From: an uncultured Myxococcales bacterium
GTDB taxonomy: Bacteria; Myxococcota_A; UBA9042
DNA length: 64,000 nt
Direction: 5' to 3'
Assembly: GCA_903842345.1 (NCBI GenBank)
Contig: CAIMLR010000028.1
Coordinates: 62,001 to 126,000, forward strand
Shown: positions 1 through 64,000 of the stretch, piece by piece
Numbering within the stretch: the stretch's first letter is position 1
Layout of the letters: the number at the start of each line of letters is the position of its first letter
Notes under the pieces: generated by a model
The model's input: only the letters and a program-made list of their open reading frames with translations
Told to the model about the DNA's origin: nothing
Databases searched by the model: none
Translations under genes and position numbers: made by a program

Positions 1-1203
1 CCCACGCGTCTTCGGCGCCACCGCGAGGCCATGCATCGGCGTCGGGAAATTCAGCGGCTTCAGGTGCACAAGGTCCAGCGCGTGGTCGTCATGCAGCACG
101 TCGCCCGCATGGATTTCCTCCACCTTGGCCACCGCGCCGATGTCGCCCGCCACAAGCTCCTCGCACTCGGGATGTTCCTTGCCCTGCAGGTGGAACACGT
201 GGTTCAGCTTGATCGGCTTCTTGCTCGCACCGATGTACACCGCCGCGTTGCTCGTCGCCTTGCCCTGATGCACGCGGAACAGCGCCAACTTGCCGACAAA
301 CGGGTCCGTCGTCACCTTGAACACGTGCGCCAGCAGCGGCCGATTCACGTCGTTGTGGTATTCGTACGGCCGCTCATCCGCGCCTTCGCCGGTCAGGAAC
401 GGCCGTTCGTTGCCTTCCAGCGGGCTCGGGCACCAGCGCTCGATGATGTCCAGCAGCTCCGGGATCCCCGCGCCATTCCGGGCGTCCGTGAAGCAAATCG
501 GGATCACGTGCGCTTCATCCAGGCACTTCTCAAACGGCGTGTGCAGCGCGTCGTAATTCGGCTCTTCCCCGCCGAGGTACGTCTCCATCAGCGCCTCATC
601 GACTTCCACGATCTGGTCCAGAATCGCCGCGTGATGCTCCGCGACCGGGCCCAAATCGCTGTCGCCGCTGTTGTTCAGCAGGCAATCGATCACGCCCTTG
701 CCGCCCTTGGTCGGCAGGTTGATCGGCAGGCATTCGCGGCCAAAAGTGTCCTGGATCTGCTGGATGAGCGCTTTGAAATCAACGTCAGGCGCGTCCATCT
801 TGTTGACGATGAGCAACCGCGGCCAGTTGGCGCTCCGCGCGGCCTCCATCATCCGCCGGGTTACGAGCTCCACGCCAGCCGCGGCATTGATGACCACGGC
901 GACCGTTTCTACAGCGGGCAAGCAGGCGATGGCTTGGCCTAGCAGATCAGCCGCGCCCGGGGTGTCAATCAGGTTGACGCGCCGCCCCGCGTGGTCAAAG
1001 TGCAGGACGGAAGCGTAAATCGAGTGTTTGTGCTCTCGCTCCTCCCGCTCAAAATCGCTGACGCTTGTGCCGTCCTGAGACGAGCCTTTGCGCGTGGCGG
1101 CGCCCGCTGTGAACAGCAACGCGTCCGCCAGCGCGGTCTTGCCGCCGCCCATATGACCCACCAGGATCACGTTGCGAATGTCTGAAGTCGTGATTTTCAA
1201 CAT
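1..1203 (-). CDS. EF-G-like translational GTPase (N-terminal 401 residues, cut by window edge)
   Basis: The reading frame starts at ATG 1203 and stays open to base 1, so the C-terminal part lies outside the window. The G domain shows a P-loop GHMGGGKT (residues 16-23), DTPG (80-83) and NKMD (134-137). It is followed by a domain II-like stretch. The switch region (around 50-65) is diverged from housekeeping EF-G, and the residue after DTPG is Ala where EF-G has the catalytic His. This fits the EF-G-like/EF-G2 paralogue group rather than the main elongation factor. Its role is unknown here; paralogues of this kind have been linked to ribosome or alternative translocation functions, which is family knowledge only. 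It is divergent from the gene at 1508. Confidence 0.88.
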   Translation of the reverse strand, partial: MLKITTSDIRNVILVGHMGGGKTALADALLFTAGAATRKGSSQDGTSVSDFEREEREHKHSIYASVLHFDHAGRRVNLIDTPGAADLLGQAIACLPAVETVAVVINAAAGVELVTRRMMEAARSANWPRLLIVNKMDAPDVDFKALIQQIQDTFGRECLPINLPTKGGKGVIDCLLNNSGDSDLGPVAEHHAAILDQIVEVDEALMETYLGGEEPNYDALHTPFEKCLDEAHVIPICFTDARNGAGIPELLDIIERWCPSPLEGNERPFLTGEGADERPYEYHNDVNRPLLAHVFKVTTDPFVGKLALFRVHQGKATSNAAVYIGASKKPIKLNHVFHLQGKEHPECEELVAGDIGAVAKVEEIHAGDVLHDDHALDLVHLKPLNFPTPMHGLAVAPKTRG

Positions 1204-1507
1204 GCGACACCTCACTTGGGAGGGGACCGCTCGGTCGTGGCGTCATTGGCGCGTGGCCGCTTGGTTCCCAGTTCGCTGAATGCTACTGAACCTTGCCGAC
1301 AGTCCCAGACGGTGGCTGCCACGGACGAGTATAGACCCCCGGCATGCTTGGGCAATGCGGTCAACAGGGCTTGTGACGGAGGTGTGACGGAGCGGCCGTT
1401 CCCCCGTGAAATCGCGGCGAAAGGCGCGGCTTGACGGCCGCAAGGTGGCGGGCCAGACTGGCTTGACCCGACCGCACGGCGGCGGTTTCCCTCGCAAGCA
1501 GGTCCGG
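1204..1507. other. Divergent intergenic region
   Basis: These 304 bases separate the EF-G-like gene (leftward) from the SDR/oxidase cluster (rightward) and must hold both promoters. I see no tRNA, repeat or convincing sigma-70 hexamer pair. A ribosome-binding-like GGAGGG is absent before ATG 1508, which is preceded only by a weak AAGCAGG. Confidence 0.4.
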
Positions 1508-2521
1508 ATGGGTCTCCCGCAAATCCTCGTAACAGGCGCACCCGGCTGGCTCGGCACGGCGCTTGTCCACGCACTGGCCGAAGGCGGCCGTTTTGGCCCG
1601 GTCGAGCAAGCGCCAGAACCGGTGCGCGTGCTTGCCTCCCCGCGCGCCGACGTCGGCGCCTTGCGCGCGTTGCGCGATGTCGACGTCCAGCACGCGGACC
1701 TGCGACAGCCCGTGCCGCCGTCGCTCTGTGTCGGGATCGACACGGTCGTCCACTCGGCGGGCCTCATCCATCCGCACCGCGTCGCGGATTTCCAGACCGT
1801 GAACGTCGAGGGGACGCAGCGGATGCTGGACGCGGCGAGCGCGGCAGGCGTGCGGCGCTTCATCTACATCAGCTCCAACTCCGCCGCAGGCGTGAACCGG
1901 CAGCCGGATGTGCTCATGCGGGAAGACGATCCCGGCGAGACGCCGTACATGGGCTACGGTCGGTCCAAGGCAGCCGCGGAACAGCTGGTGCGGGCGGCGG
2001 CGGGCAAGATGGAGGTCGTGATCCTGCGACCGTGCTGGTTCTATGGCCCGCATCAACCGCTGCGCCAGACGACGTTCTTCAAGATGATCGCCAACGGCCA
2101 TCCGCCGATGTTCGGTGATGGCGGGAACCTTCGCAGCATGTCCTACGTCGACAACACGGTGCAGGCCATCCTGTTGGCGCGCCACAGCGCCGCGGCGGTC
2201 GGTCGCACCTACTGGATCGCGGATGCGCGCGCCTACGCGTGGCGGGAGATTCTGGAGACCGTGGCGCGGATTCTCAACGTGCGGATCACGCCGCGGCGCC
2301 TGCCAGCGGTGACGTCCGACCTGTGCCGGGTCGCGGACGGCCTGATCCAGCGCACGGGGCTCTACCAGCAGGAATTGCACGTCGCCGGCGAGCTGGGCGC
2401 GACGATCGCGGTGTCGATTGGGCGCGCGCAGGCCGAGCTGGGCTACGCGCCGGAGATCGCGCTGGAGGAAGGCATGCGCCGCTCCATCACGTGGTGCCGC
2501 GCGCAGGGCGTGCAAATTTGA
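1508..2521 (+). CDS. Extended SDR, 3-beta-HSD/NAD-dependent epimerase family
   Basis: This 337-residue protein has the Rossmann glycine motif TGAPGWLG (residues 9-16) and a catalytic YGRSK (Y150, K154), preceded by an SSNSA segment that supplies the active-site Ser. That is the extended SDR layout of 3-beta-hydroxysteroid dehydrogenase/isomerase and nucleotide-sugar epimerases. ATG 1508 is chosen because the Rossmann strand follows at once; an upstream in-frame extension to 1406 is basic and unlike the family. The stop codon overlaps the TTG start of the next gene. Next to a second SDR and a fatty-alcohol-oxidase-like flavoprotein it probably acts on a lipid or sterol-like alcohol, but the substrate is not visible. 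Confidence 0.88.
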   Translation: MGLPQILVTGAPGWLGTALVHALAEGGRFGPVEQAPEPVRVLASPRADVGALRALRDVDVQHADLRQPVPPSLCVGIDTVVHSAGLIHPHRVADFQTVNVEGTQRMLDAASAAGVRRFIYISSNSAAGVNRQPDVLMREDDPGETPYMGYGRSKAAAEQLVRAAAGKMEVVILRPCWFYGPHQPLRQTTFFKMIANGHPPMFGDGGNLRSMSYVDNTVQAILLARHSAAAVGRTYWIADARAYAWREILETVARILNVRITPRRLPAVTSDLCRVADGLIQRTGLYQQELHVAGELGATIAVSIGRAQAELGYAPEIALEEGMRRSITWCRAQGVQI

Positions 2522-3546
2522 AGCGGGTTCTGGTCACCGGCGGCTCAGGCTTCCTTGGCAGTGCGACCGTCCGGCACCTGCTGGCGCGCGGCGACGCGGT
2601 GCGCATCTTTGACCTGCAGGACGCGCCCGACCGGCCGCCAGGTGTCGAGTTCATCGCGGGCGACGTGCGCGATCCACGAGCGGTGGCGCGCGCGCTGGTG
2701 GACATCGACGTCGTCCACCACCAGATCGCCCAGGTGCCGCTGGCCAAGGACGCGCGACTGCTGCACACGGTGAACGTGGACGGGACGGAGAACGTCTTGG
2801 CTGCGGCGGCGCGGATTGGCGTGCAGAAACTCGTGGTTGTGTCGTCGAGCGCGGTGTATGGCGTCCCGGATCGCGTGCCGATCGACGCGCGGACGCCGCC
2901 GCGACCCGCAGAAGCGTACGGCCGCGCCAAGCTCGCGGCGGAGGAGCGCGCGCACGTGTGGCAGCAGCGCGGGCTGGACGTGGCGATTGTGCGCCCGCGG
3001 ACCATCCTCGGCGCCGGCCGCCTGGGCATCTTCCAACTCCTGTTCGAGTGGGTGCGCCGCGGCCGACCGATTTACACGCTCGGCGCCGGCAACAATCGCT
3101 ACCAATTCGTCCACGTCGACGACCTCGCTGACCTGTGCCTGCGCGCGGAGCGGCAAGGCCCTGGCATCTGGCTCGGCGGGACAACGGCTTTCGGCACCAT
3201 GCGCGAGTTGCTCGTCCACCTCGTCGCCCACGCCCACACGGCGAGTCCGGTCCGGCCGCTGCCGCTGCGCGTCACGCAACTGGCGATGGACTGGACGAGT
3301 CGGCTCGGCCTCTCGCCGCTCGCTGGCTATCACGCGCTGGCTTACGGCCGGGACATCTGGTTTGACGTGGCGCCAACCTGCCACGCGCTGGGCTGGGCGC
3401 CACTGCACAGCAACGACGCGATGATGGCCGAGTCCTACGACTGGTATTGCGCGCATCGCGCCGCCGTTTTCGCCCAGCGGAACGCCTCCACGCATCGCTC
3501 CATGCTCGCGCCGCGCATCTTGCGCGTGCTCGACTGGCTGCCTTGA
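2518..3546 (+). CDS. Extended SDR, 3-beta-HSD/NAD-dependent epimerase family (second copy)
   Basis: This 342-residue SDR carries TGGSGFLG (residues 7-14), an SSSAVYG segment with the active-site Ser, and YGRAK (Y134, K138). It starts at TTG 2518, inside the TTTGA that ends the preceding gene, which suggests translational coupling; every in-frame alternative upstream lies inside the previous coding region. It is clearly homologous in type to its neighbour, yet too diverged to be a recent duplicate. The stop again overlaps a TTG for the next small gene. An oxidoreductase acting with the downstream GMC oxidase on one lipid pathway is the simplest reading; that is inference from gene order. Confidence 0.86.
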   Translation: MKRVLVTGGSGFLGSATVRHLLARGDAVRIFDLQDAPDRPPGVEFIAGDVRDPRAVARALVDIDVVHHQIAQVPLAKDARLLHTVNVDGTENVLAAAARIGVQKLVVVSSSAVYGVPDRVPIDARTPPRPAEAYGRAKLAAEERAHVWQQRGLDVAIVRPRTILGAGRLGIFQLLFEWVRRGRPIYTLGAGNNRYQFVHVDDLADLCLRAERQGPGIWLGGTTAFGTMRELLVHLVAHAHTASPVRPLPLRVTQLAMDWTSRLGLSPLAGYHALAYGRDIWFDVAPTCHALGWAPLHSNDAMMAESYDWYCAHRAAVFAQRNASTHRSMLAPRILRVLDWLP

Positions 3547-4049
3547 CACGTGGCAACGTGGCCGCCATCCTGAGACTGGGTCGGCTGCTCGCTCATGCGG
3601 ATAAGATTTTGAATCTCAAGCCAATTCTTCCGTTCTTGGATCGTCTGGAGGCGTCGCCTGTGGCGCATCGGACCCTCCACGCGCTGGTGAGTGCGCTCGT
3701 GCGGCAGCAGTGTCGCGCGCTTTCCGCTGAAGTCCGCGAGGCCGCCACGCGCCACGCGGTGGCGTTTACCCAAGCCCAAGTGCACGCGCTGCCCCAACAT
3801 TTTCGCCTCGGCTTTCTTGCGGCGTTGCGGGCGCTCGACGCGACGGCCCTCGGTTATGGCGCGGTGGGCTTTGCCGCGCTGCCGCCGCGCCGCCAGGACC
3901 GGTTGCTCGCGCGCTGGGCCTCATCGCCGATCCCGCAGACGCGGCAGTTCGTGCGCCTGGTGAGGTCGTCCGCGCTCCTGGCGTTCTTTGAGTACCCGGC
4001 GATTGCCGACAGCTTTGAACGCGCCGCCGCCGGCGGGGTCACGCCATGA
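3543..4049 (+). CDS. Small helical protein resembling the detached N-terminal region of long-chain fatty alcohol oxidases
   Basis: The 168-residue product is rich in Ala, Leu and Arg with no signal peptide. Its C-terminal half contains a pattern like FAALPPRRQDRLLARW followed by a hydrophobic helix and an FFEYP segment. It recalls the region that precedes the FAD domain in long-chain fatty alcohol oxidases (from memory, not from an alignment). The TTG at 3543 overlaps the previous stop (TTGA), as at the gene before; GTG 3558 is an alternative. Its stop overlaps the ATG of the GMC gene (ATGA), so the two are probably made in concert and may form one enzyme. Confidence 0.65.
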   Translation: MTRGNVAAILRLGRLLAHADKILNLKPILPFLDRLEASPVAHRTLHALVSALVRQQCRALSAEVREAATRHAVAFTQAQVHALPQHFRLGFLAALRALDATALGYGAVGFAALPPRRQDRLLARWASSPIPQTRQFVRLVRSSALLAFFEYPAIADSFERAAAGGVTP

Positions 4050-5512
4050 AGCGCCGCGCCGTCGTCCTGGGCTCAGGTGCGGGCGGATCCGTCTGCGCGC
4101 TCGAGTTGGCGCTGGCGGGCTGGGACGTGACCGTCGTGGAAGAAGGCGGCGACTTTGGCCTGCCCGACTACGGCGCCGCATCGGACGTCGCGATGGCCCG
4201 CCTCTATCGCCACCGCGGCATGACGCCGCTGCTCGGCGCCAATCCGATCGCCTATGTGGAAGGCTGTTGCGTCGGCGGCAGCACGGAAATCAACAGCGGC
4301 TTCTGGCGCCGGACGCCGGACGCCACCCTGCTGGAGTGGGCCGCCGCATACGGGCTGCGGGACGCTTCCGCCGCCGACCTCGCGCCGCATTTCGCCTGGG
4401 CCGAGGCCGAGCTTCACGTCGGGCTGCATCATGGGCCCTGGCCGGCGAGCACCGCGCTCTTTGCCGAGGGTGCCCGCGTGCTGGGCTGGTCGCATTTTGA
4501 GACGCCGCGCATGGCCTCGGGCTGCCAGAACACGAACCGCTGCGCCAGCGGCTGTCCCACCGGTGCCAAGCAGGGCGTCAGTCGGGGCATTCTCCCCAAA
4601 GCGGTCGCCGCGGGTGCGCGCATCCTGACCCACGCGCGCGCGCTGGCGATTCGCGGTCAAACACAGTCGGAGCGCTGCGTCGAAATCCTGCACCGGCCGC
4701 CGGGGCGGGCTCCGGGGACGCTGGAGCTGCGGGCGGAGGTCGTCTTTGTGGCGTGCGGCGCGGTGGAGACGCCGACGCTGCTCCTGCGCTCGGGGATCCA
4801 ACACAACATTGGCAACTCGCTGCAGATTCACCCGATGCTCAAGGTCCTTGCGCAGTTTCCCCAGCGCATCGACGCGCTGCACAGCGTCCTGCCGCTCGTG
4901 CAGATCAATGAATTTGCTCCGGATATCTCGCTTGGCGGGTCGTATCTGACGCCCGGGCACGCGGCGCTGCTGCTGGCGGACAATTGGCCGCAGCAACAGG
5001 AGACCATGGCGCTCCTGCCGCACCTCGCGGCCTACTACGTTGCCGTGCGCGGCCGCGGTCTGGGGCGGGTTCGACCGACCTGGGGCGAGCCGCTGCGCTC
5101 GACCGCGTCCTACGAACTGGCGCCAAGTGACGTGCAGCTCCTGAGCGAGGGCGTGGCGCGGCTGGCACAAGTGCTGTTTGCCGCGGGCGCGGTCGCCGTA
5201 TACACCGGCATCCGGGGCGTGCCACGGCTGCGGTCGGCGGCGGAAGTTGCGCCATGGCTGAACACGCCGCTCGCCGCCGAGTCGCTCAACCTCTCAACTG
5301 TCCACGCATTTTCCTCGTGCCCGGTGGGCGATCGGCGGGAGCGCACGGCCGCCGATTCCTTCGGCGCCATCTGGGACTGGGACAACCTCATCCTCGCCGA
5401 TGCGAGCTGCCTACCGGGCTCGCCCGGCGTCAATCCGCAGGCCACTGTGATGGCGCTTGCCCGCCGCAACGTGTTGAACTTCATCGTCAACGCTGCCGCA
5501 TCCGGCCGTTGA
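4046..5512 (+). CDS. GMC-family FAD oxidoreductase, long-chain fatty alcohol oxidase type
   Basis: This 488-residue flavoprotein has the FAD dinucleotide-binding motif GSGAGG (residues 9-14) followed by an acidic VVEEGG strand. It also has the C-x3-CPTGAK segment (C166, C170) that is typical of fatty alcohol oxidase-like GMC enzymes, and a C-terminal HAFSSCPVG plus NPQATVMALARR block that forms the second half of the FAD site. It would oxidise an alcohol to an aldehyde or ketone. It lacks the extra N-terminal helical region found in full-length fatty alcohol oxidases, which appears to be encoded by the overlapping upstream gene. The acceptor (oxygen or another carrier) cannot be read from the sequence. 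Confidence 0.88.
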   Translation: MKRRAVVLGSGAGGSVCALELALAGWDVTVVEEGGDFGLPDYGAASDVAMARLYRHRGMTPLLGANPIAYVEGCCVGGSTEINSGFWRRTPDATLLEWAAAYGLRDASAADLAPHFAWAEAELHVGLHHGPWPASTALFAEGARVLGWSHFETPRMASGCQNTNRCASGCPTGAKQGVSRGILPKAVAAGARILTHARALAIRGQTQSERCVEILHRPPGRAPGTLELRAEVVFVACGAVETPTLLLRSGIQHNIGNSLQIHPMLKVLAQFPQRIDALHSVLPLVQINEFAPDISLGGSYLTPGHAALLLADNWPQQQETMALLPHLAAYYVAVRGRGLGRVRPTWGEPLRSTASYELAPSDVQLLSEGVARLAQVLFAAGAVAVYTGIRGVPRLRSAAEVAPWLNTPLAAESLNLSTVHAFSSCPVGDRRERTAADSFGAIWDWDNLILADASCLPGSPGVNPQATVMALARRNVLNFIVNAAASGR

Positions 5513-5597
5513 TTCACCGCCTTCCGCGGCAAACGCTTGCCCGCTGCGGCAAAATCCGCTAGCCAGTCCAACACGGTCCCAACACCGGAAGGTCCCC

Positions 5598-6683
5598 TTG
5601 CCGCACTCCGCCCTTGAACTCATGCACCGTCTGGACGAACTGCACTTGCGGTTCCAACTCCACTTTGTCGACCACGTGCGCCTGACGCGTGACCTCCGGC
5701 AGTTGGACGCGCTGATCGCGGAGGCGGAGGACATCGCCAGCCGCGTTGCCCAAGGTGCGCAGGAGCGCCCGGAGGACGATTGGCCGCGCGTGAACCTGGC
5801 GATCCAGCGGCGGATGGAGGTCTACACGGCCGCGCGTGGCGCCATCGCGCAGGCGCATGCGGTCGCGGGGCTGCGGGATCGCGAGGCGAGCCTCCTGACC
5901 GGCCGCGGGCGGCTGATCCTGCACCGGTACGTCCGCCATTTTGCCGGCCAGCAGCGGCGGACGCGCGACCCGGGCCGGTTGCAGGAGATGCTGGACGACC
6001 TGCTGGCGCTCTGGCGACAGCTGGAGCCGTTGGCCAAGCGACTGCAGGTGCCGTCGGTGGCTGAGGAAGTGAGCGGCGTTGGCCAATTCATCGGCTTTTT
6101 CCTGGCGGAGCGCGACGAGCTGACGGCGGCGTGGCGGTCCGGCAGCCGCATGGAGCAGGCGGAAGGTCTGGCGGGCGTGGTGGAGAATCTGCGCGCGGAT
6201 TGGCAAGCGCTGGTGGTCGCGACGCCGCGGCATCTGCGGCGCTTGGCGCTGCTGGATCGGCTGATTGGCACGCTGGATCAGGCGTTGGGGATGCTGATGG
6301 CGCTGCGTCACGCCAATATGCCGGACATCTATGAAGAAACGGTGCAGCGCGCGGCTGAACTGTTGGTCCAGTGGCAGGACGAACGCGCGGCGACGGCCGA
6401 TCGGCAGGCGCTGGCGACGGTGCCGAATCTGGAGCTGCAGGCGTATGGTCGGGAGCTGTTCCTCCAGTGGCGGCACCAGATTGCCGGCGAAAAGGCCAAC
6501 CGCGACCGGGCGTGGCTGGCGACGCAGTGCGATCGGCTGGAGGAGATCGAGCGGATCCTGACGGAGCGCGCGGCGGGACTGGAAGACGCGGAGCTGGCGT
6601 GGCTGCGCGATGCGCTCGTGGCGATGGAGCGGAGTCACGATGGCATCGTGGCGGCGCAGCAGCGCGTGGAAGACGACGCGTGA
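5598..6683 (+). CDS. Uncharacterised all-helical cytoplasmic protein
   Basis: I do not recognise a family. The 361-residue product has no signal peptide or membrane segment and is made of long amphipathic helices rich in Leu, Ala, Arg, Glu and Gln, compatible with a coiled-coil or helical-bundle protein. It begins at TTG 5598, five bases after GGAAGG; the first ATG lies nine codons further in. An antisense frame is open through nearly all of it, but codon-position GC and the ribosome-binding site favour this strand. It follows the GMC oxidase by 85 bases and precedes the selenoprotein-like gene; nothing ties it functionally to either. Confidence 0.7.
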   Translation: MPHSALELMHRLDELHLRFQLHFVDHVRLTRDLRQLDALIAEAEDIASRVAQGAQERPEDDWPRVNLAIQRRMEVYTAARGAIAQAHAVAGLRDREASLLTGRGRLILHRYVRHFAGQQRRTRDPGRLQEMLDDLLALWRQLEPLAKRLQVPSVAEEVSGVGQFIGFFLAERDELTAAWRSGSRMEQAEGLAGVVENLRADWQALVVATPRHLRRLALLDRLIGTLDQALGMLMALRHANMPDIYEETVQRAAELLVQWQDERAATADRQALATVPNLELQAYGRELFLQWRHQIAGEKANRDRAWLATQCDRLEEIERILTERAAGLEDAELAWLRDALVAMERSHDGIVAAQQRVEDDA

Positions 6684-6798
6684 GGCGTTTGGCGAATCGC
6701 TGAAAAAGTCGCTGGTGACGCGGGGTAATTGCTTGCATTGGCTCGCCCGTGCGGTAGCTTCGCGCGGGTTTCATCTTGGCCTGCCTGAGGAGGATCGT

Positions 6799-7521
6799 AT
6801 GCAGAAGCGTGCTTGGATTGGGGTGCTCGCGGTCGTCGCGCTGCTTGGGCACGTTGCCTGTGGCAGCACGGCGGGTAGCGGCGGTGGCGGGGCGGTCGTT
6901 GCCCACGACGCGGCGACTTCAGGAGACAGCGCAACGACGGATGCGGCGGACAATGCTGCGGCAGACGCGGTTGCGGCCGAGGACATCCAGCCGGACATCG
7001 CGCTCGATGCCGCGCCGGACGTGAAGCAGCCGGTCAAGACGGTCGGGGCGCTGGTCAATCCGCCGCTGGACGCGCCGCTCTTCACCAAGGTGGTTGATTC
7101 GACCGCCGCCAAGGTAACGCCCGACGCGTTGCAGGGGCACTGGACGGTGCTGTGGTTCTACCCGGCTGCATCGACAGCAGGTTGAACGATCGAGGGTTGC
7201 GGGTTCCGCGACCTCCAAAGCGAGTTTGATGCGATTGGCGTGACCATCATCGGCGTGTCTTTTGATTCTCCAACCAAGAATGCTGCGTTCAAGAAGGCCG
7301 ACAATTTTGCCTTTGCCCTGTGGAGCGACGTCGGTCGCGAGCTGGCGCTGTATTACGGCGCGGCGTCGAGCAAGACGCAAGGCGCGGCGGACCGCGTGAC
7401 CGTGGTGCTGGACGACACGGGCACGCAGGTGCTGACCTACTCGGCCTTCATGACGAATTCCGGCCTGACGCACCATCCCAAGGATGTGCTGGCGGACTGC
7501 AAGGCGCTGTTGGGCTTGTAG
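6799..7521 (+). CDS. Selenocysteine-containing peroxiredoxin lipoprotein (Bcp/PrxQ type), TGA 7183-7185 read as Sec
   Basis: Read through the in-frame TGA, this is one 240-residue protein. ATG 6799 follows GAGGAGG by six bases. Residues 1-20 look like a lipoprotein signal ending HVAC-G; a low-complexity Ala/Asp/Thr linker runs to about residue 80; the rest is an AhpC/TSA fold. The segment FYPAASTAG-(TGA)-TIEGCGFRDL matches the Bcp/PrxQ peroxidatic site FYP.A.TPGCT.EAC.FRDL, with TGA (codon 129) exactly at the peroxidatic Cys and the resolving Cys kept at +5 (C134). The frame stays intact for 112 codons after it (GVSFDSP, FALWSD). A SECIS-like hairpin begins seven bases after the TGA. It should reduce peroxides outside the cytoplasm. 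The alternative is a nonsense mutation or sequencing error at precisely the catalytic codon. Confidence 0.88.
7183..7215 (+). promoter_or_regulatory. In-frame UGA (Sec codon) with bacterial SECIS-like hairpin
   Basis: TGA is at 7183-7185. Downstream, GAGG (7192-7195) pairs with CCTC (7212-7215), G7196 is bulged, and TTGCGG (7197-7202) pairs with CCGCGA (7206-7211) with one U-G pair, leaving the loop GTT (7203-7205). The loop opens with G, 18 bases after the TGA, with ten base pairs in the stem. These values agree with what is known of bacterial SECIS elements (short distance from the UGA, a G among the first loop bases). The hairpin lies over conserved codons for EGCGFRDL, so part of the pairing could reflect coding constraint. 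Confidence 0.72.
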
Positions 7522-7539
7522 GCCAGCGCGGGAGTGCCG

Positions 7540-8433
7540 CTACTGGCAGATGGGCGCCGCGCGCACGGCTGCTTCCAGCTGCTCAATCCGCTTGGCCTGC
7601 TCGCGCAACTGCCGCTGCTGCACCTGCAGCGCCGCGACGGACATCGAGAGGTAGCCGTACAGGTCGACCATGTCGCGCCGCGCGTCCACCGCCGGGCTGT
7701 CGGGCTGGTCGTCAATGATGAAGCCGAGCTGCTGCGGCGCCTGCGGTCCGGCATCCCGGTACTTGTAGGTCGCCAGCTTGGTCGCCAACAATTCCGCCTG
7801 CAGTTGCGCGGCGTCGTCGGCGTCCAGGTAGCGGATGTCCGTCTTCCGGGACCGCCGCGAGATCGGGCAGCCAGCGGCCTTGGGATCCTTGTCGGTGCAT
7901 TTCAGGTGCTGCTGGCAATCGTTGTGCAAATCGCACTCCGCGCCCGCCGTGGTGCACGCTTGACCGGCGACCTGCGCGGCCGTGCACACGCTCATGCCCG
8001 TGGGCGTGGGCTGCACGCTGCCACAGACCGGCGCGCCGCACGTTGCGAACCACTTGGTGGCCGTCGCCTGACAGGAGCCGCCCTTGCTCATCACGACGCC
8101 CGCGGCGTTGGCCTCGCAGCCGTTGCCGTAGTCCTTGCCGTCACAGCCGCAAATCGGCCCGTATTCCAGCGTGCAGACCTGCGGCCTGACCGCGCACGAG
8201 CCTTGGCCGGTGCATTGGCCGACCGGCGCGGTGCAGTACTTGCCGCTGCCGCAGACGTCCGTGCCGACGGTGCAACTCGTTGCCACATCGCCGGCGATCG
8301 CGTCGGTGCCGCTGATCTGGCCATCGTCGCCGCTGCCGGTGTCCGCCGTGACGCCGTCGCCGCCGCTATCCAGCCAGCAGCCGCTGAGTCCGAGGGTAGA
8401 GAGGCTGAGGAGTGTGAGAAAGAAAGCGCGCAT
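7540..8433 (-). CDS. Lipoprotein with Kazal-like module and C-terminal peptidase S74 (intramolecular chaperone) domain
   Basis: The 297-residue protein begins with a lipoprotein signal (LGLSGC, Cys19) and an Asp/Gly-rich linker. Residues about 87-121 form a Kazal-like Cys pattern (YGPICGCDGKDYGNGC). More Cys pairs follow to residue 190. The C-terminal 100 residues contain KTDIRYLDADDAAQLQ, YKYRD, LGFIIDDQPDSPAVD and VDLYGYLSMSVAALQ. These resemble the S74/ICA autoprocessing chaperone domain of phage tail spikes, which also occurs on bacterial surface proteins. A helical coil (residues 265-290) ends the protein. It is convergent with the selenoperoxiredoxin gene (18-base gap). Function unknown; probably a trimeric or self-assembling surface protein. 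Confidence 0.82.
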   Translation of the reverse strand: MRAFFLTLLSLSTLGLSGCWLDSGGDGVTADTGSGDDGQISGTDAIAGDVATSCTVGTDVCGSGKYCTAPVGQCTGQGSCAVRPQVCTLEYGPICGCDGKDYGNGCEANAAGVVMSKGGSCQATATKWFATCGAPVCGSVQPTPTGMSVCTAAQVAGQACTTAGAECDLHNDCQQHLKCTDKDPKAAGCPISRRSRKTDIRYLDADDAAQLQAELLATKLATYKYRDAGPQAPQQLGFIIDDQPDSPAVDARRDMVDLYGYLSMSVAALQVQQRQLREQAKRIEQLEAAVRAAPICQ

Positions 8434-8506
8434 GACCGACCCGTTTGGGCATCAAGCCCACCCAAAGGATAGGCCAATTCTGCCGGGTCGCAAGTCAGCG
8501 GCGAGG

Positions 8507-9586
8507 CTACGGCTGGAGCGCGGGGTGGTTCTCGCGCAGCCACGTCACCGTGTCGGCCAGCGTCTGATACGGCGGGCGCGACAGGTAGCCGAGCTCGGCC
8601 TCCGCATAGCGGGAGCGGATGTTCCACCAGTGCCCGGCCATTTCGATGACGACCGGATCCGGAAATGGCGACTTGGGCTGCGTCGGCAGGTGCGCGCAGG
8701 CTTCCTCCGCCGCGGCCGCCAGCGCCCACGCCACGCTTTGCGGCACCACGCGCGTCGGCGCCGGCACGCCGGAGACGTCCTGGACCATGCGGAAGAACTC
8801 TTCGATCGACGTCGACGTCCCGCCGAGGTGATACACCGGCCGCGCCGCCGGATGCCGCAGCGCCCGCAGAAGCGCGGACGAGGCATCGCGGACATCGACA
8901 AAGTGCATTCCGCCGTGGATCAGGAACGGAAACTGCCGCCGCAAGTGCTTGATCACATGGCCCGTTGAGCGGAACTTGTGATCCCCCGGCCCCAACAGCA
9001 CCGGCGGCCGCACGACCGTCAGCGTCACGCCCAGCTCCGCCGCCAGCATGCGCGCCTGCTTCTCCGCCTGGATCTTGCTGTCGTAGTACGGCCAGTTGCG
9101 CACCGTCTGATCGACGTACGGCGCGTCCTCCAGCGCGAACTTGTCCGGCCGATTGAAGCACGCGACCGTGCCCGAGGTCGAGGCAAACACGATGCGGCAC
9201 GTGTGCTTGCTGGCGAGGCGCACCATGCGCAGCAGACCCTGGATGTTGGTCTCGTAGATGTCCTGCGGATTGCGCCGCGAGTGCCGGACGACCGCCGCGA
9301 GGTGCAGGATGCCGCCCAGACCGTTCAGCCGCGGATCCCGCAGCCACGCGTCGTCCCCCGTTACGCCGCCCTGGATCAGGTCGACCGGCCCGAGCGCCGC
9401 AGTCCAAGCCATCGCGTGCCATTCCGCCGGGTTGCGCACGAGCGCGCAGATGTGCGTGTCCGGTTCCTGCGCGCGAATCGCCTGAAGCACGTGCCGGCCG
9501 AGAAACCCGGTCGCGCCCGTCACGAGCACGGAATGCGCCTTGCGCGTCGGGACGCGGATGGCCGTCTTGTCGTCTTGCGCTGCCAT
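8507..9586 (-). CDS. Extended SDR / NAD-dependent epimerase family, third gene of ether-lipid operon
   Basis: This 359-residue SDR has TGATGFLG (residues 23-30), a FASTSGTV segment for the active-site Ser, and YYDSK for the Tyr-Lys pair at roughly residues 155-165. Its ATG at 9586 lies one base after the stop of the acyl-CoA reductase/acyltransferase gene, so it is the last cistron of the three-gene unit that starts at 14257. Known ether-lipid synthesis needs a reductase that converts 1-alkyl-DHAP to 1-alkyl-glycerol-3-phosphate. This SDR is a positional candidate for that step, although the characterised eukaryotic enzymes are classical rather than extended SDRs. Family assignment is firm; the pathway role is inference. 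Confidence 0.86.
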   Translation of the reverse strand: MAAQDDKTAIRVPTRKAHSVLVTGATGFLGRHVLQAIRAQEPDTHICALVRNPAEWHAMAWTAALGPVDLIQGGVTGDDAWLRDPRLNGLGGILHLAAVVRHSRRNPQDIYETNIQGLLRMVRLASKHTCRIVFASTSGTVACFNRPDKFALEDAPYVDQTVRNWPYYDSKIQAEKQARMLAAELGVTLTVVRPPVLLGPGDHKFRSTGHVIKHLRRQFPFLIHGGMHFVDVRDASSALLRALRHPAARPVYHLGGTSTSIEEFFRMVQDVSGVPAPTRVVPQSVAWALAAAAEEACAHLPTQPKSPFPDPVVIEMAGHWWNIRSRYAEAELGYLSRPPYQTLADTVTWLRENHPALQP

Positions 9587-9587
9587 G

Positions 9588-12296
9588 TCAGGTTCCTGTC
9601 GCGCTTTCCGGCCACAGGGCCGTTGAGGCGCTCAAATCCGCGCACGCCGCGAGGTAGTGCGGCAAGGCGTGGGCATTCTGGCCCCACGTGTGACCCCACT
9701 GCGGATGCGTGACGAGCACGCCCCGCTGGGTCAGATCGGCAAAAGCGCCTTGCAGATGCGGAAGGTAGGATTGCGGTGCATCGTACAGCACCGTCTGCGG
9801 CGAACCGTGGCGCGGCGGCCATTCCGCCGGACCGAGCGCCTGTGCCACCGCGCGATAGTCGCGCACGACCGGGGCGAACAGCGCGTGGAGCAGCGCCTGC
9901 AACTGCGGATCGCGCAGATCCGCCAGGGACTTCGCCTGCGTCGCCGCAAACCCGTTCTGCGCGATGTGGTGTTCCACGACCGGATGGCTCGGCCACGTCG
10001 CCGCGGCATCGCCGTAGAACCAGTGCTGCCAGTTGTGGCGCATGCACAGTTCCGCCGCTTCCGTGAGCTCAGCCTCCGCCGCCAGCGGGCTATCCAGTAC
10101 CACGCCGCCGCGCGCCTGGATCGCGTCGCGCAGCCAATCCACGTCCATGCTGCCCAGCTGGTTTTGCTGCAGGAACGCCCGCAGATGGTGCGTCGTCGTC
10201 GCCGTCGCCGCCTGCAACTCCGCCATGATGTTGCGGCTGACCTCACGCACGTCGCTCTGCAGGTCCATCGCCACCGGCTCACCCGCGGCCAGGTGGATGC
10301 GCCCCAGATTGACCTGGCCGTCGACCATCCGCAGCGTCCAGCGCAGCAGCGCAGCGAGCTGCATCTCCGGCTTTTGGTAGCCCGTCAGCTCGCGAATCAG
10401 CGCGTCCTCTTCCGGCACGCGGTCGTACGTAATCGCGATCGGCACCATCGTGAACCGCTCGCCGGTCGACTGCAGGCAACGCAGCAAGCCCGTGCGCGGC
10501 GCGAGAAACTGCCGACTGCGGCTCCGCTGGCCCTCGATGAAGAACTGGAGCGTCTCCCGCTGCTCCACGAGGTCATGCACCTGGCGGGTCAGCGCCGAGT
10601 CCGCCTTGCCCTGGCCGCGCTTCAGGTAGAACGCATGCGTGTGGCGGAACAGCTCGCCGAGGATCGGAATCCGCGAGAACTCTTCAGCCGCGGCGATGTG
10701 CGGAATCGCGATGCCGAGATCCGGCCGGTCAAAAAACAGGTAGGAACACAGCAGAAAATCCATGTAGCTGCGGTGATTGGGCACCAGCACGGGCAGCGTG
10801 TTCGGCGGCAGCGCGCGCACGGCGGCCTCAAAACTCGGCCGATCGAACGTGACCTGCGTCGCGCATTGGCGCAGCGCCTTGCGGATTGCCAGCGCAAATG
10901 AGCGGATCGCCCAATTGCCCTGCGGCTGGCGCATTGCCCACAGCAGGTCCTGGCCGTTGTCCTTGTGCTGCTTGCCGCCAAACACCATCTGCGTGGCGTC
11001 TTTTTTCATCAGGTGGCGGTAGACGCCGCGGCAAATCAGCTCGATGTAGCCGTCCACCGTCCAGTGCGGATCGCCCGTCGGATCGGTGGCACGAAAGTCG
11101 AACGTGTTGTGGGTAAAGTACGGAAACGCGCGGTTCAGGAACTTCAACTTCTCGCCGACGCGGGTCGCTTGCCGGAGCTTCTTGTGCTGTTGGGCCACGC
11201 GCAGGCCAATGCGCGCGACCTGGAGCGGCGCGCGGTGGTGGCGCATTTCCTCCAGGGCAAACCGGCGCGACGCCGGGCCGATCCACGAGACGTCCGGATA
11301 GCGATCGATCACATGGCGCTGGAAGAATTTGACGATGCCGGAGACGGATTGCGTCGACGTCGGATTCTGCGGCAGGCCCGCGACGGCGTAGCGGATGCGC
11401 ATCGGCCGCTCGGCTTCGGTCAGGAAGCAGGCGTCAATCACGCGCTTGGCCACGATGTCGCACGGCACCACGTCCAGGCGGCTGTCCGGATCGGCGACGA
11501 GGACGCGGAGATGGCCGGTGCCAATCAGCGCGACAAATCCGGCAAAGGCCGCCGCGGAATCGATCCACGCCGGGAATGGATGCTGAAGGCACGCGGAGAC
11601 GACCGACGGTCGCACGATGGAGATCGGCACGTGGCCGCGCCGCTCGCTCAGCAGGTGTTCCGCCAGGCACTTGGTGAACGTGTACGTGTTCGGGTGCCCC
11701 GTCACGCGCAGCAGCTCCTTTTCGTCCGCGGTCCCGTCCAGAATCGCCTGGTACGTCTCGGCCGGGGAAATCGGCAGCGCCACGAGCTGTTCCAGCACCG
11801 GACCCTGATTCTCCCGCCACGGGGTCACGTACGCGGTCGACACGCTGACCATGTGTTTGAGTCGCAGGCAGCGCTGCGCCAAGCCGAGCACGTGCAGCGC
11901 GGCCGTGATGTTGGAGTTCGCCGCCTCGGCGACGGGCAAATCGAAATCGACCGACGCCGCGCAGTGGATGATGTGCGTCACCCGTGTGGTCAGCAGCTTC
12001 TGGTCGTTGCGGCTCAGGTCGCAGTGCTCGCGCGTGAGCTCGCCGTGCACGACGTGGCAGAACGCCGGCCACTCGTCGCCCAGCAACTGGAACGCCGGGG
12101 ACTGCACGACTTCCGTTTCAAAACGCTGCTCCGCCGTGCGGTCTTTCTTGCCGCGCACGAGGACGTAGACCTTCTCCAGGCCCAGCTCTTCCCGCCGGCG
12201 AACCAGCTCGGCGAGGACAACCTTGCCGACAAAACCGGTCGCGCCGGTCAACAGCAAGTGGGCGCCGTGCAGGGATGCGATTTTCATGCCACTCAT
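9588..12296 (-). CDS. Fusion: fatty acyl-CoA reductase plus glycerol-3-phosphate/DHAP acyltransferase
   Basis: The 902-residue protein joins two enzymes. Residues about 1-480 are a male-sterility-type fatty acyl-CoA reductase: TGATGFVG (17-24), VSTAYV, YTFTK near 205, then a FAR C-terminal helical region. Residues about 480-760 are a PlsB/DHAPAT-type acyltransferase with NHRSYMD (motif I, His508) and EGQRSRSR (motif III, from 588). About 140 further residues form an unassigned C-terminal region. The reductase would make fatty alcohol from acyl-CoA, and the acyltransferase would acylate DHAP (or glycerol-3-phosphate). Together they supply both substrates of the alkyl-DHAP synthase encoded just upstream, whose stop overlaps this ATG (ATGA). 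The fusion places two peroxisomal plasmalogen enzymes of animals (FAR1 and GNPAT equivalents) on one chain. Confidence 0.9.
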   Translation of the reverse strand: MSGMKIASLHGAHLLLTGATGFVGKVVLAELVRRREELGLEKVYVLVRGKKDRTAEQRFETEVVQSPAFQLLGDEWPAFCHVVHGELTREHCDLSRNDQKLLTTRVTHIIHCAASVDFDLPVAEAANSNITAALHVLGLAQRCLRLKHMVSVSTAYVTPWRENQGPVLEQLVALPISPAETYQAILDGTADEKELLRVTGHPNTYTFTKCLAEHLLSERRGHVPISIVRPSVVSACLQHPFPAWIDSAAAFAGFVALIGTGHLRVLVADPDSRLDVVPCDIVAKRVIDACFLTEAERPMRIRYAVAGLPQNPTSTQSVSGIVKFFQRHVIDRYPDVSWIGPASRRFALEEMRHHRAPLQVARIGLRVAQQHKKLRQATRVGEKLKFLNRAFPYFTHNTFDFRATDPTGDPHWTVDGYIELICRGVYRHLMKKDATQMVFGGKQHKDNGQDLLWAMRQPQGNWAIRSFALAIRKALRQCATQVTFDRPSFEAAVRALPPNTLPVLVPNHRSYMDFLLCSYLFFDRPDLGIAIPHIAAAEEFSRIPILGELFRHTHAFYLKRGQGKADSALTRQVHDLVEQRETLQFFIEGQRSRSRQFLAPRTGLLRCLQSTGERFTMVPIAITYDRVPEEDALIRELTGYQKPEMQLAALLRWTLRMVDGQVNLGRIHLAAGEPVAMDLQSDVREVSRNIMAELQAATATTTHHLRAFLQQNQLGSMDVDWLRDAIQARGGVVLDSPLAAEAELTEAAELCMRHNWQHWFYGDAAATWPSHPVVEHHIAQNGFAATQAKSLADLRDPQLQALLHALFAPVVRDYRAVAQALGPAEWPPRHGSPQTVLYDAPQSYLPHLQGAFADLTQRGVLVTHPQWGHTWGQNAHALPHYLAACADLSASTALWPESATGT

Positions 12297-14257
12297 GCGG
12301 CACCTCCAGCTTTGGATGTTGCGCGCGGGCGCTTGGCGGGCGCCGGCGTGACCACAGGGACGGCGATGGGCGCAGCGGCGGGCGCGGCTTCTTGGTTGTG
12401 GCAGCCAAAAATGTCGGTCGGATCCAACGCCTTCTTGGCCTGCACCCGCCAGCTCAGCCCGGCGTCACTCATGATTTTCGGCAGGTAGTCCTGCCGCAGC
12501 TTGCCCACGCCGTGATGGTGGGAAAGCGAGCCGCCCTGCGCGAGGATCTCGTCGCGGGCGACATTCTCCAGCTCGTGGTAGACGTCCGTCGGATTCTCCA
12601 CGCCCTTGTAATGAAAAGCGAAATAGAAGTAGACGCAAACGCCGGTTTCATAGATTTGCGTCACGCGGCAGGTGATGAACGGAGTGCCAGGCAGGCCGCG
12701 TTTCTGGTGTTCGTCCCACACGCGCTTCTTGACGCCTTCGCACAGCGGAATCACCTGCGACCACGGGACGCTCGTCTCGAACGACTCGGCCAACACCCAG
12801 TGTTTCATCACGAAATCGCGGATGTACGCGATGCTGTAGGTCAACTGGTAGCCACGCGAACCGTTCTCCGCGCCCGCCTTCATGCCGCTGTGCTTGGCGG
12901 CGATGCCGTAAACGCGCGCTTCCTGCGCCGCCACGTCTTCCTTGGCGCCTTCAAAAACCAACGTGCACGCGACCATCTGCGTCGGGTCAAACCCCTTGAT
13001 CTGCGTCACGAAGATCTTCTCGATCTTGGACTTCTGCACGTGCCAGCCTTCTGACGCCGGCTTGAGCGCCTGGCCAAACTGGAACTGCAGGTTGTCCATC
13101 AGCCGCACGGACGCGGGCCAGTTGCCGGCGTGCGCCAGCTCGTACATGAACGCGACGCCTTGCTCAAAGGTCGGGAACAGGATGGAGCCGTAGTTCTGCA
13201 CCTCCGGCAGCGGAAACAGCTTGACGACCGCGCCCGTGATGATGCCCAGCGTGCCTTCCGAGCCAAAGAGCCAGAGCCGCGGATCGATGCCCACGGATTC
13301 GCGCGGGCCGACGGACGAGCGCTCGATCTTGCCCTGTGCGGTGACGACGTGGACGTCGAGCACGATGTCCTCGATGTTGCCGTACCGGTTCTTCTTCATG
13401 CCGGAAGCATGCGTCGCGACCCAGCCGCCCATCGTGCTGAACTCGACGCTGTCGGGCTCGTGGCCCATCGTCCAGCCATAGCGGGCGAGGCTCGTGATGA
13501 TGTGGCGGCCGACCGCGCCGGCCTGGATGAACGCCATGCGGTTGACGGGATCGATCCACAGGATCTTGTTCATGCGGCGCATGTCGACCGACACGATGGT
13601 GCGCGTCTCGTTCTCGGGGCAGCGCAGGGCATCGGTCACGTTGGTGCCGCCGCCGTACGGAATCAGAACGACGTTGTGAAGCTTGGCGGCCTCAACAAGC
13701 GCAATCACTTGCTGCTCCTCCGTTGGCCAGACCACGAGGTCCGGGATGCGGCCGAGCTTGGCGAACTTGATGGCGTACATCTCTTCTTGCGTGTGGCCAT
13801 GGCCGTGGCGCAAGCGCGCCGCGCCGTCCACTGTCCACTGGTCGTCCGCCAGAAACGTCTTGATTTCAGACAGGAACGTCGCGTTCGCGATCGGCGCGGG
13901 GTAGTCGGTCGGCGCCGGCCAGGTGCGGATGTCGAGCGGATCAATCGTCACGCTCATCACGCCCTGCACCCACGGCAGCAGGGTCGGCAGGCGCTGGTTG
14001 GAGAGCTCATAGCGCGAGCCGGTCAAGTACACGTCGCCATTGGGCTTGGCCTCAAAAGCGGTGTCGGCAAAGCCCCACATGTCGCTGCTTTCGGTCTCGT
14101 CGCTCACAATCGCCAGCGGCTCGGGCACAAAGCGCGTCTCGCCGCCGCGTGGTGTCGCGGACTCCTGCGGGCGCAGCGCGTCCAGCCACTTGCGCGTCTG
14201 CGCCAGCGCGGCGATGCCGGATTTTCCAACAGTTTCAAGCATCCGCTCGACCGGCAT
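12293..14257 (-). CDS. Alkyldihydroxyacetonephosphate synthase-like FAD-binding oxidase
   Basis: The 654-residue protein carries the vanillyl-alcohol-oxidase-type FAD site PYGGGTNVT (about 199-207), GGWVATHASGMKKNRYG and GSEGTLGIIT. It also has the HHHGVGKLR motif (His580-582), which is diagnostic of alkyl-DHAP synthase. That enzyme exchanges the acyl chain of acyl-DHAP for a fatty alcohol and creates the ether bond. ATG 14257 is chosen because GGAGG lies five bases upstream and the longer in-frame extension (73 codons) is unlike the family. The last 40 residues are an Ala/Pro/Lys tail. It is the first gene of the operon with the reductase/acyltransferase fusion and the SDR. Confidence 0.93.
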   Translation of the reverse strand: MPVERMLETVGKSGIAALAQTRKWLDALRPQESATPRGGETRFVPEPLAIVSDETESSDMWGFADTAFEAKPNGDVYLTGSRYELSNQRLPTLLPWVQGVMSVTIDPLDIRTWPAPTDYPAPIANATFLSEIKTFLADDQWTVDGAARLRHGHGHTQEEMYAIKFAKLGRIPDLVVWPTEEQQVIALVEAAKLHNVVLIPYGGGTNVTDALRCPENETRTIVSVDMRRMNKILWIDPVNRMAFIQAGAVGRHIITSLARYGWTMGHEPDSVEFSTMGGWVATHASGMKKNRYGNIEDIVLDVHVVTAQGKIERSSVGPRESVGIDPRLWLFGSEGTLGIITGAVVKLFPLPEVQNYGSILFPTFEQGVAFMYELAHAGNWPASVRLMDNLQFQFGQALKPASEGWHVQKSKIEKIFVTQIKGFDPTQMVACTLVFEGAKEDVAAQEARVYGIAAKHSGMKAGAENGSRGYQLTYSIAYIRDFVMKHWVLAESFETSVPWSQVIPLCEGVKKRVWDEHQKRGLPGTPFITCRVTQIYETGVCVYFYFAFHYKGVENPTDVYHELENVARDEILAQGGSLSHHHGVGKLRQDYLPKIMSDAGLSWRVQAKKALDPTDIFGCHNQEAAPAAAPIAVPVVTPAPAKRPRATSKAGGAA

Positions 14258-14525
14258 GATTCCTCCAAGACCCTTCAAAGACCGCTTGCGCCGCCGTTCG
14301 CTCGTTGTCCTCACGACAACGGCTTTGGCTGTCGAACAGCCCGAAACCGCGGCAATTGCCCATCGACTGTCCCCGGCGCAGCGGCGAAAGTCTAACTCAG
14401 ACCTAACCGGTCCGACAAGCGAGCAGGATCCAGTCCAAGTGTCAGGATTATTGTCACGGTTTGGTCGCGATCGCAAGCAGAGGCTGTCAAGTGTGTCACC
14501 GTTGCGTAGCGGCCCAACGGTCCCG
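14258..14525 (-). promoter_or_regulatory. Upstream region of the ether-lipid operon with a short hairpin
   Basis: These 268 bases lie between the IMPase gene stop and the alkyl-DHAP synthase start and should hold the operon promoter, unless transcription continues from the right. A perfect 7-bp hairpin (CGTTGTC 14303-14309, loop 14310-14314, GACAACG 14315-14321) sits in the predicted leader. A TTGACA on the minus strand (near 14488-14493) has no good -10 partner, so I do not call a promoter. Confidence 0.35.
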
Positions 14526-15392
14526 CTACGGCTGAACGGGGTGCCACGGGGGCGCGCCGGGGCCCTGGACCAGATCGATCAGCTCGGCATGCACGTGCCC
14601 GTTGGACGCCAGCGTCCGGCCGGCAAAAACGTCGTGCTGCGCGCCATCGAAGTCAGAAAGTTCGCCGCCGGCCGCCGCGACGATCGCGCACCCGCCAACG
14701 AGGTCCCACGGCGCCAGACCGGGCTCGTAGTACGCATCCAGCCGGCCAGCCGCCACTTCACACAGGTCCAGTGCCGCCGAACCACCGCGCCGCACGCAAT
14801 GCGCGCGCTCGAGCGCCCGGCCCAGCCACGCGAGGATCTGCGGCAGTCGCTCGCGGCGATCGTACGGGAAGCCCGTGGCGACAAGCGCCTTTGCCATCGT
14901 CGCGACGCGCGAGACGTGGATGGGCTGACCGTTGCACGTCGCCGGCAAACCGACCCCGCCCACGAAGATCTCCCGCCGCGCTGGCGCCAGCACGACGCCC
15001 AGCACCGGCCGACCGTAGTGCAGCAGGCCGATCGACACGCAGAAGTTGAGGTGCGTGTGCGCGAAGTTCGTCGTGCCGTCCAGCGGATCCACGACCCAGC
15101 ACCAACGCAGCGTCGGCACGCGCGATCGCATGGCTCGTGCCCCATCGCGGCCATCGGTTTCCTCGGCGAGAAACGCGTCCTGCGGAAACGCCGTGCGCAG
15201 CTCCGACAACACACTCGCTTCCGACTCGCGATCGGCGATTGTCACCAGGTCGATCGGCGACTTCTCCTCAATCCGCTCCAACTTCCCGTAGTGGCCCATC
15301 AGCACCGCGCCGCCTTGTTCCGCCGCCCGGAGCGCAATCTTGAGGCGGGCGGCCATTTCCGCCGTCGGGATCTCGTTCCTCTGTCCAGTCAT
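14526..15392 (-). CDS. Inositol monophosphatase family protein
   Basis: The 288-residue protein shows the three metal-binding motifs of the IMPase/SuhB/CysQ superfamily: an EET acidic pair near residue 77, DPLDGTTNF from Asp102, and WDLVGG (Trp229-Asp230) where the family has WD.AAG. It should dephosphorylate a sugar or nucleotide phosphate with Mg2+. Inositol-1-phosphate is the usual assignment; PAP or histidinol-phosphate phosphatase activity cannot be excluded. It lies downstream of the thioredoxin lipoprotein on the same strand after a 114-base gap. Confidence 0.9.
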   Translation of the reverse strand: MTGQRNEIPTAEMAARLKIALRAAEQGGAVLMGHYGKLERIEEKSPIDLVTIADRESEASVLSELRTAFPQDAFLAEETDGRDGARAMRSRVPTLRWCWVVDPLDGTTNFAHTHLNFCVSIGLLHYGRPVLGVVLAPARREIFVGGVGLPATCNGQPIHVSRVATMAKALVATGFPYDRRERLPQILAWLGRALERAHCVRRGGSAALDLCEVAAGRLDAYYEPGLAPWDLVGGCAIVAAAGGELSDFDGAQHDVFAGRTLASNGHVHAELIDLVQGPGAPPWHPVQP

Positions 15393-15439
15393 CGTCTGCT
15401 CCGTTCATGTGGCTAAACTCTTTGATCTGCTTGAATTGC

Positions 15440-15457
15440 CCGAGCTCGTCGGCTCGG
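15440..15457 (-). terminator. Weak hairpin after the thioredoxin lipoprotein gene
   Basis: CCGAGC (15440-15445) pairs with GCTCGG (15452-15457) around a 6-base loop. It lies downstream of the stop of the thioredoxin-like gene on the minus strand. No T-run follows, so it could be an inefficient or Rho-assisted terminator, or chance in GC-rich DNA. Confidence 0.25.
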
Positions 15458-15506
15458 CCTGATGCATTTTGGCCTGTGACCGCGGGCGTTTGAGCGCGAA
15501 CTTCGG

Positions 15507-16031
15507 TCAACGCGTCGCGGTTGGCAGCGCCAGCAATTCCTGCAGCCGCGGGCGCATCTGTGCGACGGCGCCTTCGCCTTTGACCGACCCCTGCATCCCG
15601 CGGCCATTGCCCTTGCCGTCCGCGCCGGGCAAGGCGATGAGCGGAATCATCTCCGAGCGGTAGCCATCCGCGGCGAGGCGATCGCGATCGCGATCGAGGT
15701 CGAACTCCAGCAGGCGCAGGTCGCTGAACGCGTCATCCAATTCGCCCGCCTTGGCGGCATCGTGGAATCGGCGGCACGGCTCACACCAGGTTGCGCCGAC
15801 ATAGACGAGCAGTCGCCGTCCGTCCGCCTGGGCGCGCGCCAGCTCCGCCTGCACGTACGGCGCAATCGGGCCGTCGGGCAGGGCGCTCACCACCTCGATA
15901 TGCCGCTTGCCTGGCGTCACGTCCGGCGCGGGCGCGAGGACCGCAATCGGCTTGGTTGGCTGGGCCACAACCGGCGGCGCCGCCTCGCGTTGGCACGCCG
16001 CCAACCACACCACTGCGAGCATTCTGCGCAT
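15507..16031 (-). CDS. Thioredoxin-fold lipoprotein
   Basis: The 174-residue protein starts with a short lipoprotein signal (VVWLAAC, Cys13) and a Pro/Ala linker. A thioredoxin domain follows with the active site WCEPC (Trp82, Cys83, Cys86), then the family's cis-Pro region (EMIPLIALPGADG). ATG 16031 has GGAGG upstream; longer in-frame starts run through unrelated antisense sequence. It would act in the periplasm on disulfides. It is one of three extracytoplasmic thiol/selenol redox-fold lipoproteins in the window (with the peroxiredoxin at 6799 and the rhodanese at 37439), and so is a conceivable reductant for the peroxiredoxin; that link is speculation. Confidence 0.87.
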   Translation of the reverse strand: MRRMLAVVWLAACQREAAPPVVAQPTKPIAVLAPAPDVTPGKRHIEVVSALPDGPIAPYVQAELARAQADGRRLLVYVGATWCEPCRRFHDAAKAGELDDAFSDLRLLEFDLDRDRDRLAADGYRSEMIPLIALPGADGKGNGRGMQGSVKGEGAVAQMRPRLQELLALPTATR

Positions 16032-16196
16032 TCCCCGGCCTCCGTTCAGTGCCCGGCGAACCGGTACCCTCGTCAGACGCGGGACGCTACCACGACGCCC
16101 AATCGCCGCAAACGGGGACTTTTTGCCCCACCGGCGCGGCGGCCGCTTGTGCCTCGGTCGCGGCCAAGCTAGCGTGTGCCGCTGGAGGTGCGACCG

Positions 16197-17045
16197 ATGC
16201 CCGGCATGCAGCCCGCGATGCTCAAACAGCTCAGCAAAGTCGCGTTCAAGGCGCACGCGATCAAGCTGTCCGTGGATTGGCAGCAGCCGCAAGGTGACGC
16301 CGGCAAGCAGTACGTGGACGCGTTCAAGCCGTCGGAGCGCTCGGTCGCGCCCGACCCGTCCAAACTCTTCGTCGCCGCGTCGACAAACAAGTACCACGTC
16401 GATCAAGTCAGCGCGATCGGCGGCAAATTCGAGGCGTTCATCGACGGCATCTGCGACGCGATCTGCAACGCCCACAACATGTGGAAGCTGCAGGCCAAGT
16501 TCGGCAGCATCCAGGTCGTCGCCGTCAGCGCGATTGGCGCGCCAGGCTGCCTGAAAGGCCCGGATTTGAAGTCGCTGATCCTGATGAGCGCGCCCAAGAC
16601 GACGCCGCAGGAGCTGAAATACTCCAAGGCCGTCGCGACCGCGGTGGCGAAGTGTTTCAAGAATTGGCAGGACAACGTCGCGGTGCCGGGGCTGCCGTGG
16701 TATCCGGCGTTTGCCGCGTTTCCGGGGCCGCAGGCACCGCCGATGCCCAACATCCCGATGCCGCTGATTACTTGTCCGTCGGCGATGATGGCGGAGATGA
16801 CTGCGCCACGGCTGAAGCAGGAGATGATCGACGCGCTGGGCGACAGCCAGGCGCTGCACCACAAGGAGCTGTTTGACGGGATTGCCCAGGGGCTCGCCGC
16901 GTCGTTTCTCGCGTGGCTGCCGCAGCAGCAGATCTCGCTCGTGATGGGCAAGGGGCCGATTCCGACCTTCGCGCCGCCGTTCGTGCCGGTGGGGCCGGTG
17001 ATGGGCGGCGACGTGATTTCCGTGCCGGGCCATTTGATGTCGTAG
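16197..17045 (+). CDS. Unrecognised 282-residue protein with Pro/Met-rich second half
   Basis: I do not recognise the family. ATG 16197 follows GGAGG (16184-16188) by eight bases; a GTG at 16176 in the same frame lies before that site. There is no signal peptide. The first 130 residues look globular (KLFVAASTNKYHV, IGGKFEAFIDGICDAICNAH). Residues about 170-200 are rich in Pro, aromatic and Met residues (LPWYPAFAAFPGP, MPNIPMPL), and the C-terminus is Gly/Pro/Val-rich (FAPPFVPVGPVMGG). The composition recalls structural components of contractile injection systems, but no such genes flank it and this is only an impression. Confidence 0.72.
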   Translation: MPGMQPAMLKQLSKVAFKAHAIKLSVDWQQPQGDAGKQYVDAFKPSERSVAPDPSKLFVAASTNKYHVDQVSAIGGKFEAFIDGICDAICNAHNMWKLQAKFGSIQVVAVSAIGAPGCLKGPDLKSLILMSAPKTTPQELKYSKAVATAVAKCFKNWQDNVAVPGLPWYPAFAAFPGPQAPPMPNIPMPLITCPSAMMAEMTAPRLKQEMIDALGDSQALHHKELFDGIAQGLAASFLAWLPQQQISLVMGKGPIPTFAPPFVPVGPVMGGDVISVPGHLMS

Positions 17046-17180
17046 CGTCCGGGACGGCCGGCGTTGCGCGTTGCCGTGCCAATCGAGGCGCGTCAGACGG
17101 TTCACCGGCTTCTGCTGGACGCCGCAGGACGCAAACGGCATGCTCAATGGGCGATCCCGCTGCAACCCTGCGATAGGCCG

Positions 17181-19052
17181 ATGACCGAGTCCCACACGCC
17201 CTCCGGCCCGCAGCAGCGCCCGCACAGCGGCCCGCGGCTTGAGACGATCGTCACCAACCTACGCTGCAACCAGAACTGCGTGTACTGCAACCGCCGCGCG
17301 GAGTCTGATGACCTTGCGGCCATCGCGCCTGCGAGCCTGCGCGCGGCCATCGTCCGGGCGCTGGCGTCGGGCTGCGAAGAAATTCGGCTGACGGGCGGCG
17401 AGCCGACGCTCCGCCGCGATTTGGTCGCGCTGATTGCGTTCGCCCGCGCGTCGGGCGCGCTGCGCGTGTCCGTGGAAACCAATGCGACGCAGATCGACGA
17501 CGCGCGGGCCAACGAACTCGCCGCTGCGGGGCTGACGTCGGCGCGCGTGAACCTCGTGGGCGGCGACGCGGAAGTCGACGCCGTGACGCAGGACCCGGGC
17601 GGTTACGCGCGCACGCTGGCGGGCATCCGCGCGCTGCTGGCGGCGGGCATCCAACTGGAGATCCTCTGCGCGCTGACGCTGTCGACGCGCGCGCTTGTCG
17701 CCGCGATGCCGGCGGCTTTGATGGCGGCGGTGGGCGACGTGGGGCGTCCCCAGGCAATCGAGGCGCGCGTGCCGACGGACGCGCCGGATGCGACCGAACT
17801 GCTCGACTATCCCGCCGCGGCGGAAGTGCTCAAGGCGCTGGATGCGGCGTGTCGCGCCCAGGCCATTCCACTCCGGCTGGCCCCGGATTCCGGCCCGCCG
17901 CCGTGTATTTTTCCGCCGCGCCGCGGTTTGCCGCACCTGTACAAGCTGTCGCCGGGGCGCCGCCGCCAGCGGCGCCATCAGCAGGTCGCGGCCTGCGCGT
18001 CGTGTCTCGTGGCGGATCGCTGCTCCGGGCTCGCGGATGGGTATCTCCAGCACTTTCCGGTCCCGGACTTGCAGCCCATCGTGGACGAGAAGGCCCGCCG
18101 CCGGCTGAGCATGCTTCGCCCGGTGCCCGACCAAATCGCGGAAGAATTGGTCATGGAGAGCCTCTCTGCCGACGCCGCCGGTCAGCCGCTCGTCGACGCC
18201 ATCATCCGCATCAACTTCCACTGCAACCAATCCTGCGCGTTCTGCTTTGTCTCGACGCACTTGCCGCCCGCAACCGACGCGGCCATCGAGGCGGCGATCC
18301 GGGAAGCGGGTGCGCGCGACGCCCGGATCGTGCTTTCAGGCGGCGAGCCGACCCTGAATACCCGCCTCCTCGAGTGGATTCGCCTCGCGCAAAGCGTCTC
18401 CAATCGCCCGGTTTGCCTCCAGACCAACGCGGTGCGCCTCGACAACGCCGCGCTGTGCCGGGACGTGGTGGCGGCGGGCGTCCAGCAGGTCTTTGTCTCG
18501 CTGCACGGCGCAACGGCAGACGTGTGCGACGCGGTGACGGACACGCCCGGCACTTTTGTGCGGACGCTCCGCGGTTTGGACAATCTGTACGCGGAAGATG
18601 TTGAAGTTGTGCTGAATTTTGTCCTGTGCGAAACCAACCAGCACGAATTTCCGGCCTTTGTCCGGCTCGTCGCCGAGCGGTGGCCCAAGGCGCTGGCCAA
18701 CTACTCGTTTGTCGCCGCGTCGACCGACTTGGTGCCGAAAGAAAAGCGGCTAATTCCCAAATATACGAATATGCTGCCGTTTCTGGATGAAGGCCTGCGC
18801 GTGGCGGCGGAATTGGCGGTGCGCGTCGTCGGTTTTGAATCCATGTGCGGCATGCCGCTGTGCCTCATTCCGGAACAGTTTGACCGCAGCCAATTGCAGT
18901 TGACCGCGATTCCGGATGGCATGGGCGACGGCGAATTCGTCAAGTCCGCAGAATGTCTGGAATGCAGCTACAACGCGCGCTGCTACGGCCTGCGTCAGGG
19001 CTACGCTGAATTGCACGGCACGGCCGAATTGCGCGCGATCCGCCAGACTTGA
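17181..19052 (+). CDS. Tandem double radical-SAM protein with two matching auxiliary Cys modules
   Basis: The 623-residue protein contains two complete radical-SAM units in one chain. Unit 1 has C29-x3-C33-x2-C36, then LTGGEPTL, and ends with C272-x2-C275-x5-C281 followed by a GY motif. Unit 2 has C348-x3-C352-x2-C355, then LSGGEPTL, and ends with C592-x2-C595-x5-C601 followed by GLRQGY. The matching layout shows an internal duplication in which each half keeps the site for a 4Fe-4S/SAM cluster plus a possible second cluster or metal site. The substrate is unknown. ATG 17181 is chosen because the CxxxCxxC motif follows at residue 29; the frame is open back to 17064 but that extension looks non-homologous, and no strong ribosome-binding site marks either start. 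Confidence 0.9.
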   Translation: MTESHTPSGPQQRPHSGPRLETIVTNLRCNQNCVYCNRRAESDDLAAIAPASLRAAIVRALASGCEEIRLTGGEPTLRRDLVALIAFARASGALRVSVETNATQIDDARANELAAAGLTSARVNLVGGDAEVDAVTQDPGGYARTLAGIRALLAAGIQLEILCALTLSTRALVAAMPAALMAAVGDVGRPQAIEARVPTDAPDATELLDYPAAAEVLKALDAACRAQAIPLRLAPDSGPPPCIFPPRRGLPHLYKLSPGRRRQRRHQQVAACASCLVADRCSGLADGYLQHFPVPDLQPIVDEKARRRLSMLRPVPDQIAEELVMESLSADAAGQPLVDAIIRINFHCNQSCAFCFVSTHLPPATDAAIEAAIREAGARDARIVLSGGEPTLNTRLLEWIRLAQSVSNRPVCLQTNAVRLDNAALCRDVVAAGVQQVFVSLHGATADVCDAVTDTPGTFVRTLRGLDNLYAEDVEVVLNFVLCETNQHEFPAFVRLVAERWPKALANYSFVAASTDLVPKEKRLIPKYTNMLPFLDEGLRVAAELAVRVVGFESMCGMPLCLIPEQFDRSQLQLTAIPDGMGDGEFVKSAECLECSYNARCYGLRQGYAELHGTAELRAIRQT

Positions 19053-19109
19053 CGCCTCGCGCGCCCGCCCGCAGGCTGTCCATGCGCAGGCGTCCGCGCG
19101 AGGTTCGCC

Positions 19110-19727
19110 ATGACCGCTGACATCGCTTTCGTCGCAATGATGGCGCTTTGGGCTTGCGCTGAACTCGCGCTCGTCGTCTGGATGCGCGCGACCGCCGCGG
19201 ATGACAGCCACCGCGACCGGGGGACATTGCGCTTGGTCATCCTCGCCATCGCCGCGGCCTTGGGTGGCGGCGCGTGGCTCAGCTTCGCCGGCATTGGCGC
19301 CTGGCCGACCGCGTGGCTTCCCGTTCTCCGCTGGATCGGCGCCGCCGCCATCGCGCTCGGCCTCGCCCTACGCTGGAGCGCCATCCGCACGCTCCGCCAG
19401 TACTTCACGATCACCGTCGCCATTCGCGCCGACCACCGACTCGTTGACTGGGGCCTTTACCGCTACGTCCGGCATCCATCCTACAGCGGCGCGATTCTCG
19501 GTCTTGTCGGCCTCGGCTTGGGCTCCGGCGGTTGGTTGCCCGGGCTGGTCCTGACCGTGCCCATCGTCGCCGCGGTCATCCGCCGGATCCAGGCGGAGGA
19601 AATGGCGCTCGCGGAGGGTCTTGGCGCCGAATATGCCGCGTGGCGCGCGCGAACGCCCAGCTTGGTGCCCCGGCTGTTTGCGCAAATGCCACCGAATGCG
19701 CCCCGGAATGACGATCGTCACAATTGA
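19110..19727 (+). CDS. Isoprenylcysteine carboxyl methyltransferase-family membrane protein
   Basis: The 205-residue protein has about five membrane segments and the ICMT/PEMT-type core GLYRYVRHPSYSG plus a C-terminal EEMALAEGLGAEYAAWRAR stretch, which forms the SAM-binding site of these integral methyltransferases. Bacterial members methylate small hydrophobic or lipid acceptors; isoprenylated proteins are not expected. It follows the double radical-SAM gene by 57 bases on the same strand and may be cotranscribed with it, so both SAM-using enzymes could modify one product. That pairing is inference from spacing. Confidence 0.83.
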   Translation: MTADIAFVAMMALWACAELALVVWMRATAADDSHRDRGTLRLVILAIAAALGGGAWLSFAGIGAWPTAWLPVLRWIGAAAIALGLALRWSAIRTLRQYFTITVAIRADHRLVDWGLYRYVRHPSYSGAILGLVGLGLGSGGWLPGLVLTVPIVAAVIRRIQAEEMALAEGLGAEYAAWRARTPSLVPRLFAQMPPNAPRNDDRHN

Positions 19728-19793
19728 CAGCCGAACCCAACACCGACCAAACTAGACTCAACAAGCCTACATCATGGGCGGCGGCAGGTGGTT

Positions 19794-20705
19794 ATGGAAC
19801 GGTTGGGGCAGGCTACGCGTGTGGGCCGCAGAAATGGTTGGCGGACCTTGGCAGCCGTGCTGGCGATGTCAGCGCTCGTTACGTGGACCCCGCGTGAAGC
19901 TGCGGCCGATTCGGCCGTGTCGCAGTTGATGTCCTATTCCGTCATGACCGGCCTCTTCATGGAAGTTGGCAAAGCGGAATACTCGGGCGGCAAAGGCAAT
20001 CCCGGCATGCCGGTCGCCACGGGTTTTCGCTACTACGAGCGCCAAGGCATTGTCACGGGCACGCTGACCGCCATCGCGATCGTGCTCGCCGGCGCGGCTG
20101 CCGCATCGAGCCCCAAAAGTCAGCGCACGTACCAGAGCGGCAATTACATCGTCACGGAAACGACGTACCGCAGCGAAGCGGAACAGGCGGCCATCGTCGC
20201 TGGCGCGGCGGCGGGTGCGGCAGGGGCAGCGTCGGCCAAGAATCAGTCTTTTGACCTGGAAATCTTCTCGCGCAGCCTGGGCGGCGACGTCAGCGGCTGG
20301 CGCATGAACGGCTACTACGGCATTCCGTTCGCCGATCGCTTCATGTTCGAGCTCGGCATGGGCTTTGGCTCCATCGACACCGCGATGAAAAAGGACTCGC
20401 AGGAAATCTACGCGTCGTGGGGCTACATCGGCATGCCGTTTCGCTTCAACTACGCCAATGACCTGTTCATCCTCTTTCTTGAAGCGCAGTGGAATTGGCT
20501 CGGTCACACGGCATCCGCCAAAGCCGATCCGCTTCAGGTCCCCGGCACCGACGCGCTGCTCCTGCGCTACAACCCGATCCTGCCTTGGAAAATCGGCGTC
20601 GTCAGCAACATGTTCGGCCGCCTTTACGGCGAATGGGACATCTCGACGCCCGGCATCACCTCCCTGGAATTTGCGACCAAAGCCACGCTTGGCCTCCGGT
20701 TCTGA
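19794..20705 (+). CDS. Secreted, predicted outer-membrane beta-barrel-like protein
   Basis: I do not recognise a named family. The 303-residue protein has an N-terminal signal peptide (hydrophobic run at 20-33, cleavage after AAA-D). Next come an internal hydrophobic Ala/Gly helix around residue 105 and another near 145. The second half is aromatic-rich and alternating, ending with a terminal Phe (TLGLRF), as expected for an outer-membrane barrel. ATG 19794 is preferred over the in-frame GTG two codons earlier. It heads a run of three plus-strand surface-protein genes. Confidence 0.72.
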   Translation: MERLGQATRVGRRNGWRTLAAVLAMSALVTWTPREAAADSAVSQLMSYSVMTGLFMEVGKAEYSGGKGNPGMPVATGFRYYERQGIVTGTLTAIAIVLAGAAAASSPKSQRTYQSGNYIVTETTYRSEAEQAAIVAGAAAGAAGAASAKNQSFDLEIFSRSLGGDVSGWRMNGYYGIPFADRFMFELGMGFGSIDTAMKKDSQEIYASWGYIGMPFRFNYANDLFILFLEAQWNWLGHTASAKADPLQVPGTDALLLRYNPILPWKIGVVSNMFGRLYGEWDISTPGITSLEFATKATLGLRF

Positions 20706-20758
20706 GCGCGCGCGTGCGGAATCGCCGTTCGCCCCGGCAGCTACCCAAAGGACATCGG

Positions 20759-21553
20759 ATGTTCACTTCGTTTTTTCCGTACCTGCCCCAGCGCCTTTGG
20801 CGCGCTGTGCCGCTGCTGCTGCTGGCCTCGTTGACGCTGACCGCGCTTCCGGTTCTGGCGGTTGACAAGGAAAATCATGGTTTTGGCCTTGACCGCACGT
20901 TCGCCGTGACGGGCGCCTATGGCTTTGGCAAGCGTCAGGGCATGGCCGGGCAGTCGGGCTTGTTGCGCGCTGAAGGCGCCGGCTACTTCATGACAACCCC
21001 GATGAACAACCGCGGCGGTCTGGAGGGCGGCGTGGAATTGGGCTACGACGGCCTGGACCACAACGACGCCGCCGCCACCCAGGGTTTCCTGTGGGATCTC
21101 TGGCTTGGCTTTCCCGTGACGCTGTTTGAAAAGCAGTCCGACGACGAGATGCTCTTCACCAGCGCCATCGCGCCCGGCATGGGCATCAGCAGCCAGCACG
21201 CGTACGTCTACATCAAGGGCAAAGTTGCCGCGCGCATCGTGCCCAAGGTGTCGATGGAATTGGATTACCAGTGGACGCCGTACATGGGCAGCGCTTCCTG
21301 GGACACGAACAGCGCGCACGCTGGCCTCTCGCTCGCGACGCTGCGGTATGCGACGTATTTTGCTGTCGGCGACGAGGTTTCCCTCATGGCGTACTTTGAT
21401 TGGCGCCAGAGCAACCTGGAAACCCCGACGCCGGGCGCCGACCCCGCGCTGCAGCAGTTCAGCGGCGGCGTCTACAACTCCGGCTCCTTTTCGCCGATTG
21501 TCCGCGCCCGCTGGGACAACAACTTCCGCATTGGCTTTGGCGTCGCGTTCTAG
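20759..21553 (+). CDS. Outer-membrane beta-barrel-like protein
   Basis: The 264-residue product carries a signal peptide (hydrophobic 15-31, cleaving after VLA) and then alternating Gly/aromatic strands. It ends in IGFGVAF, a C-terminal Phe signature for barrel insertion. ATG 20759 follows AAAGGA. An earlier in-frame open stretch overlaps the preceding gene and is not needed. The family is not identified; a transporter-like or structural barrel is the best guess. It lies 53 bases after the gene at 19794 and 33 bases before the next lipoprotein gene. Confidence 0.75.
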   Translation: MFTSFFPYLPQRLWRAVPLLLLASLTLTALPVLAVDKENHGFGLDRTFAVTGAYGFGKRQGMAGQSGLLRAEGAGYFMTTPMNNRGGLEGGVELGYDGLDHNDAAATQGFLWDLWLGFPVTLFEKQSDDEMLFTSAIAPGMGISSQHAYVYIKGKVAARIVPKVSMELDYQWTPYMGSASWDTNSAHAGLSLATLRYATYFAVGDEVSLMAYFDWRQSNLETPTPGADPALQQFSGGVYNSGSFSPIVRARWDNNFRIGFGVAF

Positions 21554-21586
21554 CCTGCCCGTCTGCGAACCTGTCCGGAGAAACCC

Positions 21587-22420
21587 ATGCGTATCGCCTC
21601 ATTCGCCGCAGCCCTCGCCAGCGTCGCCACGTTGACCGGCTGCATCGTGCCCGAGCTCGACAACTACCCCGCCGACAAGTCCAAGGGCAGCGGCACGACC
21701 GTCGTCGGCGAGGACACCGTCTCCACCGGCGGCGGCGACACGGGCGGAACGGGCAGCAATTGCACGCCCGGCACGTATTACGGCTCCGTCGTCCTGGACG
21801 GCACGGGCGCGAGCGATGCCTTCAACAGCGAGTGCACCGTCTCGGGCAGCGTCACCGTCCTGCCCAGCGCGACGGCCGCGGAGATCGACAAGCTGCAGCG
21901 CATCCAGTGGATCAATGGCTCGCTGGTCCTGAGTGTGCCGCCGCTGGCCGCGAGCCTGACGCTCGCCTACCTGCAGACGGTCTCGGGCGTCATCTCCATT
22001 GAGAATTCCGGGGCGCTCCAGCAGCTGAACCTGGCCGGACTTGTCCAGACCGGCTCCCTCAGCATCCAGAACAACGGGTCGCTGGTGCTGCTGCAGGCTC
22101 CGGCGATCGCCAACCCCATCCAGAGCATCACCGTGACGGGCAACACCGCATTGCAGGCGTTGGACCTGACCGGCTACATGGTCACCGGCATCATCAACAT
22201 CAGCAACAACAGCCAGTTGACGCGCATCTCGATGACCAGCCTCTCGTCGGTCGCGCAGTTCTTCATCAACAACAATCCGCTGTTGCAGCAGATGCTGGTG
22301 CCCGCGGCGGGCCTGTCCGTCACGTCGCAGTGGTCGGTCTGTCACAATCCCAACATCGAGGCGAATTGGCTGGCGGCGTTCAAGGCGGCGCATCCCGCGG
22401 GCGGCGCGATCTGCAACTGA
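21587..22420 (+). CDS. Lipoprotein with receptor-L-domain/LRR-like beta-helical repeats
   Basis: The 277-residue protein begins with a lipoprotein signal (ATLTGC, Cys19) and a Gly/Thr-rich linker. From residue about 60 onward it has repeated 20-25-residue units of the form I-x-I-x-N-x-x-L-x-x-L-x-L (for example VISIENSGALQQLNLAGL and GIINISNNSQLTRISM). This resembles the right-handed beta-helix of receptor L domains. A Cys pair at the C-terminus probably caps the solenoid. It would be a surface-anchored binding or scaffold protein. GGAG lies nine bases before the ATG. Confidence 0.82.
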   Translation: MRIASFAAALASVATLTGCIVPELDNYPADKSKGSGTTVVGEDTVSTGGGDTGGTGSNCTPGTYYGSVVLDGTGASDAFNSECTVSGSVTVLPSATAAEIDKLQRIQWINGSLVLSVPPLAASLTLAYLQTVSGVISIENSGALQQLNLAGLVQTGSLSIQNNGSLVLLQAPAIANPIQSITVTGNTALQALDLTGYMVTGIINISNNSQLTRISMTSLSSVAQFFINNNPLLQQMLVPAAGLSVTSQWSVCHNPNIEANWLAAFKAAHPAGGAICN

Positions 22421-22588
22421 ACGGGCGGCCGGTCCCCGTCTGCCGATCCGACCTGCCGCATTGTTTACTGAACCGCGCGCGCTGACCTCCGATTCCAGAC
22501 AGCGGATCACGGACAGTGGTGGGCAAACTGCGGGCGACGCGCGGAATCGCTTGACCCGCCCCGCCGCCAAGGTGCAGGCTCTTTTGCC

Positions 22589-23644
22589 ATGACCAAGCGC
22601 AAGCCCACCATCGTTGTCGATACCTACGGCGGCGCCGCGGCACCTCACGGCATCGTGGCCGCCGCAGCGCGGATGGCGCGTCAAGGCGTGGCACGCGTTG
22701 TGCTGGTGGGCGACGTTGCGCGGATGCAGGAACACCTGAGCCTGCTGCCCTACGACCCGATGACGCTCCGCCTCGTGGGGGCGCCCGCGAGCTATCCGCG
22801 GATGCCCGGCGACACGCAGGCGCAAGCGCGCGCGGCGCGGCTGGGATTGCCCATCGCGATGGAACTCCTGCGCAGCGGTGAAGCGGATGCCCTCCTGACC
22901 GCGAGTCCGCAGGCGCTGGTGCTGGAACTCGCCGACCTCCATTTGGCCAAGCTGCCGGGGCTCACCGCGGTGGCGGCGGCGGCGGTCTTCCCGACGATGC
23001 CGCGCGCTTCCGGCGACGATCCGTTGGCGCTGCTGCTGGACGTCTCCGGTCGGCGCGTGGCTTCAGCCGATGAACTCGTGGCGTTCGCCGTGCTCGGCTC
23101 GACCTACTCGCGCGTCGTGACGGGCGTCCGCGAGCCGCACGTCGCGCTGCTGTCGACCGGAACGGAGCCGGGCGACGGTCCGCCGGACGTGGTGCTGGCG
23201 CATCAGCGCCTCAAGAAGCTCGTGGGCGTCCGCTTCATGGGCAACATCACAGCCGTCGACTTGGCGCGCGGCCATGCCGACGTCGTCGTGGCGGACGGCT
23301 TTGTCGGTCACACGGTGCGCGGTCTCCTGGAAGGCCTGACGACGCTGACGGTGGAAGCCGCGCGCTACGCCTGGCGCACCAAGGTGACGTGGCAGCTTGG
23401 CCTGCGACTGCTCGATCGCGGCGTGGGCATGCTGCGCAAGGTTTCCGAGTTCCAGCAGTACGGTGGCGCGCCGGTCCTTGGCCTGCAGCAGCTCGTGCTG
23501 ATCGCCAGTCCGGAGTCCGGGGAAGTGGCATTTGAGAATGCCGTCAAGCTGGCGACGCGCTGCACGCACCGCGATTTGCAGGTGGAGCTTGCCGCAGCGC
23601 TCGTGCGTTTGGCTGAATCCCAAAATGGTGCGCCGCATGGGTGA
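22589..23644 (+). CDS. plsX: Phosphate acyltransferase PlsX
   Basis: The 351-residue protein has PlsX hallmarks: an N-terminal IVVDTYGG strand, ALLSTGTEPGDG, RFMGNITAVDLARG and DVVVADGFVGHTVRG. PlsX makes acyl-phosphate from acyl-ACP for the PlsY route of phosphatidic acid synthesis. The canonical DxxGGD..P at the N-terminus is changed to DTYGGAAAP, which is unusual and may signal a diverged or secondary copy. It overlaps the ATG of a phosphatase-like gene, so phosphatidate formation and a phosphatidate-phosphatase-like protein appear coupled. Confidence 0.86.
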   Translation: MTKRKPTIVVDTYGGAAAPHGIVAAAARMARQGVARVVLVGDVARMQEHLSLLPYDPMTLRLVGAPASYPRMPGDTQAQARAARLGLPIAMELLRSGEADALLTASPQALVLELADLHLAKLPGLTAVAAAAVFPTMPRASGDDPLALLLDVSGRRVASADELVAFAVLGSTYSRVVTGVREPHVALLSTGTEPGDGPPDVVLAHQRLKKLVGVRFMGNITAVDLARGHADVVVADGFVGHTVRGLLEGLTTLTVEAARYAWRTKVTWQLGLRLLDRGVGMLRKVSEFQQYGGAPVLGLQQLVLIASPESGEVAFENAVKLATRCTHRDLQVELAAALVRLAESQNGAPHG

Positions 23645-24719
23645 GCGCAAGCCGGAGGTCGTCTATCGCTGGGACCTCGACAAGACGTACCTGCAGACGG
23701 ATTTCTCCACCGCGCGTGGTCTGCTGCGCGCCGCCGTGGAAGGCGCCCACCGGCGTCAGGCGATTCCGGGCGTCCGCGCGTTGCTCCGCGGGTTGTCACA
23801 ATCCCATGAGACGCGCGTCGTCGTCGTGTCCGGCAGCCCCGACTGGATCCGCGGCCGGCTGGAGAAGATGTTCCAGCTGCACGGCATCCGCTGCGACCGG
23901 CTGGTGCTGAAAGACTTTGGCGCTGCGCTCAAACGTGGGCGCCTCTCCGCCATCAAGTCCCAAGTGCCGTACAAGCTGCTGGCGCACCTGGAAACGCGGC
24001 TGTGGCTGCAGAGCCGCGGCGAGGCCGTGGGTGAAATCTGCTTTGGCGACGATGCCGAAGTCGATGCGCTCATCTACTGCCTCTACAGCGACGTCTGCGT
24101 GGGTCGAATCGGCGGCCAGCGGCTCGCGCGCATCCTCAAGACCTGCGGCGCGTACGACGACGAGATCGCCGCCGTGCTGGGGCGCCTCCCGCTTCTTGGC
24201 CGCGATGACCCGGTGCGACGCATCTTCATTCACCTGGAAGGCAACTCCCCGCCGGCGCGCTTTGGCGCCTACCGCGGGCGCGTGCTGGCGACGTTCAATG
24301 CGTTCCAAATCGCGGTGAACCTCGCGGATTCGCAGCTTTGCGACGACGCGGTGGTCATTGGCGTGGCGGAGTCGCTGGTCAAGGAGTCGCGCGTCGACGC
24401 CGAGGATTTGGCAGGATCGCTGGAGGACGCGGTTCGCCGGGGCCTGTGTGGCCAGGCGTACGCCGTCCACGTGGCACAGGCGCTGTTGCCGCGCTCAGCG
24501 GCGTTTTCGGTTGGCTTCACCAAGCCGTTCGCCGCGCGTGTGGCCGAACGTCTGGCCGCCCACGCGGGCACGCCGCCCACGCCGCTGCTGGAGCCGCTGC
24601 CGTATGAACAGCTGTTCGCCGCGGAGCAGGCATTTCACAACGCCCGCAAGCTTGCGCGGCAAACGGCCAACCGCATTCCGGGGCTGGCCGATTTCCTGAG
24701 CCAGCCAAACGACGATTGA
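23637..24719 (+). CDS. HAD-superfamily phosphatase, App1/DUF2183-like
   Basis: The 360-residue protein opens with YRWDLDKTYL (Asp13 and Asp15, the HAD nucleophile motif). It continues with a VVVVSGSPDW motif II and an FGDDAEVDALIY acidic motif, the arrangement seen in App1-type phosphatidate phosphatases. ATG 23637 overlaps the PlsX stop codon; ATG 23625 in the same frame is an alternative. The C-terminal half is helical and unassigned. A role in lipid phosphate turnover fits both the family and the PlsX neighbour, but the substrate is unproven. Confidence 0.78.
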   Translation: MGERKPEVVYRWDLDKTYLQTDFSTARGLLRAAVEGAHRRQAIPGVRALLRGLSQSHETRVVVVSGSPDWIRGRLEKMFQLHGIRCDRLVLKDFGAALKRGRLSAIKSQVPYKLLAHLETRLWLQSRGEAVGEICFGDDAEVDALIYCLYSDVCVGRIGGQRLARILKTCGAYDDEIAAVLGRLPLLGRDDPVRRIFIHLEGNSPPARFGAYRGRVLATFNAFQIAVNLADSQLCDDAVVIGVAESLVKESRVDAEDLAGSLEDAVRRGLCGQAYAVHVAQALLPRSAAFSVGFTKPFAARVAERLAAHAGTPPTPLLEPLPYEQLFAAEQAFHNARKLARQTANRIPGLADFLSQPNDD

Positions 24720-24728
24720 GGTTCGACC

Positions 24729-25124
24729 ATGCCCACGCAACTGCCGTTTGCCTTCCTGGGTGCGATTCTCGGCGCGCTGGCCGTCGCGCTCGGCGCGTTT
24801 GGGGCGCACGCGCTGAAGGATCGCCTGACGCCGTATGAGCTGGGCGTGTTTGAAACGGCGGTGCGCTACCAGTTCTACCACGTGTTCGCGCTGTTCAGCG
24901 TCGACGTGCTGGCGTCGCTCGCGCGCGGTCATGGCCTGGGTCCGCTGCCGGTCCTGCGCACGGCGGGCTGGGCGTTCGCCATCGGGATCGCGCTGTTCTC
25001 AGGCAGCCTCTACGCACTCGTGGCGACCGGGGAACGCAAATTCGGCATCGTCACGCCGTTCGGCGGCCTGGCGTTCATCATCGGCTGGAGTTGTCTGGCG
25101 ATGGCAGCGTGGAAAGTCCGCTAA
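24729..25124 (+). CDS. DUF423 small membrane protein (YgdD-like)
   Basis: The 131-residue protein has four hydrophobic segments and the DUF423 signatures LGAFGAHALKDRL near the N-terminus and TPFGGLAFIIGWSCLA at the C-terminus. The family is widespread and has no established function. It follows the phosphatase gene by nine bases and is likely cotranscribed with it and plsX. Confidence 0.9.
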   Translation: MPTQLPFAFLGAILGALAVALGAFGAHALKDRLTPYELGVFETAVRYQFYHVFALFSVDVLASLARGHGLGPLPVLRTAGWAFAIGIALFSGSLYALVATGERKFGIVTPFGGLAFIIGWSCLAMAAWKVR

Positions 25125-25159
25125 GGGCTCGTGCAGGAACAACGCGCTAGAGTCCCAGC

Positions 25160-25184
25160 CGTGTGTCGCCGGGCGGTCCACACG
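25160..25184. terminator. Hairpin between convergent genes
   Basis: CGTGTG (25160-25165) pairs with CACACG (25179-25184) and an inner CGC/GCG pair extends the stem. It lies in the 82-base gap between two convergent genes, so it could slow transcription from both sides. No T-run is present. Confidence 0.3.
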
Positions 25185-25206
25185 ACGGGTGATTGCTGCA
25201 CGACGC

Positions 25207-25674
25207 CTAAAAGACAACGCCGACGGTCAGCTGGCCAAACGCCGAGACGTCGGCGCTCACGCCCTGGACGCCGAGGTTCAGGCCGATGTAGGGCAAACCG
25301 AGCGACAGGCGCGCCGCGCCGAATGCGCCGTACGTTCCGCTCATCCCGACTTCCTTCTTCACGCCGCCAAAGACGCCCGCGACGAGGCGGAAGAACGGCA
25401 CCGAGACGATTGAATAGCGCAATTCCAGGTTGGCGGCCGGGTCAAAAGCCTTGAACGTTGGCAGGTCAAAGCGCACGCCAAAGCCGAACTTCTGGATGAT
25501 GTCGTCCAAGCCGAGTTCCAGCGTGCCGCCGTAGGTTGTGGTGGATTGGCCCGGAAAGCCGCCGTAGGTGTGCGTGCCGATGCCGCCGTAGAGCGCGCCG
25601 ATGCCCGGAATTGCGAACGCGGGCAGGGCGAGCAGGCTGCTCAGAAGGGCACAGAGAACGATGATTCGGCGCAT
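25207..25674 (-). CDS. Small exported outer-membrane-like protein
   Basis: The 155-residue product has a signal peptide (hydrophobic run 3-19, cleaving after AFA), Gly/Tyr-rich alternating strands and a terminal Phe (LTVGVVF), consistent with a small beta-barrel. ATG 25674 follows GGAGG; the in-frame ATG four codons upstream precedes that site. The family is not recognised. It lies downstream of pdxB on the same strand with a 36-base gap. Confidence 0.75.
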   Translation of the reverse strand: MRRIIVLCALLSSLLALPAFAIPGIGALYGGIGTHTYGGFPGQSTTTYGGTLELGLDDIIQKFGFGVRFDLPTFKAFDPAANLELRYSIVSVPFFRLVAGVFGGVKKEVGMSGTYGAFGAARLSLGLPYIGLNLGVQGVSADVSAFGQLTVGVVF

Positions 25675-25710
25675 GGAAACCTCCACCCCACCAGTACCAG
25701 ATGCCCGGAG

Positions 25711-26736
25711 TCACGGCAAGAAATGTTCAATGCGGCGGTGATCGTGGCGGATTTCCTCGAACCGCTCCGGCTGGCCCTTCAGCGCGAGATTCGCTGCGTC
25801 CAATGCCGGAAAAGCCGCCAGGTCGCGCTCGCCCAGCGTCGCGAGCACGTCCCTGATCGCGGTCGCCAGCGTGCCGGACGGCGGCAAGTCCAACGCGGTC
25901 CGCAGCCCGGCCATCGCGCGATGCGCCACGCGCAGCTTGCCCTCGATGCTGTGCCCCGCGATGTGCGGCGTCGCAAGGTCCGCCGCGTGCAGCAGGTCCG
26001 CGCGCGGACGCGGCTCATTGCAAAAGGTGTCCACCGCCAGTCCGCCGAGAAAGCCTTCCGCCCGCAGCGTTAGCGCAGCCACTTCCTCCAGCACACCTCC
26101 GCGCGCCGCATTCAGCACCACGGCGCCGCGCAGCTGCTGCAGGCGCGGTCGATTCAGCAGGTCCTGCGTCGCGTGTGCGCCCTCCAGCGCTTTGGGCACG
26201 TGCAGCGTCACCGCGCCCCAGGGACCTTGGCGCAGCGCCTCGTCCAGCGTCACGCCGGCAAAATCGGGCTCGCGCTCAGCCCGCGGCGGGTCGCAGAACG
26301 TCAGCTCAAAACCGCATGCGGTCAGCAGCCGCGCCACCGCCGTCCCCACCGCGCCCACGCCGACAATCAGCACTCGCCGGTTCTGGAGCGTCAGGCGGCT
26401 GAGCGCCCAATGGACCCAATCCGCGACGGCGATGGCATTGCCGCCATGGCCCGTGTGCAGCGACACACCGCGCTCACGGATCGCCCGCAAGTCGAGGTGG
26501 TCCGTGCCTGACGACAGCGTCGCGACCGCCCGCAGGCGCGGCAGGCCCGCGAGCAGGGGGGCAGCCACGCGCGTCGTCGTGCGCACCAGCAGCGCGTCCG
26601 CGTCGCCCGCATGGGGCGTGTGCGGCGTCAGCTCGCGCGGCGCAAACGGCAGGAGCTCAAAGCCGTCCAGCCACGTCAGTGGCAACGAGTTGGCGTGGCC
26701 AGAAAGCACCGCCGTGTCGACGAGCAGCCGCGGCAT
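25711..26736 (-). CDS. pdxB: D-2-hydroxyacid dehydrogenase, probable 4-phosphoerythronate dehydrogenase
   Basis: The 341-residue enzyme has the family layout: VRTTTRV and SSGTDHLD near the N-terminus, the NAD site VGVGAVGTAVARLL (around 125-138), a PdxB-like NAIAVADWV helix, and ATPHIAGHSIEGK with the catalytic His. The PHIAGHSIEGK wording and the extra C-terminal 60 residues favour PdxB (pyridoxal phosphate synthesis) over a generic lactate or glycerate dehydrogenase. The start abuts the stop of the EVE gene. Confidence 0.8.
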   Translation of the reverse strand: MPRLLVDTAVLSGHANSLPLTWLDGFELLPFAPRELTPHTPHAGDADALLVRTTTRVAAPLLAGLPRLRAVATLSSGTDHLDLRAIRERGVSLHTGHGGNAIAVADWVHWALSRLTLQNRRVLIVGVGAVGTAVARLLTACGFELTFCDPPRAEREPDFAGVTLDEALRQGPWGAVTLHVPKALEGAHATQDLLNRPRLQQLRGAVVLNAARGGVLEEVAALTLRAEGFLGGLAVDTFCNEPRPRADLLHAADLATPHIAGHSIEGKLRVAHRAMAGLRTALDLPPSGTLATAIRDVLATLGERDLAAFPALDAANLALKGQPERFEEIRHDHRRIEHFLP

Positions 26737-27168
26737 CTACGTTGGCTCCGCGGTTTCAGCCAACTGCAGCAGGTGCCGCCACTCGCCGTCGGTGAGCGGA
26801 ATCACGGACAGCCGGTTCTCGCGGATGAGCTTGATCTCCGCCAGCGGCCCGCCTTTGGCGTGCTCCTCGCGCATCGTCTGCAGCGTCACGGCCTTCTGCA
26901 GTGGCGCCACGGGCGAGACTTGCACCGCCGACCAGCGCAGGTCATCCGTCGTCGGATCCTGGAACGCCGTCCGCGCCACGTGGGCGATGCCGACCGCTTC
27001 CTTGCCGACGTTGGAATGGTAAATCAGCACGCGATCGCCCAGTTCCATCGCCCGCATATTGTTGCGCGCCGTGTAGTTGCGCACGCCGTCCCACGTTGCG
27101 ATGCCGTCCCGCAGCAGGTCCTGCCAGGAAAACGCGTCGGGCTCCGTCTTCATCAACCAATAGCGCAT
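26737..27168 (-). CDS. EVE-domain protein
   Basis: The 143-residue protein is essentially one EVE domain (PUA-like fold): YWLMKTEPDAFSWQDL at the start, TWDGVRNYTARNNMRAM, and GDRVLIYHSN. EVE domains bind modified bases in RNA or DNA; no other domain is attached, so its target is unknown. ATG 27168 follows GGAGTG; the longer open frame upstream is unlike the family. It is divergent from the IgGFc-type lipoprotein gene across 185 bases. Confidence 0.93.
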   Translation of the reverse strand: MRYWLMKTEPDAFSWQDLLRDGIATWDGVRNYTARNNMRAMELGDRVLIYHSNVGKEAVGIAHVARTAFQDPTTDDLRWSAVQVSPVAPLQKAVTLQTMREEHAKGGPLAEIKLIRENRLSVIPLTDGEWRHLLQLAETAEPT

Positions 27169-27353
27169 GACACTCCGGGTGGCCGTTTCAGCCGGCGCGA
27201 CGGTACGGTGTGGCCGCGACGCTGGCAAGTGCGGCGATCGTCGGTTGTGCTGAAAAGCCATGAAATAACGCGAAAAACTTGCGATTGCGGGCGGGGCCGG
27301 AAGCCGTTATCCTGCCTGCTTGGGGCCTGACCGCCCTGACTGGCAGGACTTCC
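27169..27353. promoter_or_regulatory. Divergent promoter region, EVE protein / IgGFc-type lipoprotein
   Basis: The 185 bases between two divergent starts include a locally AT-richer segment (about 27247-27282) that is the most likely site for the rightward promoter. I do not see hexamers good enough to place a start site. Confidence 0.35.
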
Positions 27354-29756
27354 ATGCGCTTTTTCTCCCCCCGCGCGCCGCTCTTCGCGGTGACGTGCCT
27401 TAGTCTGGCGTTTGGCCTTGCAGCCTGCAGCAGCAACAGCGGCGGCAGTGGCGGCAGTGGTCTCCTTTTGCCGGACGCCAAAGGCGACATCACCAAGGCT
27501 GGCGACACGGAAGGCCTCAGCGACGGCGCCGACTCCAGCCCCGAGCAGGACGGCGTCAAACTCACCGACGCGTGCGCCGATCCGCAGAATTGCCTGCCGG
27601 ACGGCACCGATGGCAGCACCGATGGCGACGTCAGCAGCGGCAGCGACACCGCGCCCTTGGACACCGGTCCCACCTACACCGGCCCCGCGTGCACCAAGAA
27701 CTCCGTGTGCAAGGACCTCGCCGACACGCCCTACTGCGCGATTAGCAAGAACCAATGCGTGCAATGCCTGTTTGACACGAACTGCACCGATCCACAGAAA
27801 TGCGTCGATTTTCAGTGCAAGAACATCTCCTGCACGCCCGGCGAAAAGAAGTGCAACGGCCTGTTCCTGGACACCTGCAACGCCACCGGCAACGGCTTTG
27901 ACACCGCGGCGTGCCCGGACAGCAAGCCTTTTTGCCTGAACGACGATTGCCGCGTCTGCGATGCCGGCAAGGAATACTGCGGCAAGTCGGACCCGTCGAT
28001 CGTCAACTTTGACGTCGTGATGAAGTGCAGCGCGGACGGCGCGACAACCAACGTCGTGCACCAATGCGCCAGCGGCCAGCAGTGCATGAACAACGCGTGC
28101 ATGGTGTGCGTGCCGGGCTCCAAGTCGTGCGAGAACGGCGCGGCGGTCGAGTGCAAGTCAGACGGCTCCGGCTGGAACGTGACAAAGGACTGCGCGGCCA
28201 ACGGCTGGGCGTGCGTCGGCGGCCTGTGCACGGACCCGTGCGCGGGGGACATCAAGGCCAACACCAACGTCGGCTGCGACTATTTCGCCGTCGATCTGGA
28301 CAACGTCTACATCCCTGACGGCAAGGGCGGCTTCTTTGACGCGCAGAATGCCCAGTTCTCCGTCATCGTCTCCAACACCAAGCCGGCGCCGGCGACGGTC
28401 ACGGTCATCGCGACGGACAGCGCGGGCGTGGAGCATCAGTCCAAGTACACGGTGCAAGCCAATGGCCTGAAAATCCTCAACCTCCCCGACCCACTGTGGA
28501 AGATCAAGCCGCTCAATCAGGACGGAACGGGGATTACCAAGAACGTCTACCGCATCAAGTCCAACCAGCCGATTGTCGCGTACCAGTTCAATCCGCTGCA
28601 GGACGTGGGCGTGTTCTCCAACGACGCGTCGCTGCTGCTGCCGTCCAACGGCTTGGGGCAGGAATATTGGGTGATGACGCGTGAGCAGTCCGTGGACGCG
28701 CTGAAAAGCTATTTCACGGTCGTGGCGACTGCCGGCGGCACGCAGAAGACGCATGTGACGATCGTGCTGTCCGCGCCGACCGTCGCGGGGCCGAATCTGC
28801 CCGCCAAGAACGCCGGCGACACGATGGAAGTGGACTTGCAGGAAGGCGAGGTGCTGAACGTCGAGACCAACAAGATCGGCGCGGACATGACGGGCACGTG
28901 GATCAAGGCGGATCGGCCCATCGCGGTGTTTGGCGGATCGGAAGCGTCCAACTCGCCCAACACGGACCACTGCATCAACGGCAAGTGCCAATTCCAGGGC
29001 TGGACGTGCACGACCAACGCGGACTGCCCGACGACGTGCTGCAGCGACCACATGGAAGAACAGCTGTTCCCGATTTCTTCCTGGGGCACGACTTACCTCG
29101 CGACCAAGGTACAGAAGCGCGGCAATGAAAAAGACGCGTGGCGCATTCTCGCCGCGACCGACGGCACAACCGTGACGACTGATCCGCCGCAGGGCGCGAT
29201 TCCCGTGCTGAATCAGGGGCAGTGGTTTGAGTTCGAGTCGGATCAGGACTTCGTCATCAAGGCGGACAAGCCGGTCCTGGTCGGCCAGTTCATGGCGGCC
29301 TCGTTCGCGCCGGGGCCCAACTCAGACACCTGCACCGGCTCCGCGGTGGGCCAAAAAGTCTGCGCCTACACCTGGAACGTGAAGGACTATCCGTGGACGT
29401 GCAGCAAGAACGCGGACTGCCCCAACATCGCGGAACCGGGCGACGCGGGCATCGGCGATCCGGATTTTTCCCTGTCCGTCTCGACCGACCGCTTCCTGGA
29501 CGACTACGTCTTCCTCGTGCCCAGCAACTACAAGGCCAACTACATCAACGTGATGGCGCCGACTGGCGCGACGCTGACGCTGGACGGCGCGCCGCTGACG
29601 GGTCTGACGGAATTCGTGCCCGGTTGGTCCGTGCTGCGCTCGCCCATCGCGCCGGGCTCCCACGCGCTCAAGTCCGCGCAGAAAGTTGGCCTGCTCGTGT
29701 ACGGCTGGGCGGATTTCGTCAGCTACAGCTATCCAGGTGGCGCGTCGCTGAAATAG
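27354..29756 (+). CDS. Large surface lipoprotein with IgGFc-binding-type domain
   Basis: The 800-residue protein has a lipoprotein signal (FGLAAC, Cys25), an Asp/Gly/Ser-rich linker (to about 110), then Cys-rich modules of roughly 40 residues (CVQCLFDTNC, CRVCDAGKEYC, CMVCVPGSKSC). From about residue 300 to the end it is a beta-rich region with VYRIKSNQPIVAYQFNP, GTWIKADRPIAVFGG and ADKPVLVGQFM. Those phrases match the IgGFc-binding N-terminal family found in many myxobacterial and related surface proteins. Inserted Cys clusters interrupt the domain at about 545 and 665. Function is presumably adhesion or binding; immunoglobulin binding is not implied. Confidence 0.87.
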   Translation: MRFFSPRAPLFAVTCLSLAFGLAACSSNSGGSGGSGLLLPDAKGDITKAGDTEGLSDGADSSPEQDGVKLTDACADPQNCLPDGTDGSTDGDVSSGSDTAPLDTGPTYTGPACTKNSVCKDLADTPYCAISKNQCVQCLFDTNCTDPQKCVDFQCKNISCTPGEKKCNGLFLDTCNATGNGFDTAACPDSKPFCLNDDCRVCDAGKEYCGKSDPSIVNFDVVMKCSADGATTNVVHQCASGQQCMNNACMVCVPGSKSCENGAAVECKSDGSGWNVTKDCAANGWACVGGLCTDPCAGDIKANTNVGCDYFAVDLDNVYIPDGKGGFFDAQNAQFSVIVSNTKPAPATVTVIATDSAGVEHQSKYTVQANGLKILNLPDPLWKIKPLNQDGTGITKNVYRIKSNQPIVAYQFNPLQDVGVFSNDASLLLPSNGLGQEYWVMTREQSVDALKSYFTVVATAGGTQKTHVTIVLSAPTVAGPNLPAKNAGDTMEVDLQEGEVLNVETNKIGADMTGTWIKADRPIAVFGGSEASNSPNTDHCINGKCQFQGWTCTTNADCPTTCCSDHMEEQLFPISSWGTTYLATKVQKRGNEKDAWRILAATDGTTVTTDPPQGAIPVLNQGQWFEFESDQDFVIKADKPVLVGQFMAASFAPGPNSDTCTGSAVGQKVCAYTWNVKDYPWTCSKNADCPNIAEPGDAGIGDPDFSLSVSTDRFLDDYVFLVPSNYKANYINVMAPTGATLTLDGAPLTGLTEFVPGWSVLRSPIAPGSHALKSAQKVGLLVYGWADFVSYSYPGGASLK

Positions 29757-29765
29757 CGCGGTTGC

Positions 29766-30848
29766 CTAGCGTTTTCCCTCGCCGGTGCCGAATAGCTTGG
29801 TCAGCCACGTCGCTTTCTCCGGCTGCGCCTTCACCGGTGGCCGCACGCCGCTCGGGGCGCGCCGCTGCCCGGCTGTTCCCATGCGCGCTTCCATCTCCGC
29901 GAGCTCCGCCATCGTGTTGCGCCGTTGATTCAGCAGCCGCATTTCGCGGGTCGCCTCGATGTGATGCGGCAACAAGTCCAGACAAACTTGCAGGTTGTGC
30001 AGGACCAAATGCCGCTCGCCGTGCAGCTTGTGCCACATCGCCAGATGGTAGGCCGCCTGGCCATGCTGCGGCGTGTGCGTGTGGTGCGTCGCGACTTCAT
30101 TCCACAGCCGCTTGGCGTGTTCCAGCCGGAACGGCTCTGCGTTGGTGAGGTTGCTGAAGATCGCGTGTCCCAGGAGCACCTTGCATTCCGCGATGGCAGT
30201 GGGCTCCGTCAGGACCGGCAGCGCCAACTGCAGCGTTTCTTGAGCCGCGGCCCAGTCGCGCCGACCGAGTTGGATCCGCGCCGCATCCACATACGCGCTG
30301 GCGGACTTGGCATCAGGCGGCGCCGCGAGCGCCTGCATGTGAACACGCGCCTGCGCGGCGGGCGTTGCCGGGCGATGCATCAGCGGCTCGGGCGCGAGCA
30401 CAGGACGGCTCGCGGTGATCGGTGACGCCAGCGGCGTCGGTCGGTGCGTCGGCGTGGCGACCGCCAAGTGCGCAGTCGAGGACGGCCGCGCCCGCACGAC
30501 GATGTCCGCCGGAATCTGGATCGCGCCGCTGGAGTGGCGCGCGGTGCTGAACGAACGCGCCAGAGAATCCACGTACGCCTGCCGTCGCTCCGGGTTGGTC
30601 AGCGTCGCATTGGCCGCCGACACCAGCTGGAAAGCCCGCGAGGCGAGCCGCCGAAGCTCGGAGTCATGCGCAATCTGCGGCGCATCCGGATGCGTCAGCC
30701 GGGTCAGCCGGAAGTACGCGTCCCGGATTTGCACCGGCGTCGCGTCTACCGGCACCTGCAGCACCGCAAAGTGGTCCGCGCCCGCATCCACAGCCGCGAC
30801 GACGGCGCGCACTGCCGCGACTGTTTCTTGAAAGGTTGGTGTCTCCAT
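29766..30848 (-). CDS. J-domain (DnaJ-like) protein with C-terminal TPR-like helices
   Basis: The 360-residue protein has a J domain at residues about 20-90 with FAVLQVPVDATPVQIRDAY and the HPD motif in TRLTHPD, which contacts DnaK. A Pro/Ala/Thr linker follows (110-185), then helical repeats (190-320) resembling TPR units, and a basic tail. ATG 30848 is chosen because the J domain follows; the open frame continues upstream without family resemblance. Similar J-domain plus repeat proteins are common in myxobacteria, with mostly unknown clients. Confidence 0.85.
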   Translation of the reverse strand: METPTFQETVAAVRAVVAAVDAGADHFAVLQVPVDATPVQIRDAYFRLTRLTHPDAPQIAHDSELRRLASRAFQLVSAANATLTNPERRQAYVDSLARSFSTARHSSGAIQIPADIVVRARPSSTAHLAVATPTHRPTPLASPITASRPVLAPEPLMHRPATPAAQARVHMQALAAPPDAKSASAYVDAARIQLGRRDWAAAQETLQLALPVLTEPTAIAECKVLLGHAIFSNLTNAEPFRLEHAKRLWNEVATHHTHTPQHGQAAYHLAMWHKLHGERHLVLHNLQVCLDLLPHHIEATREMRLLNQRRNTMAELAEMEARMGTAGQRRAPSGVRPPVKAQPEKATWLTKLFGTGEGKR

Positions 30849-31142
30849 CGTCCAGGTCCACAAGCGCCATCGGACGCCCGGTTGGAAGACATCGGCCAAC
30901 CCGTGAGGCTGACGCATGGCGCATCGACACGCGCCCAAAGGCACGAATCGCGCGCACGCCCCCAACGCGGGCTGCCCATATGCTCAGCTACCCCACCGCC
31001 TTTGATGCCCCACGCACCATCGACGCTCTTACAAGTTAGCGCCATCGACCGCGGTCGGCTGCCGGTTAGGTGTAAGCATCTGTAGCTAAAATGTTAGCAA
31101 AGATGTGCGAGGTGAATTTGCGGCGGAAACGTCGCCTTGGGC
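30849..31142. other. Intergenic region with AT-richer hairpin
   Basis: These 294 bases precede the J-domain gene and follow the SDR gene stop on the minus strand. CATCT (31077-31081) pairs with AGATG (31101-31105), and GCTAA (31085-31089) pairs with TTAGC (31094-31098) around an AATG loop. GTTAGC-like words also recur near 31034 and 31094. The stretch from 31025 to 31110 is AT-richer than anything nearby, so it could be a terminator, an operator, or the J-protein promoter. Confidence 0.4.
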
Positions 31143-31838
31143 CTAGCGCAAACCCTCGGACAGCACGACTTGCCCGGCCATCGCCGGGTCAAACGCCAGC
31201 CGCACGAGCGCGTGGGCCAAACGGGCGTCCGTCGTCGACTTGTACCGATCGCGCAGCGTCGTCGCGCCGAATGCACCGAGCAGGTTGAGGAATCCGTCCG
31301 CGGCCTTGCCGGCAAACGCCTCGCTCGGTCGCGGTTCTTCGCGCTGACCGGTGATGATGCTCGGCCGTGCCAGCGTGAAAGGAACGCCCGACGCGCGCAG
31401 GGCTTCCTCGGCTTTCCACCGCCACTGCAGGTACGCGCCCTGCGCGTTTGGCCCGGCGCCCAGCGAGGACAGGTACACGAACCGCGTGACCCCACCCGCC
31501 GCCGCGCTTGCCTCGGCCAGAAGCTTGGGCAGGGCATAGTCCACGGCTTCATAGCTGTTGGCGGACGCGCCTTGCGCCTTCATGCGCGCCCGCGTCGTGC
31601 CGACGCAGCAGAACACGAGCGTGACGCCTCGCCGCCGCAACGTCTCTGCCATGCCGCTCGTTTCCCACGGCGTCGTGTCCACTTCGGCGCCCAGCGCGGC
31701 AAAATGCGCCTGCCATTTGGCCAAATCATGAGAGTCCGGTCGCACGTGCGCCACGGTCGCGATTCCGCGCTGCCGCAACTCCGCGACCACAGCCTTGCCG
31801 GTAAAACCCGTTGCGCCTGCCACAAATGCCACTGTCAT
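31143..31838 (-). CDS. Atypical SDR / NAD(P)-binding protein
   Basis: The 231-residue protein starts with the NAD(P) motif AGATGFTGKAVV (residues 8-19) and has VYLSSLGAG but no YxxxK dyad, which places it among atypical SDRs of the NmrA/HTATIP2 kind. These often act as NAD(P) sensors, isomerases or assembly factors rather than dehydrogenases. It is the last gene of a minus-strand run with the membrane protein and the CaiB-type enzyme. Confidence 0.83.
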   Translation of the reverse strand: MTVAFVAGATGFTGKAVVAELRQRGIATVAHVRPDSHDLAKWQAHFAALGAEVDTTPWETSGMAETLRRRGVTLVFCCVGTTRARMKAQGASANSYEAVDYALPKLLAEASAAAGGVTRFVYLSSLGAGPNAQGAYLQWRWKAEEALRASGVPFTLARPSIITGQREEPRPSEAFAGKAADGFLNLLGAFGATTLRDRYKSTTDARLAHALVRLAFDPAMAGQVVLSEGLR

Positions 31839-31847
31839 GTTCGCTCC

Positions 31848-33464
31848 CTATTTGCCGCACAGATCGAGCGCGCTCGGCACGTCCGTCGGGCTCGGCTGGC
31901 CCGGCGGTGCTTGCAGCCGCATCGGCCAACGTCCCATCGACGCGAGCCGTGGCTGCTTGGCGTAGAACGCGCAGGTCGCCGCCACGTTCTGGGCAAAATC
32001 GTCGCCGCGGCGCAGCATCACGACTGCCGTGTCGTCCACCCACGCCAGCGCGAACTGCTGCGGATCGAGGGGCCGGATGCGCAGCCAGTCCGAGCTCCGC
32101 TGCAACACGATGGCGATCGCGTTTTGCTGCAGCAGACTCTCCGCCTGCGGCGCGTGCGCCTGGATCGCCAGCCCGTCGAGCGCCCATTGCCGCCCGGCCA
32201 TCAGCATCCGGCCATCGGTCGACGGCTGCAAACGGCCTTTGAGCCACCAGGTCAGCCAGCCGCCCCACGGATCGGGGTTGAAGAGGCGCCCCCGCAGCGG
32301 TGTGCTGGCGAGAAACTGCGTCGTTGCGACCGGGAAATTGCCTTGGACCCAGTCGTTCTCTGGCCAGACTTCCGGCACGCGGCCTACGGTCCACCACACG
32401 CTGCCGGCAAGGGCGAACGCGAGCAGCGTGCGCGCCGCGGCTGGGAGCGCCAAGCGGAGTTGCCCGACGACGAAGAGGAGCGGCAACCAGGAAAAAAAGG
32501 TCATCCGCCGCGTGTGCAGCCCCTCGACGCTGGCGAGGAGCGCGGGCAGCAGGTTGGGAAACGCGTCCGTCCACGGCTTGCGCCGCCAAACCGCGAGGGC
32601 GAGGACGCTCAAGAGCAGGGCACTGAGCACCAGCGGAATCCACGGCTGGACGCGCCAAATGTCGGCTGCCCAGGTCGGCGCCCACTCTTCCACGAGCCCC
32701 TCGGCGACCTTGGGCGAGCGCAGCGCGTACGGCAGCAGCTGCCAGCCGCAGGGCTGCAGGAACACCGCGATGGCCGCGATGAGCGTCCGCGCCAGCCACG
32801 GCCGGTCCAACGGAAGCTCGCCCGCCCGCCAGCGCGCCCACATCAGCCCGAGCGTGTGCAGCCCGACGAACACTGGCGCGATGATTTGCGATGAATGCGC
32901 CTGCGCCCACACGACGAGCAGCGCCGTATACGCCAGCCAGCGGCGTCGCGACCACTGCCCTGGCTGCGCCAGCACGACGCCGAGGGTCAGCAGCGCGAAC
33001 ACCCAGCCCAGCACGTGCGGACGCGCGGCGGCATGCGGCTGCGTCACGAGCCACCAGATCGCAGTTCCACCCAGCGCCGCCGACCAGCGTTGGCTGGCCC
33101 GGTGCAGCAGGTGCGCGACGAGCGCCGCGGCAGTCGCGATGAGCACGCCGCGCAGGAGCCGCAGCCCGGCAAACCCGAGGAGCTGCGTCACGCCCGCGAG
33201 CACGATCTGCGCCAGCCACTCGTGCTGGAGGTCGCCGCCGCGGTCATTCCAAATCAGCGGATCGGGCGAGGGCAGGAGCGTGCCGTGCTGCAGCATCCAG
33301 CGGCCAATGGACAGGTGCATCCACTCGTCGCCCTCTTTCAGCGGTCCGAGGTTGCGCGCGAGCACGCCCAGGCACAGCGCGAACACGCCGAGGCGCGCGA
33401 ACCGTTCCGGCCACGCCAGTTCGTTGGGATCAGCTGATGGCACCGGCAACCCGCAGCGCCGCAA
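31848..33464 (-). CDS. Polytopic membrane protein, glycosyltransferase-like topology
   Basis: The product is up to 538 residues with about ten membrane helices and a large soluble C-terminal part (from about 380). The N-terminal loop after the first helix contains EGDEWMHL, an acidic pair in the position used by GT-C type lipid-linked glycosyltransferases, and a WLAQIVLAG segment follows. The start is uncertain: TTG 33464 gives the longest form, while GTG 33443 overlaps the upstream stop and may be used. Enzyme activity is not established. Confidence 0.72.
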   Translation of the reverse strand: MRRCGLPVPSADPNELAWPERFARLGVFALCLGVLARNLGPLKEGDEWMHLSIGRWMLQHGTLLPSPDPLIWNDRGGDLQHEWLAQIVLAGVTQLLGFAGLRLLRGVLIATAAALVAHLLHRASQRWSAALGGTAIWWLVTQPHAAARPHVLGWVFALLTLGVVLAQPGQWSRRRWLAYTALLVVWAQAHSSQIIAPVFVGLHTLGLMWARWRAGELPLDRPWLARTLIAAIAVFLQPCGWQLLPYALRSPKVAEGLVEEWAPTWAADIWRVQPWIPLVLSALLLSVLALAVWRRKPWTDAFPNLLPALLASVEGLHTRRMTFFSWLPLLFVVGQLRLALPAAARTLLAFALAGSVWWTVGRVPEVWPENDWVQGNFPVATTQFLASTPLRGRLFNPDPWGGWLTWWLKGRLQPSTDGRMLMAGRQWALDGLAIQAHAPQAESLLQQNAIAIVLQRSSDWLRIRPLDPQQFALAWVDDTAVVMLRRGDDFAQNVAATCAFYAKQPRLASMGRWPMRLQAPPGQPSPTDVPSALDLCGK

Positions 33465-34611
33465 TCGCGGCAGCGTCGTAACCGGCGGCGGTCAACACGG
33501 CAGTCGTGTCGTGGCCAGTCTCAACCGCCGTCCGCGTGTAGACGGCCGGCGTCGCGGAAAAGTGCACCGGAGTGGCGACCTGACGGTGCGTCGCGCCGGT
33601 TTCATCGGCCACGGCGACGATCATGTTGCGGGCGAGGAACTGCGGATGCCGCACGGCTTCCGTCGGCGAGAGCACGGGTTCGACGCAACAATCGATGTCG
33701 GCGAACACATCCTGCCATTCCGCGAGCGTGCGCGTCGCCAGGATCGCCGCGACCTTGGCCTTGAGCGCCGCGATCTCCGCGTGGTTTCCGGCAGGCTCGG
33801 ATTCCAGCTCAGGCGCGCCGACCGCCGCGCAGAACATCGACCAGAATTTCGGCTCCAGCGCGGCCATCGCCAGGTGCCGTCCATCGGACGTTGCGTAATA
33901 GTCGTAGACGCCGCCGCCATTGAGCGGCTCGGTCGCAGGTCCGGCGTCGTGATCGGCCGCGAGCGCCGCGGAGACGCTCAGCAGGTTCATCCACAGCGCG
34001 CCATCGGCCATGGACACATCGACGAACTGGCCTTCGCCCGTCTGCAGCCGATGGATGACCGCGGCGAGAATGCCCGCCACCGCGCCAAACGTGCCGCCGC
34101 CAAAATCGCCTTGCAGCGCGCCATTGGGCGTTGGACCCTGGCCCGGCCGCCCGGTGTGATAGGCGACGCCCGCCGTCGCGAGAAAGTCGATGTCATGACC
34201 CGGGCGATCGCGCCATGGCCCGGTCTGGCCGTAGCTGCTGATGCCGCACCAGATGAGGCTCGGCTGGAATTCCCGCAGCGCCGCATAGCCCATCCCCAGC
34301 CGATCCAGCACGCCGGGACGGAACTGCTCCACGATGATGTCGTACTCGCCGACAAGCCTGCGCACAACGTCCAGCGCGCCGGGCGCCTTCAGGTTCAGCG
34401 CCAGCGAGCGCTTGTTGCGGTTCACCGCGCGCCACGCCGCGCCCTTGTCGCCGGAATCAAGAGGCGGCATCCACCGCAGCAGGTCGGGACGGTCCGGCGC
34501 TTCCACGCGCAGCACGTCCGCGCCGTTGTCAGCCAGCCATTGCGTCGCGAGCGGTCCCGGATACAGCGCGGTAAAATCGAGGATCTTCAGACCTGCGAGC
34601 GCGCCGGGCAT
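33430..34611 (-). CDS. CaiB/BaiF-type CoA enzyme, alpha-methylacyl-CoA racemase-like
   Basis: The 393-residue protein is a family III CoA-transferase fold. It has VEAPDRPDLLRW, NRNKRSLALNLK, VEQFRPGVLDRLG and a PGHDIDFLATAG segment whose His-Asp matches the catalytic pair region of AMACR. It continues with NGALQGDFGGGTFGAVAG and CVEPVLSPTEA. The wording favours alpha-methylacyl-CoA racemase (inversion of 2-methyl branched acyl-CoA, as in branched-lipid or sterol side-chain oxidation) over formyl/carnitine CoA transferases. No transferase partner is nearby. Confidence 0.85.
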   Translation of the reverse strand: MPGALAGLKILDFTALYPGPLATQWLADNGADVLRVEAPDRPDLLRWMPPLDSGDKGAAWRAVNRNKRSLALNLKAPGALDVVRRLVGEYDIIVEQFRPGVLDRLGMGYAALREFQPSLIWCGISSYGQTGPWRDRPGHDIDFLATAGVAYHTGRPGQGPTPNGALQGDFGGGTFGAVAGILAAVIHRLQTGEGQFVDVSMADGALWMNLLSVSAALAADHDAGPATEPLNGGGVYDYYATSDGRHLAMAALEPKFWSMFCAAVGAPELESEPAGNHAEIAALKAKVAAILATRTLAEWQDVFADIDCCVEPVLSPTEAVRHPQFLARNMIVAVADETGATHRQVATPVHFSATPAVYTRTAVETGHDTTAVLTAAGYDAAAIAALRVAGAIS

Positions 34612-34633
34612 GGTTCACAACCTGTGGATTTGT

Positions 34634-35644
34634 CTACTTGGTGCCGGAGCAGTCCGACGGCAGCCATACAGCCGGGTCCAAGCGCTCTGCGGTGAACGTT
34701 GCACCCATGCACACCGAGCGCGCGCCGTATTCGTCTTTGCAGCCGTACTTCAGGCCGGTACCCGCGCACATCCCGTGATCGCACACGACGCCGCCGGGGC
34801 AAGGGGATGCCGCGTCGCAGGAGGTGCCGCCGGCAAAAGCGCCGAGCAAGCCGCCGAGGCTCTGCCAGTTGTTGCCGCAGAGGCTGCAATCGCCTTCGGG
34901 CACCGTGGAAGCGTCGGCGGGGCTGGGCTGCGGCGTGATGCACACATCGGAGGATTGGCCGGGCGTGGTTTGGCACGTGCACAGGTGGAAGAGCGCGGCC
35001 TCGCTGAACGAGCCTTCAAACACTTGGCCATTCTCAATGCGCTTGCAGTCCGCGGACACGCTGGCGCGGATTTTGACGCCGCGGATCGGAATCGCGTGGT
35101 CGGCGCCGATCTTCGGCGTCATGTTCTGCAAGTAGCCGCAGTTCTTGGGGTGTTCGAGAGAGCCGGAATAGACGTTGATGGAGCCCGTTTCGGAATCCAA
35201 CAGATCGCAGCCCTTGCGCGGCAGCTTGATAATCGCGGTCGTCTGCGGCAGCAAGCAGGGCTTTTTGGTGTCGCCCACGCGCGCAGCGTTGGTGACCGAA
35301 ATCTCGACGTCGGTGGCTGTGAGCTTCGTGACCTTGACGTAGAAGTTGAGTTCGTACGCGTTGATGTCCATCTGCCACAAACTGTTCAGGACCGGGATCA
35401 CGGCGAAATTCGGGTCGCCGTCGACATTGGTCAGCTGCAGTGTGTTGAACCTGTAGATATCACCCACTTGCAGGCAATCGCAGGCCTGAACCGCGCAACC
35501 GTCGCCCTCGCAGGCGTCCGCGGCTCCGGTGTCGTCGCTCAGCAGCGGAATGTGGTTGGCGTTGGTGTCGACCGGATTGGTGCAGCCGATGAGGCTGAAC
35601 ACGCTAAAGCCGAACGTTGTTACGATAGTGCGAATGCGCTGCAT
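34634..35644 (-). CDS. Cys-rich lipoprotein of unknown function
   Basis: The 336-residue protein has a lipoprotein signal (FSLIGC, Cys21), a beta-rich middle part and a C-terminal region with many Cys pairs (CSLCGN, CDHGMC, YGCKDEYG). ATG 35644 has GGGGG upstream; a longer in-frame start would hide the signal peptide. No domain is recognised. Divergent from the FadL-type gene. Confidence 0.78.
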   Translation of the reverse strand: MQRIRTIVTTFGFSVFSLIGCTNPVDTNANHIPLLSDDTGAADACEGDGCAVQACDCLQVGDIYRFNTLQLTNVDGDPNFAVIPVLNSLWQMDINAYELNFYVKVTKLTATDVEISVTNAARVGDTKKPCLLPQTTAIIKLPRKGCDLLDSETGSINVYSGSLEHPKNCGYLQNMTPKIGADHAIPIRGVKIRASVSADCKRIENGQVFEGSFSEAALFHLCTCQTTPGQSSDVCITPQPSPADASTVPEGDCSLCGNNWQSLGGLLGAFAGGTSCDAASPCPGGVVCDHGMCAGTGLKYGCKDEYGARSVCMGATFTAERLDPAVWLPSDCSGTK

Positions 35645-35819
35645 GAACCCCCATTTGACGCGGACGCTGCGTACCATGACGCAACCCCCGTCGCCTCCCC
35701 GCCTGTAAGCGTGGCATAGGCGCGTGGGCTTCGTCAAAATGTCACCCGCTGGACGTGAAACGTTGCCGCTGGTACTGTCGCCCCGGGGGAACTCGCTACG
35801 GCGAGACTTGGGGAGTAAA
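35645..35819. promoter_or_regulatory. Divergent region, Cys-rich lipoprotein / FadL-type porin
   Basis: The 175 bases between divergent starts should carry both promoters. GGGGAG precedes ATG 35820 at normal ribosome-binding distance. No operator-like palindrome stands out. Confidence 0.35.
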
Positions 35820-37313
35820 ATGTCAAAGTATTTTGCAACGTTGTGTGTGCGTTCTGCGATCTGCGCAGCTCCGCTTCTTGGCTTGCTGGCGCCGAACGCG
35901 TACGCAGGCGGCTTTGAAGTGCCGGACAACGGCGCGCAGTCAGTGGGACGCGGCAACGCGTTTACCGCCAAGGCGGACGACCTGACGGCGCTCGCGCACA
36001 ATCCAGGTGCGTTGATCAAGTCCAAGGGCGCCAACATCCTCTACTCGCACAACGTGGTGCACGCGCCGCAGACGTTCACGCGGCAGGTGTCGAACATGCC
36101 GTCCTTGCCGCTGCCGACCTTGCCCGACGGCACGAAGGCGGACCCGTTTGCAACGCAGTCCAACCAGACGCCGTGGTTTGCGCTCGGTGGCATGCTGGTC
36201 GGAAGCTACGATTTTGGCTTGGAGAATTGGACCTTCGCAGCGGGCGTCTACGGCCCGAGCGCGGCCGGTCACCAGGAGTGGAACGTCAACGGCGGCCAGC
36301 GCTGGATGCTGACCAAGATGGACGCGCTCATGGTGTTCTACAGCCTCGCTGCGGCGTACGGCGTCCCGGACAAGTTCGGCATCGGCGTGACCGCGCAGAT
36401 CGTCAGCCAGCCGTCGACGACGCTCAGCCTCGTAGTGGACGGCGACAACGGCAGCCAGTTGGCGCCGTACTACAAGGGCTCGGAGATCGAGTCGACGCTC
36501 AAACTGTCCGCGCCGCCGACGATCTCCGCGATTGTGGGCGGCTGGTGGCGCCCCGTGGAAAACATCGAGATCGGCGCGTCGGGGCGCGTGATCCCGGTCA
36601 ACCTGAACGGCAAAGGCGATTTTACCATCGCGACGACGCCGACTGGCGCGAAGTTCACCGACGCGCAGTTGACCGTCGTGGGCAGCAGCGCCGCATTGCA
36701 ACTCGTGCTGCCGGCGACCGCGCACTTTGGTATTCGCTACCGCGGTCTGGACAAGCCCGTGGCGCTGCCGGAAGGCGCGACGCCGACCATCAAGCCGCGG
36801 CCGGAGCGCTGGGACGTCGAGCTCGATTTTGCCTACGAAGCGTGGTCGATGCTAAAGGATTTCAACGTGATGCTGAACGGCGAGATCCAGCTGTTCGCCA
36901 AGGCCAACGCGCAGGACGTCGTTGTCGCCAAACGGTGGAAGGACACGTACTCGCTGCGCCTCGGCGGCTCGTACAACCTGCCGAACTTGCCGATTGGCTT
37001 CATGGCCGGCACGTTCGTCGAATCGGGCGCCGTGCCGGCCAACTACGAGAACCTCGACTTCCCGTCGTATAATCGCCTCGGCGTCAACGGCGGCGTGAAA
37101 GTGCACGCGGGTCCCGTGGACATCACAGCGGCGTACAGCCACGTGTTCCAGGAGACGCGCACGGTCGACGAGACCTACGCCAAGGTTTTCCAGCAGCGTC
37201 CGGTCGCGCCTTGCCCGACGGGCTGCAACGGCTTTGACGGCGTCCCCGCCAACGCCGGTACGTTCACGTCGTCGTTTGACATCATCTCCGCGAGCGCCGC
37301 CATCAAGTTCTGA
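35820..37313 (+). CDS. OmpP1/FadL/TodX-family outer-membrane transporter
   Basis: The 497-residue protein has a signal peptide (cleaving after AYA) and the FadL N-terminal pattern GGFEVPDNGAQSVGRGNAFTAKADDLTALAHNPGA with the conserved NPA/NPG turn (quoted in parts: GAQSVGRGNAF and LTALAHNPG). The rest is barrel strands, with VYGPSAAG and a terminal Phe (SAAIKF). FadL-type channels admit long-chain fatty acids and other hydrophobic compounds, which fits the lipid theme of the window. Start ATG 35820 is preferred to earlier in-frame starts because the signal peptide begins there. Confidence 0.9.
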   Translation: MSKYFATLCVRSAICAAPLLGLLAPNAYAGGFEVPDNGAQSVGRGNAFTAKADDLTALAHNPGALIKSKGANILYSHNVVHAPQTFTRQVSNMPSLPLPTLPDGTKADPFATQSNQTPWFALGGMLVGSYDFGLENWTFAAGVYGPSAAGHQEWNVNGGQRWMLTKMDALMVFYSLAAAYGVPDKFGIGVTAQIVSQPSTTLSLVVDGDNGSQLAPYYKGSEIESTLKLSAPPTISAIVGGWWRPVENIEIGASGRVIPVNLNGKGDFTIATTPTGAKFTDAQLTVVGSSAALQLVLPATAHFGIRYRGLDKPVALPEGATPTIKPRPERWDVELDFAYEAWSMLKDFNVMLNGEIQLFAKANAQDVVVAKRWKDTYSLRLGGSYNLPNLPIGFMAGTFVESGAVPANYENLDFPSYNRLGVNGGVKVHAGPVDITAAYSHVFQETRTVDETYAKVFQQRPVAPCPTGCNGFDGVPANAGTFTSSFDIISASAAIKF

Positions 37314-37438
37314 ACCTGCGGTCTTTGCTGGCCGCCCAACGCGGCTCGGTTTTTGCCGCGAGCGCGCGTCTCCCCTGGCGCGGTGCACAACCAAGCGCGG
37401 TCATCCCAGCCGTCCTTCACCGTGCCGAGGAATTCGCC

Positions 37439-37855
37439 ATGTCGCAGTTCGCCCGCTTCTGTTTCGTCGCCGTTCTCGCCTTGCCGGTCACCGCGTGCGG
37501 GGCATCTGCCAGCAACACCGTGGACAGCCAAGGCGAAGCGTTCAAGCGCATCAGCGCCGCGGACCTGAACAGCAAGCTCGCGGCCAAGGCGCCCGTCTTC
37601 GTGTTCGACGTCAACGGGGACGAACGCTACGCCCAAGGCCACGTCCCCACAGCCAAGCACATGAAGGTGGACGAGGTCGCCGTCGCCGCGCTTCCCGCCG
37701 AAAAAGCCGCAATGTTGGTGTTCTACTGCGCCGGCGAGAAGTGCAACGCCTGCCACCACGCCGCTGAGGCCGCCGTCGAACTCGGCTACAGCAACGTCTG
37801 GATCATGCCAGAGGGCATCAAAGGCTGGGAAGCGCAGCGGCTGCCAGTGGAATAG
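37439..37855 (+). CDS. Rhodanese-like lipoprotein
   Basis: The 138-residue protein has a lipoprotein signal (LPVTAC, Cys20) and a single rhodanese domain: VFVFDVNGDERYAQGHVPTA, the catalytic loop YCAGEKC, and a GYSNVWIMPEGIKGWE end. The first loop Cys is the expected sulfur carrier; a Cys pair follows (NACHHA). It would act in the periplasm as a sulfur or persulfide handler. It precedes the ABC importer operon by 66 bases. Confidence 0.88.
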   Translation: MSQFARFCFVAVLALPVTACGASASNTVDSQGEAFKRISAADLNSKLAAKAPVFVFDVNGDERYAQGHVPTAKHMKVDEVAVAALPAEKAAMLVFYCAGEKCNACHHAAEAAVELGYSNVWIMPEGIKGWEAQRLPVE

Positions 37856-37921
37856 CACGAAAAAGTCCAGCCAGATTGGCCCAAACGGTCGGTCGTGCTA
37901 CAACTTCGCCGCGGAGGGCAT

Positions 37922-39001
37922 GTGGCACGCGTCACCTTGCAGGACATTGAAAAGTCGTATGGCGACGTCCACGTCGTCAAGCGCCTCAATTTGGACGTTG
38001 CGGATGGCGAACTCGTCGTTCTCGTAGGCGCTTCCGGCTGCGGCAAGTCGACGACGCTGCGGATGGTCGCGGGTCTGGAGACGATTACCTCCGGCCGTCT
38101 GCTTTTTGACGACAAAGTGGTCAACGACCTCTCACCGCGGCAGCGCGACATCGCGATGGTCTTCCAGAGCTACGCGCTTTATCCGCACATGACCGTGTTT
38201 GAGAACCTCGCGTTTGGCCTGCGTTTGCGCAAGATGCCGCAGGTGGAAATCGACAAGCGCGTCAGCGAAGCCGCGGCGTTGCTCGGGCTGAACGAGCTCC
38301 TGGCGCGCAAGCCGGCGGCGCTTTCCGGCGGTCAGCGGCAGCGCGTGGCGATGGGCCGCGCGGTGGTGCGCGAGCCGTCCGCGTTCCTGTTTGACGAGCC
38401 GCTCTCCAATCTCGACGCCAAGCTGCGCGTGCAGATGCGCTTGGAAATCGCAAAGTTGCACCAGCGTTTGGGCGCGACGATGCTCTACGTCACCCACGAT
38501 CAGGTGGAAGCGATGACGCTGGCGGACCGTATCGCCGTGATGCACGAGGGCGTGCTGCAGCAGTGCGCGTCGCCCAATGAAATCTACGCGACGCCGGCCA
38601 ATACCTACGTCGCGACGTTTATCGGCTCGCCCGCGATGAACCTGTGGCGCGTGCCGCAGGCGCATCAGTCAAGCCCGACGGTGGCGGTGCTGGGCGTGCG
38701 TCCGCAGGACCTGCTGCCGTGCGGCGCGGCGGACGCGACGGTGAATTTGCGCGTGGAAGTCGTGGAGCCGCTGGGCGCGGATACGTTTGCGTACGGCGAG
38801 GCGGTCGACCAACACGGGAAGTCGCTGTCGGATCGCGCGGCGCTGGCGGACACGGACACGCACACGCGCGCACGTGCCGAGTCCGCGAGCGTGGTGCGCC
38901 TGGATCCGCACACGGTCGTCCGTCCGGGCGAACTGCTGCCGTTGACCGCTGATCCGGCGCGGCTGCACAAGTTTGACCGCGTTGGCCAGCGCGTGAGCTA
39001 G
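37922..39001 (+). CDS. ABC transporter ATPase, MalK/UgpC/MsmX type
   Basis: The 359-residue protein has Walker A GASGCGKST (36-44), Q-loop FQSYALYPHM, signature LSGGQRQR near 134 and Walker B LFDEPLSNLDAKLR, followed by the OB-like regulatory domain of the carbohydrate-importer group. GTG 37922 gives the standard MARVTLQDI start; GGAGGG lies three bases before it, which is closer than usual, so GTG 37895 is possible. It energises the permease pair encoded downstream. The imported sugar cannot be named from sequence. Confidence 0.92.
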   Translation: MARVTLQDIEKSYGDVHVVKRLNLDVADGELVVLVGASGCGKSTTLRMVAGLETITSGRLLFDDKVVNDLSPRQRDIAMVFQSYALYPHMTVFENLAFGLRLRKMPQVEIDKRVSEAAALLGLNELLARKPAALSGGQRQRVAMGRAVVREPSAFLFDEPLSNLDAKLRVQMRLEIAKLHQRLGATMLYVTHDQVEAMTLADRIAVMHEGVLQQCASPNEIYATPANTYVATFIGSPAMNLWRVPQAHQSSPTVAVLGVRPQDLLPCGAADATVNLRVEVVEPLGADTFAYGEAVDQHGKSLSDRAALADTDTHTRARAESASVVRLDPHTVVRPGELLPLTADPARLHKFDRVGQRVS

Positions 39002-39025
39002 GCCCTTTGGAAGTGAGGCGAGAGC

Positions 39026-40333
39026 ATGAAGCGTTTGCTGTTTGTGGCGATGACCCTGCTGTTTGTGGCGTGCGGCAAGAAAGAGGCCGCATCGACGCCT
39101 GCGCCTGGCGCTGCTGTTGAAGCGGCAAAGGCCGGCGAGGCTGTGGCTGCGCCGGAAGCCGCGAGCAAGACGGCAGAGGCGGCAGCTCCGGTTGCGCCGC
39201 AGACCGTGACGCTGTGGCACAGCTACCGCGACGACGAGCGGAAGGCGTTGGACACGCTTGTCGCGCAGTGGAACAAGCTGCAGCCGGGCGTGCAAATCCA
39301 GGCGCTCGCGGTGCCGTTTGACGCCATCATCGACAAGTTCCAGGTCGCGACGCCCAATGGCAACGGTCCGGATCTCATCATCATGGCGCACGACAAGATC
39401 GGCCTGTGGGCGCGCGACGGGCTCCTGCAGCCGCTGGGCGACTTTGCCGCGAAGGACCGCCTCGGCCGTTTCCTGCCGCAAACCGTCAAGCCGCTGGTCT
39501 TTGACAAGGCGATTTGGGGCCTGCCGATGGCGTTCAAGACCGTCGCGCTTTTCTACAACCGCAAGCTGGTGCCGCAGCCGCCCAAGACGATTGGCCAGCT
39601 GATCGAAGTCGGCAAAGGCTTCACGTCAGAAAAAACCGAGAGCTTTGGCCTCGCGTACGACGCCGCCGACCTGTATTTCCACGCGCCGTTCCTCTACGGC
39701 ATGGGCGGCAAGGTGTGGGACGAGGACGCCAAAAAAATCACCATCGACACGCCGGAAGCCATCAAGGCCGCGGAGCTCGTGCGCGGCTTCTACACGGAGG
39801 CCAAGATCCTGCCCAAGGGCGTCGGCGGCTTTGTCGTGACGGCCATGTTCAACGACGGCAAGACGCCGTTCACGATCCAGGGCCCGTGGTTCATCAGTGA
39901 AATCGCCAAGGACATTGACTGGGGCGTCGCCGTTCTCCCGGAAATCGAGCCGGGCAAGCCGCTGCGGCCGTATCTCGGCTCGGAAGCGGTGCTGCTGACC
40001 AAGCAGTCCAAGGTGCGCGACGCGGCGCTGAAGGTCATGGACTACCTGACCAGCGATGAAGCGGCGATTACCCGCCTGGAAATGGGCCACCAGATGGTTG
40101 CGAACGCCAAGATCTACGAGAATCCGCGCTGGCTGGAAAAGCCGGTCGTGCGGGTGTTCCACGCGCAGGCGGAGACTTCCGTGCCGATGCCGACCGCGGT
40201 GGAGCCGTCCGTGGCCTGGGCGCCGTACAGCGCCGCGCTCCGCAAGATTATCTTCTCCGGCGCCGATCCAAAGACCGCTCTTGCTGAAGCGCAGGCGACC
40301 GCCGATCAGGCCGTCGCGCGTCTGGGCAAGTAG
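39026..40333 (+). CDS. Sugar-type ABC transporter substrate-binding lipoprotein
   Basis: The 435-residue protein has a lipoprotein signal (LLFVAC, Cys16) and an Ala/Glu/Pro linker to about residue 56. A MalE-like family 1 binding protein follows (TVTLWHSYRDDERKALDTL, PDLIIMAHDKIG, FTIQGPWFISEI, YLGSEAVLLTKQSK). Lipid anchoring at the N-terminus replaces the soluble form of enteric bacteria. It lies between the ATPase and permease genes. Confidence 0.92.
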   Translation: MKRLLFVAMTLLFVACGKKEAASTPAPGAAVEAAKAGEAVAAPEAASKTAEAAAPVAPQTVTLWHSYRDDERKALDTLVAQWNKLQPGVQIQALAVPFDAIIDKFQVATPNGNGPDLIIMAHDKIGLWARDGLLQPLGDFAAKDRLGRFLPQTVKPLVFDKAIWGLPMAFKTVALFYNRKLVPQPPKTIGQLIEVGKGFTSEKTESFGLAYDAADLYFHAPFLYGMGGKVWDEDAKKITIDTPEAIKAAELVRGFYTEAKILPKGVGGFVVTAMFNDGKTPFTIQGPWFISEIAKDIDWGVAVLPEIEPGKPLRPYLGSEAVLLTKQSKVRDAALKVMDYLTSDEAAITRLEMGHQMVANAKIYENPRWLEKPVVRVFHAQAETSVPMPTAVEPSVAWAPYSAALRKIIFSGADPKTALAEAQATADQAVARLGK

Positions 40334-40342
40334 GAGCGCGAG

Positions 40343-42100
40343 ATGGCGCCTGCGCCCCAGCCACCGCAACCGGGCCTCGTGCCGTTTGCCGCAGCGACGT
40401 TGCTGCTGGCGGCGACGCTGGTTGCGGCGTTGACGGCGGGCCACGCGGCGTTGGCGGCGAGCGCTGAGCAGGCGACGCGGTTGGTGCGGGCGGCGTCGCT
40501 GGCGGACGCGGCGGCGCATCAGGCGGCGATCCATCAGGACGACGCGACGGCGCGCGATGCGGCGCTCGCGGCGATGGCCAAGCAGCAGGCGCCGTTGTTG
40601 ACGCACGTCGCGGTGATTGCCTCGGGCGGCGCGGACGAATTTGGCATCGAGCGTGGCAGCGGTGTGGCATTTGTCAGCCAGAAGCTCGCTCCGGCGGAGA
40701 GTGGTGCGCTGCTGGAGGCGGCCAAGTCCCACGCGACGGCGGCGGAGGACGCCCTGCAGAAGCACCAGCCGATGGACGGCGCGCGGCTGCTCGTTGTGCT
40801 GCCGGACGCGACGCAGGCGCTGGTGCAGCCGTTTCGCGCCGCGCAGAACCGGCCGGAAATCGGCGGCGCTGTGGCGTTGGTGCTGCGGCCGGTGGTGCCG
40901 CCGGACGCGCCCTGGCTGCTGTGGCTGTTGCCGCTGGTGGCGCTGGCCATCGCACTGGGGGCGCGCAAGCCGCTGGGGGAACGCATCGCGCCGACGGTCG
41001 CCATGGCGGTGAGCGCGGCGGCGGCGGTGCTGCTCCTGCCGGCTTTGCCCACGGCGGCGTCGGGCGGCGTGCAGGTTCTGGCCGATGGCTGGCTGATTCC
41101 GCATTCGGCGGTCGGCACCGTGAGCGCCGCGGGTACGTCATGGGTGCTGGGCAGCGCGCTGCTGCTGACGGCGCTGCTTGGCCCGGTCGTTCCCGGGCTG
41201 GCGGCGATTTTCGGCGCGCTGCGCAAGGATCCGGTCCCGTACTTTTACGTTGGCCCCGCGCTCTTCGCGACGGGCGTGCTGGTCTTCGTGCCGTTCGCCG
41301 TGGGCGTCGGGCTGTCGTTCACCGGGCCAAATGGCCAGTTCCTCGGGCTGGCCAACTATCGCGAAGTCGTCGAAACCGCGATGGACCCGACGTCCGCGAC
41401 CCACTTTGGCCGCACGCTGGCGATGACGGTCGCCTGGACGCTCATCAACGTGGTGCTGCACGTGACGATTGGCCTGGCGCTGGCGCTCGTGCTGAATCAG
41501 CCCAAGCTGCGCGGTCGGGCTTTCTACCGGCTGCTGCTGATCGTGCCGTGGGCGGTGCCCAGCTACATCACGGCGCTGACGTGGAAATGGCTGTTCAACA
41601 CGCAATACGGTCCCATCAACGCCATGCTCGCGTTGTGCGGCGCGCAGAAGGTCGATTGGCTGGGCGACTCGCTCGCCACCAACTTCATCGCCAACCTGCT
41701 GACCAACGTCTGGCTCGGCTTTCCGTTCATGATGGTCGTGTCGCTCGGCGCGCTGCAGTCGATCCCCGCGGACCTGTATGAAGCCGCGGACATCGACGGT
41801 GCGTCCGCCTGGCAGAAATTCCGCCACGTCACGTGGCCGCTCCTGCGTCCCGCGCTGTTTCCCGCCGTCATCATGGGCGTGATTTGGACGTTCAACGCGT
41901 TCAACGTCATCTACCTCGTCAGCGGCGGCGGGCCGGATCACAAGACGGACATCCTGATTACGGAGGCGTACTTCGCGTTCTCCGTGCTGCGGCGTCACGG
42001 CTTGGCCGCGGCGTACAGCGTGCTGATTTTCCTGCTGTTGCTCGGCTACACGCTGGCCACGCAGCGCCGGTCCAAGGCGACCGAGGCGGTGAACGAATGA
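40343..42100 (+). CDS. ABC sugar permease (MalF type) with long N-terminal sensor-like extension
   Basis: The 585-residue permease has its usual core in the C-terminal 300 residues, with the EAA loop EAADIDGASAWQKF from about 479. Ahead of it is an unusual extension: one membrane helix (about 12-38), a periplasmic domain of about 150 residues (GVAFVSQKLAPAESG to LVLRPVVPP) flanked by long helices, then two more membrane helices and a short outer loop. The layout resembles a single-cache or chemoreceptor-type ligand domain. In E. coli MalF the extra domain is instead an internal loop. The stop overlaps the next permease start (ATGA). Confidence 0.88.
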   Translation: MAPAPQPPQPGLVPFAAATLLLAATLVAALTAGHAALAASAEQATRLVRAASLADAAAHQAAIHQDDATARDAALAAMAKQQAPLLTHVAVIASGGADEFGIERGSGVAFVSQKLAPAESGALLEAAKSHATAAEDALQKHQPMDGARLLVVLPDATQALVQPFRAAQNRPEIGGAVALVLRPVVPPDAPWLLWLLPLVALAIALGARKPLGERIAPTVAMAVSAAAAVLLLPALPTAASGGVQVLADGWLIPHSAVGTVSAAGTSWVLGSALLLTALLGPVVPGLAAIFGALRKDPVPYFYVGPALFATGVLVFVPFAVGVGLSFTGPNGQFLGLANYREVVETAMDPTSATHFGRTLAMTVAWTLINVVLHVTIGLALALVLNQPKLRGRAFYRLLLIVPWAVPSYITALTWKWLFNTQYGPINAMLALCGAQKVDWLGDSLATNFIANLLTNVWLGFPFMMVVSLGALQSIPADLYEAADIDGASAWQKFRHVTWPLLRPALFPAVIMGVIWTFNAFNVIYLVSGGGPDHKTDILITEAYFAFSVLRRHGLAAAYSVLIFLLLLGYTLATQRRSKATEAVNE

Positions 42101-42948
42101 GCACGTCGCGCAAAGGTTTTCCGCCGTGGGCGCTGCACCTGCTGCTTGTGCCGATCACGATCGCCACGCTGTATCCTGCGCTCTACGTCATCAAGCTGGC
42201 GCTCAGCGGCACCGGCGGCGCGTCGGCTTCCCCATGGCCCTGGCCTGAAACGTTCTCACTGGACGCGTTCGTCGCCGTCGTCGGTCACAAGGGCAGCGAC
42301 GGGTCCTGGCTGTTTGGCCGTCAGCTCGCCAACTCGCTCATCGTCTCGCTCGCCACGACTGCGCTGGGCATCGTGCTCGCCTGCACCGCCGCGTACGGCT
42401 TTGCCCGCTTCGAGTTCCCCGGCCGCCGCGCGGGCATGCTCGGCTTCCTCGCCACCCAGATGTTCCCCGGCATCCTGACCATGATTCCGCTGTACGTGCT
42501 GATGCAGAAGCTCAATCTGCTCGACTCGATGCTCGGTCTCGTGCTCGTCTACGCGACGACGACGGTGCCGTTCTGCACCTGGACGCTCAAGGGCTATTTT
42601 GACACGTTGCCCAAGGAAATTGAGGAGTCGGCCATCATCGACGGCGCCACGCGGCTGCAGATTTTCTGGCGCATCATCCTGCCGCTCTCGGCGCCGGCGA
42701 TCGCTGTGACCGCGCTCTTCTCATTCATGACGGCTTGGAACGAGTTCGTCCTCGCCTACACGTTCCTCTCGCGCGAGGCGGCGTATACGCTGCCCGTGCA
42801 GATTCGCGGTTACGTCGGCGACAAGGACGTGCAGTGGGCGCTGTTCGCGGCGGCGTCGCTCGTCGTGTCGGCGCCGGTCATGGCGCTCTTCTATTCGCTG
42901 GAAAAACAGCTGGTCGGCGGTCTGACGGCCGGCGGCGTCAAGGGCTAA
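42097..42948 (+). CDS. ABC sugar permease (MalG type)
   Basis: The 283-residue protein has six predicted membrane helices and the EAA-loop equivalent EIEESAIIDGATRLQIFWRI at about 165-185 (coupling to the ATPase). It completes a MalE/F/G/K-like importer. ATG 42097 overlaps the stop of the first permease gene; GTG of the next gene follows directly. Confidence 0.93.
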   Translation: MSTSRKGFPPWALHLLLVPITIATLYPALYVIKLALSGTGGASASPWPWPETFSLDAFVAVVGHKGSDGSWLFGRQLANSLIVSLATTALGIVLACTAAYGFARFEFPGRRAGMLGFLATQMFPGILTMIPLYVLMQKLNLLDSMLGLVLVYATTTVPFCTWTLKGYFDTLPKEIEESAIIDGATRLQIFWRIILPLSAPAIAVTALFSFMTAWNEFVLAYTFLSREAAYTLPVQIRGYVGDKDVQWALFAAASLVVSAPVMALFYSLEKQLVGGLTAGGVKG

Positions 42949-43692
42949 GTGGACCACGTGACCGATTCTCCGAACACCCATTACGCCGGGCAGGACCTGG
43001 AAGCGCTGGCCGACCTGCCGCGTTACACCGGCTGGATCATTGAGCAATTTCAGGGGCACCTGCGCGGTCGCGTGATTGAGGTCGGCGCTGGAATCGGCAA
43101 CGTCGCGCTGCGCTATCTGGACCACGTGGAGAGCGCGCTGCTGGTGGAGCCGGCGGCGAACTTGTGCCACAAGCTGCGCGCGCGGGTTGCGGACCGGCCC
43201 AATGTGACCGTCGCTGAGGCGGTGCTGCATGAGGTGGCGCCCGCGCTGCTGGCTGAACCGTTTGACGCCGCCATCATGGTCAACGTGCTGGAGCATATTC
43301 CGGATGATGCGGCGGTGCTGCAGCGGCTGTTTGAGATCCTGAAGCCGGGCGGCGCGCTGTGCATTTTTGTGCCGGCGATGCCCGAAATCTACGGCACTCT
43401 GGACGAAATCGTCGACCACGTGCGGCGTTATCGGCGGCAGGAGCTGGGGGACAAGCTGCAAGCCGCGGGTTTTGCCGTGCAGCGGCTGGATTACCTGGAC
43501 ACGCTGGGGATTGTGCCGTGGTTCATCGCCGGCAAGGTGCTGAAGCGCAGGAAATACGACGCCCTGGGTGCGCAGGCTTACGCCCGCTTTGGCGTGCCCC
43601 TGACGCGCGTGCTGGAGGCGATGCTGAGCCGCGTGTTGCCGCGAACGCCGATTGGCAAGAGCCTGGTGGCCGTGGCGATCAAGCCGCGCTAG
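42949..43692 (+). CDS. Class I SAM-dependent methyltransferase
   Basis: The 247-residue protein has motif I VIEVGAGIGN (43-51 region), an acidic end of strand 2 (LLVEP) and the NVLEHIPDD motif typical of UbiE/Methyltransf_11/12 enzymes. GTG 42949 begins right after the TAA of the permease gene. The target is unknown; a C-terminal basic, hydrophobic stretch (VLKRRKYD and following) might favour a lipid or glycan acceptor. It is convergent with the DUF4139 gene, three bases apart. Confidence 0.86.
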   Translation: MDHVTDSPNTHYAGQDLEALADLPRYTGWIIEQFQGHLRGRVIEVGAGIGNVALRYLDHVESALLVEPAANLCHKLRARVADRPNVTVAEAVLHEVAPALLAEPFDAAIMVNVLEHIPDDAAVLQRLFEILKPGGALCIFVPAMPEIYGTLDEIVDHVRRYRRQELGDKLQAAGFAVQRLDYLDTLGIVPWFIAGKVLKRRKYDALGAQAYARFGVPLTRVLEAMLSRVLPRTPIGKSLVAVAIKPR

Positions 43693-43695
43693 CCA

Positions 43696-45888
43696 TCACT
43701 TCAACTCGATCTGCCGCAGCAGCGTCCGCACGCGCTCGTCGATCGCCGCCAGTTTCACTTGGCCTTCCACGAGCTTCTTGGCCACTTCTGCCTGCTTGGT
43801 CGTCGTCGTCGCCAGCTGCGCCACAAGCTTCTTGCGCAGATCCGCCGCGACCGCGCCAAGCGGCAGGGAATCCAGGTTGCCCTGGATGCGCTGGCCGTCC
43901 GCCTCGAGAATCTGCTGCTGCCGCGCCAGGTTCTCCTGTTCGCGCTGCAGCGTCGCGCGCTGTTCCTGCGCCGCGAGCAGTTCGCGAATCGGTCCCGCGA
44001 CCGCGTCCACCAGGTTGGTGCCTTGCAAGTAGTAGCGGAACGCGTCCAGCACCTGCGGCGTCAGGCCCATCTCCACAAGCTCAATCGGCGTCGCTTCGAC
44101 GAGCTTCGCTTCCGCCTTGGCCTTGGCGCCGATCTCCACCGGCAGGTAGATGTCCGACCCCGCCCGCACCAGATCCTTGGGCGGATTGACCATCTCCATG
44201 CCGCCAGTCAGCGGCAGCTTCACGTACGCGAGGCTTGGCTTGTCGCGGTTGGACTCCAGTTTGACCGTCCGCGTCGCGACGCGCTTGCCCTGAATCGTGA
44301 TGCGGCCATCAATGATCTTGGCGAGGTGCAGTTCGTCGATGCGCGCCTCCTGCTGCAAGTTCAACGCGAAGCCACCTTCCTTGGCGTACGGCACAAACGC
44401 CGTCTCATCCTTGGCAACGCGGCCGATGAAACCCTCGCCCGCGAACGTGTTGTCGATGTACAGCGTGATCGGGCCGCCCTCAATCGTCGATTCCTGGCCG
44501 TTCTTGAGCATCACTGCGCGAAACGGGGATTCGCCCGACTGCGGATCGCGGAACAGAAAGATGTCCTTGCCGTCGATCTTGCGCGAAACGATGTTGATGA
44601 GCGCGGCCGAGCGGTCGGGCACCGTGATCGGCGTCGTCGCCTCGTACGCGTACAGCGCGCCCACTTCACGCCCTTGCACAAGCGCCTGCGCGGAACGCTG
44701 CATCGCGTCCCGCCGGGCTTCCTCTTCCTGCCGACGCATCTGGTCCTGCACCTGCGCGCGCTGGGCCTGACGGCGGGCATCGGCAACCATCGCCTGGTCG
44801 CGCGCCATCATCGGGGACGGCGCCGCGGCTGGAGCCGCCATCTTGGCGCTCTTGTTGCGACCGCGCGGGTTGCCGATCCCGCCGTTGATGCCAGCGCTGT
44901 CCTCGCCCGAGCCTATCGCGGTCATTCCCTCGAATTCTTCTGCCATCGCAGGCGCTGGCGGCGGCGGGGCGTACCCGACGTCCGGCGGCGGCGGCGCTTC
45001 TGCCACGTCCGGCAGGCGCGACGACAGATCTGGCCGCTCCACGTTATGTGGCGTGTGCAGGTTGTAGCGGAAGGACAGCGGCGAGCCGACGACCAGCGTC
45101 AGGTTCACGTCATTCCACGGCTCGCCCGAGACGTTGTCCACGACCGCCCAGCCTTGCAACTGGATGCCCTTGCCGCTCTCGATCCACGCGCGGTATGCGG
45201 GCCGCCAGACCGGGACTTCATGGATGTAGCTGATGATAAGGTCGTGGCTTTCGTCGCCCGCGAGCCGCACCGTCACGCTAATCGGCTTCCACGCGCCGTC
45301 CGATTTGGAGATGTCCAGCGACTGCTGCAGGCCCACGGAGAGCGTGCGATCGCCGATGGTCAGCCGGCGGATCTGGCTCACCGCCACCGTCTGCAGCTGA
45401 TCGTCGTTTTCCATCAGCGTCAGCATCGGCTCTGTGCTGATCTGCTCGCCATTGGCGTTCACGTACCGCCGCTGGGTCTTTTCAACGCCCACGACGCGCC
45501 CGTGCATCGTGCCTTCGTCGCCGTCGATCTCCACTTCCGCGCCGCGCAGCACCTGCAGCAGCCCGAGCATGCCGGTCGCGTTGCGCACCTGTGGCGGCAG
45601 CTCCTGGGCCAGCCGATCGCCCGAGCGCTCCACCGGCAAGGACGCGGACGACGGCGTCCCGCCCGACAGATCCAGCACGGAAAGCGACTTCAGGACGTCA
45701 TTGACCTGGTCCGGCCGGACGCGCAGCTCCACTTCCTTGCCGTGCAATTTGCCGCGCCGCTCAAAGTAGCCAACGCCGTTCTGGTACAGAACGACCTTGG
45801 TGACCGGCAATTCGCGTTTGGTTTCCATCATCTGCTGCATGGGCAGGCAGCCAGGCAGGGCGAGCAGGGCGAGAAAATAGCGACGCAT
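43696..45888 (-). CDS. DUF4139-domain lipoprotein
   Basis: The 730-residue protein has a lipoprotein signal (LALPGC). It has the DUF4139 start VTKVVLYQNGVGYFERRG, with VLKSLSVLD and the later ISYIHEVPVWRPAYR and QGWAVVDNVSGEPWNDV motifs. A Pro/Gly-rich linker (about 290-345) separates it from a second region rich in Gln/Arg/Glu helices, and a C-terminal coil (620-730) ends it. ATG 45888 follows GGAG. Members such as fungal or bacterial mucoidy-inhibitor-like proteins are secreted, but no biochemical function is settled. Confidence 0.88.
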   Translation of the reverse strand: MRRYFLALLALPGCLPMQQMMETKRELPVTKVVLYQNGVGYFERRGKLHGKEVELRVRPDQVNDVLKSLSVLDLSGGTPSSASLPVERSGDRLAQELPPQVRNATGMLGLLQVLRGAEVEIDGDEGTMHGRVVGVEKTQRRYVNANGEQISTEPMLTLMENDDQLQTVAVSQIRRLTIGDRTLSVGLQQSLDISKSDGAWKPISVTVRLAGDESHDLIISYIHEVPVWRPAYRAWIESGKGIQLQGWAVVDNVSGEPWNDVNLTLVVGSPLSFRYNLHTPHNVERPDLSSRLPDVAEAPPPPDVGYAPPPPAPAMAEEFEGMTAIGSGEDSAGINGGIGNPRGRNKSAKMAAPAAAPSPMMARDQAMVADARRQAQRAQVQDQMRRQEEEARRDAMQRSAQALVQGREVGALYAYEATTPITVPDRSAALINIVSRKIDGKDIFLFRDPQSGESPFRAVMLKNGQESTIEGGPITLYIDNTFAGEGFIGRVAKDETAFVPYAKEGGFALNLQQEARIDELHLAKIIDGRITIQGKRVATRTVKLESNRDKPSLAYVKLPLTGGMEMVNPPKDLVRAGSDIYLPVEIGAKAKAEAKLVEATPIELVEMGLTPQVLDAFRYYLQGTNLVDAVAGPIRELLAAQEQRATLQREQENLARQQQILEADGQRIQGNLDSLPLGAVAADLRKKLVAQLATTTTKQAEVAKKLVEGQVKLAAIDERVRTLLRQIELK

Positions 45889-45953
45889 GGCGATCTCCAC
45901 AGCGCGGGCAAAAGGCGCGTGCGGCGGATTGTAAACCTGTGCGGCGTGCGGGG

Positions 45954-47228
45954 CTACATGTCCGAAGCGCCGCGTTTGTTGCGCCAGACGATCGCGCCGA
46001 CGCAGACGGCGGTGAAGAGGGCGGAGCCGAGGAGCGTCGCGAGAATGGGCGCGATGGAGCCGTTGGCCTTGTCGTACATCTTGCCGATGACCAATTCCTG
46101 AACGACGGAGCCGGCAGAACCGATGCCGGAGATGATGCCGGACGCCCGCACCGCGCCGCGGCCGCCGCCGACGTCCATGGCGCCCGCGCCGGTGAGGAGC
46201 GCGTCAGGGCCATAGAGCGTGAAGCCGATGAGGCCGATGGAGATGGCAAAGCCGTAGACGCTTTGCGCGCCAATCGTGAAGAGCAGGAGCGTGGCGGCAC
46301 AGACGCCGCAGACCATGAGGAAGCTGACCATGGCGCGGCGGCCATGAAAGAGCTTGTCGCTCAGGTAGCCGGTGACGATGACGCCGAGGATGCCGCAGAC
46401 GTCGAAGACGGTGGAGACGTAGCCGGCGTCGTCGCCTTTCAAGTGGAGGTTCTTTTCCAGGAAGAACGGCGCCCAACTCCACAGCGCGTACCGGATGAAT
46501 TTCATGCCAAAATAGGCAAAACCAATCAGCAGGACGGTCGTCCACGTTGCGCGCGACCACTTGGGCGTGGGGCTGTCGGCGCTGAGCGCGGGCTCCTGAT
46601 CGTCCACAAGCGCGGGCAAGCCGACGTCCTCGGGGCGGTTGCGCTGCCAGACAAAGACGATGACCGCGACGCCCGCGAGGACGGCGGCGCCGGAGAAGAA
46701 GGCGAAACGGAAGCCGTGGCGCGGCAGCATCCACGCCGCGAGGGCGGCAGAAGCGACGCCGCCGACCTGGAAGTTGGTGGCCCAGAGGCCCATGACCGTG
46801 CCGCGTTCCTCGCGCTTGAACCAGCTGGCCATCGTGCCGACGGTGTTGGACCAGCCCGTGGCCTGCGCGAGGCCGTTGACGCTCATGAGCGCGACGAACC
46901 AGAGCAGGCTGTCCGTGAAGCCGAATGCGACGCTGCAGGCGATGCTGAGCGCCATGCCGCCGAGCAGCATCTTGCGCGGCCCAAGGCGCGGGCCGATGGC
47001 GCCGGAAGCGAATTGGCCGAGCGTGTAGGCGATGAGGTAGGCGGCGTAGACGGACGCGAGGTCGGTCGCGTGCCAGTGCAGTTGCGTGCCGATTTCCGCC
47101 TTGGCGATCGAGTAGGGCCGGCGGCAGAAGTAGAAGCCGGCGTAGCACAGCCAAGTGCTGGCGAAGATGCGCCAGCGCCAGGAGCGCATCGCGAGGGGCA
47201 GGGTGCTGCTGGTGGGCGCGAGGTCCAT
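45954..47228 (-). CDS. MFS transporter, organophosphate:phosphate antiporter (GlpT/UhpC) type
   Basis: The 424-residue protein has 12 membrane helices and the N-terminal OPA-family signature YAGFYFCRRPYSIAK, plus GPRLGPRKMLLGG between helices 2 and 3. Family members import glycerol-3-phosphate or hexose-phosphates in exchange for phosphate. With glycerolipid genes on both sides a glycerol phosphate substrate is attractive, but this is inference only. The gene starts just downstream of the tRNA terminator. Confidence 0.88.
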   Translation of the reverse strand: MDLAPTSSTLPLAMRSWRWRIFASTWLCYAGFYFCRRPYSIAKAEIGTQLHWHATDLASVYAAYLIAYTLGQFASGAIGPRLGPRKMLLGGMALSIACSVAFGFTDSLLWFVALMSVNGLAQATGWSNTVGTMASWFKREERGTVMGLWATNFQVGGVASAALAAWMLPRHGFRFAFFSGAAVLAGVAVIVFVWQRNRPEDVGLPALVDDQEPALSADSPTPKWSRATWTTVLLIGFAYFGMKFIRYALWSWAPFFLEKNLHLKGDDAGYVSTVFDVCGILGVIVTGYLSDKLFHGRRAMVSFLMVCGVCAATLLLFTIGAQSVYGFAISIGLIGFTLYGPDALLTGAGAMDVGGGRGAVRASGIISGIGSAGSVVQELVIGKMYDKANGSIAPILATLLGSALFTAVCVGAIVWRNKRGASDM

Positions 47229-47280
47229 GCTGGCGATTGTGCAGGAGGGGTGGCAAAAACGATAGCGCGAGGCAAAAACA

Positions 47281-47306
47281 ACAAAAGCCCCGTGAAGGGC
47301 TTTTGT
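47281..47306 (-). terminator. Intrinsic terminator of tRNA-Ala
   Basis: ACAAAAGCCC (47281-47290) and GGGCTTTTGT (47297-47306) form a perfect 10-bp stem around a 6-base loop. On the minus strand it is followed at once by TGTTTTTGCC. It lies 31 bases past the CCA end of the tRNA, before the MFS gene. Confidence 0.85.
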
Positions 47307-47322
47307 GCAAGCAATGAAGCTT

Positions 47323-47333
47323 AAGGATTCCGG
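47323..47333. repeat. Left arm of 11-bp inverted repeat flanking the tRNA
   Basis: AAGGATTCCGG at 47323-47333 is the perfect reverse complement of CCGGAATCCTT at 47418-47428. Each arm is separated from the mature tRNA by four bases, so in the precursor the 5' leader and 3' trailer would pair and extend the acceptor stem. Confidence 0.85.
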
Positions 47334-47337
47334 TACT

Positions 47338-47413
47338 TGGTGGAGCCAATGGGGATCGAACCCATGACCCCCTGAATGCCATTCAGGTACTCTCCCAGCT
47401 GAGCTATGACCCC
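47338..47413 (-). tRNA. tRNA-Ala (anticodon GGC)
   Basis: Read on the minus strand, the 76-base gene has acceptor stem GGGGTCA/TGGCTCC, D arm GCTC...GAGT, anticodon arm CCTGA-ATGGCAT-TCAGG with anticodon GGC, T arm with GTTCGATCC, discriminator A and an encoded CCA. These identity features (with a G-U in the acceptor stem) mark tRNA-Ala. Confidence 0.96.
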
Positions 47414-47417
47414 AGAG

Positions 47418-47428
47418 CCGGAATCCTT
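47418..47428. repeat. Right arm of 11-bp inverted repeat flanking the tRNA
   Basis: CCGGAATCCTT here pairs perfectly with AAGGATTCCGG at 47323-47333. In the minus-strand transcript this arm lies in the 5' leader, just ahead of the tRNA. Confidence 0.85.
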
Positions 47429-47458
47429 ACTTCACGCGCTCGGCGCGAAGCGGGCGTT

Positions 47459-47487
47459 AGCTTAGCGCGTTCTGGAGCTGCGCGCAA
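47459..47487 (-). promoter_or_regulatory. Probable sigma-70-type promoter of tRNA-Ala
   Basis: On the minus strand TTGCGC (47487-47482) and TAAGCT (47464-47459) are separated by 17 bases and followed by a GC-rich discriminator (AACGCCC). Both boxes match the consensus only in part, but the spacing and position suit a stable-RNA promoter. Confidence 0.45.
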
Positions 47488-47493
47488 GCCCCC

Positions 47494-50400
47494 CTACTTC
47501 ACGCAGCGCACGCGAAACGTGTTGACCTTGCCGTTGCCCTCGGAGATGCCCTCGCTGAAGTAGACGCTCCAGTAGTCGTTGCTGGAGCCGCCTGCGCCGG
47601 ATGAGGCCCAGAACCACTCGGACGGCGTGCCGGGAAAGATGCCGCTGTCGATCGCCGGGCCGCTGACGCTGCGGTCGACGATGCTGCGGAGTTCGACGAT
47701 CGTCGGGATCCGCCAGCCGGTCGAACCTTCAAGCACGAGGCCGTCGCAGTACGTCTTGGCGCTGACCGTCGTTTCCCCTGATGGGCTGGGCGCGCGTTCC
47801 CATAGCAGGCCCGTCCACGTGTCCGTCACGGTCCCGGTGGTTGTGGTGAAGCGCGCGCCGGCGTGGCCGGCGGTGGTGCCGCGGACGCAGCGCGTGTGGT
47901 TGGGGAACGTCAGTTGTCCCGCCTGCTGCGTGCCGATGACGAAGCTCACGCCCCACGCGTTGTTCGTGGCGTTGGCCAGGAGCGTCGCGCTCCAGTACGC
48001 CAAGTTCACGTTGGTCTGCAGCAGGTTCGCCGTCGCCGGATTGGATTTGTTGAAATCGATCAGCGTGTTCAGTTCCGCCAGCGTCGGCAGCCGCCAGTCC
48101 GCGTGATTGCCGAGCTTGAGCCCGATGCAGAACTGGTTGGCCTGATCCCACGTGTAGGTCAGTCCGCCGGGATCCGCCTGTTGCCACATCAGGCCGGTGA
48201 AGTCGTCGCTGACCGTGCCGTTGCCGTTGTCGTTCAAGTTGGCCGGTGAGAACGGCGTGAGGCCCCAGACCGGCCCGTCGGCGGCGCAGACCTTGCCTTC
48301 TCCGCCGGTGACGCCGATGTAGCCGGGCGTGCACGCACACACGCCGGCGCCGCACGTCGCGCCGTACGCGCACACGAGGCCGTCTGCCATGTTGGTGTGC
48401 CAGCAGCCGCTGTGCGCGGCGTCGCAGAGGTCGGCGGTGCAGGGGTTGCCGTCGTCGCAGTCCGGGACGCTGAGGCCGGCGCAGGTGCCGGAGCTCGCGC
48501 ACGACGCGTTGCCGTAGAGGTCGGTGCGCAGGAGCCACAAGTTTTGGATGCCGCTGCCCTTGACGGTCCCGGCGGTTGCAAAGCCGTCCGCGAGCGCGAT
48601 GCTCGCTTGAAAGCTCTGCGTGCTGCCGCTGCCGACGGTGCGGTCCCAGAGCTTGTTGCCGTCCAGGTCCGTGCGCACCACGTAGCCTTGGCTACCGGAC
48701 GCGCCAGCGAGCGCAATGCCATAGCCGTCCACGGTCAAGCTCGCCGCTGAATCGTTCGCGGTCGTCCCGTACGTCCGGCTCCAGAGCTTGACGCCATTGC
48801 TGTCCGTGCGGATGAGCCAGGCGTCGTTCGCGCCCGCGCCGGCGCCATTTGTCGCGCCCACGACGAGGAATCCGTCAGGGACAGCCACAACGGCGTTGGC
48901 GACGTCGAAGGTGCCGTTGCTGAACGTCTTGGTCCACAACAGCGCGCCGTTCAAGTCGGTGCGGACGAGCCAAGCGTGGCCCGTCGCGTCGCTCGTCGAA
49001 CCGGTGATGCCTGCGAGCGCGAAGCCGTCCGGGCGCGCGGCGATCGCGTTGAAGCTGTCCGCATTGGCGCCGTCGTAGGTCTTTTGCCAAGCAACCGCGC
49101 CGGCGGTGTCCGTCCGAATCAGATAGCCGTCCCGGTTGGCGACGCCAAAAGACGTCGTCGCGCCTGCCAGGGCAAAGCCATCGGGGACCGCAGCGAGCGC
49201 GTGGGTGGAATCCGCGCCCGAGTCGCCCAACTCCACGTTCACCACTTGGGTGCCCGCGCCGTCCGTCGTCAGGAGGAAGCAGTCATCGCCGTTGTTGTCG
49301 GAGCCCACGGTGCCGGCCATTGCGAAGCCGCCGCCCGTCGCGAGGAGCGCGGTCACGGACCCGGCGTAGGAGCCAAGGCTGTAGGTCTTGTCCCAGAGCG
49401 CCGTGCCGACCGCGTCCGTGCGCACGAGTCGCGGACTCGGCAAGGCGCCCTGCGTGGTTGCCGCGATGGCGAATCCGCCGGCTGCGAAGGCGAGGCAGGT
49501 CGGCCCGGTGACGTTCGGCGTGCCGACCAGGGTCTTGTCAAACAGCTTGTCCCCGCCGCCGCCGCATACGCCCGCGCTGCACGTTTCGGCGGCCTTGCAG
49601 GCGGAGCCCGAGCCGCATGCTACGCCGTCCTCGACGTTGAAGTGCCAGCATCCCGTGACGCCTTTCCCGCAGAGGTCCGTTGTGCACGGGTTGTTGTCGT
49701 CGCATTCCGTCGTGAACCCGACGCACGCGCCGGAGTCGCTGCACGTGGCGTTGCCCCAGAGATCCGTGCGCAGGAGCCAACCGTCGTCGGCATTGCCGGC
49801 TTTGGGAGCGCGACCGGCGAGGAGCAGGCTCCCTCCGTCCACGAGCGCGTGCGCCTGAATACCCGTGCTGAATCCGGTGCTCACCACGACGTTGCCCAAC
49901 GCGTCTGTGCGGACGATGTGTGCGGTCGTGGTGCTGCCAAACGAGAAGTCGCCGCTCAGGAGAAAATCGCCGCCGATGACCGCGAGGTTCTGGAGACTGT
50001 CGGCATCCGCGCCGCCATAGGTTCGGTTCCACAGCACGTTGCCCACGGCGTCCGTGCGAATCAGCCAGAAATCCGCGCCGCCCGCACCGCTCGATGCGGT
50101 TGTCCCGCCGATCGCAAAACCGTCATCCAGCGCAATCACATCCTGAGCGGAATCGGCCGCGCTGCCGCCGTACTGTCGCTCCCAGATCTTGTTGCCGCCG
50201 GCGTCCAACCGGACCAGCCAAGCGTCGTTCGCGGTCGAGGGGCCTGCCGTCTGGCCCACGCACGCGAAGCCGTCACCCGTTGCGGCGACGGCCGTGAAGC
50301 GCTGCGTGCCGCCGGTTGGGAATGTCTGCTCCCACGTCTTGCCGCCGGTGCCATCCACCCGCACGAGCCACGCGTGGTTCTCCGCCGGCGCGCCGATCGT

Positions 50401-51504
50401 CGATTGTCCGACAGCGAGGAAGCCATCACCGTCCGCGATGACGTCGGCAAAAGCGTCGCTCCCCGCCGCGCCAAACGACTTGCTCCAGATTTCCGTGCCG
50501 GTCGCGTCTGTCTTGAGGATCCAGCCGTCACTCTTGGCGACCCCGTTGTGCAGATCCGCACCCGCGGCCACGACGCCGTCAGCGACCGCCAGTACGGCAT
50601 AGGCCATCCCGGATCCGGCGCCGCCGTAGGTGTTCTGCCAGAGCGGCGCGCCGGCCAAATCGGTCTTGACCAGCCAAAGGCTCGGCGTGCCGCTGGCGAT
50701 TGGCAGCGACCCGTAGGTGTACCCCGCGGCGATCAGCCCGTCCGTTGCCGGCGCGACGTCCAGGAACTGCTCATAAGCCGCGGTGCCAATAGTTGCCTCG
50801 AACAGCTTGGCCTTGCCCGTGCACGTCGTCGCCACGCACACATCGCCCACCGTGCACGCGTCCCCGTCCTCGCACGCGGTGCCGGCTTTGACGACCGTGT
50901 TCGTGCACCCAAGCGACGCGTTGCAGCCGTCGTTCGTGCACGCGTTGCCGTCGTCGCAGCTTTTTGTCGTGCCGGCGCAGACGCCGTCGGTGCACACATC
51001 GTTGTCGGTGCATTTCTTGCCGTCGTCACACGCCCAGCCGTTGACCTTGGGGGTTGCGACGCACTTGCCCGTCGCCGGAGCGCAGGCTTGGGTCGCGCAC
51101 GGGAGGTCCGTGCACGTGACGTTGGCGCAGAGGTCGGCGTCGGCAGCATCGGCGTCGTCCGCAGCGTCTGCGGTGTCTGGCGCGTCGCTCACGTCTGCGT
51201 CCTCCGCCGCGTCGAGCGCGTCACTCGCATCGCCCGCGTCCGCGGCATCCGTCCCGGCGTCATCGCCGCCAACGTCCGTGCCAGGCGCCGCGTCGCCCAC
51301 ATCCGCCGCGTCGGTCCCAGTCACGGTGTCGTTGCCGTCCGGCGCTGCGTCCGCACTGTCCAGCGCCGCATCCGTCGCCTGTGCGTCGCCATCGGTGGCC
51401 GCAGCTGTATCGTCAGCGTCGACCGGAAAGGCCTCGCGCGGCGGCACGGGAACGCTACACGCCGTCGTCAGGACGGCGCAAAAAGCCAGCTTGCGCCACA
51501 TCAT
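47494..51504 (-). CDS. Giant lipoprotein with beta-propeller-like repeats and two DUF1566/Lcl C-terminal modules
   Basis: The 1336-residue protein starts with ATG 51504, which shares one base with the TGA of the TPR gene. A short signal ends at Cys16 and is followed by about 120 residues that are almost all Asp, Ala, Thr and Gly. EGF-like or Cys-rich modules follow (CDDGKKCTDNDVC, CEDGDACTVGDVC). From about 230 to 1100 it has many units of the type GDGFA..G...AWLVRTD..GNKLW..TYGG, 45-60 residues each, in two blocks split by a Cys module (about 620-680). The C-terminus carries two DUF1566-type domains (ADWRLPTLAELNTLID and TGWRIPTIVELRSIVD). It is probably a surface display or adhesion protein. 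Confidence 0.88.
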   Translation of the reverse strand: MMWRKLAFCAVLTTACSVPVPPREAFPVDADDTAAATDGDAQATDAALDSADAAPDGNDTVTGTDAADVGDAAPGTDVGGDDAGTDAADAGDASDALDAAEDADVSDAPDTADAADDADAADADLCANVTCTDLPCATQACAPATGKCVATPKVNGWACDDGKKCTDNDVCTDGVCAGTTKSCDDGNACTNDGCNASLGCTNTVVKAGTACEDGDACTVGDVCVATTCTGKAKLFEATIGTAAYEQFLDVAPATDGLIAAGYTYGSLPIASGTPSLWLVKTDLAGAPLWQNTYGGAGSGMAYAVLAVADGVVAAGADLHNGVAKSDGWILKTDATGTEIWSKSFGAAGSDAFADVIADGDGFLAVGQSTIGAPAENHAWLVRVDGTGGKTWEQTFPTGGTQRFTAVAATGDGFACVGQTAGPSTANDAWLVRLDAGGNKIWERQYGGSAADSAQDVIALDDGFAIGGTTASSGAGGADFWLIRTDAVGNVLWNRTYGGADADSLQNLAVIGGDFLLSGDFSFGSTTTAHIVRTDALGNVVVSTGFSTGIQAHALVDGGSLLLAGRAPKAGNADDGWLLRTDLWGNATCSDSGACVGFTTECDDNNPCTTDLCGKGVTGCWHFNVEDGVACGSGSACKAAETCSAGVCGGGGDKLFDKTLVGTPNVTGPTCLAFAAGGFAIAATTQGALPSPRLVRTDAVGTALWDKTYSLGSYAGSVTALLATGGGFAMAGTVGSDNNGDDCFLLTTDGAGTQVVNVELGDSGADSTHALAAVPDGFALAGATTSFGVANRDGYLIRTDTAGAVAWQKTYDGANADSFNAIAARPDGFALAGITGSTSDATGHAWLVRTDLNGALLWTKTFSNGTFDVANAVVAVPDGFLVVGATNGAGAGANDAWLIRTDSNGVKLWSRTYGTTANDSAASLTVDGYGIALAGASGSQGYVVRTDLDGNKLWDRTVGSGSTQSFQASIALADGFATAGTVKGSGIQNLWLLRTDLYGNASCASSGTCAGLSVPDCDDGNPCTADLCDAAHSGCWHTNMADGLVCAYGATCGAGVCACTPGYIGVTGGEGKVCAADGPVWGLTPFSPANLNDNGNGTVSDDFTGLMWQQADPGGLTYTWDQANQFCIGLKLGNHADWRLPTLAELNTLIDFNKSNPATANLLQTNVNLAYWSATLLANATNNAWGVSFVIGTQQAGQLTFPNHTRCVRGTTAGHAGARFTTTTGTVTDTWTGLLWERAPSPSGETTVSAKTYCDGLVLEGSTGWRIPTIVELRSIVDRSVSGPAIDSGIFPGTPSEWFWASSGAGGSSNDYWSVYFSEGISEGNGKVNTFRVRCVK

Positions 51505-52586
51505 CAGAACCGCCCCGCGAGTGCAAAACCGTGCCAATCCGGGACCAGCGCCACCTTGGACTCCGGCGACGTCAGGACCAGCGCTGCGCCCACGCCCGCC
51601 ACCGCAACGCCCACGCCCAGCATCGTCACGCCTGTTGTCTGCAGCGAACCGATCCACGCCGCGCGGCTCGTTGCCTGGCCGTACGTCAGGTCGCCGTGCA
51701 CCACCGTGCCGTCATAGCCGAGATCCTGATTGAACTGCGCTTCCGCCGACTTGCCCAGAACGATCAGCGCCGCGCCCGTCACCGCAATCGCCGCGCCCGA
51801 GCCCAGCGTCCACCAGCCCGCGATGCGTCGGTTGCTCATCGGCTTGGCCGGCTCCGTCACGGTTGGCACCGCCTCCGGCGCCGCGCGCAGCGGGTCGATT
51901 GCCGCCGCAGGTTCCATCGGCGTCACGACAACCGGCTTGCCCGCGAGCGCATCCAGCATCGCCTGCGCCTCGCCGCGATCCGGCGCATTGCCCGGCGCGC
52001 GTGCCAGGTACGTCCGCAGCGAGGCTTCCGCTTGCTTGTTATCGCCGTCTTCCTTGGCCGCACGCGCCGTCTTCAACAACAGCGCCAGCCGGTCCTCGCG
52101 CAGCCGCCACGCTTCACTGTACGCCGCGGTCGCCACGCGCCATTCGCCGCGTTTTTCAGCGCGTTCGGCCGCCTGCACCTTCTCGTCGGACCGCATCCCG
52201 GCAAATTCCGTCAAGTACGTCTTCGCCTTGCCCACACGCGCCGGCTCCGCGTTCGCCATCGCCACGAACTGCCGGTAGTGCTCCTCCGCGCGCTCCCGCT
52301 GACCGGCCGATTGCTCCGCCCGCGCCGCGCCGTATAGATAGTTCGGCTCGGAGGAATCCGTATGCCACGCCTCCAGGTAGGCCTGCGCCGCGCGATCCAT
52401 CTCGCCCGCTTCAAACGCTTTTGCCGCCTGATGGGCCAGCGCGACCGCGGTCTTGCGGCTGTCAATGGCATGGGCCGGTAGCGCCGCGAACAGCAGACAG
52501 ACGACCCACACGAAGCGCCGCAAGCGCCCCGGGCGGCGCGGGAATCCGTTCCTCGCCTTCGCCATCGTCTGGTGTCGCATCGCCAT
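51504..52586 (-). CDS. Exported TPR-like protein
   Basis: The 360-residue protein has an N-terminal signal or anchor helix (about 24-40, ending in AHA), TPR-like helices (45-215; AAQAYLEAWHTDSSEPNYLYGAA and AEEHYRQFVAMANAEP in parts), a Pro/Ala hinge, then two Gly/Ala-rich hydrophobic helices (about 262-285 and 315-335) and a barrel-like end with terminal Phe. Myxobacterial proteins of this plan are frequent and uncharacterised. It is translationally coupled to the giant lipoprotein gene. Confidence 0.82.
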   Translation of the reverse strand: MAMRHQTMAKARNGFPRRPGRLRRFVWVVCLLFAALPAHAIDSRKTAVALAHQAAKAFEAGEMDRAAQAYLEAWHTDSSEPNYLYGAARAEQSAGQRERAEEHYRQFVAMANAEPARVGKAKTYLTEFAGMRSDEKVQAAERAEKRGEWRVATAAYSEAWRLREDRLALLLKTARAAKEDGDNKQAEASLRTYLARAPGNAPDRGEAQAMLDALAGKPVVVTPMEPAAAIDPLRAAPEAVPTVTEPAKPMSNRRIAGWWTLGSGAAIAVTGAALIVLGKSAEAQFNQDLGYDGTVVHGDLTYGQATSRAAWIGSLQTTGVTMLGVGVAVAGVGAALVLTSPESKVALVPDWHGFALAGRF

Positions 52587-52701
52587 GCCGCAAGTCTAGG
52601 TCTGGCGGCAAACCGGGTCAACGGCGAGGTTGACGTTGCGGCAACGCTTCCCTACGCTCCTCAGGCCGAGTCGCCCCCAATCGACAGCAAAGTCTTCCAT
52701 C

Positions 52702-53175
52702 ATGACAATTCGCGACGACCAGCCCCGATCTGAGACCGCTATTCGCCCGACGACGGCTGAGGTGATGTCGACAACCGGCAATCATCGCATTGAAGGGCCG
52801 ATTGAGAGGCGGACCTCGCGGCGCGTCACGGTTGACCTCTTCGTGCAGGAAAACGACGGCGAGCGGGTTTGGCTGCATCCGGCGACCAACCTCAGCGCGT
52901 CGGGCATCTTCATTGAGAGCCACTCCTATTCGCTGGGCAACGCCTCATCGCGGCAGTTCATCCAGCTGCAGTTCCAGTTGCCTGACACCTCCCTGCCGAT
53001 TCATGCGCGCGGGCAGGTGCTGGGCGCGCGGCGTGTGCGCGGGTTCTCCCACGGTCTGGCCGTGCGCTTTTTGGACCTGAGCGACAGCGATCGCGACCGG
53101 CTGACGGAATTCGTCGCGCGCCGACTCGCCGCCGGCGATGGGGAAGGGCCGGAGAACGAAGCCGCGCCCACTTGA
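52702..53175 (+). CDS. PilZ-domain protein
   Basis: The 157-residue protein has the two c-di-GMP-binding motifs of PilZ: RRTSRR (about 36-41) and NLSASG (63-68), followed by GIFIES and a beta-barrel pattern ending near residue 140. ATG 52702 is used; the open frame upstream is not PilZ-like. As a single-domain adaptor it probably relays c-di-GMP to motility or surface machinery, but no diguanylate cyclase is in the window. Confidence 0.9.
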   Translation: MTIRDDQPRSETAIRPTTAEVMSTTGNHRIEGPIERRTSRRVTVDLFVQENDGERVWLHPATNLSASGIFIESHSYSLGNASSRQFIQLQFQLPDTSLPIHARGQVLGARRVRGFSHGLAVRFLDLSDSDRDRLTEFVARRLAAGDGEGPENEAAPT

Positions 53176-53305
53176 CCCAGCGGACCCGCAAAACGCCGAC
53201 GCGAATGCTGCTCCGGTGGTTGCCGTGGCCGCCGCATCCGCCTAGACTCCGGCCGCCGTCTGCGGGTTTGCCTGCGGCTTTGACCGAGATGTGCTTGAGG
53301 TTGCC

Positions 53306-54202
53306 ATGAATTCCACGACTCATCGCCCCAAAGAGCACGTCGTTCTCGGCGTGATTGGCGGCAGCGGACTGTACGAGATGCCCGGTTTGGAACGCCTGCG
53401 CGAAGTGCGGGTTGCCACCCCGTTTGGCGATCCGTCCGACACGCTGATCGAAGGCTGGTTGGGCGAGCAACAACTGTTTTTCCTGCCGCGCCACGGCCGC
53501 GGTCACCGCCTCACGCCGACGGAAATCCCGTATCAGGCCAACATTTGGGCGCTCAAGTGCGTTGGCGTCACGGACATCGTCTCGGTCAGCGCCGTCGGTT
53601 CCATGCGCGAGGACATTCACCCCGGCGATATGGTCCTTGTCGATCAGTTCATCGATCGCACGGTTTCGCGTCCGCGCACGTTCTTCGATCGCGGCATTGT
53701 TGCCCACGTCGGCTTCTCCGATCCCGTGAGCCACCGTGTCCACGCCGCGTTGAAGCGCGCGTGCGAGCACGTCCACGTCCGCCACCACAACACCGGCGCC
53801 TACGTGTGCATTGAAGGCCCGCAGTTCTCCACGCGCGCCGAGTCCCAGACGTTCCGCACCTGGCCTGGCGTCGCCGTCATTGGCATGACCAACTTGCCAG
53901 AAGCGCGGCTGGCGCGGGAAGCCGAGATTCCGTACGCGACGCTGGCGCTCGCCACCGACTACGACTGCTGGCACGAAGGTCACGACGCCGTGTCCGTGGA
54001 GCAGGTCATCGCGACCTTGCACGCCAACATTGCCAACGCCCAGAAGATCATCCGCGCGATTGCGTTGGACCCGCCGTACGGGCCGTGTCCGTCCCAGGAC
54101 GCGCTGAAGTTCGCCATCATGACGGCGCCCGCCGTGATTCCGCCCGAGGCGCGCGAGCGTCTTGCCCTGTTCATTGACAAGTACCTGCCGCCGAAAGGCT
54201 AA
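53306..54202 (+). CDS. mtnP: S-methyl-5'-thioadenosine phosphorylase
   Basis: The 298-residue enzyme has the MTAP/PNP-2 motifs VIGGSGLYEM, RHGRGHRLTPTEIPYQAN, SVSAVGSMREDIHPGD and EGPQFSTRAES, followed by MTNLPEA and a TDYDCW Asp region. It splits methylthioadenosine to adenine and methylthioribose-1-phosphate (polyamine/SAM salvage). GAGG precedes ATG 53306. It is followed by a PfkB kinase 12 bases later, a pairing that could continue sugar or nucleoside salvage. Confidence 0.93.
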   Translation: MNSTTHRPKEHVVLGVIGGSGLYEMPGLERLREVRVATPFGDPSDTLIEGWLGEQQLFFLPRHGRGHRLTPTEIPYQANIWALKCVGVTDIVSVSAVGSMREDIHPGDMVLVDQFIDRTVSRPRTFFDRGIVAHVGFSDPVSHRVHAALKRACEHVHVRHHNTGAYVCIEGPQFSTRAESQTFRTWPGVAVIGMTNLPEARLAREAEIPYATLALATDYDCWHEGHDAVSVEQVIATLHANIANAQKIIRAIALDPPYGPCPSQDALKFAIMTAPAVIPPEARERLALFIDKYLPPKG

Positions 54203-54214
54203 GTGGAGTTTCCC

Positions 54215-55147
54215 ATGCGTCTGCTCGTCGTTGGCTCCGTCGCCTACGATTCTGTCGAAACCGCTTACGGCAAGGTCGATCGCGCCTTGGGTGGTTCGGC
54301 GACGTTTTTTGCCATGGCGTCCTCGCTGCTCGCGCCCACGCACGTCGTGGCGGTGGTCGGCGAAGACTTCCGCCCGAGCGACATGGCGCGCTTGCAGGCC
54401 CGCGGCGTCGACACTTCCGGCATTGAAGTCGTGCCCGGTGAGACGTTCCGCTGGGGCGGCGTCTACTCCCAGCACTTTGAGACGCGCACGACGCTCTTCA
54501 CCGAGCTGAACGTCTTCTCCGACTTTTCGCCGCGCGTTCCGCCGCAGCACCGTTCGGCGGAGCTTGTGTTCCTCGCCAACATCCATCCGGCGCTGCAATA
54601 TGAAGTGTTGGACCAGGTGGAGAAGCCGAAATTCGTCGCGCTGGACACGATGAACTTCTGGATTTCCGGTGAGCGCGAGGCGCTCGTCAAGGTGCTGGGC
54701 CGCATCGATGCGCTGTTCCTGAACGACGAGGAGGCCTATGCGCTCTCCGGCGTGGGCAACCTGCTGATGGCCGCCCGTGCGATCCAGAAGATGGGTCCCA
54801 AGACCGTCGTCATCAAGCGCGGCGAGCATGGCGCGGTGCTATTCCACGGCGACACGATTCGCCACACGCCGGCGCTGCTGCTGGACACCGTGCGCGATCC
54901 CACGGGCGCGGGCGACACGTTCGCGGGCGGCTTCATGGGCTATCTGGCCACGCAGCCGGAGATCAACGTGGCGGCGCTGGAAGGCGCGATGGTCATGGGC
55001 ACGCTGGCCGCGTCCGTGAGCGTGGAAGATTTCAGCGTGGATGCGCTGGAACGCGCCGACCTGAAGTCGATCCTGTCGCGGCAGAAGACGCTGCAGACGT
55101 TGTCGCTGCGGGCGGAACTGGATGAGGCGGCGCTTCTGGCGCGCTAG
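54215..55147 (+). CDS. PfkB-family (ribokinase-like) carbohydrate kinase
   Basis: The 310-residue protein starts MRLLVVGSVAYD and has LGGSATFFA, and the catalytic DPTGAGDTFAGGF with Asp234. The family phosphorylates sugars or nucleosides. Its place beside mtnP hints at nucleoside or methylthioribose-linked salvage, but true methylthioribose kinase is a different fold. ATG 54215 follows GGAG by eight bases; a 5-codon longer in-frame start exists. Confidence 0.88.
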   Translation: MRLLVVGSVAYDSVETAYGKVDRALGGSATFFAMASSLLAPTHVVAVVGEDFRPSDMARLQARGVDTSGIEVVPGETFRWGGVYSQHFETRTTLFTELNVFSDFSPRVPPQHRSAELVFLANIHPALQYEVLDQVEKPKFVALDTMNFWISGEREALVKVLGRIDALFLNDEEAYALSGVGNLLMAARAIQKMGPKTVVIKRGEHGAVLFHGDTIRHTPALLLDTVRDPTGAGDTFAGGFMGYLATQPEINVAALEGAMVMGTLAASVSVEDFSVDALERADLKSILSRQKTLQTLSLRAELDEAALLAR

Positions 55148-55159
55148 AGGAGGCCGAGC

Positions 55160-56044
55160 ATGGCAGGCAAACCGCAGACCAAGCCGCCGATGTGGCTCAA
55201 CCTGCTGAGCAATCCGCAGGTCTCCCAGGCGATGGGGCGGCTCGTCCGCGTGCGCGCGCCCAAGCCCGTGCTGCAGACCGCCATCAAGACGTTCTGCAAG
55301 CTGTACGGCGCCGATCCGTCGGAAGCCGAACGGCCGTTGGAAGATTTCACCACGTTCCAGGATTTCTTCACGCGGCGCCTGAAGCCGGGCGCGCGGCCGG
55401 TTGAGCGTGCGCTTGGGGTCCTGCCGTCGCCGGCCGATGGCGTGCTGTCGATCTCCGGGTCGCTGGCCAATGACACGCTGATTCAGGCCAAGGGCATCGA
55501 CTACACGCTCGACGCGCTGATGGGCGGCAAGGAAGATGCCGACCCGTATCGCGGCGGGTCGTACGCCGTCGTCTATCTGGCGCCCAAGAACTACCACCGC
55601 GTGCACAGCCCGTGGCAGGGCGAGATTGTGAAGTGGCGGTACATCGCCGGGCCGCTGTATCCGGTCAACAAGATGGGCATCCAGCACGTGCCGGGGCTGT
55701 TTGCCCGCAACGAGCGCATCATCGGCCACTGCGAGACGGAATTCGGCAAGGCCGCGCTCATCATGGTCGGCGCCACGTGCGTCGGCCACATGCGCGTCTG
55801 CTTCAGCGACTTGTGCACCAACGAAGGCAAGCCCACCGGCGACCTCACGCGCCTCACGCCCGCGGTCAGCCAGTCGCGCGGCGACGAGTTCGGCGTGTTT
55901 GAAATGGGCTCCACGGTCGTGCTGGTGTTCGCCAATCCGGACGTCGCGCCGCTGCTGGCGATTCCGTCGCCGGTGCTGCAAGGCCAGGGCATCCTCCGCG
56001 TTGCGCCCACCGCAGCCAGCCGCGAGAAACGCCATGGAGTCTGA
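55160..56044 (+). CDS. psd: Phosphatidylserine decarboxylase proenzyme
   Basis: The 294-residue proenzyme has the conserved DFFTRRLKPGARPV, PADG, YHRVHSP and the self-cleavage site here MGST (Gly250-Ser251) where LGST is typical. Cleavage would give the pyruvoyl group on Ser251 that converts phosphatidylserine to phosphatidylethanolamine at the membrane. The Leu-to-Met change is conservative. It lies 12 bases after the kinase gene. Confidence 0.94.
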   Translation: MAGKPQTKPPMWLNLLSNPQVSQAMGRLVRVRAPKPVLQTAIKTFCKLYGADPSEAERPLEDFTTFQDFFTRRLKPGARPVERALGVLPSPADGVLSISGSLANDTLIQAKGIDYTLDALMGGKEDADPYRGGSYAVVYLAPKNYHRVHSPWQGEIVKWRYIAGPLYPVNKMGIQHVPGLFARNERIIGHCETEFGKAALIMVGATCVGHMRVCFSDLCTNEGKPTGDLTRLTPAVSQSRGDEFGVFEMGSTVVLVFANPDVAPLLAIPSPVLQGQGILRVAPTAASREKRHGV

Positions 56045-56046
56045 TC

Positions 56047-56823
56047 ATGGCCATCCTGGACGCCAGCACGCCTGACCCGCGGCCGTGGTACCACCTGCCG
56101 CTGGCGGTGCTGGACACGGAAACGACCGGACTTTCGCCGGAAACGGGTGACTGCGTCATTGAAGTGGCGGTGATTCACTTTGAAAACGGTGAGGTGACGG
56201 ACCGGTGGTCGACGCTGCTCGATCCCGGCATTGCGCTGCATCCGGACGTGACGCGCTTGACCGGCATCACGCCGGACGACCTCGTGAACCAGCCGCGCTT
56301 CGCCGATGTTGCCGATGAGCTGTTGCAACGCCTCCGCGGTCGTGTGCTCGTCGCCTACAACGTGCCGTTTGACCGCAGCTTTCTGATTCACGAGTTCGCG
56401 CGCATCGGCAAGACGCTGCCTGAAGGTGCCAAGTGGCTGGATCCGCTGGTGATTGCCCGTCAGACCCAGAAGGGCCAGGGCAACATGAAGCTGGGCACGG
56501 TCGCCAAGCGGCTGAGTGTGCAGCTGGACGAGGCGCACCGCGCGCAGGCGGACGCGGAGTGCGCGGGCAAAGTGCTGTTGGCGCTGGGTAAGACGGCGAG
56601 CTTGCCGGAAGAGCTGGACGCGCTGCTCGATATCCAGGAGCGTTGGGAAGCCGCGCAGGAGGCGGAGCGTTCCGGCTGGCGGTCACGGCAGCAACAAGGG
56701 CGCGGCAATCGTCCGCTGGTCGATGACGGTTCGCCGCGCAACGCCTTGGGCGCGGCTTATCCGCACGGCGACGAGCTGGATCCCGTCCGCTACATGTTCC
56801 TTCGACTCGCGGGGCGTGGCTGA
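56047..56823 (+). CDS. DnaQ/RNase T-like 3'-5' exonuclease
   Basis: The 258-residue protein has the DEDDh motifs: LDTETTG (Asp23, Glu25), NVPFDRSFL, and AHRAQADAECAG, which holds the His and last Asp. The last 80 residues are a basic, low-complexity tail. Family members proofread DNA or trim RNA; the target is unknown. ATG 56047 is two bases after the psd stop, and the stop overlaps the mgtE ATG (TGATG). Confidence 0.9.
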   Translation: MAILDASTPDPRPWYHLPLAVLDTETTGLSPETGDCVIEVAVIHFENGEVTDRWSTLLDPGIALHPDVTRLTGITPDDLVNQPRFADVADELLQRLRGRVLVAYNVPFDRSFLIHEFARIGKTLPEGAKWLDPLVIARQTQKGQGNMKLGTVAKRLSVQLDEAHRAQADAECAGKVLLALGKTASLPEELDALLDIQERWEAAQEAERSGWRSRQQQGRGNRPLVDDGSPRNALGAAYPHGDELDPVRYMFLRLAGRG

Positions 56824-58178
56824 TGGATAGCACTCTCCAGGAACTGGATCTCGATCTGCAGGCGCTCCTGTCGCAAAGTCCGGAGGCGATTCGCGCCGCG
56901 TACGCGGACCTGCACGCGCAGGATTTTGCCGACCTGATTGAGCGTGCCGACTTGGCGGAAGCGGAACGGCTGCTCCTGGCGCTGGACGCGGACGACGCGG
57001 CCAACGTGTTGGAATACATCGACAGCGATCGGCAGGTCGAGCTTGTGGAGCGGCTGGGCGCCAAGCGCGCAGCGCGCATCGTGGAAGAGATGTCCGCGGA
57101 TGACGCAGCGGAGCTGTTTGGCGATCTGGACGACCACGTCGCGGAAGCGGTGCTCGCCCAGATGGACCCCGAGGACGCCGCGGAAGTGCGCGCGCTGGCC
57201 AAGTGGGAAGAAGGCAGCGTCGGCGCCTTGATGACGACTGAAGTGCTGAAGGTGCCGGTCGACATGACCGTCGCGGCGGTCATCGAGCGCGTGCGCCAAC
57301 GCGCCGAGGAAGTGGAGACGGTTTCGTACGTTTACGTCGTCGGTACGGGCGACGTGATGGTCGGCGTCGTGTCCCTGCGCGAGCTGATCCTGGCGCACCC
57401 GGACAAGCCGATCGCGGACGTCATGCGCGAAGAGGTCATCTGCGTGCTGCCGACGACCGACGAGGACAAAGCCGCCAAGCTGATTGAGCACTACGATCTG
57501 GTGGCGCTGCCCGTTGTGGACGAGCAGCGGCGGCTCCTGGGGCTCGTGACCGTTGACGACGTGATGGATTTTCTGGCGCAGCAGGCGACGTCCGACTTCC
57601 AGCGCATGGGCGCGGTACAGCCGGTCGAGACCTCCTATTTTGACACAGGTTTCTGGGGCTATTTTGTCCGCCGTGCGCCGTGGCTCGTGGCCTTGCTCTT
57701 GCCGGAGATGCTGACTGGCGGCGCGATGAGCCACTTTGAGGACCTGATCAAGAAGGTCACGGTGCTCGTGCTCTTCGTGCCGCTCATCCTGTCCTCGGGC
57801 GGCAATTCCGGTTCGCAGTCGGCGTCCATCATCATCCGCGCGTTGGCGCTGGGTGAGGTGGTGCCGCGGCACGCGTGGCTGGTTTTCCGCCGGGAGATCG
57901 GCATGGGCCTGCTGCTCGGCGTGACGCTCGGCATCGTCGGCATGGTGCGCGCGCTGCTGTGGGGCGGCGGCGTTGATGTGACGATGGTCGTCGGCCTGTC
58001 GCTGATTTGCGTCGTGACGGTCGGGACCGTCCTGGGCTCCATGTTGCCGCTCCTGCTGCAAAAAGTCGGGCTCAATCCCGCGGATTCGTCTACGCCGTTC
58101 ATCGCGTCCATCTCCGATATTTTGGGAATTCTGGTGTATTTCTCGATCGCCCGGGCTCTCCTTGGCTTGGGTGGCTGA
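56823..58178 (+). CDS. mgtE: Magnesium transporter MgtE
   Basis: The 451-residue protein has the MgtE N domain of helical repeats (about 20-130, with LLALDADDAANVLEY and SADDAAELFGDLDD), a CBS pair (about 135-260), and five C-terminal membrane helices with GGNSGSQSASIIIRALALGE, split here as GGNSGSQSA and IIRALALGE. It is a Mg2+-gated channel. ATG 56823 shares a base with the upstream stop. Confidence 0.94.
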   Translation: MDSTLQELDLDLQALLSQSPEAIRAAYADLHAQDFADLIERADLAEAERLLLALDADDAANVLEYIDSDRQVELVERLGAKRAARIVEEMSADDAAELFGDLDDHVAEAVLAQMDPEDAAEVRALAKWEEGSVGALMTTEVLKVPVDMTVAAVIERVRQRAEEVETVSYVYVVGTGDVMVGVVSLRELILAHPDKPIADVMREEVICVLPTTDEDKAAKLIEHYDLVALPVVDEQRRLLGLVTVDDVMDFLAQQATSDFQRMGAVQPVETSYFDTGFWGYFVRRAPWLVALLLPEMLTGGAMSHFEDLIKKVTVLVLFVPLILSSGGNSGSQSASIIIRALALGEVVPRHAWLVFRREIGMGLLLGVTLGIVGMVRALLWGGGVDVTMVVGLSLICVVTVGTVLGSMLPLLLQKVGLNPADSSTPFIASISDILGILVYFSIARALLGLGG

Positions 58179-58826
58179 ATGGCGACTGAGATTGAAATCA
58201 AGCGGATCCTGGACGCGCCCGGCTACGCTCGCCTGCGCGCGCACCTGGACGCGCTCGTGGCGCCTGAGCGTCAAGAGCAGGTCAACCACTACCTGGACTT
58301 GCCTGACGCGGCGCTCCGCCAGAACGGCGCGATGTTGCGGCTGCGGCGCGTGGGCGACCGGCTGATCCTGACGCTGAAAGCCCGGGCGAACGTCAGCAAT
58401 GGCGTGCTCCGGGCCCAGGAACTGGAGCGCGAACTGACCAACGCGGATGAGCGGGCCTTCTGGCTGCAGCAGCCGGTGCGCTGGAGCCAAGCCGTCGCGC
58501 GACTGGGCGACTGGTTGGAGCTGACGGGGCTGGCCGCGCTGGCGGATCGCAACACGTCGCTGCGGGAAGTCGGCAATACGGCGAATCTGCGCTGCGTCTA
58601 TCGGCTGCCCAACGGCGTGGCGGGTTGGCAGCAGCCGCTGACGCTGGAACTGGACTGCACGCGCTATCCCGGCGAGGTCGACCGGCTGGAACTCGAGTGC
58701 GAGCACGCGGATGCGGTGGCGCTGCAGCCGGTCCTGGAAGCCTGGCTTGCGGCGCAGGGCGTCACGACTGTGCCCGCGACCGAGACGAAATACGCGCAAT
58801 TCCTCCGACTCGCCGCCGTCGCGTGA
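58179..58826 (+). CDS. CYTH-domain protein (class IV adenylate cyclase/ThTPase-like)
   Basis: The 215-residue protein begins with EIEIK (residues 4-8), the metal-binding ExExK of CYTH enzymes, and has RLRRVGDRLILTLKA and ELDCTRYPGE strands typical of the tunnel fold. Activity could be triphosphatase or cyclase; it cannot be told apart from sequence. It begins one base after the mgtE stop. Confidence 0.9.
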   Translation: MATEIEIKRILDAPGYARLRAHLDALVAPERQEQVNHYLDLPDAALRQNGAMLRLRRVGDRLILTLKARANVSNGVLRAQELERELTNADERAFWLQQPVRWSQAVARLGDWLELTGLAALADRNTSLREVGNTANLRCVYRLPNGVAGWQQPLTLELDCTRYPGEVDRLELECEHADAVALQPVLEAWLAAQGVTTVPATETKYAQFLRLAAVA

Positions 58827-58948
58827 CGCAAGCCGTGACAAACGGGTGACCGCAGTCTGCCGCGGCATTCCAGAAGTCTGCCATCATGCCCGTGTATCCG
58901 CACCGGGCGCACCGGCTGCGCGCTTGGTGGCTTGAGCGGAGCGCTTCA

Positions 58949-61900
58949 ATGGCCAGCGATTTTGACGAAACTGCCTATCGGTCCCTGTACGAACACAGTG
59001 AAGACGCCATCTTGGTGGCGACTGCCGACGGCGAACTCCTCGCCGCCAACCCTGCCGCTTGCCGGCTGTTCGGGAGGACGCAGGCTGAACTCCGCGCCGT
59101 TGGCCGCGCCGGCATGGTCGACGCGTCGGACCCCCGCGTCGCCGCGTTCCTGGCCGCGCGCAGCACGGACGGCCGCGCCCGGGCAGAGATAGGCCTGCGC
59201 CGCGCCGATGACACGCGCTTTGACGCCGACGTGACATCCGCAGTCTACCGGGACAGTGCTGGCCAGACGCGAACGGTGGTCATCGCCCGCGACCTGAGCG
59301 CGCGCAAACGGCTGGAGCAGGAGAAAAGCCAGTACTTCCGATTCTTCATGCTGTCCGACGACCCCATGTGCGTCGCCGACCCGTTTGGCTGTTTCACGGC
59401 AGTCAACCCCGCATTCGTGGAGATGCTGGGATATTCTGAGGACGAGTTGCTCGCCCGGCCCTTTCTCGATTTTGTCGAGGACGCCGATCGCGCGAGCACC
59501 GCGCGCGAGATGCAACTTCAGGTGGGTGAACGCGCCTCGCTGAACTTCAGGAACCATTACGTCCGCAAGGACGGTCGGGTCATCCTGCTGTCCTGGAAAG
59601 CCTACTTCGACGCGACCGACCGGCAGACCTACGCTTTGGCGCGTGACATCACGGAAAGCGATCGGGCCGAAGCGGCGCTGCGCGAGAGCGAGGCCCGCTA
59701 CCGTTCAGTTGTCGCCACGATGGCGGAAGGCTTGGTCTTTCACGGGGCGGATGGCTCGGTCGTCGCCACGAATCCGGCAGGGCAACGGATTCTGGGGCGA
59801 TTTGAGGACGCAATTGTCGGCCACCGCGCGGAGGAGGCGCAGTGGGCGGCGATCCACGAGGACGGCAGCCCGTTTCCGGGCGAAGAACACCCAACGTCCG
59901 TCACGCAGCGGACCCGGCAGCCGCAATCCAACGTCGTCATGGGCGTGCGCACGAGTGGCGGCGAGCGGCGCTGGCTGTCCATCAACGCCATGCCGGTGGG
60001 CGACGATGCCGGCGCTGGCGCGGGCGGCGTGATCGCGACATTCCGCGACATCACGCAGCAGCGGCGGAGCGAGGCGGAGATTCGCAAGCTGTCCTTGGCG
60101 GTTGAGCAGAGCCCAGAGAGCATCATGATCACCAACCTGGACGGCGTGATCGAGTACGTCAATGAGGCGTGCGTGCGGGTCTCCGGCTATAGCCGCAACG
60201 AGATGATCGGCGAGACGGCGAGCCTGTTGAAGTCAGGGCGGACGCCGCGCAGCACGTATGCGTTGTTGTGGGACAGATTGGCCCGCGGCCAGAGCTGGAG
60301 CGGGCAGTTCGTCAACCGGCGCAAGGATGGCAGCGAGTACACCGAATCCGCCATCATCACGCCAATCCTCGCGCCTCATGGCGTCGTCACACACTACCTC
60401 GCCATCAAAGCGGACGTCACAGAACAGCGGCAGATGGCTGCCGAACTGGAACAGCATCGGCTGCATCTGGAGGAGCTTGTGGCGCAACGCACCGCGGAGC
60501 TCGCTGAAGCCCGCGCGCAGGCGGATGCGGCAAACGTTGCCAAGAGCGCGTTCCTCGCCAACATGAGCCACGAGATCCGCACGCCGATGAACGCCATTCT
60601 CGGGCTCACGCACCTGCTGCGGCGGTCGTCGCCGACGACGGAACAGGCGGCGAGCTTGGACAAGATCGTCCTGTCGGCGCGCCATCTGCTGTCGCTCATC
60701 GATGACATTCTCGACTTGTCCAAGATCGAAGCGGGCAAGATGACGGTCGAGCACACCGATTTTCACCTCTCGAGTGTGTTGAAGGACGTCGTGGAGATCG
60801 TCCGGGCGCGCGCGGAGGAGAAGGGGCTGGCGCTCAAGTATGAGGTGGCGCCGGGCTTGCCGCTGATCCTGAAAGGCGATCCGCTGCGACTGCAGCAAAT
60901 CCTGCTGAATCTTGGCACGAATGCCGTGAAGTTTACGGAGCATGGCTCGGTCGCTATCGGCGCGGCGCTGTCGGCTTCCGACGATCCGCAGATCGCGCAA
61001 ATCCGCTTTGAGGTGCGCGACACCGGCATCGGTCTGGACATGGCGCAACGTGCGCGGCTCTTCCAGCCATTCCAGCAGGCGGACGCTTCCACGACGCGCC
61101 GGTTTGGCGGCAGTGGCCTTGGCCTTGTGATTTGCCGACGGCTGGTCGACTTGTTGGGCGGGACCATTGGCCTCACAAGCGAGCCGGGCGTGGGCAGCAC
61201 GTTCTGGTTCACGTTGCCGCTGGAGCGCAGTGACGCGACCGTGCGCAGCGCGTGGGCAAGCGGCGTGATTGCGCCGTTTGACGCGGCCGAGCCGACGCGG
61301 ACGCTGCACATCCTGCTTGTGGAAGACGACGCCATCAACCAGGAGGTCGCGTGCGAGTTGCTGCGGAGCGTGGGGCACAGCGTCGACGTCGCAGCGAACG
61401 GGCAGCAGGCCATCGAGCGGGCAGCGCAACACGCGTATGACCTGGTGCTCATGGACGTGCAAATGCCGATCATGGACGGCCTCGACGCGACGCGGCGGCT
61501 GCGCGAGATGCCGAAGTATGCGCGGACGCCGATCCTGGCGATGACGGCCAACGCGTTCCACGAGGACCGCGCCCGCTGCATGGAGGCCGGCATGGACGAT
61601 TTTATCGCCAAGCCGGTGGATCCGGACCGGATGTTCGCGACGATCCAGCGCTGGGGAGTGGAGCCGGGGCGCGCGCGGGTGCCGGATGCGGTCTCGCAGG
61701 ATAGTGAGCTGCTGCGCCAGCGGATTTCCGCAATCGCCGGGCTTCAGGTCGCGCTTGGGCTGCGATCCGTCCAGGGGCGTTGGCCGAGCTACGAGCGGTT
61801 TCTCGACCGATTCGCCAACGACCATCAGGCAGACCTCGCGGAGATTCGCGGCGCGTTGGCCAGTGGCCATCGGGACGACGCGCGACGCGTGGCGCATACG

Positions 61901-62335
61901 CTCAAAGGCCTCGCGGCAACCCTGGGTGCCGTCGAGGTTCAGGCGGCGGCGGCAGAGCTGGAGGGTGCCCTGCGCGACGGGGCGACAACGCCGTTCGCGG
62001 TGGCGCTGCTGATCGAGGCTTTGGAAGGCGTCCACGACAAGCTTGGCACAGCGCTGCGCGAGGTCCTGCCGCAGGAGAGCGCGCCCGTGGCGATGGCCGT
62101 CGATTGGCAAGCTGTGCGCTCTGCGATGGGGCACATCGAGGCGCTGCTGGTGGACGACGATCCGCGGGCATTGGCGGCGGTGAACGATGCGGCGCCACAG
62201 CTGCGCGCGGCTCTGGGTCCGGTTGCGCTCGAGCTGGAAGCGCGGGTGGCCAAGTTTCAGTTTGAGGAAGCGCTGGTGCTTCTCCGCACAGCCGTGAACG
62301 CCCACGAGGAACTGGTGGGGCTCACAACGCGCTGA
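58949..62335 (+). CDS. Hybrid histidine kinase: PAS repeats, HisKA, HATPase, receiver, HPt
   Basis: The 1128-residue protein has four PAS-like domains (about 8-120, 130-245, 255-365, 365-490) and a coil. HisKA follows with FLANMSHEIRTPMN (His541), then an HATPase_c with NAVKFTEHG and GSGLGLVICRRL. A receiver comes next with VEDDAINQ and phospho-acceptor Asp836 in LMDVQMPIMDG. A C-terminal HPt module has AHTLKGLAATLGA (His983). All four phosphorelay elements are therefore on one chain, so only an output regulator is missing. ATG 58949 has GGAG upstream and is preferred; ATG 58886 in the same frame would add 21 basic residues. No signal or membrane segment is visible, suggesting cytosolic sensing. 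Confidence 0.93.
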   Translation: MASDFDETAYRSLYEHSEDAILVATADGELLAANPAACRLFGRTQAELRAVGRAGMVDASDPRVAAFLAARSTDGRARAEIGLRRADDTRFDADVTSAVYRDSAGQTRTVVIARDLSARKRLEQEKSQYFRFFMLSDDPMCVADPFGCFTAVNPAFVEMLGYSEDELLARPFLDFVEDADRASTAREMQLQVGERASLNFRNHYVRKDGRVILLSWKAYFDATDRQTYALARDITESDRAEAALRESEARYRSVVATMAEGLVFHGADGSVVATNPAGQRILGRFEDAIVGHRAEEAQWAAIHEDGSPFPGEEHPTSVTQRTRQPQSNVVMGVRTSGGERRWLSINAMPVGDDAGAGAGGVIATFRDITQQRRSEAEIRKLSLAVEQSPESIMITNLDGVIEYVNEACVRVSGYSRNEMIGETASLLKSGRTPRSTYALLWDRLARGQSWSGQFVNRRKDGSEYTESAIITPILAPHGVVTHYLAIKADVTEQRQMAAELEQHRLHLEELVAQRTAELAEARAQADAANVAKSAFLANMSHEIRTPMNAILGLTHLLRRSSPTTEQAASLDKIVLSARHLLSLIDDILDLSKIEAGKMTVEHTDFHLSSVLKDVVEIVRARAEEKGLALKYEVAPGLPLILKGDPLRLQQILLNLGTNAVKFTEHGSVAIGAALSASDDPQIAQIRFEVRDTGIGLDMAQRARLFQPFQQADASTTRRFGGSGLGLVICRRLVDLLGGTIGLTSEPGVGSTFWFTLPLERSDATVRSAWASGVIAPFDAAEPTRTLHILLVEDDAINQEVACELLRSVGHSVDVAANGQQAIERAAQHAYDLVLMDVQMPIMDGLDATRRLREMPKYARTPILAMTANAFHEDRARCMEAGMDDFIAKPVDPDRMFATIQRWGVEPGRARVPDAVSQDSELLRQRISAIAGLQVALGLRSVQGRWPSYERFLDRFANDHQADLAEIRGALASGHRDDARRVAHTLKGLAATLGAVEVQAAAAELEGALRDGATTPFAVALLIEALEGVHDKLGTALREVLPQESAPVAMAVDWQAVRSAMGHIEALLVDDDPRALAAVNDAAPQLRAALGPVALELEARVAKFQFEEALVLLRTAVNAHEELVGLTTR

Positions 62336-62341
62336 CCGAAC

Positions 62342-63511
62342 TCAGCGACCGCGTCCTGGCGATTCGCCGCGTGTCTCGCCCGCGGCCAGCGCATCCACCG
62401 GCAGCTGAAACCAGAACGTGCTCCCCGCGCCTTCTTCACTCTCAACACCGATCGTGCCGCCGTGCGCTTCCACCGCCAGTTTGCAGAACGTCAGCCCCAG
62501 CCCCGTTGAATACCGCTGCCGGTTGGCGCGCACTTCAACCTGGGCAAACTTTTCAAAGATCTTCTGGCGATAGGCGACGGCGATGCCCGGACCGTCGTCC
62601 TGCACGCTCACCCGCACGTGCGTGCCCGCCGCCGCGAGGGCCAGCACGACCACGCCTTCGTCGCGCGTGAACGTCAGCGCGTTGGCCAGCAGGTTCTGGA
62701 CGATCCGCAGCAGGATGTCCTTGTCCGCGTGCACCGGCATCGCATCCGCCGGGCTGGCAAAGCGGATCTCGCGCGCTCCCGCCAAGGTCCGGCTCGCGGC
62801 GATCGCGTCTTCCAGCACGACCCGCAGATCGCACGTCGCGGGGTGCAGCGTCATCTGCCCCGCTTCCATCTTGCTCGTGTCCAGGACGTCGCTGACCATC
62901 ACGACCATTTTCTGGGTCGAACTCATGCCCGTTGAAACGTAGTACTTGGACGTTTCCGTCAGCACGTTGTTCTTGTCATCCTTGAGCAGCCCGAGGCTCA
63001 GGTAGATCCCCGTCAGCGGTGAGCGCAGGTCGTGGATAATCATGTGCACGAGACTGTCGCGCAGGTCCTCCAGCTCGCGCAGCCGGCGGTTGGTCTCCTC
63101 CAGCTGGCGTCGTTGCCGGCGCAGTTCCAAGTGCGTCGCGACGCGCGCTTCCACCTCCGCAAACTGGAACGGCTTGGAGACGTAGTCCACGCCGCCCGCG
63201 CCAAACGCCCGGACTTTGTCGATTGTCTCGTGCAGCGCGCTGAGGAAAATAACCGGGATGTCCTTGAGCGCCTCGTCGCTCTTGAGGAGCATGCAGACCT
63301 CATAGCCGTTCATGCCCGGCATGTTGATGTCCAGCAAGATGAGATCGGGCGGATCCGCGCGGGCGGATTCCAGCGCCAACGGACCGCTCGCCGCCGCCGT
63401 CACCCGATAGCCCTTGCGGCCCAGCAGCCCGGCGAGGAGCGCGAGGTTGGCGGGCGTGTCGTCCACCATCAGGACGGTGGGCGGATTCTGGCCGGGGATT
63501 GTCGTCGTCAT
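62342..63511 (-). CDS. Receiver-histidine kinase hybrid (REC-HisKA-HATPase)
   Basis: The 389-residue protein has an N-terminal receiver (VDDTPAN, Asp61 in LILLDINMPGMNG, KPF), a coiled linker, a HisKA with IIHDLRSPL (His160), and an HATPase_c with NLLANALTF and STGLGLTFCKLA. It lacks a sensor domain, so it may be a phosphorelay or kinase relay driven by another kinase. It is convergent, six bases away, with the hybrid kinase and could act with it, which is inference. Confidence 0.92.
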   Translation of the reverse strand: MTTTIPGQNPPTVLMVDDTPANLALLAGLLGRKGYRVTAAASGPLALESARADPPDLILLDINMPGMNGYEVCMLLKSDEALKDIPVIFLSALHETIDKVRAFGAGGVDYVSKPFQFAEVEARVATHLELRRQRRQLEETNRRLRELEDLRDSLVHMIIHDLRSPLTGIYLSLGLLKDDKNNVLTETSKYYVSTGMSSTQKMVVMVSDVLDTSKMEAGQMTLHPATCDLRVVLEDAIAASRTLAGAREIRFASPADAMPVHADKDILLRIVQNLLANALTFTRDEGVVVLALAAAGTHVRVSVQDDGPGIAVAYRQKIFEKFAQVEVRANRQRYSTGLGLTFCKLAVEAHGGTIGVESEEGAGSTFWFQLPVDALAAGETRGESPGRGR

Positions 63512-63822
63512 CGCTGTTGGTCTCCGCGGTGCGTGGGCGTTGCGCCGAACCGGCGAATGCCGACCTGCACGCCGTGCGACGTCCGGGGCTCGCCAGCGTC
63601 AGCCCACATGCATACTTGCCTTGCGCGGCGCCGGGTCAAACCAGTGTGGGCGCGGCGGTTGGGGGCGTCAATCAGGATGTGCGCGCGCCACGATGCGCGG
63701 CTCCGGTCGCCGCTCCTGGGTGTGCGGCGGGCGGAGTTGTTTCCGCTGGACCCTTGACCCAAACCCGCACGCGCGCGATCCTGTGCGCTCACGGCCCGCT
63801 CCCACGCGCGCCCGAGGTCGCG
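63512..63822. other. Intergenic region before the truncated secreted protein
   Basis: These 311 bases lie between the divergent receiver-kinase gene and the next plus-strand gene. I see no RNA gene or repeat. A TTGACC near 63757 has a 17-base spacing to GATCCT, which is a poor -10, so I do not call it a promoter. Confidence 0.4.
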
Positions 63823-64000
63823 ATGGCGAACGGACTGGCAGTATCCCGCAATGCAGCAGCCGTAGGCTGTGTCATCTTGTTGAATGCAGTCGCGTTTTGC
63901 GCATTTGCCGCGCCGCCCGTGCCGGCCAACCCGCGTGCTCCCACGGAAATCCCCGCGCCCGTCCTGAAGGTGCAGCCCGCTCCGGTCCCGCTGCCCGCGC
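63823..64000 (+). CDS. Secreted protein, N-terminal fragment (cut by window end)
   Basis: ATG 63823 follows GAGG by five bases. The visible 59 codons encode a signal peptide-like start (hydrophobic GCVILLNAVAFCAFA, cleaving after FAA or AA) and then a Pro/Ala/Val-rich stretch. The frame is open to the end of the window. No function can be assigned. Confidence 0.6.
   Translation, partial: MANGLAVSRNAAAVGCVILLNAVAFCAFAAPPVPANPRAPTEIPAPVLKVQPAPVPLPA

Follow-up and report, generated by a model that had tools for sequence, protein, structure and literature searches.

A predicted exported selenocysteine peroxiredoxin of the PrxQ/Bcp type and its relatives in Myxococcota

In the catalytic cycle of PrxQ peroxiredoxins, the peroxidatic residue reacts with the peroxide first, and a Cys five positions downstream (+5) acts in resolution. 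A selenocysteine (Sec) peroxiredoxin was reportedly first described in Eubacterium acidaminophilum. The periplasmic selenoproteins include E. coli FdnG and the [NiFeSe] hydrogenase of Desulfovibrio. Sec peroxiredoxins of COG1225 (Bcp), which possess the motif TxxU, constitute an established family (PMC9312934, PMC13188914), and three Sec peroxiredoxins are encoded by Anaeromyxobacter dehalogenans (PMC1794560). The published selenoproteins of extracytoplasmic families comprise outer-membrane MtrB/PioB-type (GSU2204), ABC substrate-binding, SaoB/SaoX and DsbA-like proteins (PMC13188914).

The gene described here is located at positions 6799-7521 (+) of the window, the whole 64,000-nucleotide stretch of DNA that was analysed. 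It almost certainly encodes one complete enzyme that destroys peroxides with selenium at its active site, is exported and is tethered to the envelope. The favoured reading, to which we assign a probability of roughly 0.86 on the basis of sequence comparison, is a Sec peroxidase of the PrxQ/Bcp type that would be exported, would most likely carry a lipid at Cys21 and would be held at the envelope by a flexible linker.

Gene layout, homologues and export signal

The gene runs from ATG at 6799 to TAG at 7519-7521 in one frame, and its sole interruption is TGA at 7183-7185 (codon 129). If this codon is decoded as Sec, as the homologues with the same codon suggest, the product has 240 residues. The sequence-only reading, in which two adjacent frames were joined into one coding frame split by TGA, is thereby confirmed. 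A ribosome-binding-site-like GAGGAGG can be read from the sequence closely upstream of ATG (6785-6792). The encoded protein begins with a signal peptide and lipobox (6799-6861; MQKRAWIGVLAVVALLGHVA followed by Cys at codon 21). Then comes an Ala/Asp/Gly-rich low-complexity linker (6862-7065), which is predicted to be disordered by AlphaFold2 pLDDT and has comparable counterparts in the homologues. The remainder, residues ~90-240 (7066-7518), is an AhpC-TSA domain. A Kazal-domain lipoprotein gene at 7540-8433 (-) is convergent with the peroxiredoxin gene.

Across 22 genomes from the order, we found 14 homologues; each has exactly one stop, which is TGA and always at the same codon. With dozens of further homologues in the phylum that keep this TGA, the recurrence is far in excess of chance. 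The phylum search covered 379 genomes, mostly MAGs, and listed about 90 further or repeated TGA-bearing matches. The phylogenetic tree was based on the peroxiredoxin domain, and 76 Sec and 36 Cys sequences were read. In this tree, the window protein falls within a 59-member clade (support 100/99), comprising 56 Sec and three Cys proteins, all N-terminally extended and separate from cytosolic Sec-PrxQ and Cys-PrxQ. At least 56 Sec homologues across Myxococcota, all belonging to this clade, keep TGA at the codon in question. The other side of the tree contains cytosolic Sec and Cys proteins, which start ~43 residues before the active site, together with a small number of Cys lipoproteins. Because sampling used a profile built on the exported family, cytosolic forms are not represented in their true proportion. 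Cytosolic Sec peroxiredoxins occur in other Myxococcota (L177, L179, L180, L191, L195-L198, L200-L203, L205-L207, L209, L211, L213, L214 and L216), and at +5 these proteins often carry His, Gln, Arg, Lys, Ser or Asn instead of Cys.

The alternation of Cys and Sec at codon 129, which had been suggested as a check, does occur. Two proteins, L161 (genome G083) and L162 (G181), carry TGC and are nested inside the exported Sec clade, and Cys paralogues are found elsewhere in the tree. The nesting indicates that a change from Sec to Cys took place there, and it is likely that both genes are such conversions. The TAG-containing matches in genomes G377, G346, G166 and G353 were considered as possible UAG-encoded Sec forms and rejected, as their active-site codon is Cys and the TAG falls where the sequence ends or past that point. 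The homologue L045, flagged for TGA and TAA, was also rejected as a Sec form and reads as a Cys form.

The lipobox of the window protein is G-H-V-A-C21, where His at position -3 fails the strict lipobox pattern. The same His is present in L020. In L019, the closest relative, Leu takes this position and the sequence agrees with the strict pattern. All 12 members of the order that were aligned have C21. In the exported clade, 40 of the 56 Sec proteins passed a lipobox scan (strict or relaxed), and about ten more were accepted by eye, which is a judgement. Two Sec members (L172 and L217) possess a signal peptide without the lipobox Cys, and four further ones have unclear starts. A lipoprotein or other export signal followed by a linker is present in nearly all of the 59 members. 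Considering the lipobox counts, the invariant C21 and the His/Leu variation at -3, it is near certain, as far as sequences can tell, that the window protein is exported, and lipidation is likely. The lipoprotein signal and linker proposed in the sequence-only reading are supported by their conservation in the clade and by the close homologues, although the strict pattern fails in the window protein itself. It is improbable that the mature Sec peroxiredoxin is unlipidated, being either soluble in the periplasm or anchored in the inner membrane. Such a form would be in line with His at -3 and with the signal peptides of L172 and L217, but is hard to reconcile with the invariant C21, with the lipobox of L019 and with a linker tether straight after the Cys, an arrangement typical of lipoproteins. 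A lipidated protein is thus preferred; the membrane carrying it and the face exposed can be proposed only as predictions.

Peroxiredoxin domain and active site

With C placed at residue 129, the Pfam AhpC-TSA model matches residues 92-209 (84 bits, E 1.1e-23), which means that the domain spans TGA. In an alignment with structurally characterised PrxQ/Bcp sequences, the TGA coincides exactly with their peroxidatic Cys, as had been supposed from the motif. The active site contains P122-x-x-x-T126-x-x-U129 (PxxxTxxU....C), where T126-A-G-U129 corresponds to the T-x-x-U of COG1225 Sec peroxiredoxins. The full peroxidatic set of P122, T126, U129 and R199 is conserved in the alignment of the order members. 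The +5 Cys, which the sequence-only reading had described as intact, is the putative resolving residue C134, and it occupies the position that defines the alpha type of PrxQ/Bcp, five residues after the peroxidatic one. Among the exported Sec members, the +5 residue is Cys in 52 of 56, Arg in three and Leu in one.

In the AlphaFold2 model, residues 1-90 have a pLDDT of about 37-59, and the majority of residues 91-240 exceed 90. The best PDB match of the model is PrxQ of Xanthomonas campestris (5iiz; E 2.2e-13, TM-score 0.80 by target length), and the predicted fold of the window protein is that of PrxQ.

In the same family, three exported proteins of genus g10 (L029, L040 and L041) form a branch where Arg replaces the +5 Cys, which makes them one-Sec forms. 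Their linker is much shorter, 50 residues from the lipobox Cys to Sec. The Arg of this branch shows that a thiol-resolved cycle is not universal in the clade. It also leaves some room for the idea that Sec129 is real and the exported protein functions mainly as something other than a peroxidase, for example, as a redox protein of the thiol-disulfide or methionine-sulfoxide type or as a ligand of a metal or metalloid. Peroxidase activity is so far a prediction, which favours this idea too. However, all four peroxidatic residues are conserved and the predicted fold is that of PrxQ, and we give a non-peroxidase function only a small chance. The peroxidase reading is retained, with peroxides as the presumed substrate.

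Decoding of the in-frame TGA

A hairpin follows TGA at 7194-7214 (+), with 7194-7202 paired with 7206-7214 and an apical loop GUU at 7203-7205. The published bSECIS model requires a loop of 3-9 nt with G in the first two positions, a stem of 4-16 bp, a distance of 16-37 nt from UGA and an energy of at most -7.5 kcal/mol (PMC13188914). The hairpin agrees with this model, having a 3-nt loop that starts with G and then U, a stem of 9 bp, a spacing of 17 nt from TGA and an energy of -14.2 kcal/mol for the hairpin alone. The energy itself is unexceptional compared with shuffles (z -0.87; 35 of 200 shuffles fold equally well), so covariation and codon freezing carry the case for a SECIS element.

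Among 40 Sec sequences, base pairing is seen in 97.5% of the cells, and both-sided changes occur at two pairs, one changing from G-C to U-A or A-U and the other from G-C to C-G or A-U. The covariation score is above those of all 500 shuffles, and all five measures are at or near the shuffle limit. In the 13 Cys homologues, 62.5% of the cells are paired and no covariation was detected. Individual sequences illustrate the compensation: a Gly to Glu change in L071 is matched by a silent TTC to TTT change on the pairing side, L068 has U-A in place of a G-C pair, and the closing pair is reversed in L179 and L180. In the exported Sec genes, Gly at +4 is encoded by GGT in 54 of 54 cases and Gly at +6 by GGG in 55 of 55, the background frequencies in the same genes being 11% and 16%, respectively; the sequences are interrelated, and a binomial probability can therefore serve as a guide only. 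Eight pairs of relatives show dS of 0-0.38 over codons +1 to +10, five of the values being exactly 0, and about 0.5-1.6 elsewhere. On either side of TGA, dN/dS between pairs of relatives is about 0.1-0.3, which indicates purifying selection up to the true stop. The frozen silent sites after TGA and the low dN/dS on both sides point to selection both on the protein, whose chain extends beyond TGA, and on an RNA element directly after this codon. From this comparison, the hairpin is conserved for base pairing and not merely for protein sequence. The earlier suggestions of a SECIS-like hairpin and of family sequence continuing beyond TGA have therefore held, the former through comparative evidence.

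The hairpin has no match in Rfam even at E up to 1. A SECIS model of the family, run over the genome containing the window, retrieved the window site only (68 bits; the next hit has 15.6 bits and E 6.7). This model is too family-specific for the absence of further matches to mean much.

The window's genome is 5.85 Mb in size, and its closest named relatives are freshwater Myxococcales MAGs. The proposed search for selA, selB, selD and tRNA-Sec found all four. A tRNA-Sec with the UCA anticodon scores 70.6 bits, SelB is full-length (662 aa, 289.7 bits), and SelA and SelD reach 475 and 372 bits, all above the cut-offs, the one for the tRNA being curated. The Sec-decoding trait is, by these matches, complete. 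SelA occurs in every one of the 22 order genomes, whether or not they have the Sec peroxiredoxin gene, so co-occurrence with the machinery does not discriminate. Two genomes of the same genus, G003 and G004, lack a Sec peroxiredoxin, have a formate dehydrogenase without TGA and retain SelA. Some genomes of the genus being devoid of the gene and possessing SelA, the gene and the machinery do not track each other. The main formate dehydrogenase alpha subunit (G000:C39:68135-70135 in the window's genome) is a Cys form in the window's genus, and its gene contains one TGA in several of the family's other genera. Considering the Cys form in the genus, the window's genome may encode few selenoproteins besides the window peroxiredoxin. 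The GPx of this genome was tried as a Sec protein and rejected.

The frame would be open whichever residue was inserted, which would permit decoding of UGA without the Sec machinery, through near-cognate readthrough with Trp or Cys or through a reassigned code. This is very improbable, since TGA serves as a normal terminator in family members (e.g., L023), tRNA-Sec(UCA) is present, and the frozen, covarying hairpin is explained only by SECIS-directed insertion. A true stop or a sequencing error in a decayed or mis-assembled gene, for which nothing speaks except the stop codon itself, has a negligible probability, given that dozens of independent assemblies share this TGA and that strong purifying selection acts downstream of it.

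Proposed function and relation to known systems

It seems that the Sec peroxidase would be made and work as follows. SelB and Sec-tRNA(UCA) would bind the hairpin after UGA, so that Sec129 is inserted and no stop occurs. The chain would leave the cytoplasm via the Sec pathway and undergo lipoprotein processing. Once exported, the enzyme would reduce peroxides through the Sec129 selenolate, which P122, T126 and R199 would activate, and the resulting selenenic acid would probably be resolved by Cys134 with the formation of an Se-S bond. A thioredoxin-like protein of the envelope, supplied by a transporter of the DsbD/CcdA type, might reduce this bond. The genome encodes two DsbD_TM-type proteins, which are candidates for the reductant supply only. 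A small predicted lipoprotein with a thioredoxin-like domain and the motif WCEPC (MRRMLAVVWLAAC) is encoded in the window at 15507-16031 (-), 8.5 kb from the peroxiredoxin gene. It is a possible reductant, as a candidate only. No conserved neighbour gene pointing to the reductant was found across ten loci.

The placement of a selenoenzyme outside the cytoplasm had been regarded as unusual. This is true in part: exported selenoproteins have already been published (PMC13188914), and no description of an exported or lipoprotein Sec peroxiredoxin was found in the open-licence literature, the localisation of the three A. dehalogenans proteins being outside the comparison. A paper devoted by name to selenoproteins in Myxococcota was not found in that literature either. 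What is new is the phylum-wide exported clade; the Sec peroxiredoxin active site and exported selenoproteins as such are already known. The clade has many members, and these come from numerous families of a single phylum, which makes it more than a peculiarity of an individual genome. Every member would be divided at TGA by a standard gene caller, leaving an orphan fragment next to a truncated lipoprotein; this is an annotation gap. More tentatively, and at slightly less than even odds, the clade can be seen as an old, phylum-wide Myxococcota family of envelope-tethered selenoperoxidases guarding the envelope against peroxides and including a one-Sec Arg(+5) branch recycled differently. If so, this class of surface selenoenzymes has been left unrecognised because gene callers split its genes at TGA.

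The bacterial SECIS element, which is unusually well conserved and shows real covariation, is useful for testing recognition by SelB. The clade also offers a natural comparison, within one exported fold, of Sec with Cys (56 and 3 members, respectively) and of two-residue with one-residue recycling, beyond the reach of the cytoplasmic thioredoxin system.

The window protein shares with the COG1225 Sec peroxiredoxins the peroxidatic Sec, the motif PxxxTxxU, the AhpC-TSA domain and a bacterial SECIS right after UGA, but differs from them by its predicted N-terminal lipoprotein signal and its linker and by its position in a distinct exported clade. The Cys PrxQ/Bcp proteins, represented by the X. 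campestris enzyme, have the same fold, catalytic residues and +5 Cys of the alpha type, whereas the window protein has Sec for the peroxidatic Cys and, in addition, the export signal and linker. PrxU (NCBIfam NF040737) is a Sec/Cys peroxiredoxin of the same superfamily, but the window protein scores 24.7 bits against its model, below the curated cut-off of 270. The known extracytoplasmic selenoproteins are likewise Sec proteins working outside the cytoplasm, but belong to unrelated families and are not peroxiredoxins.
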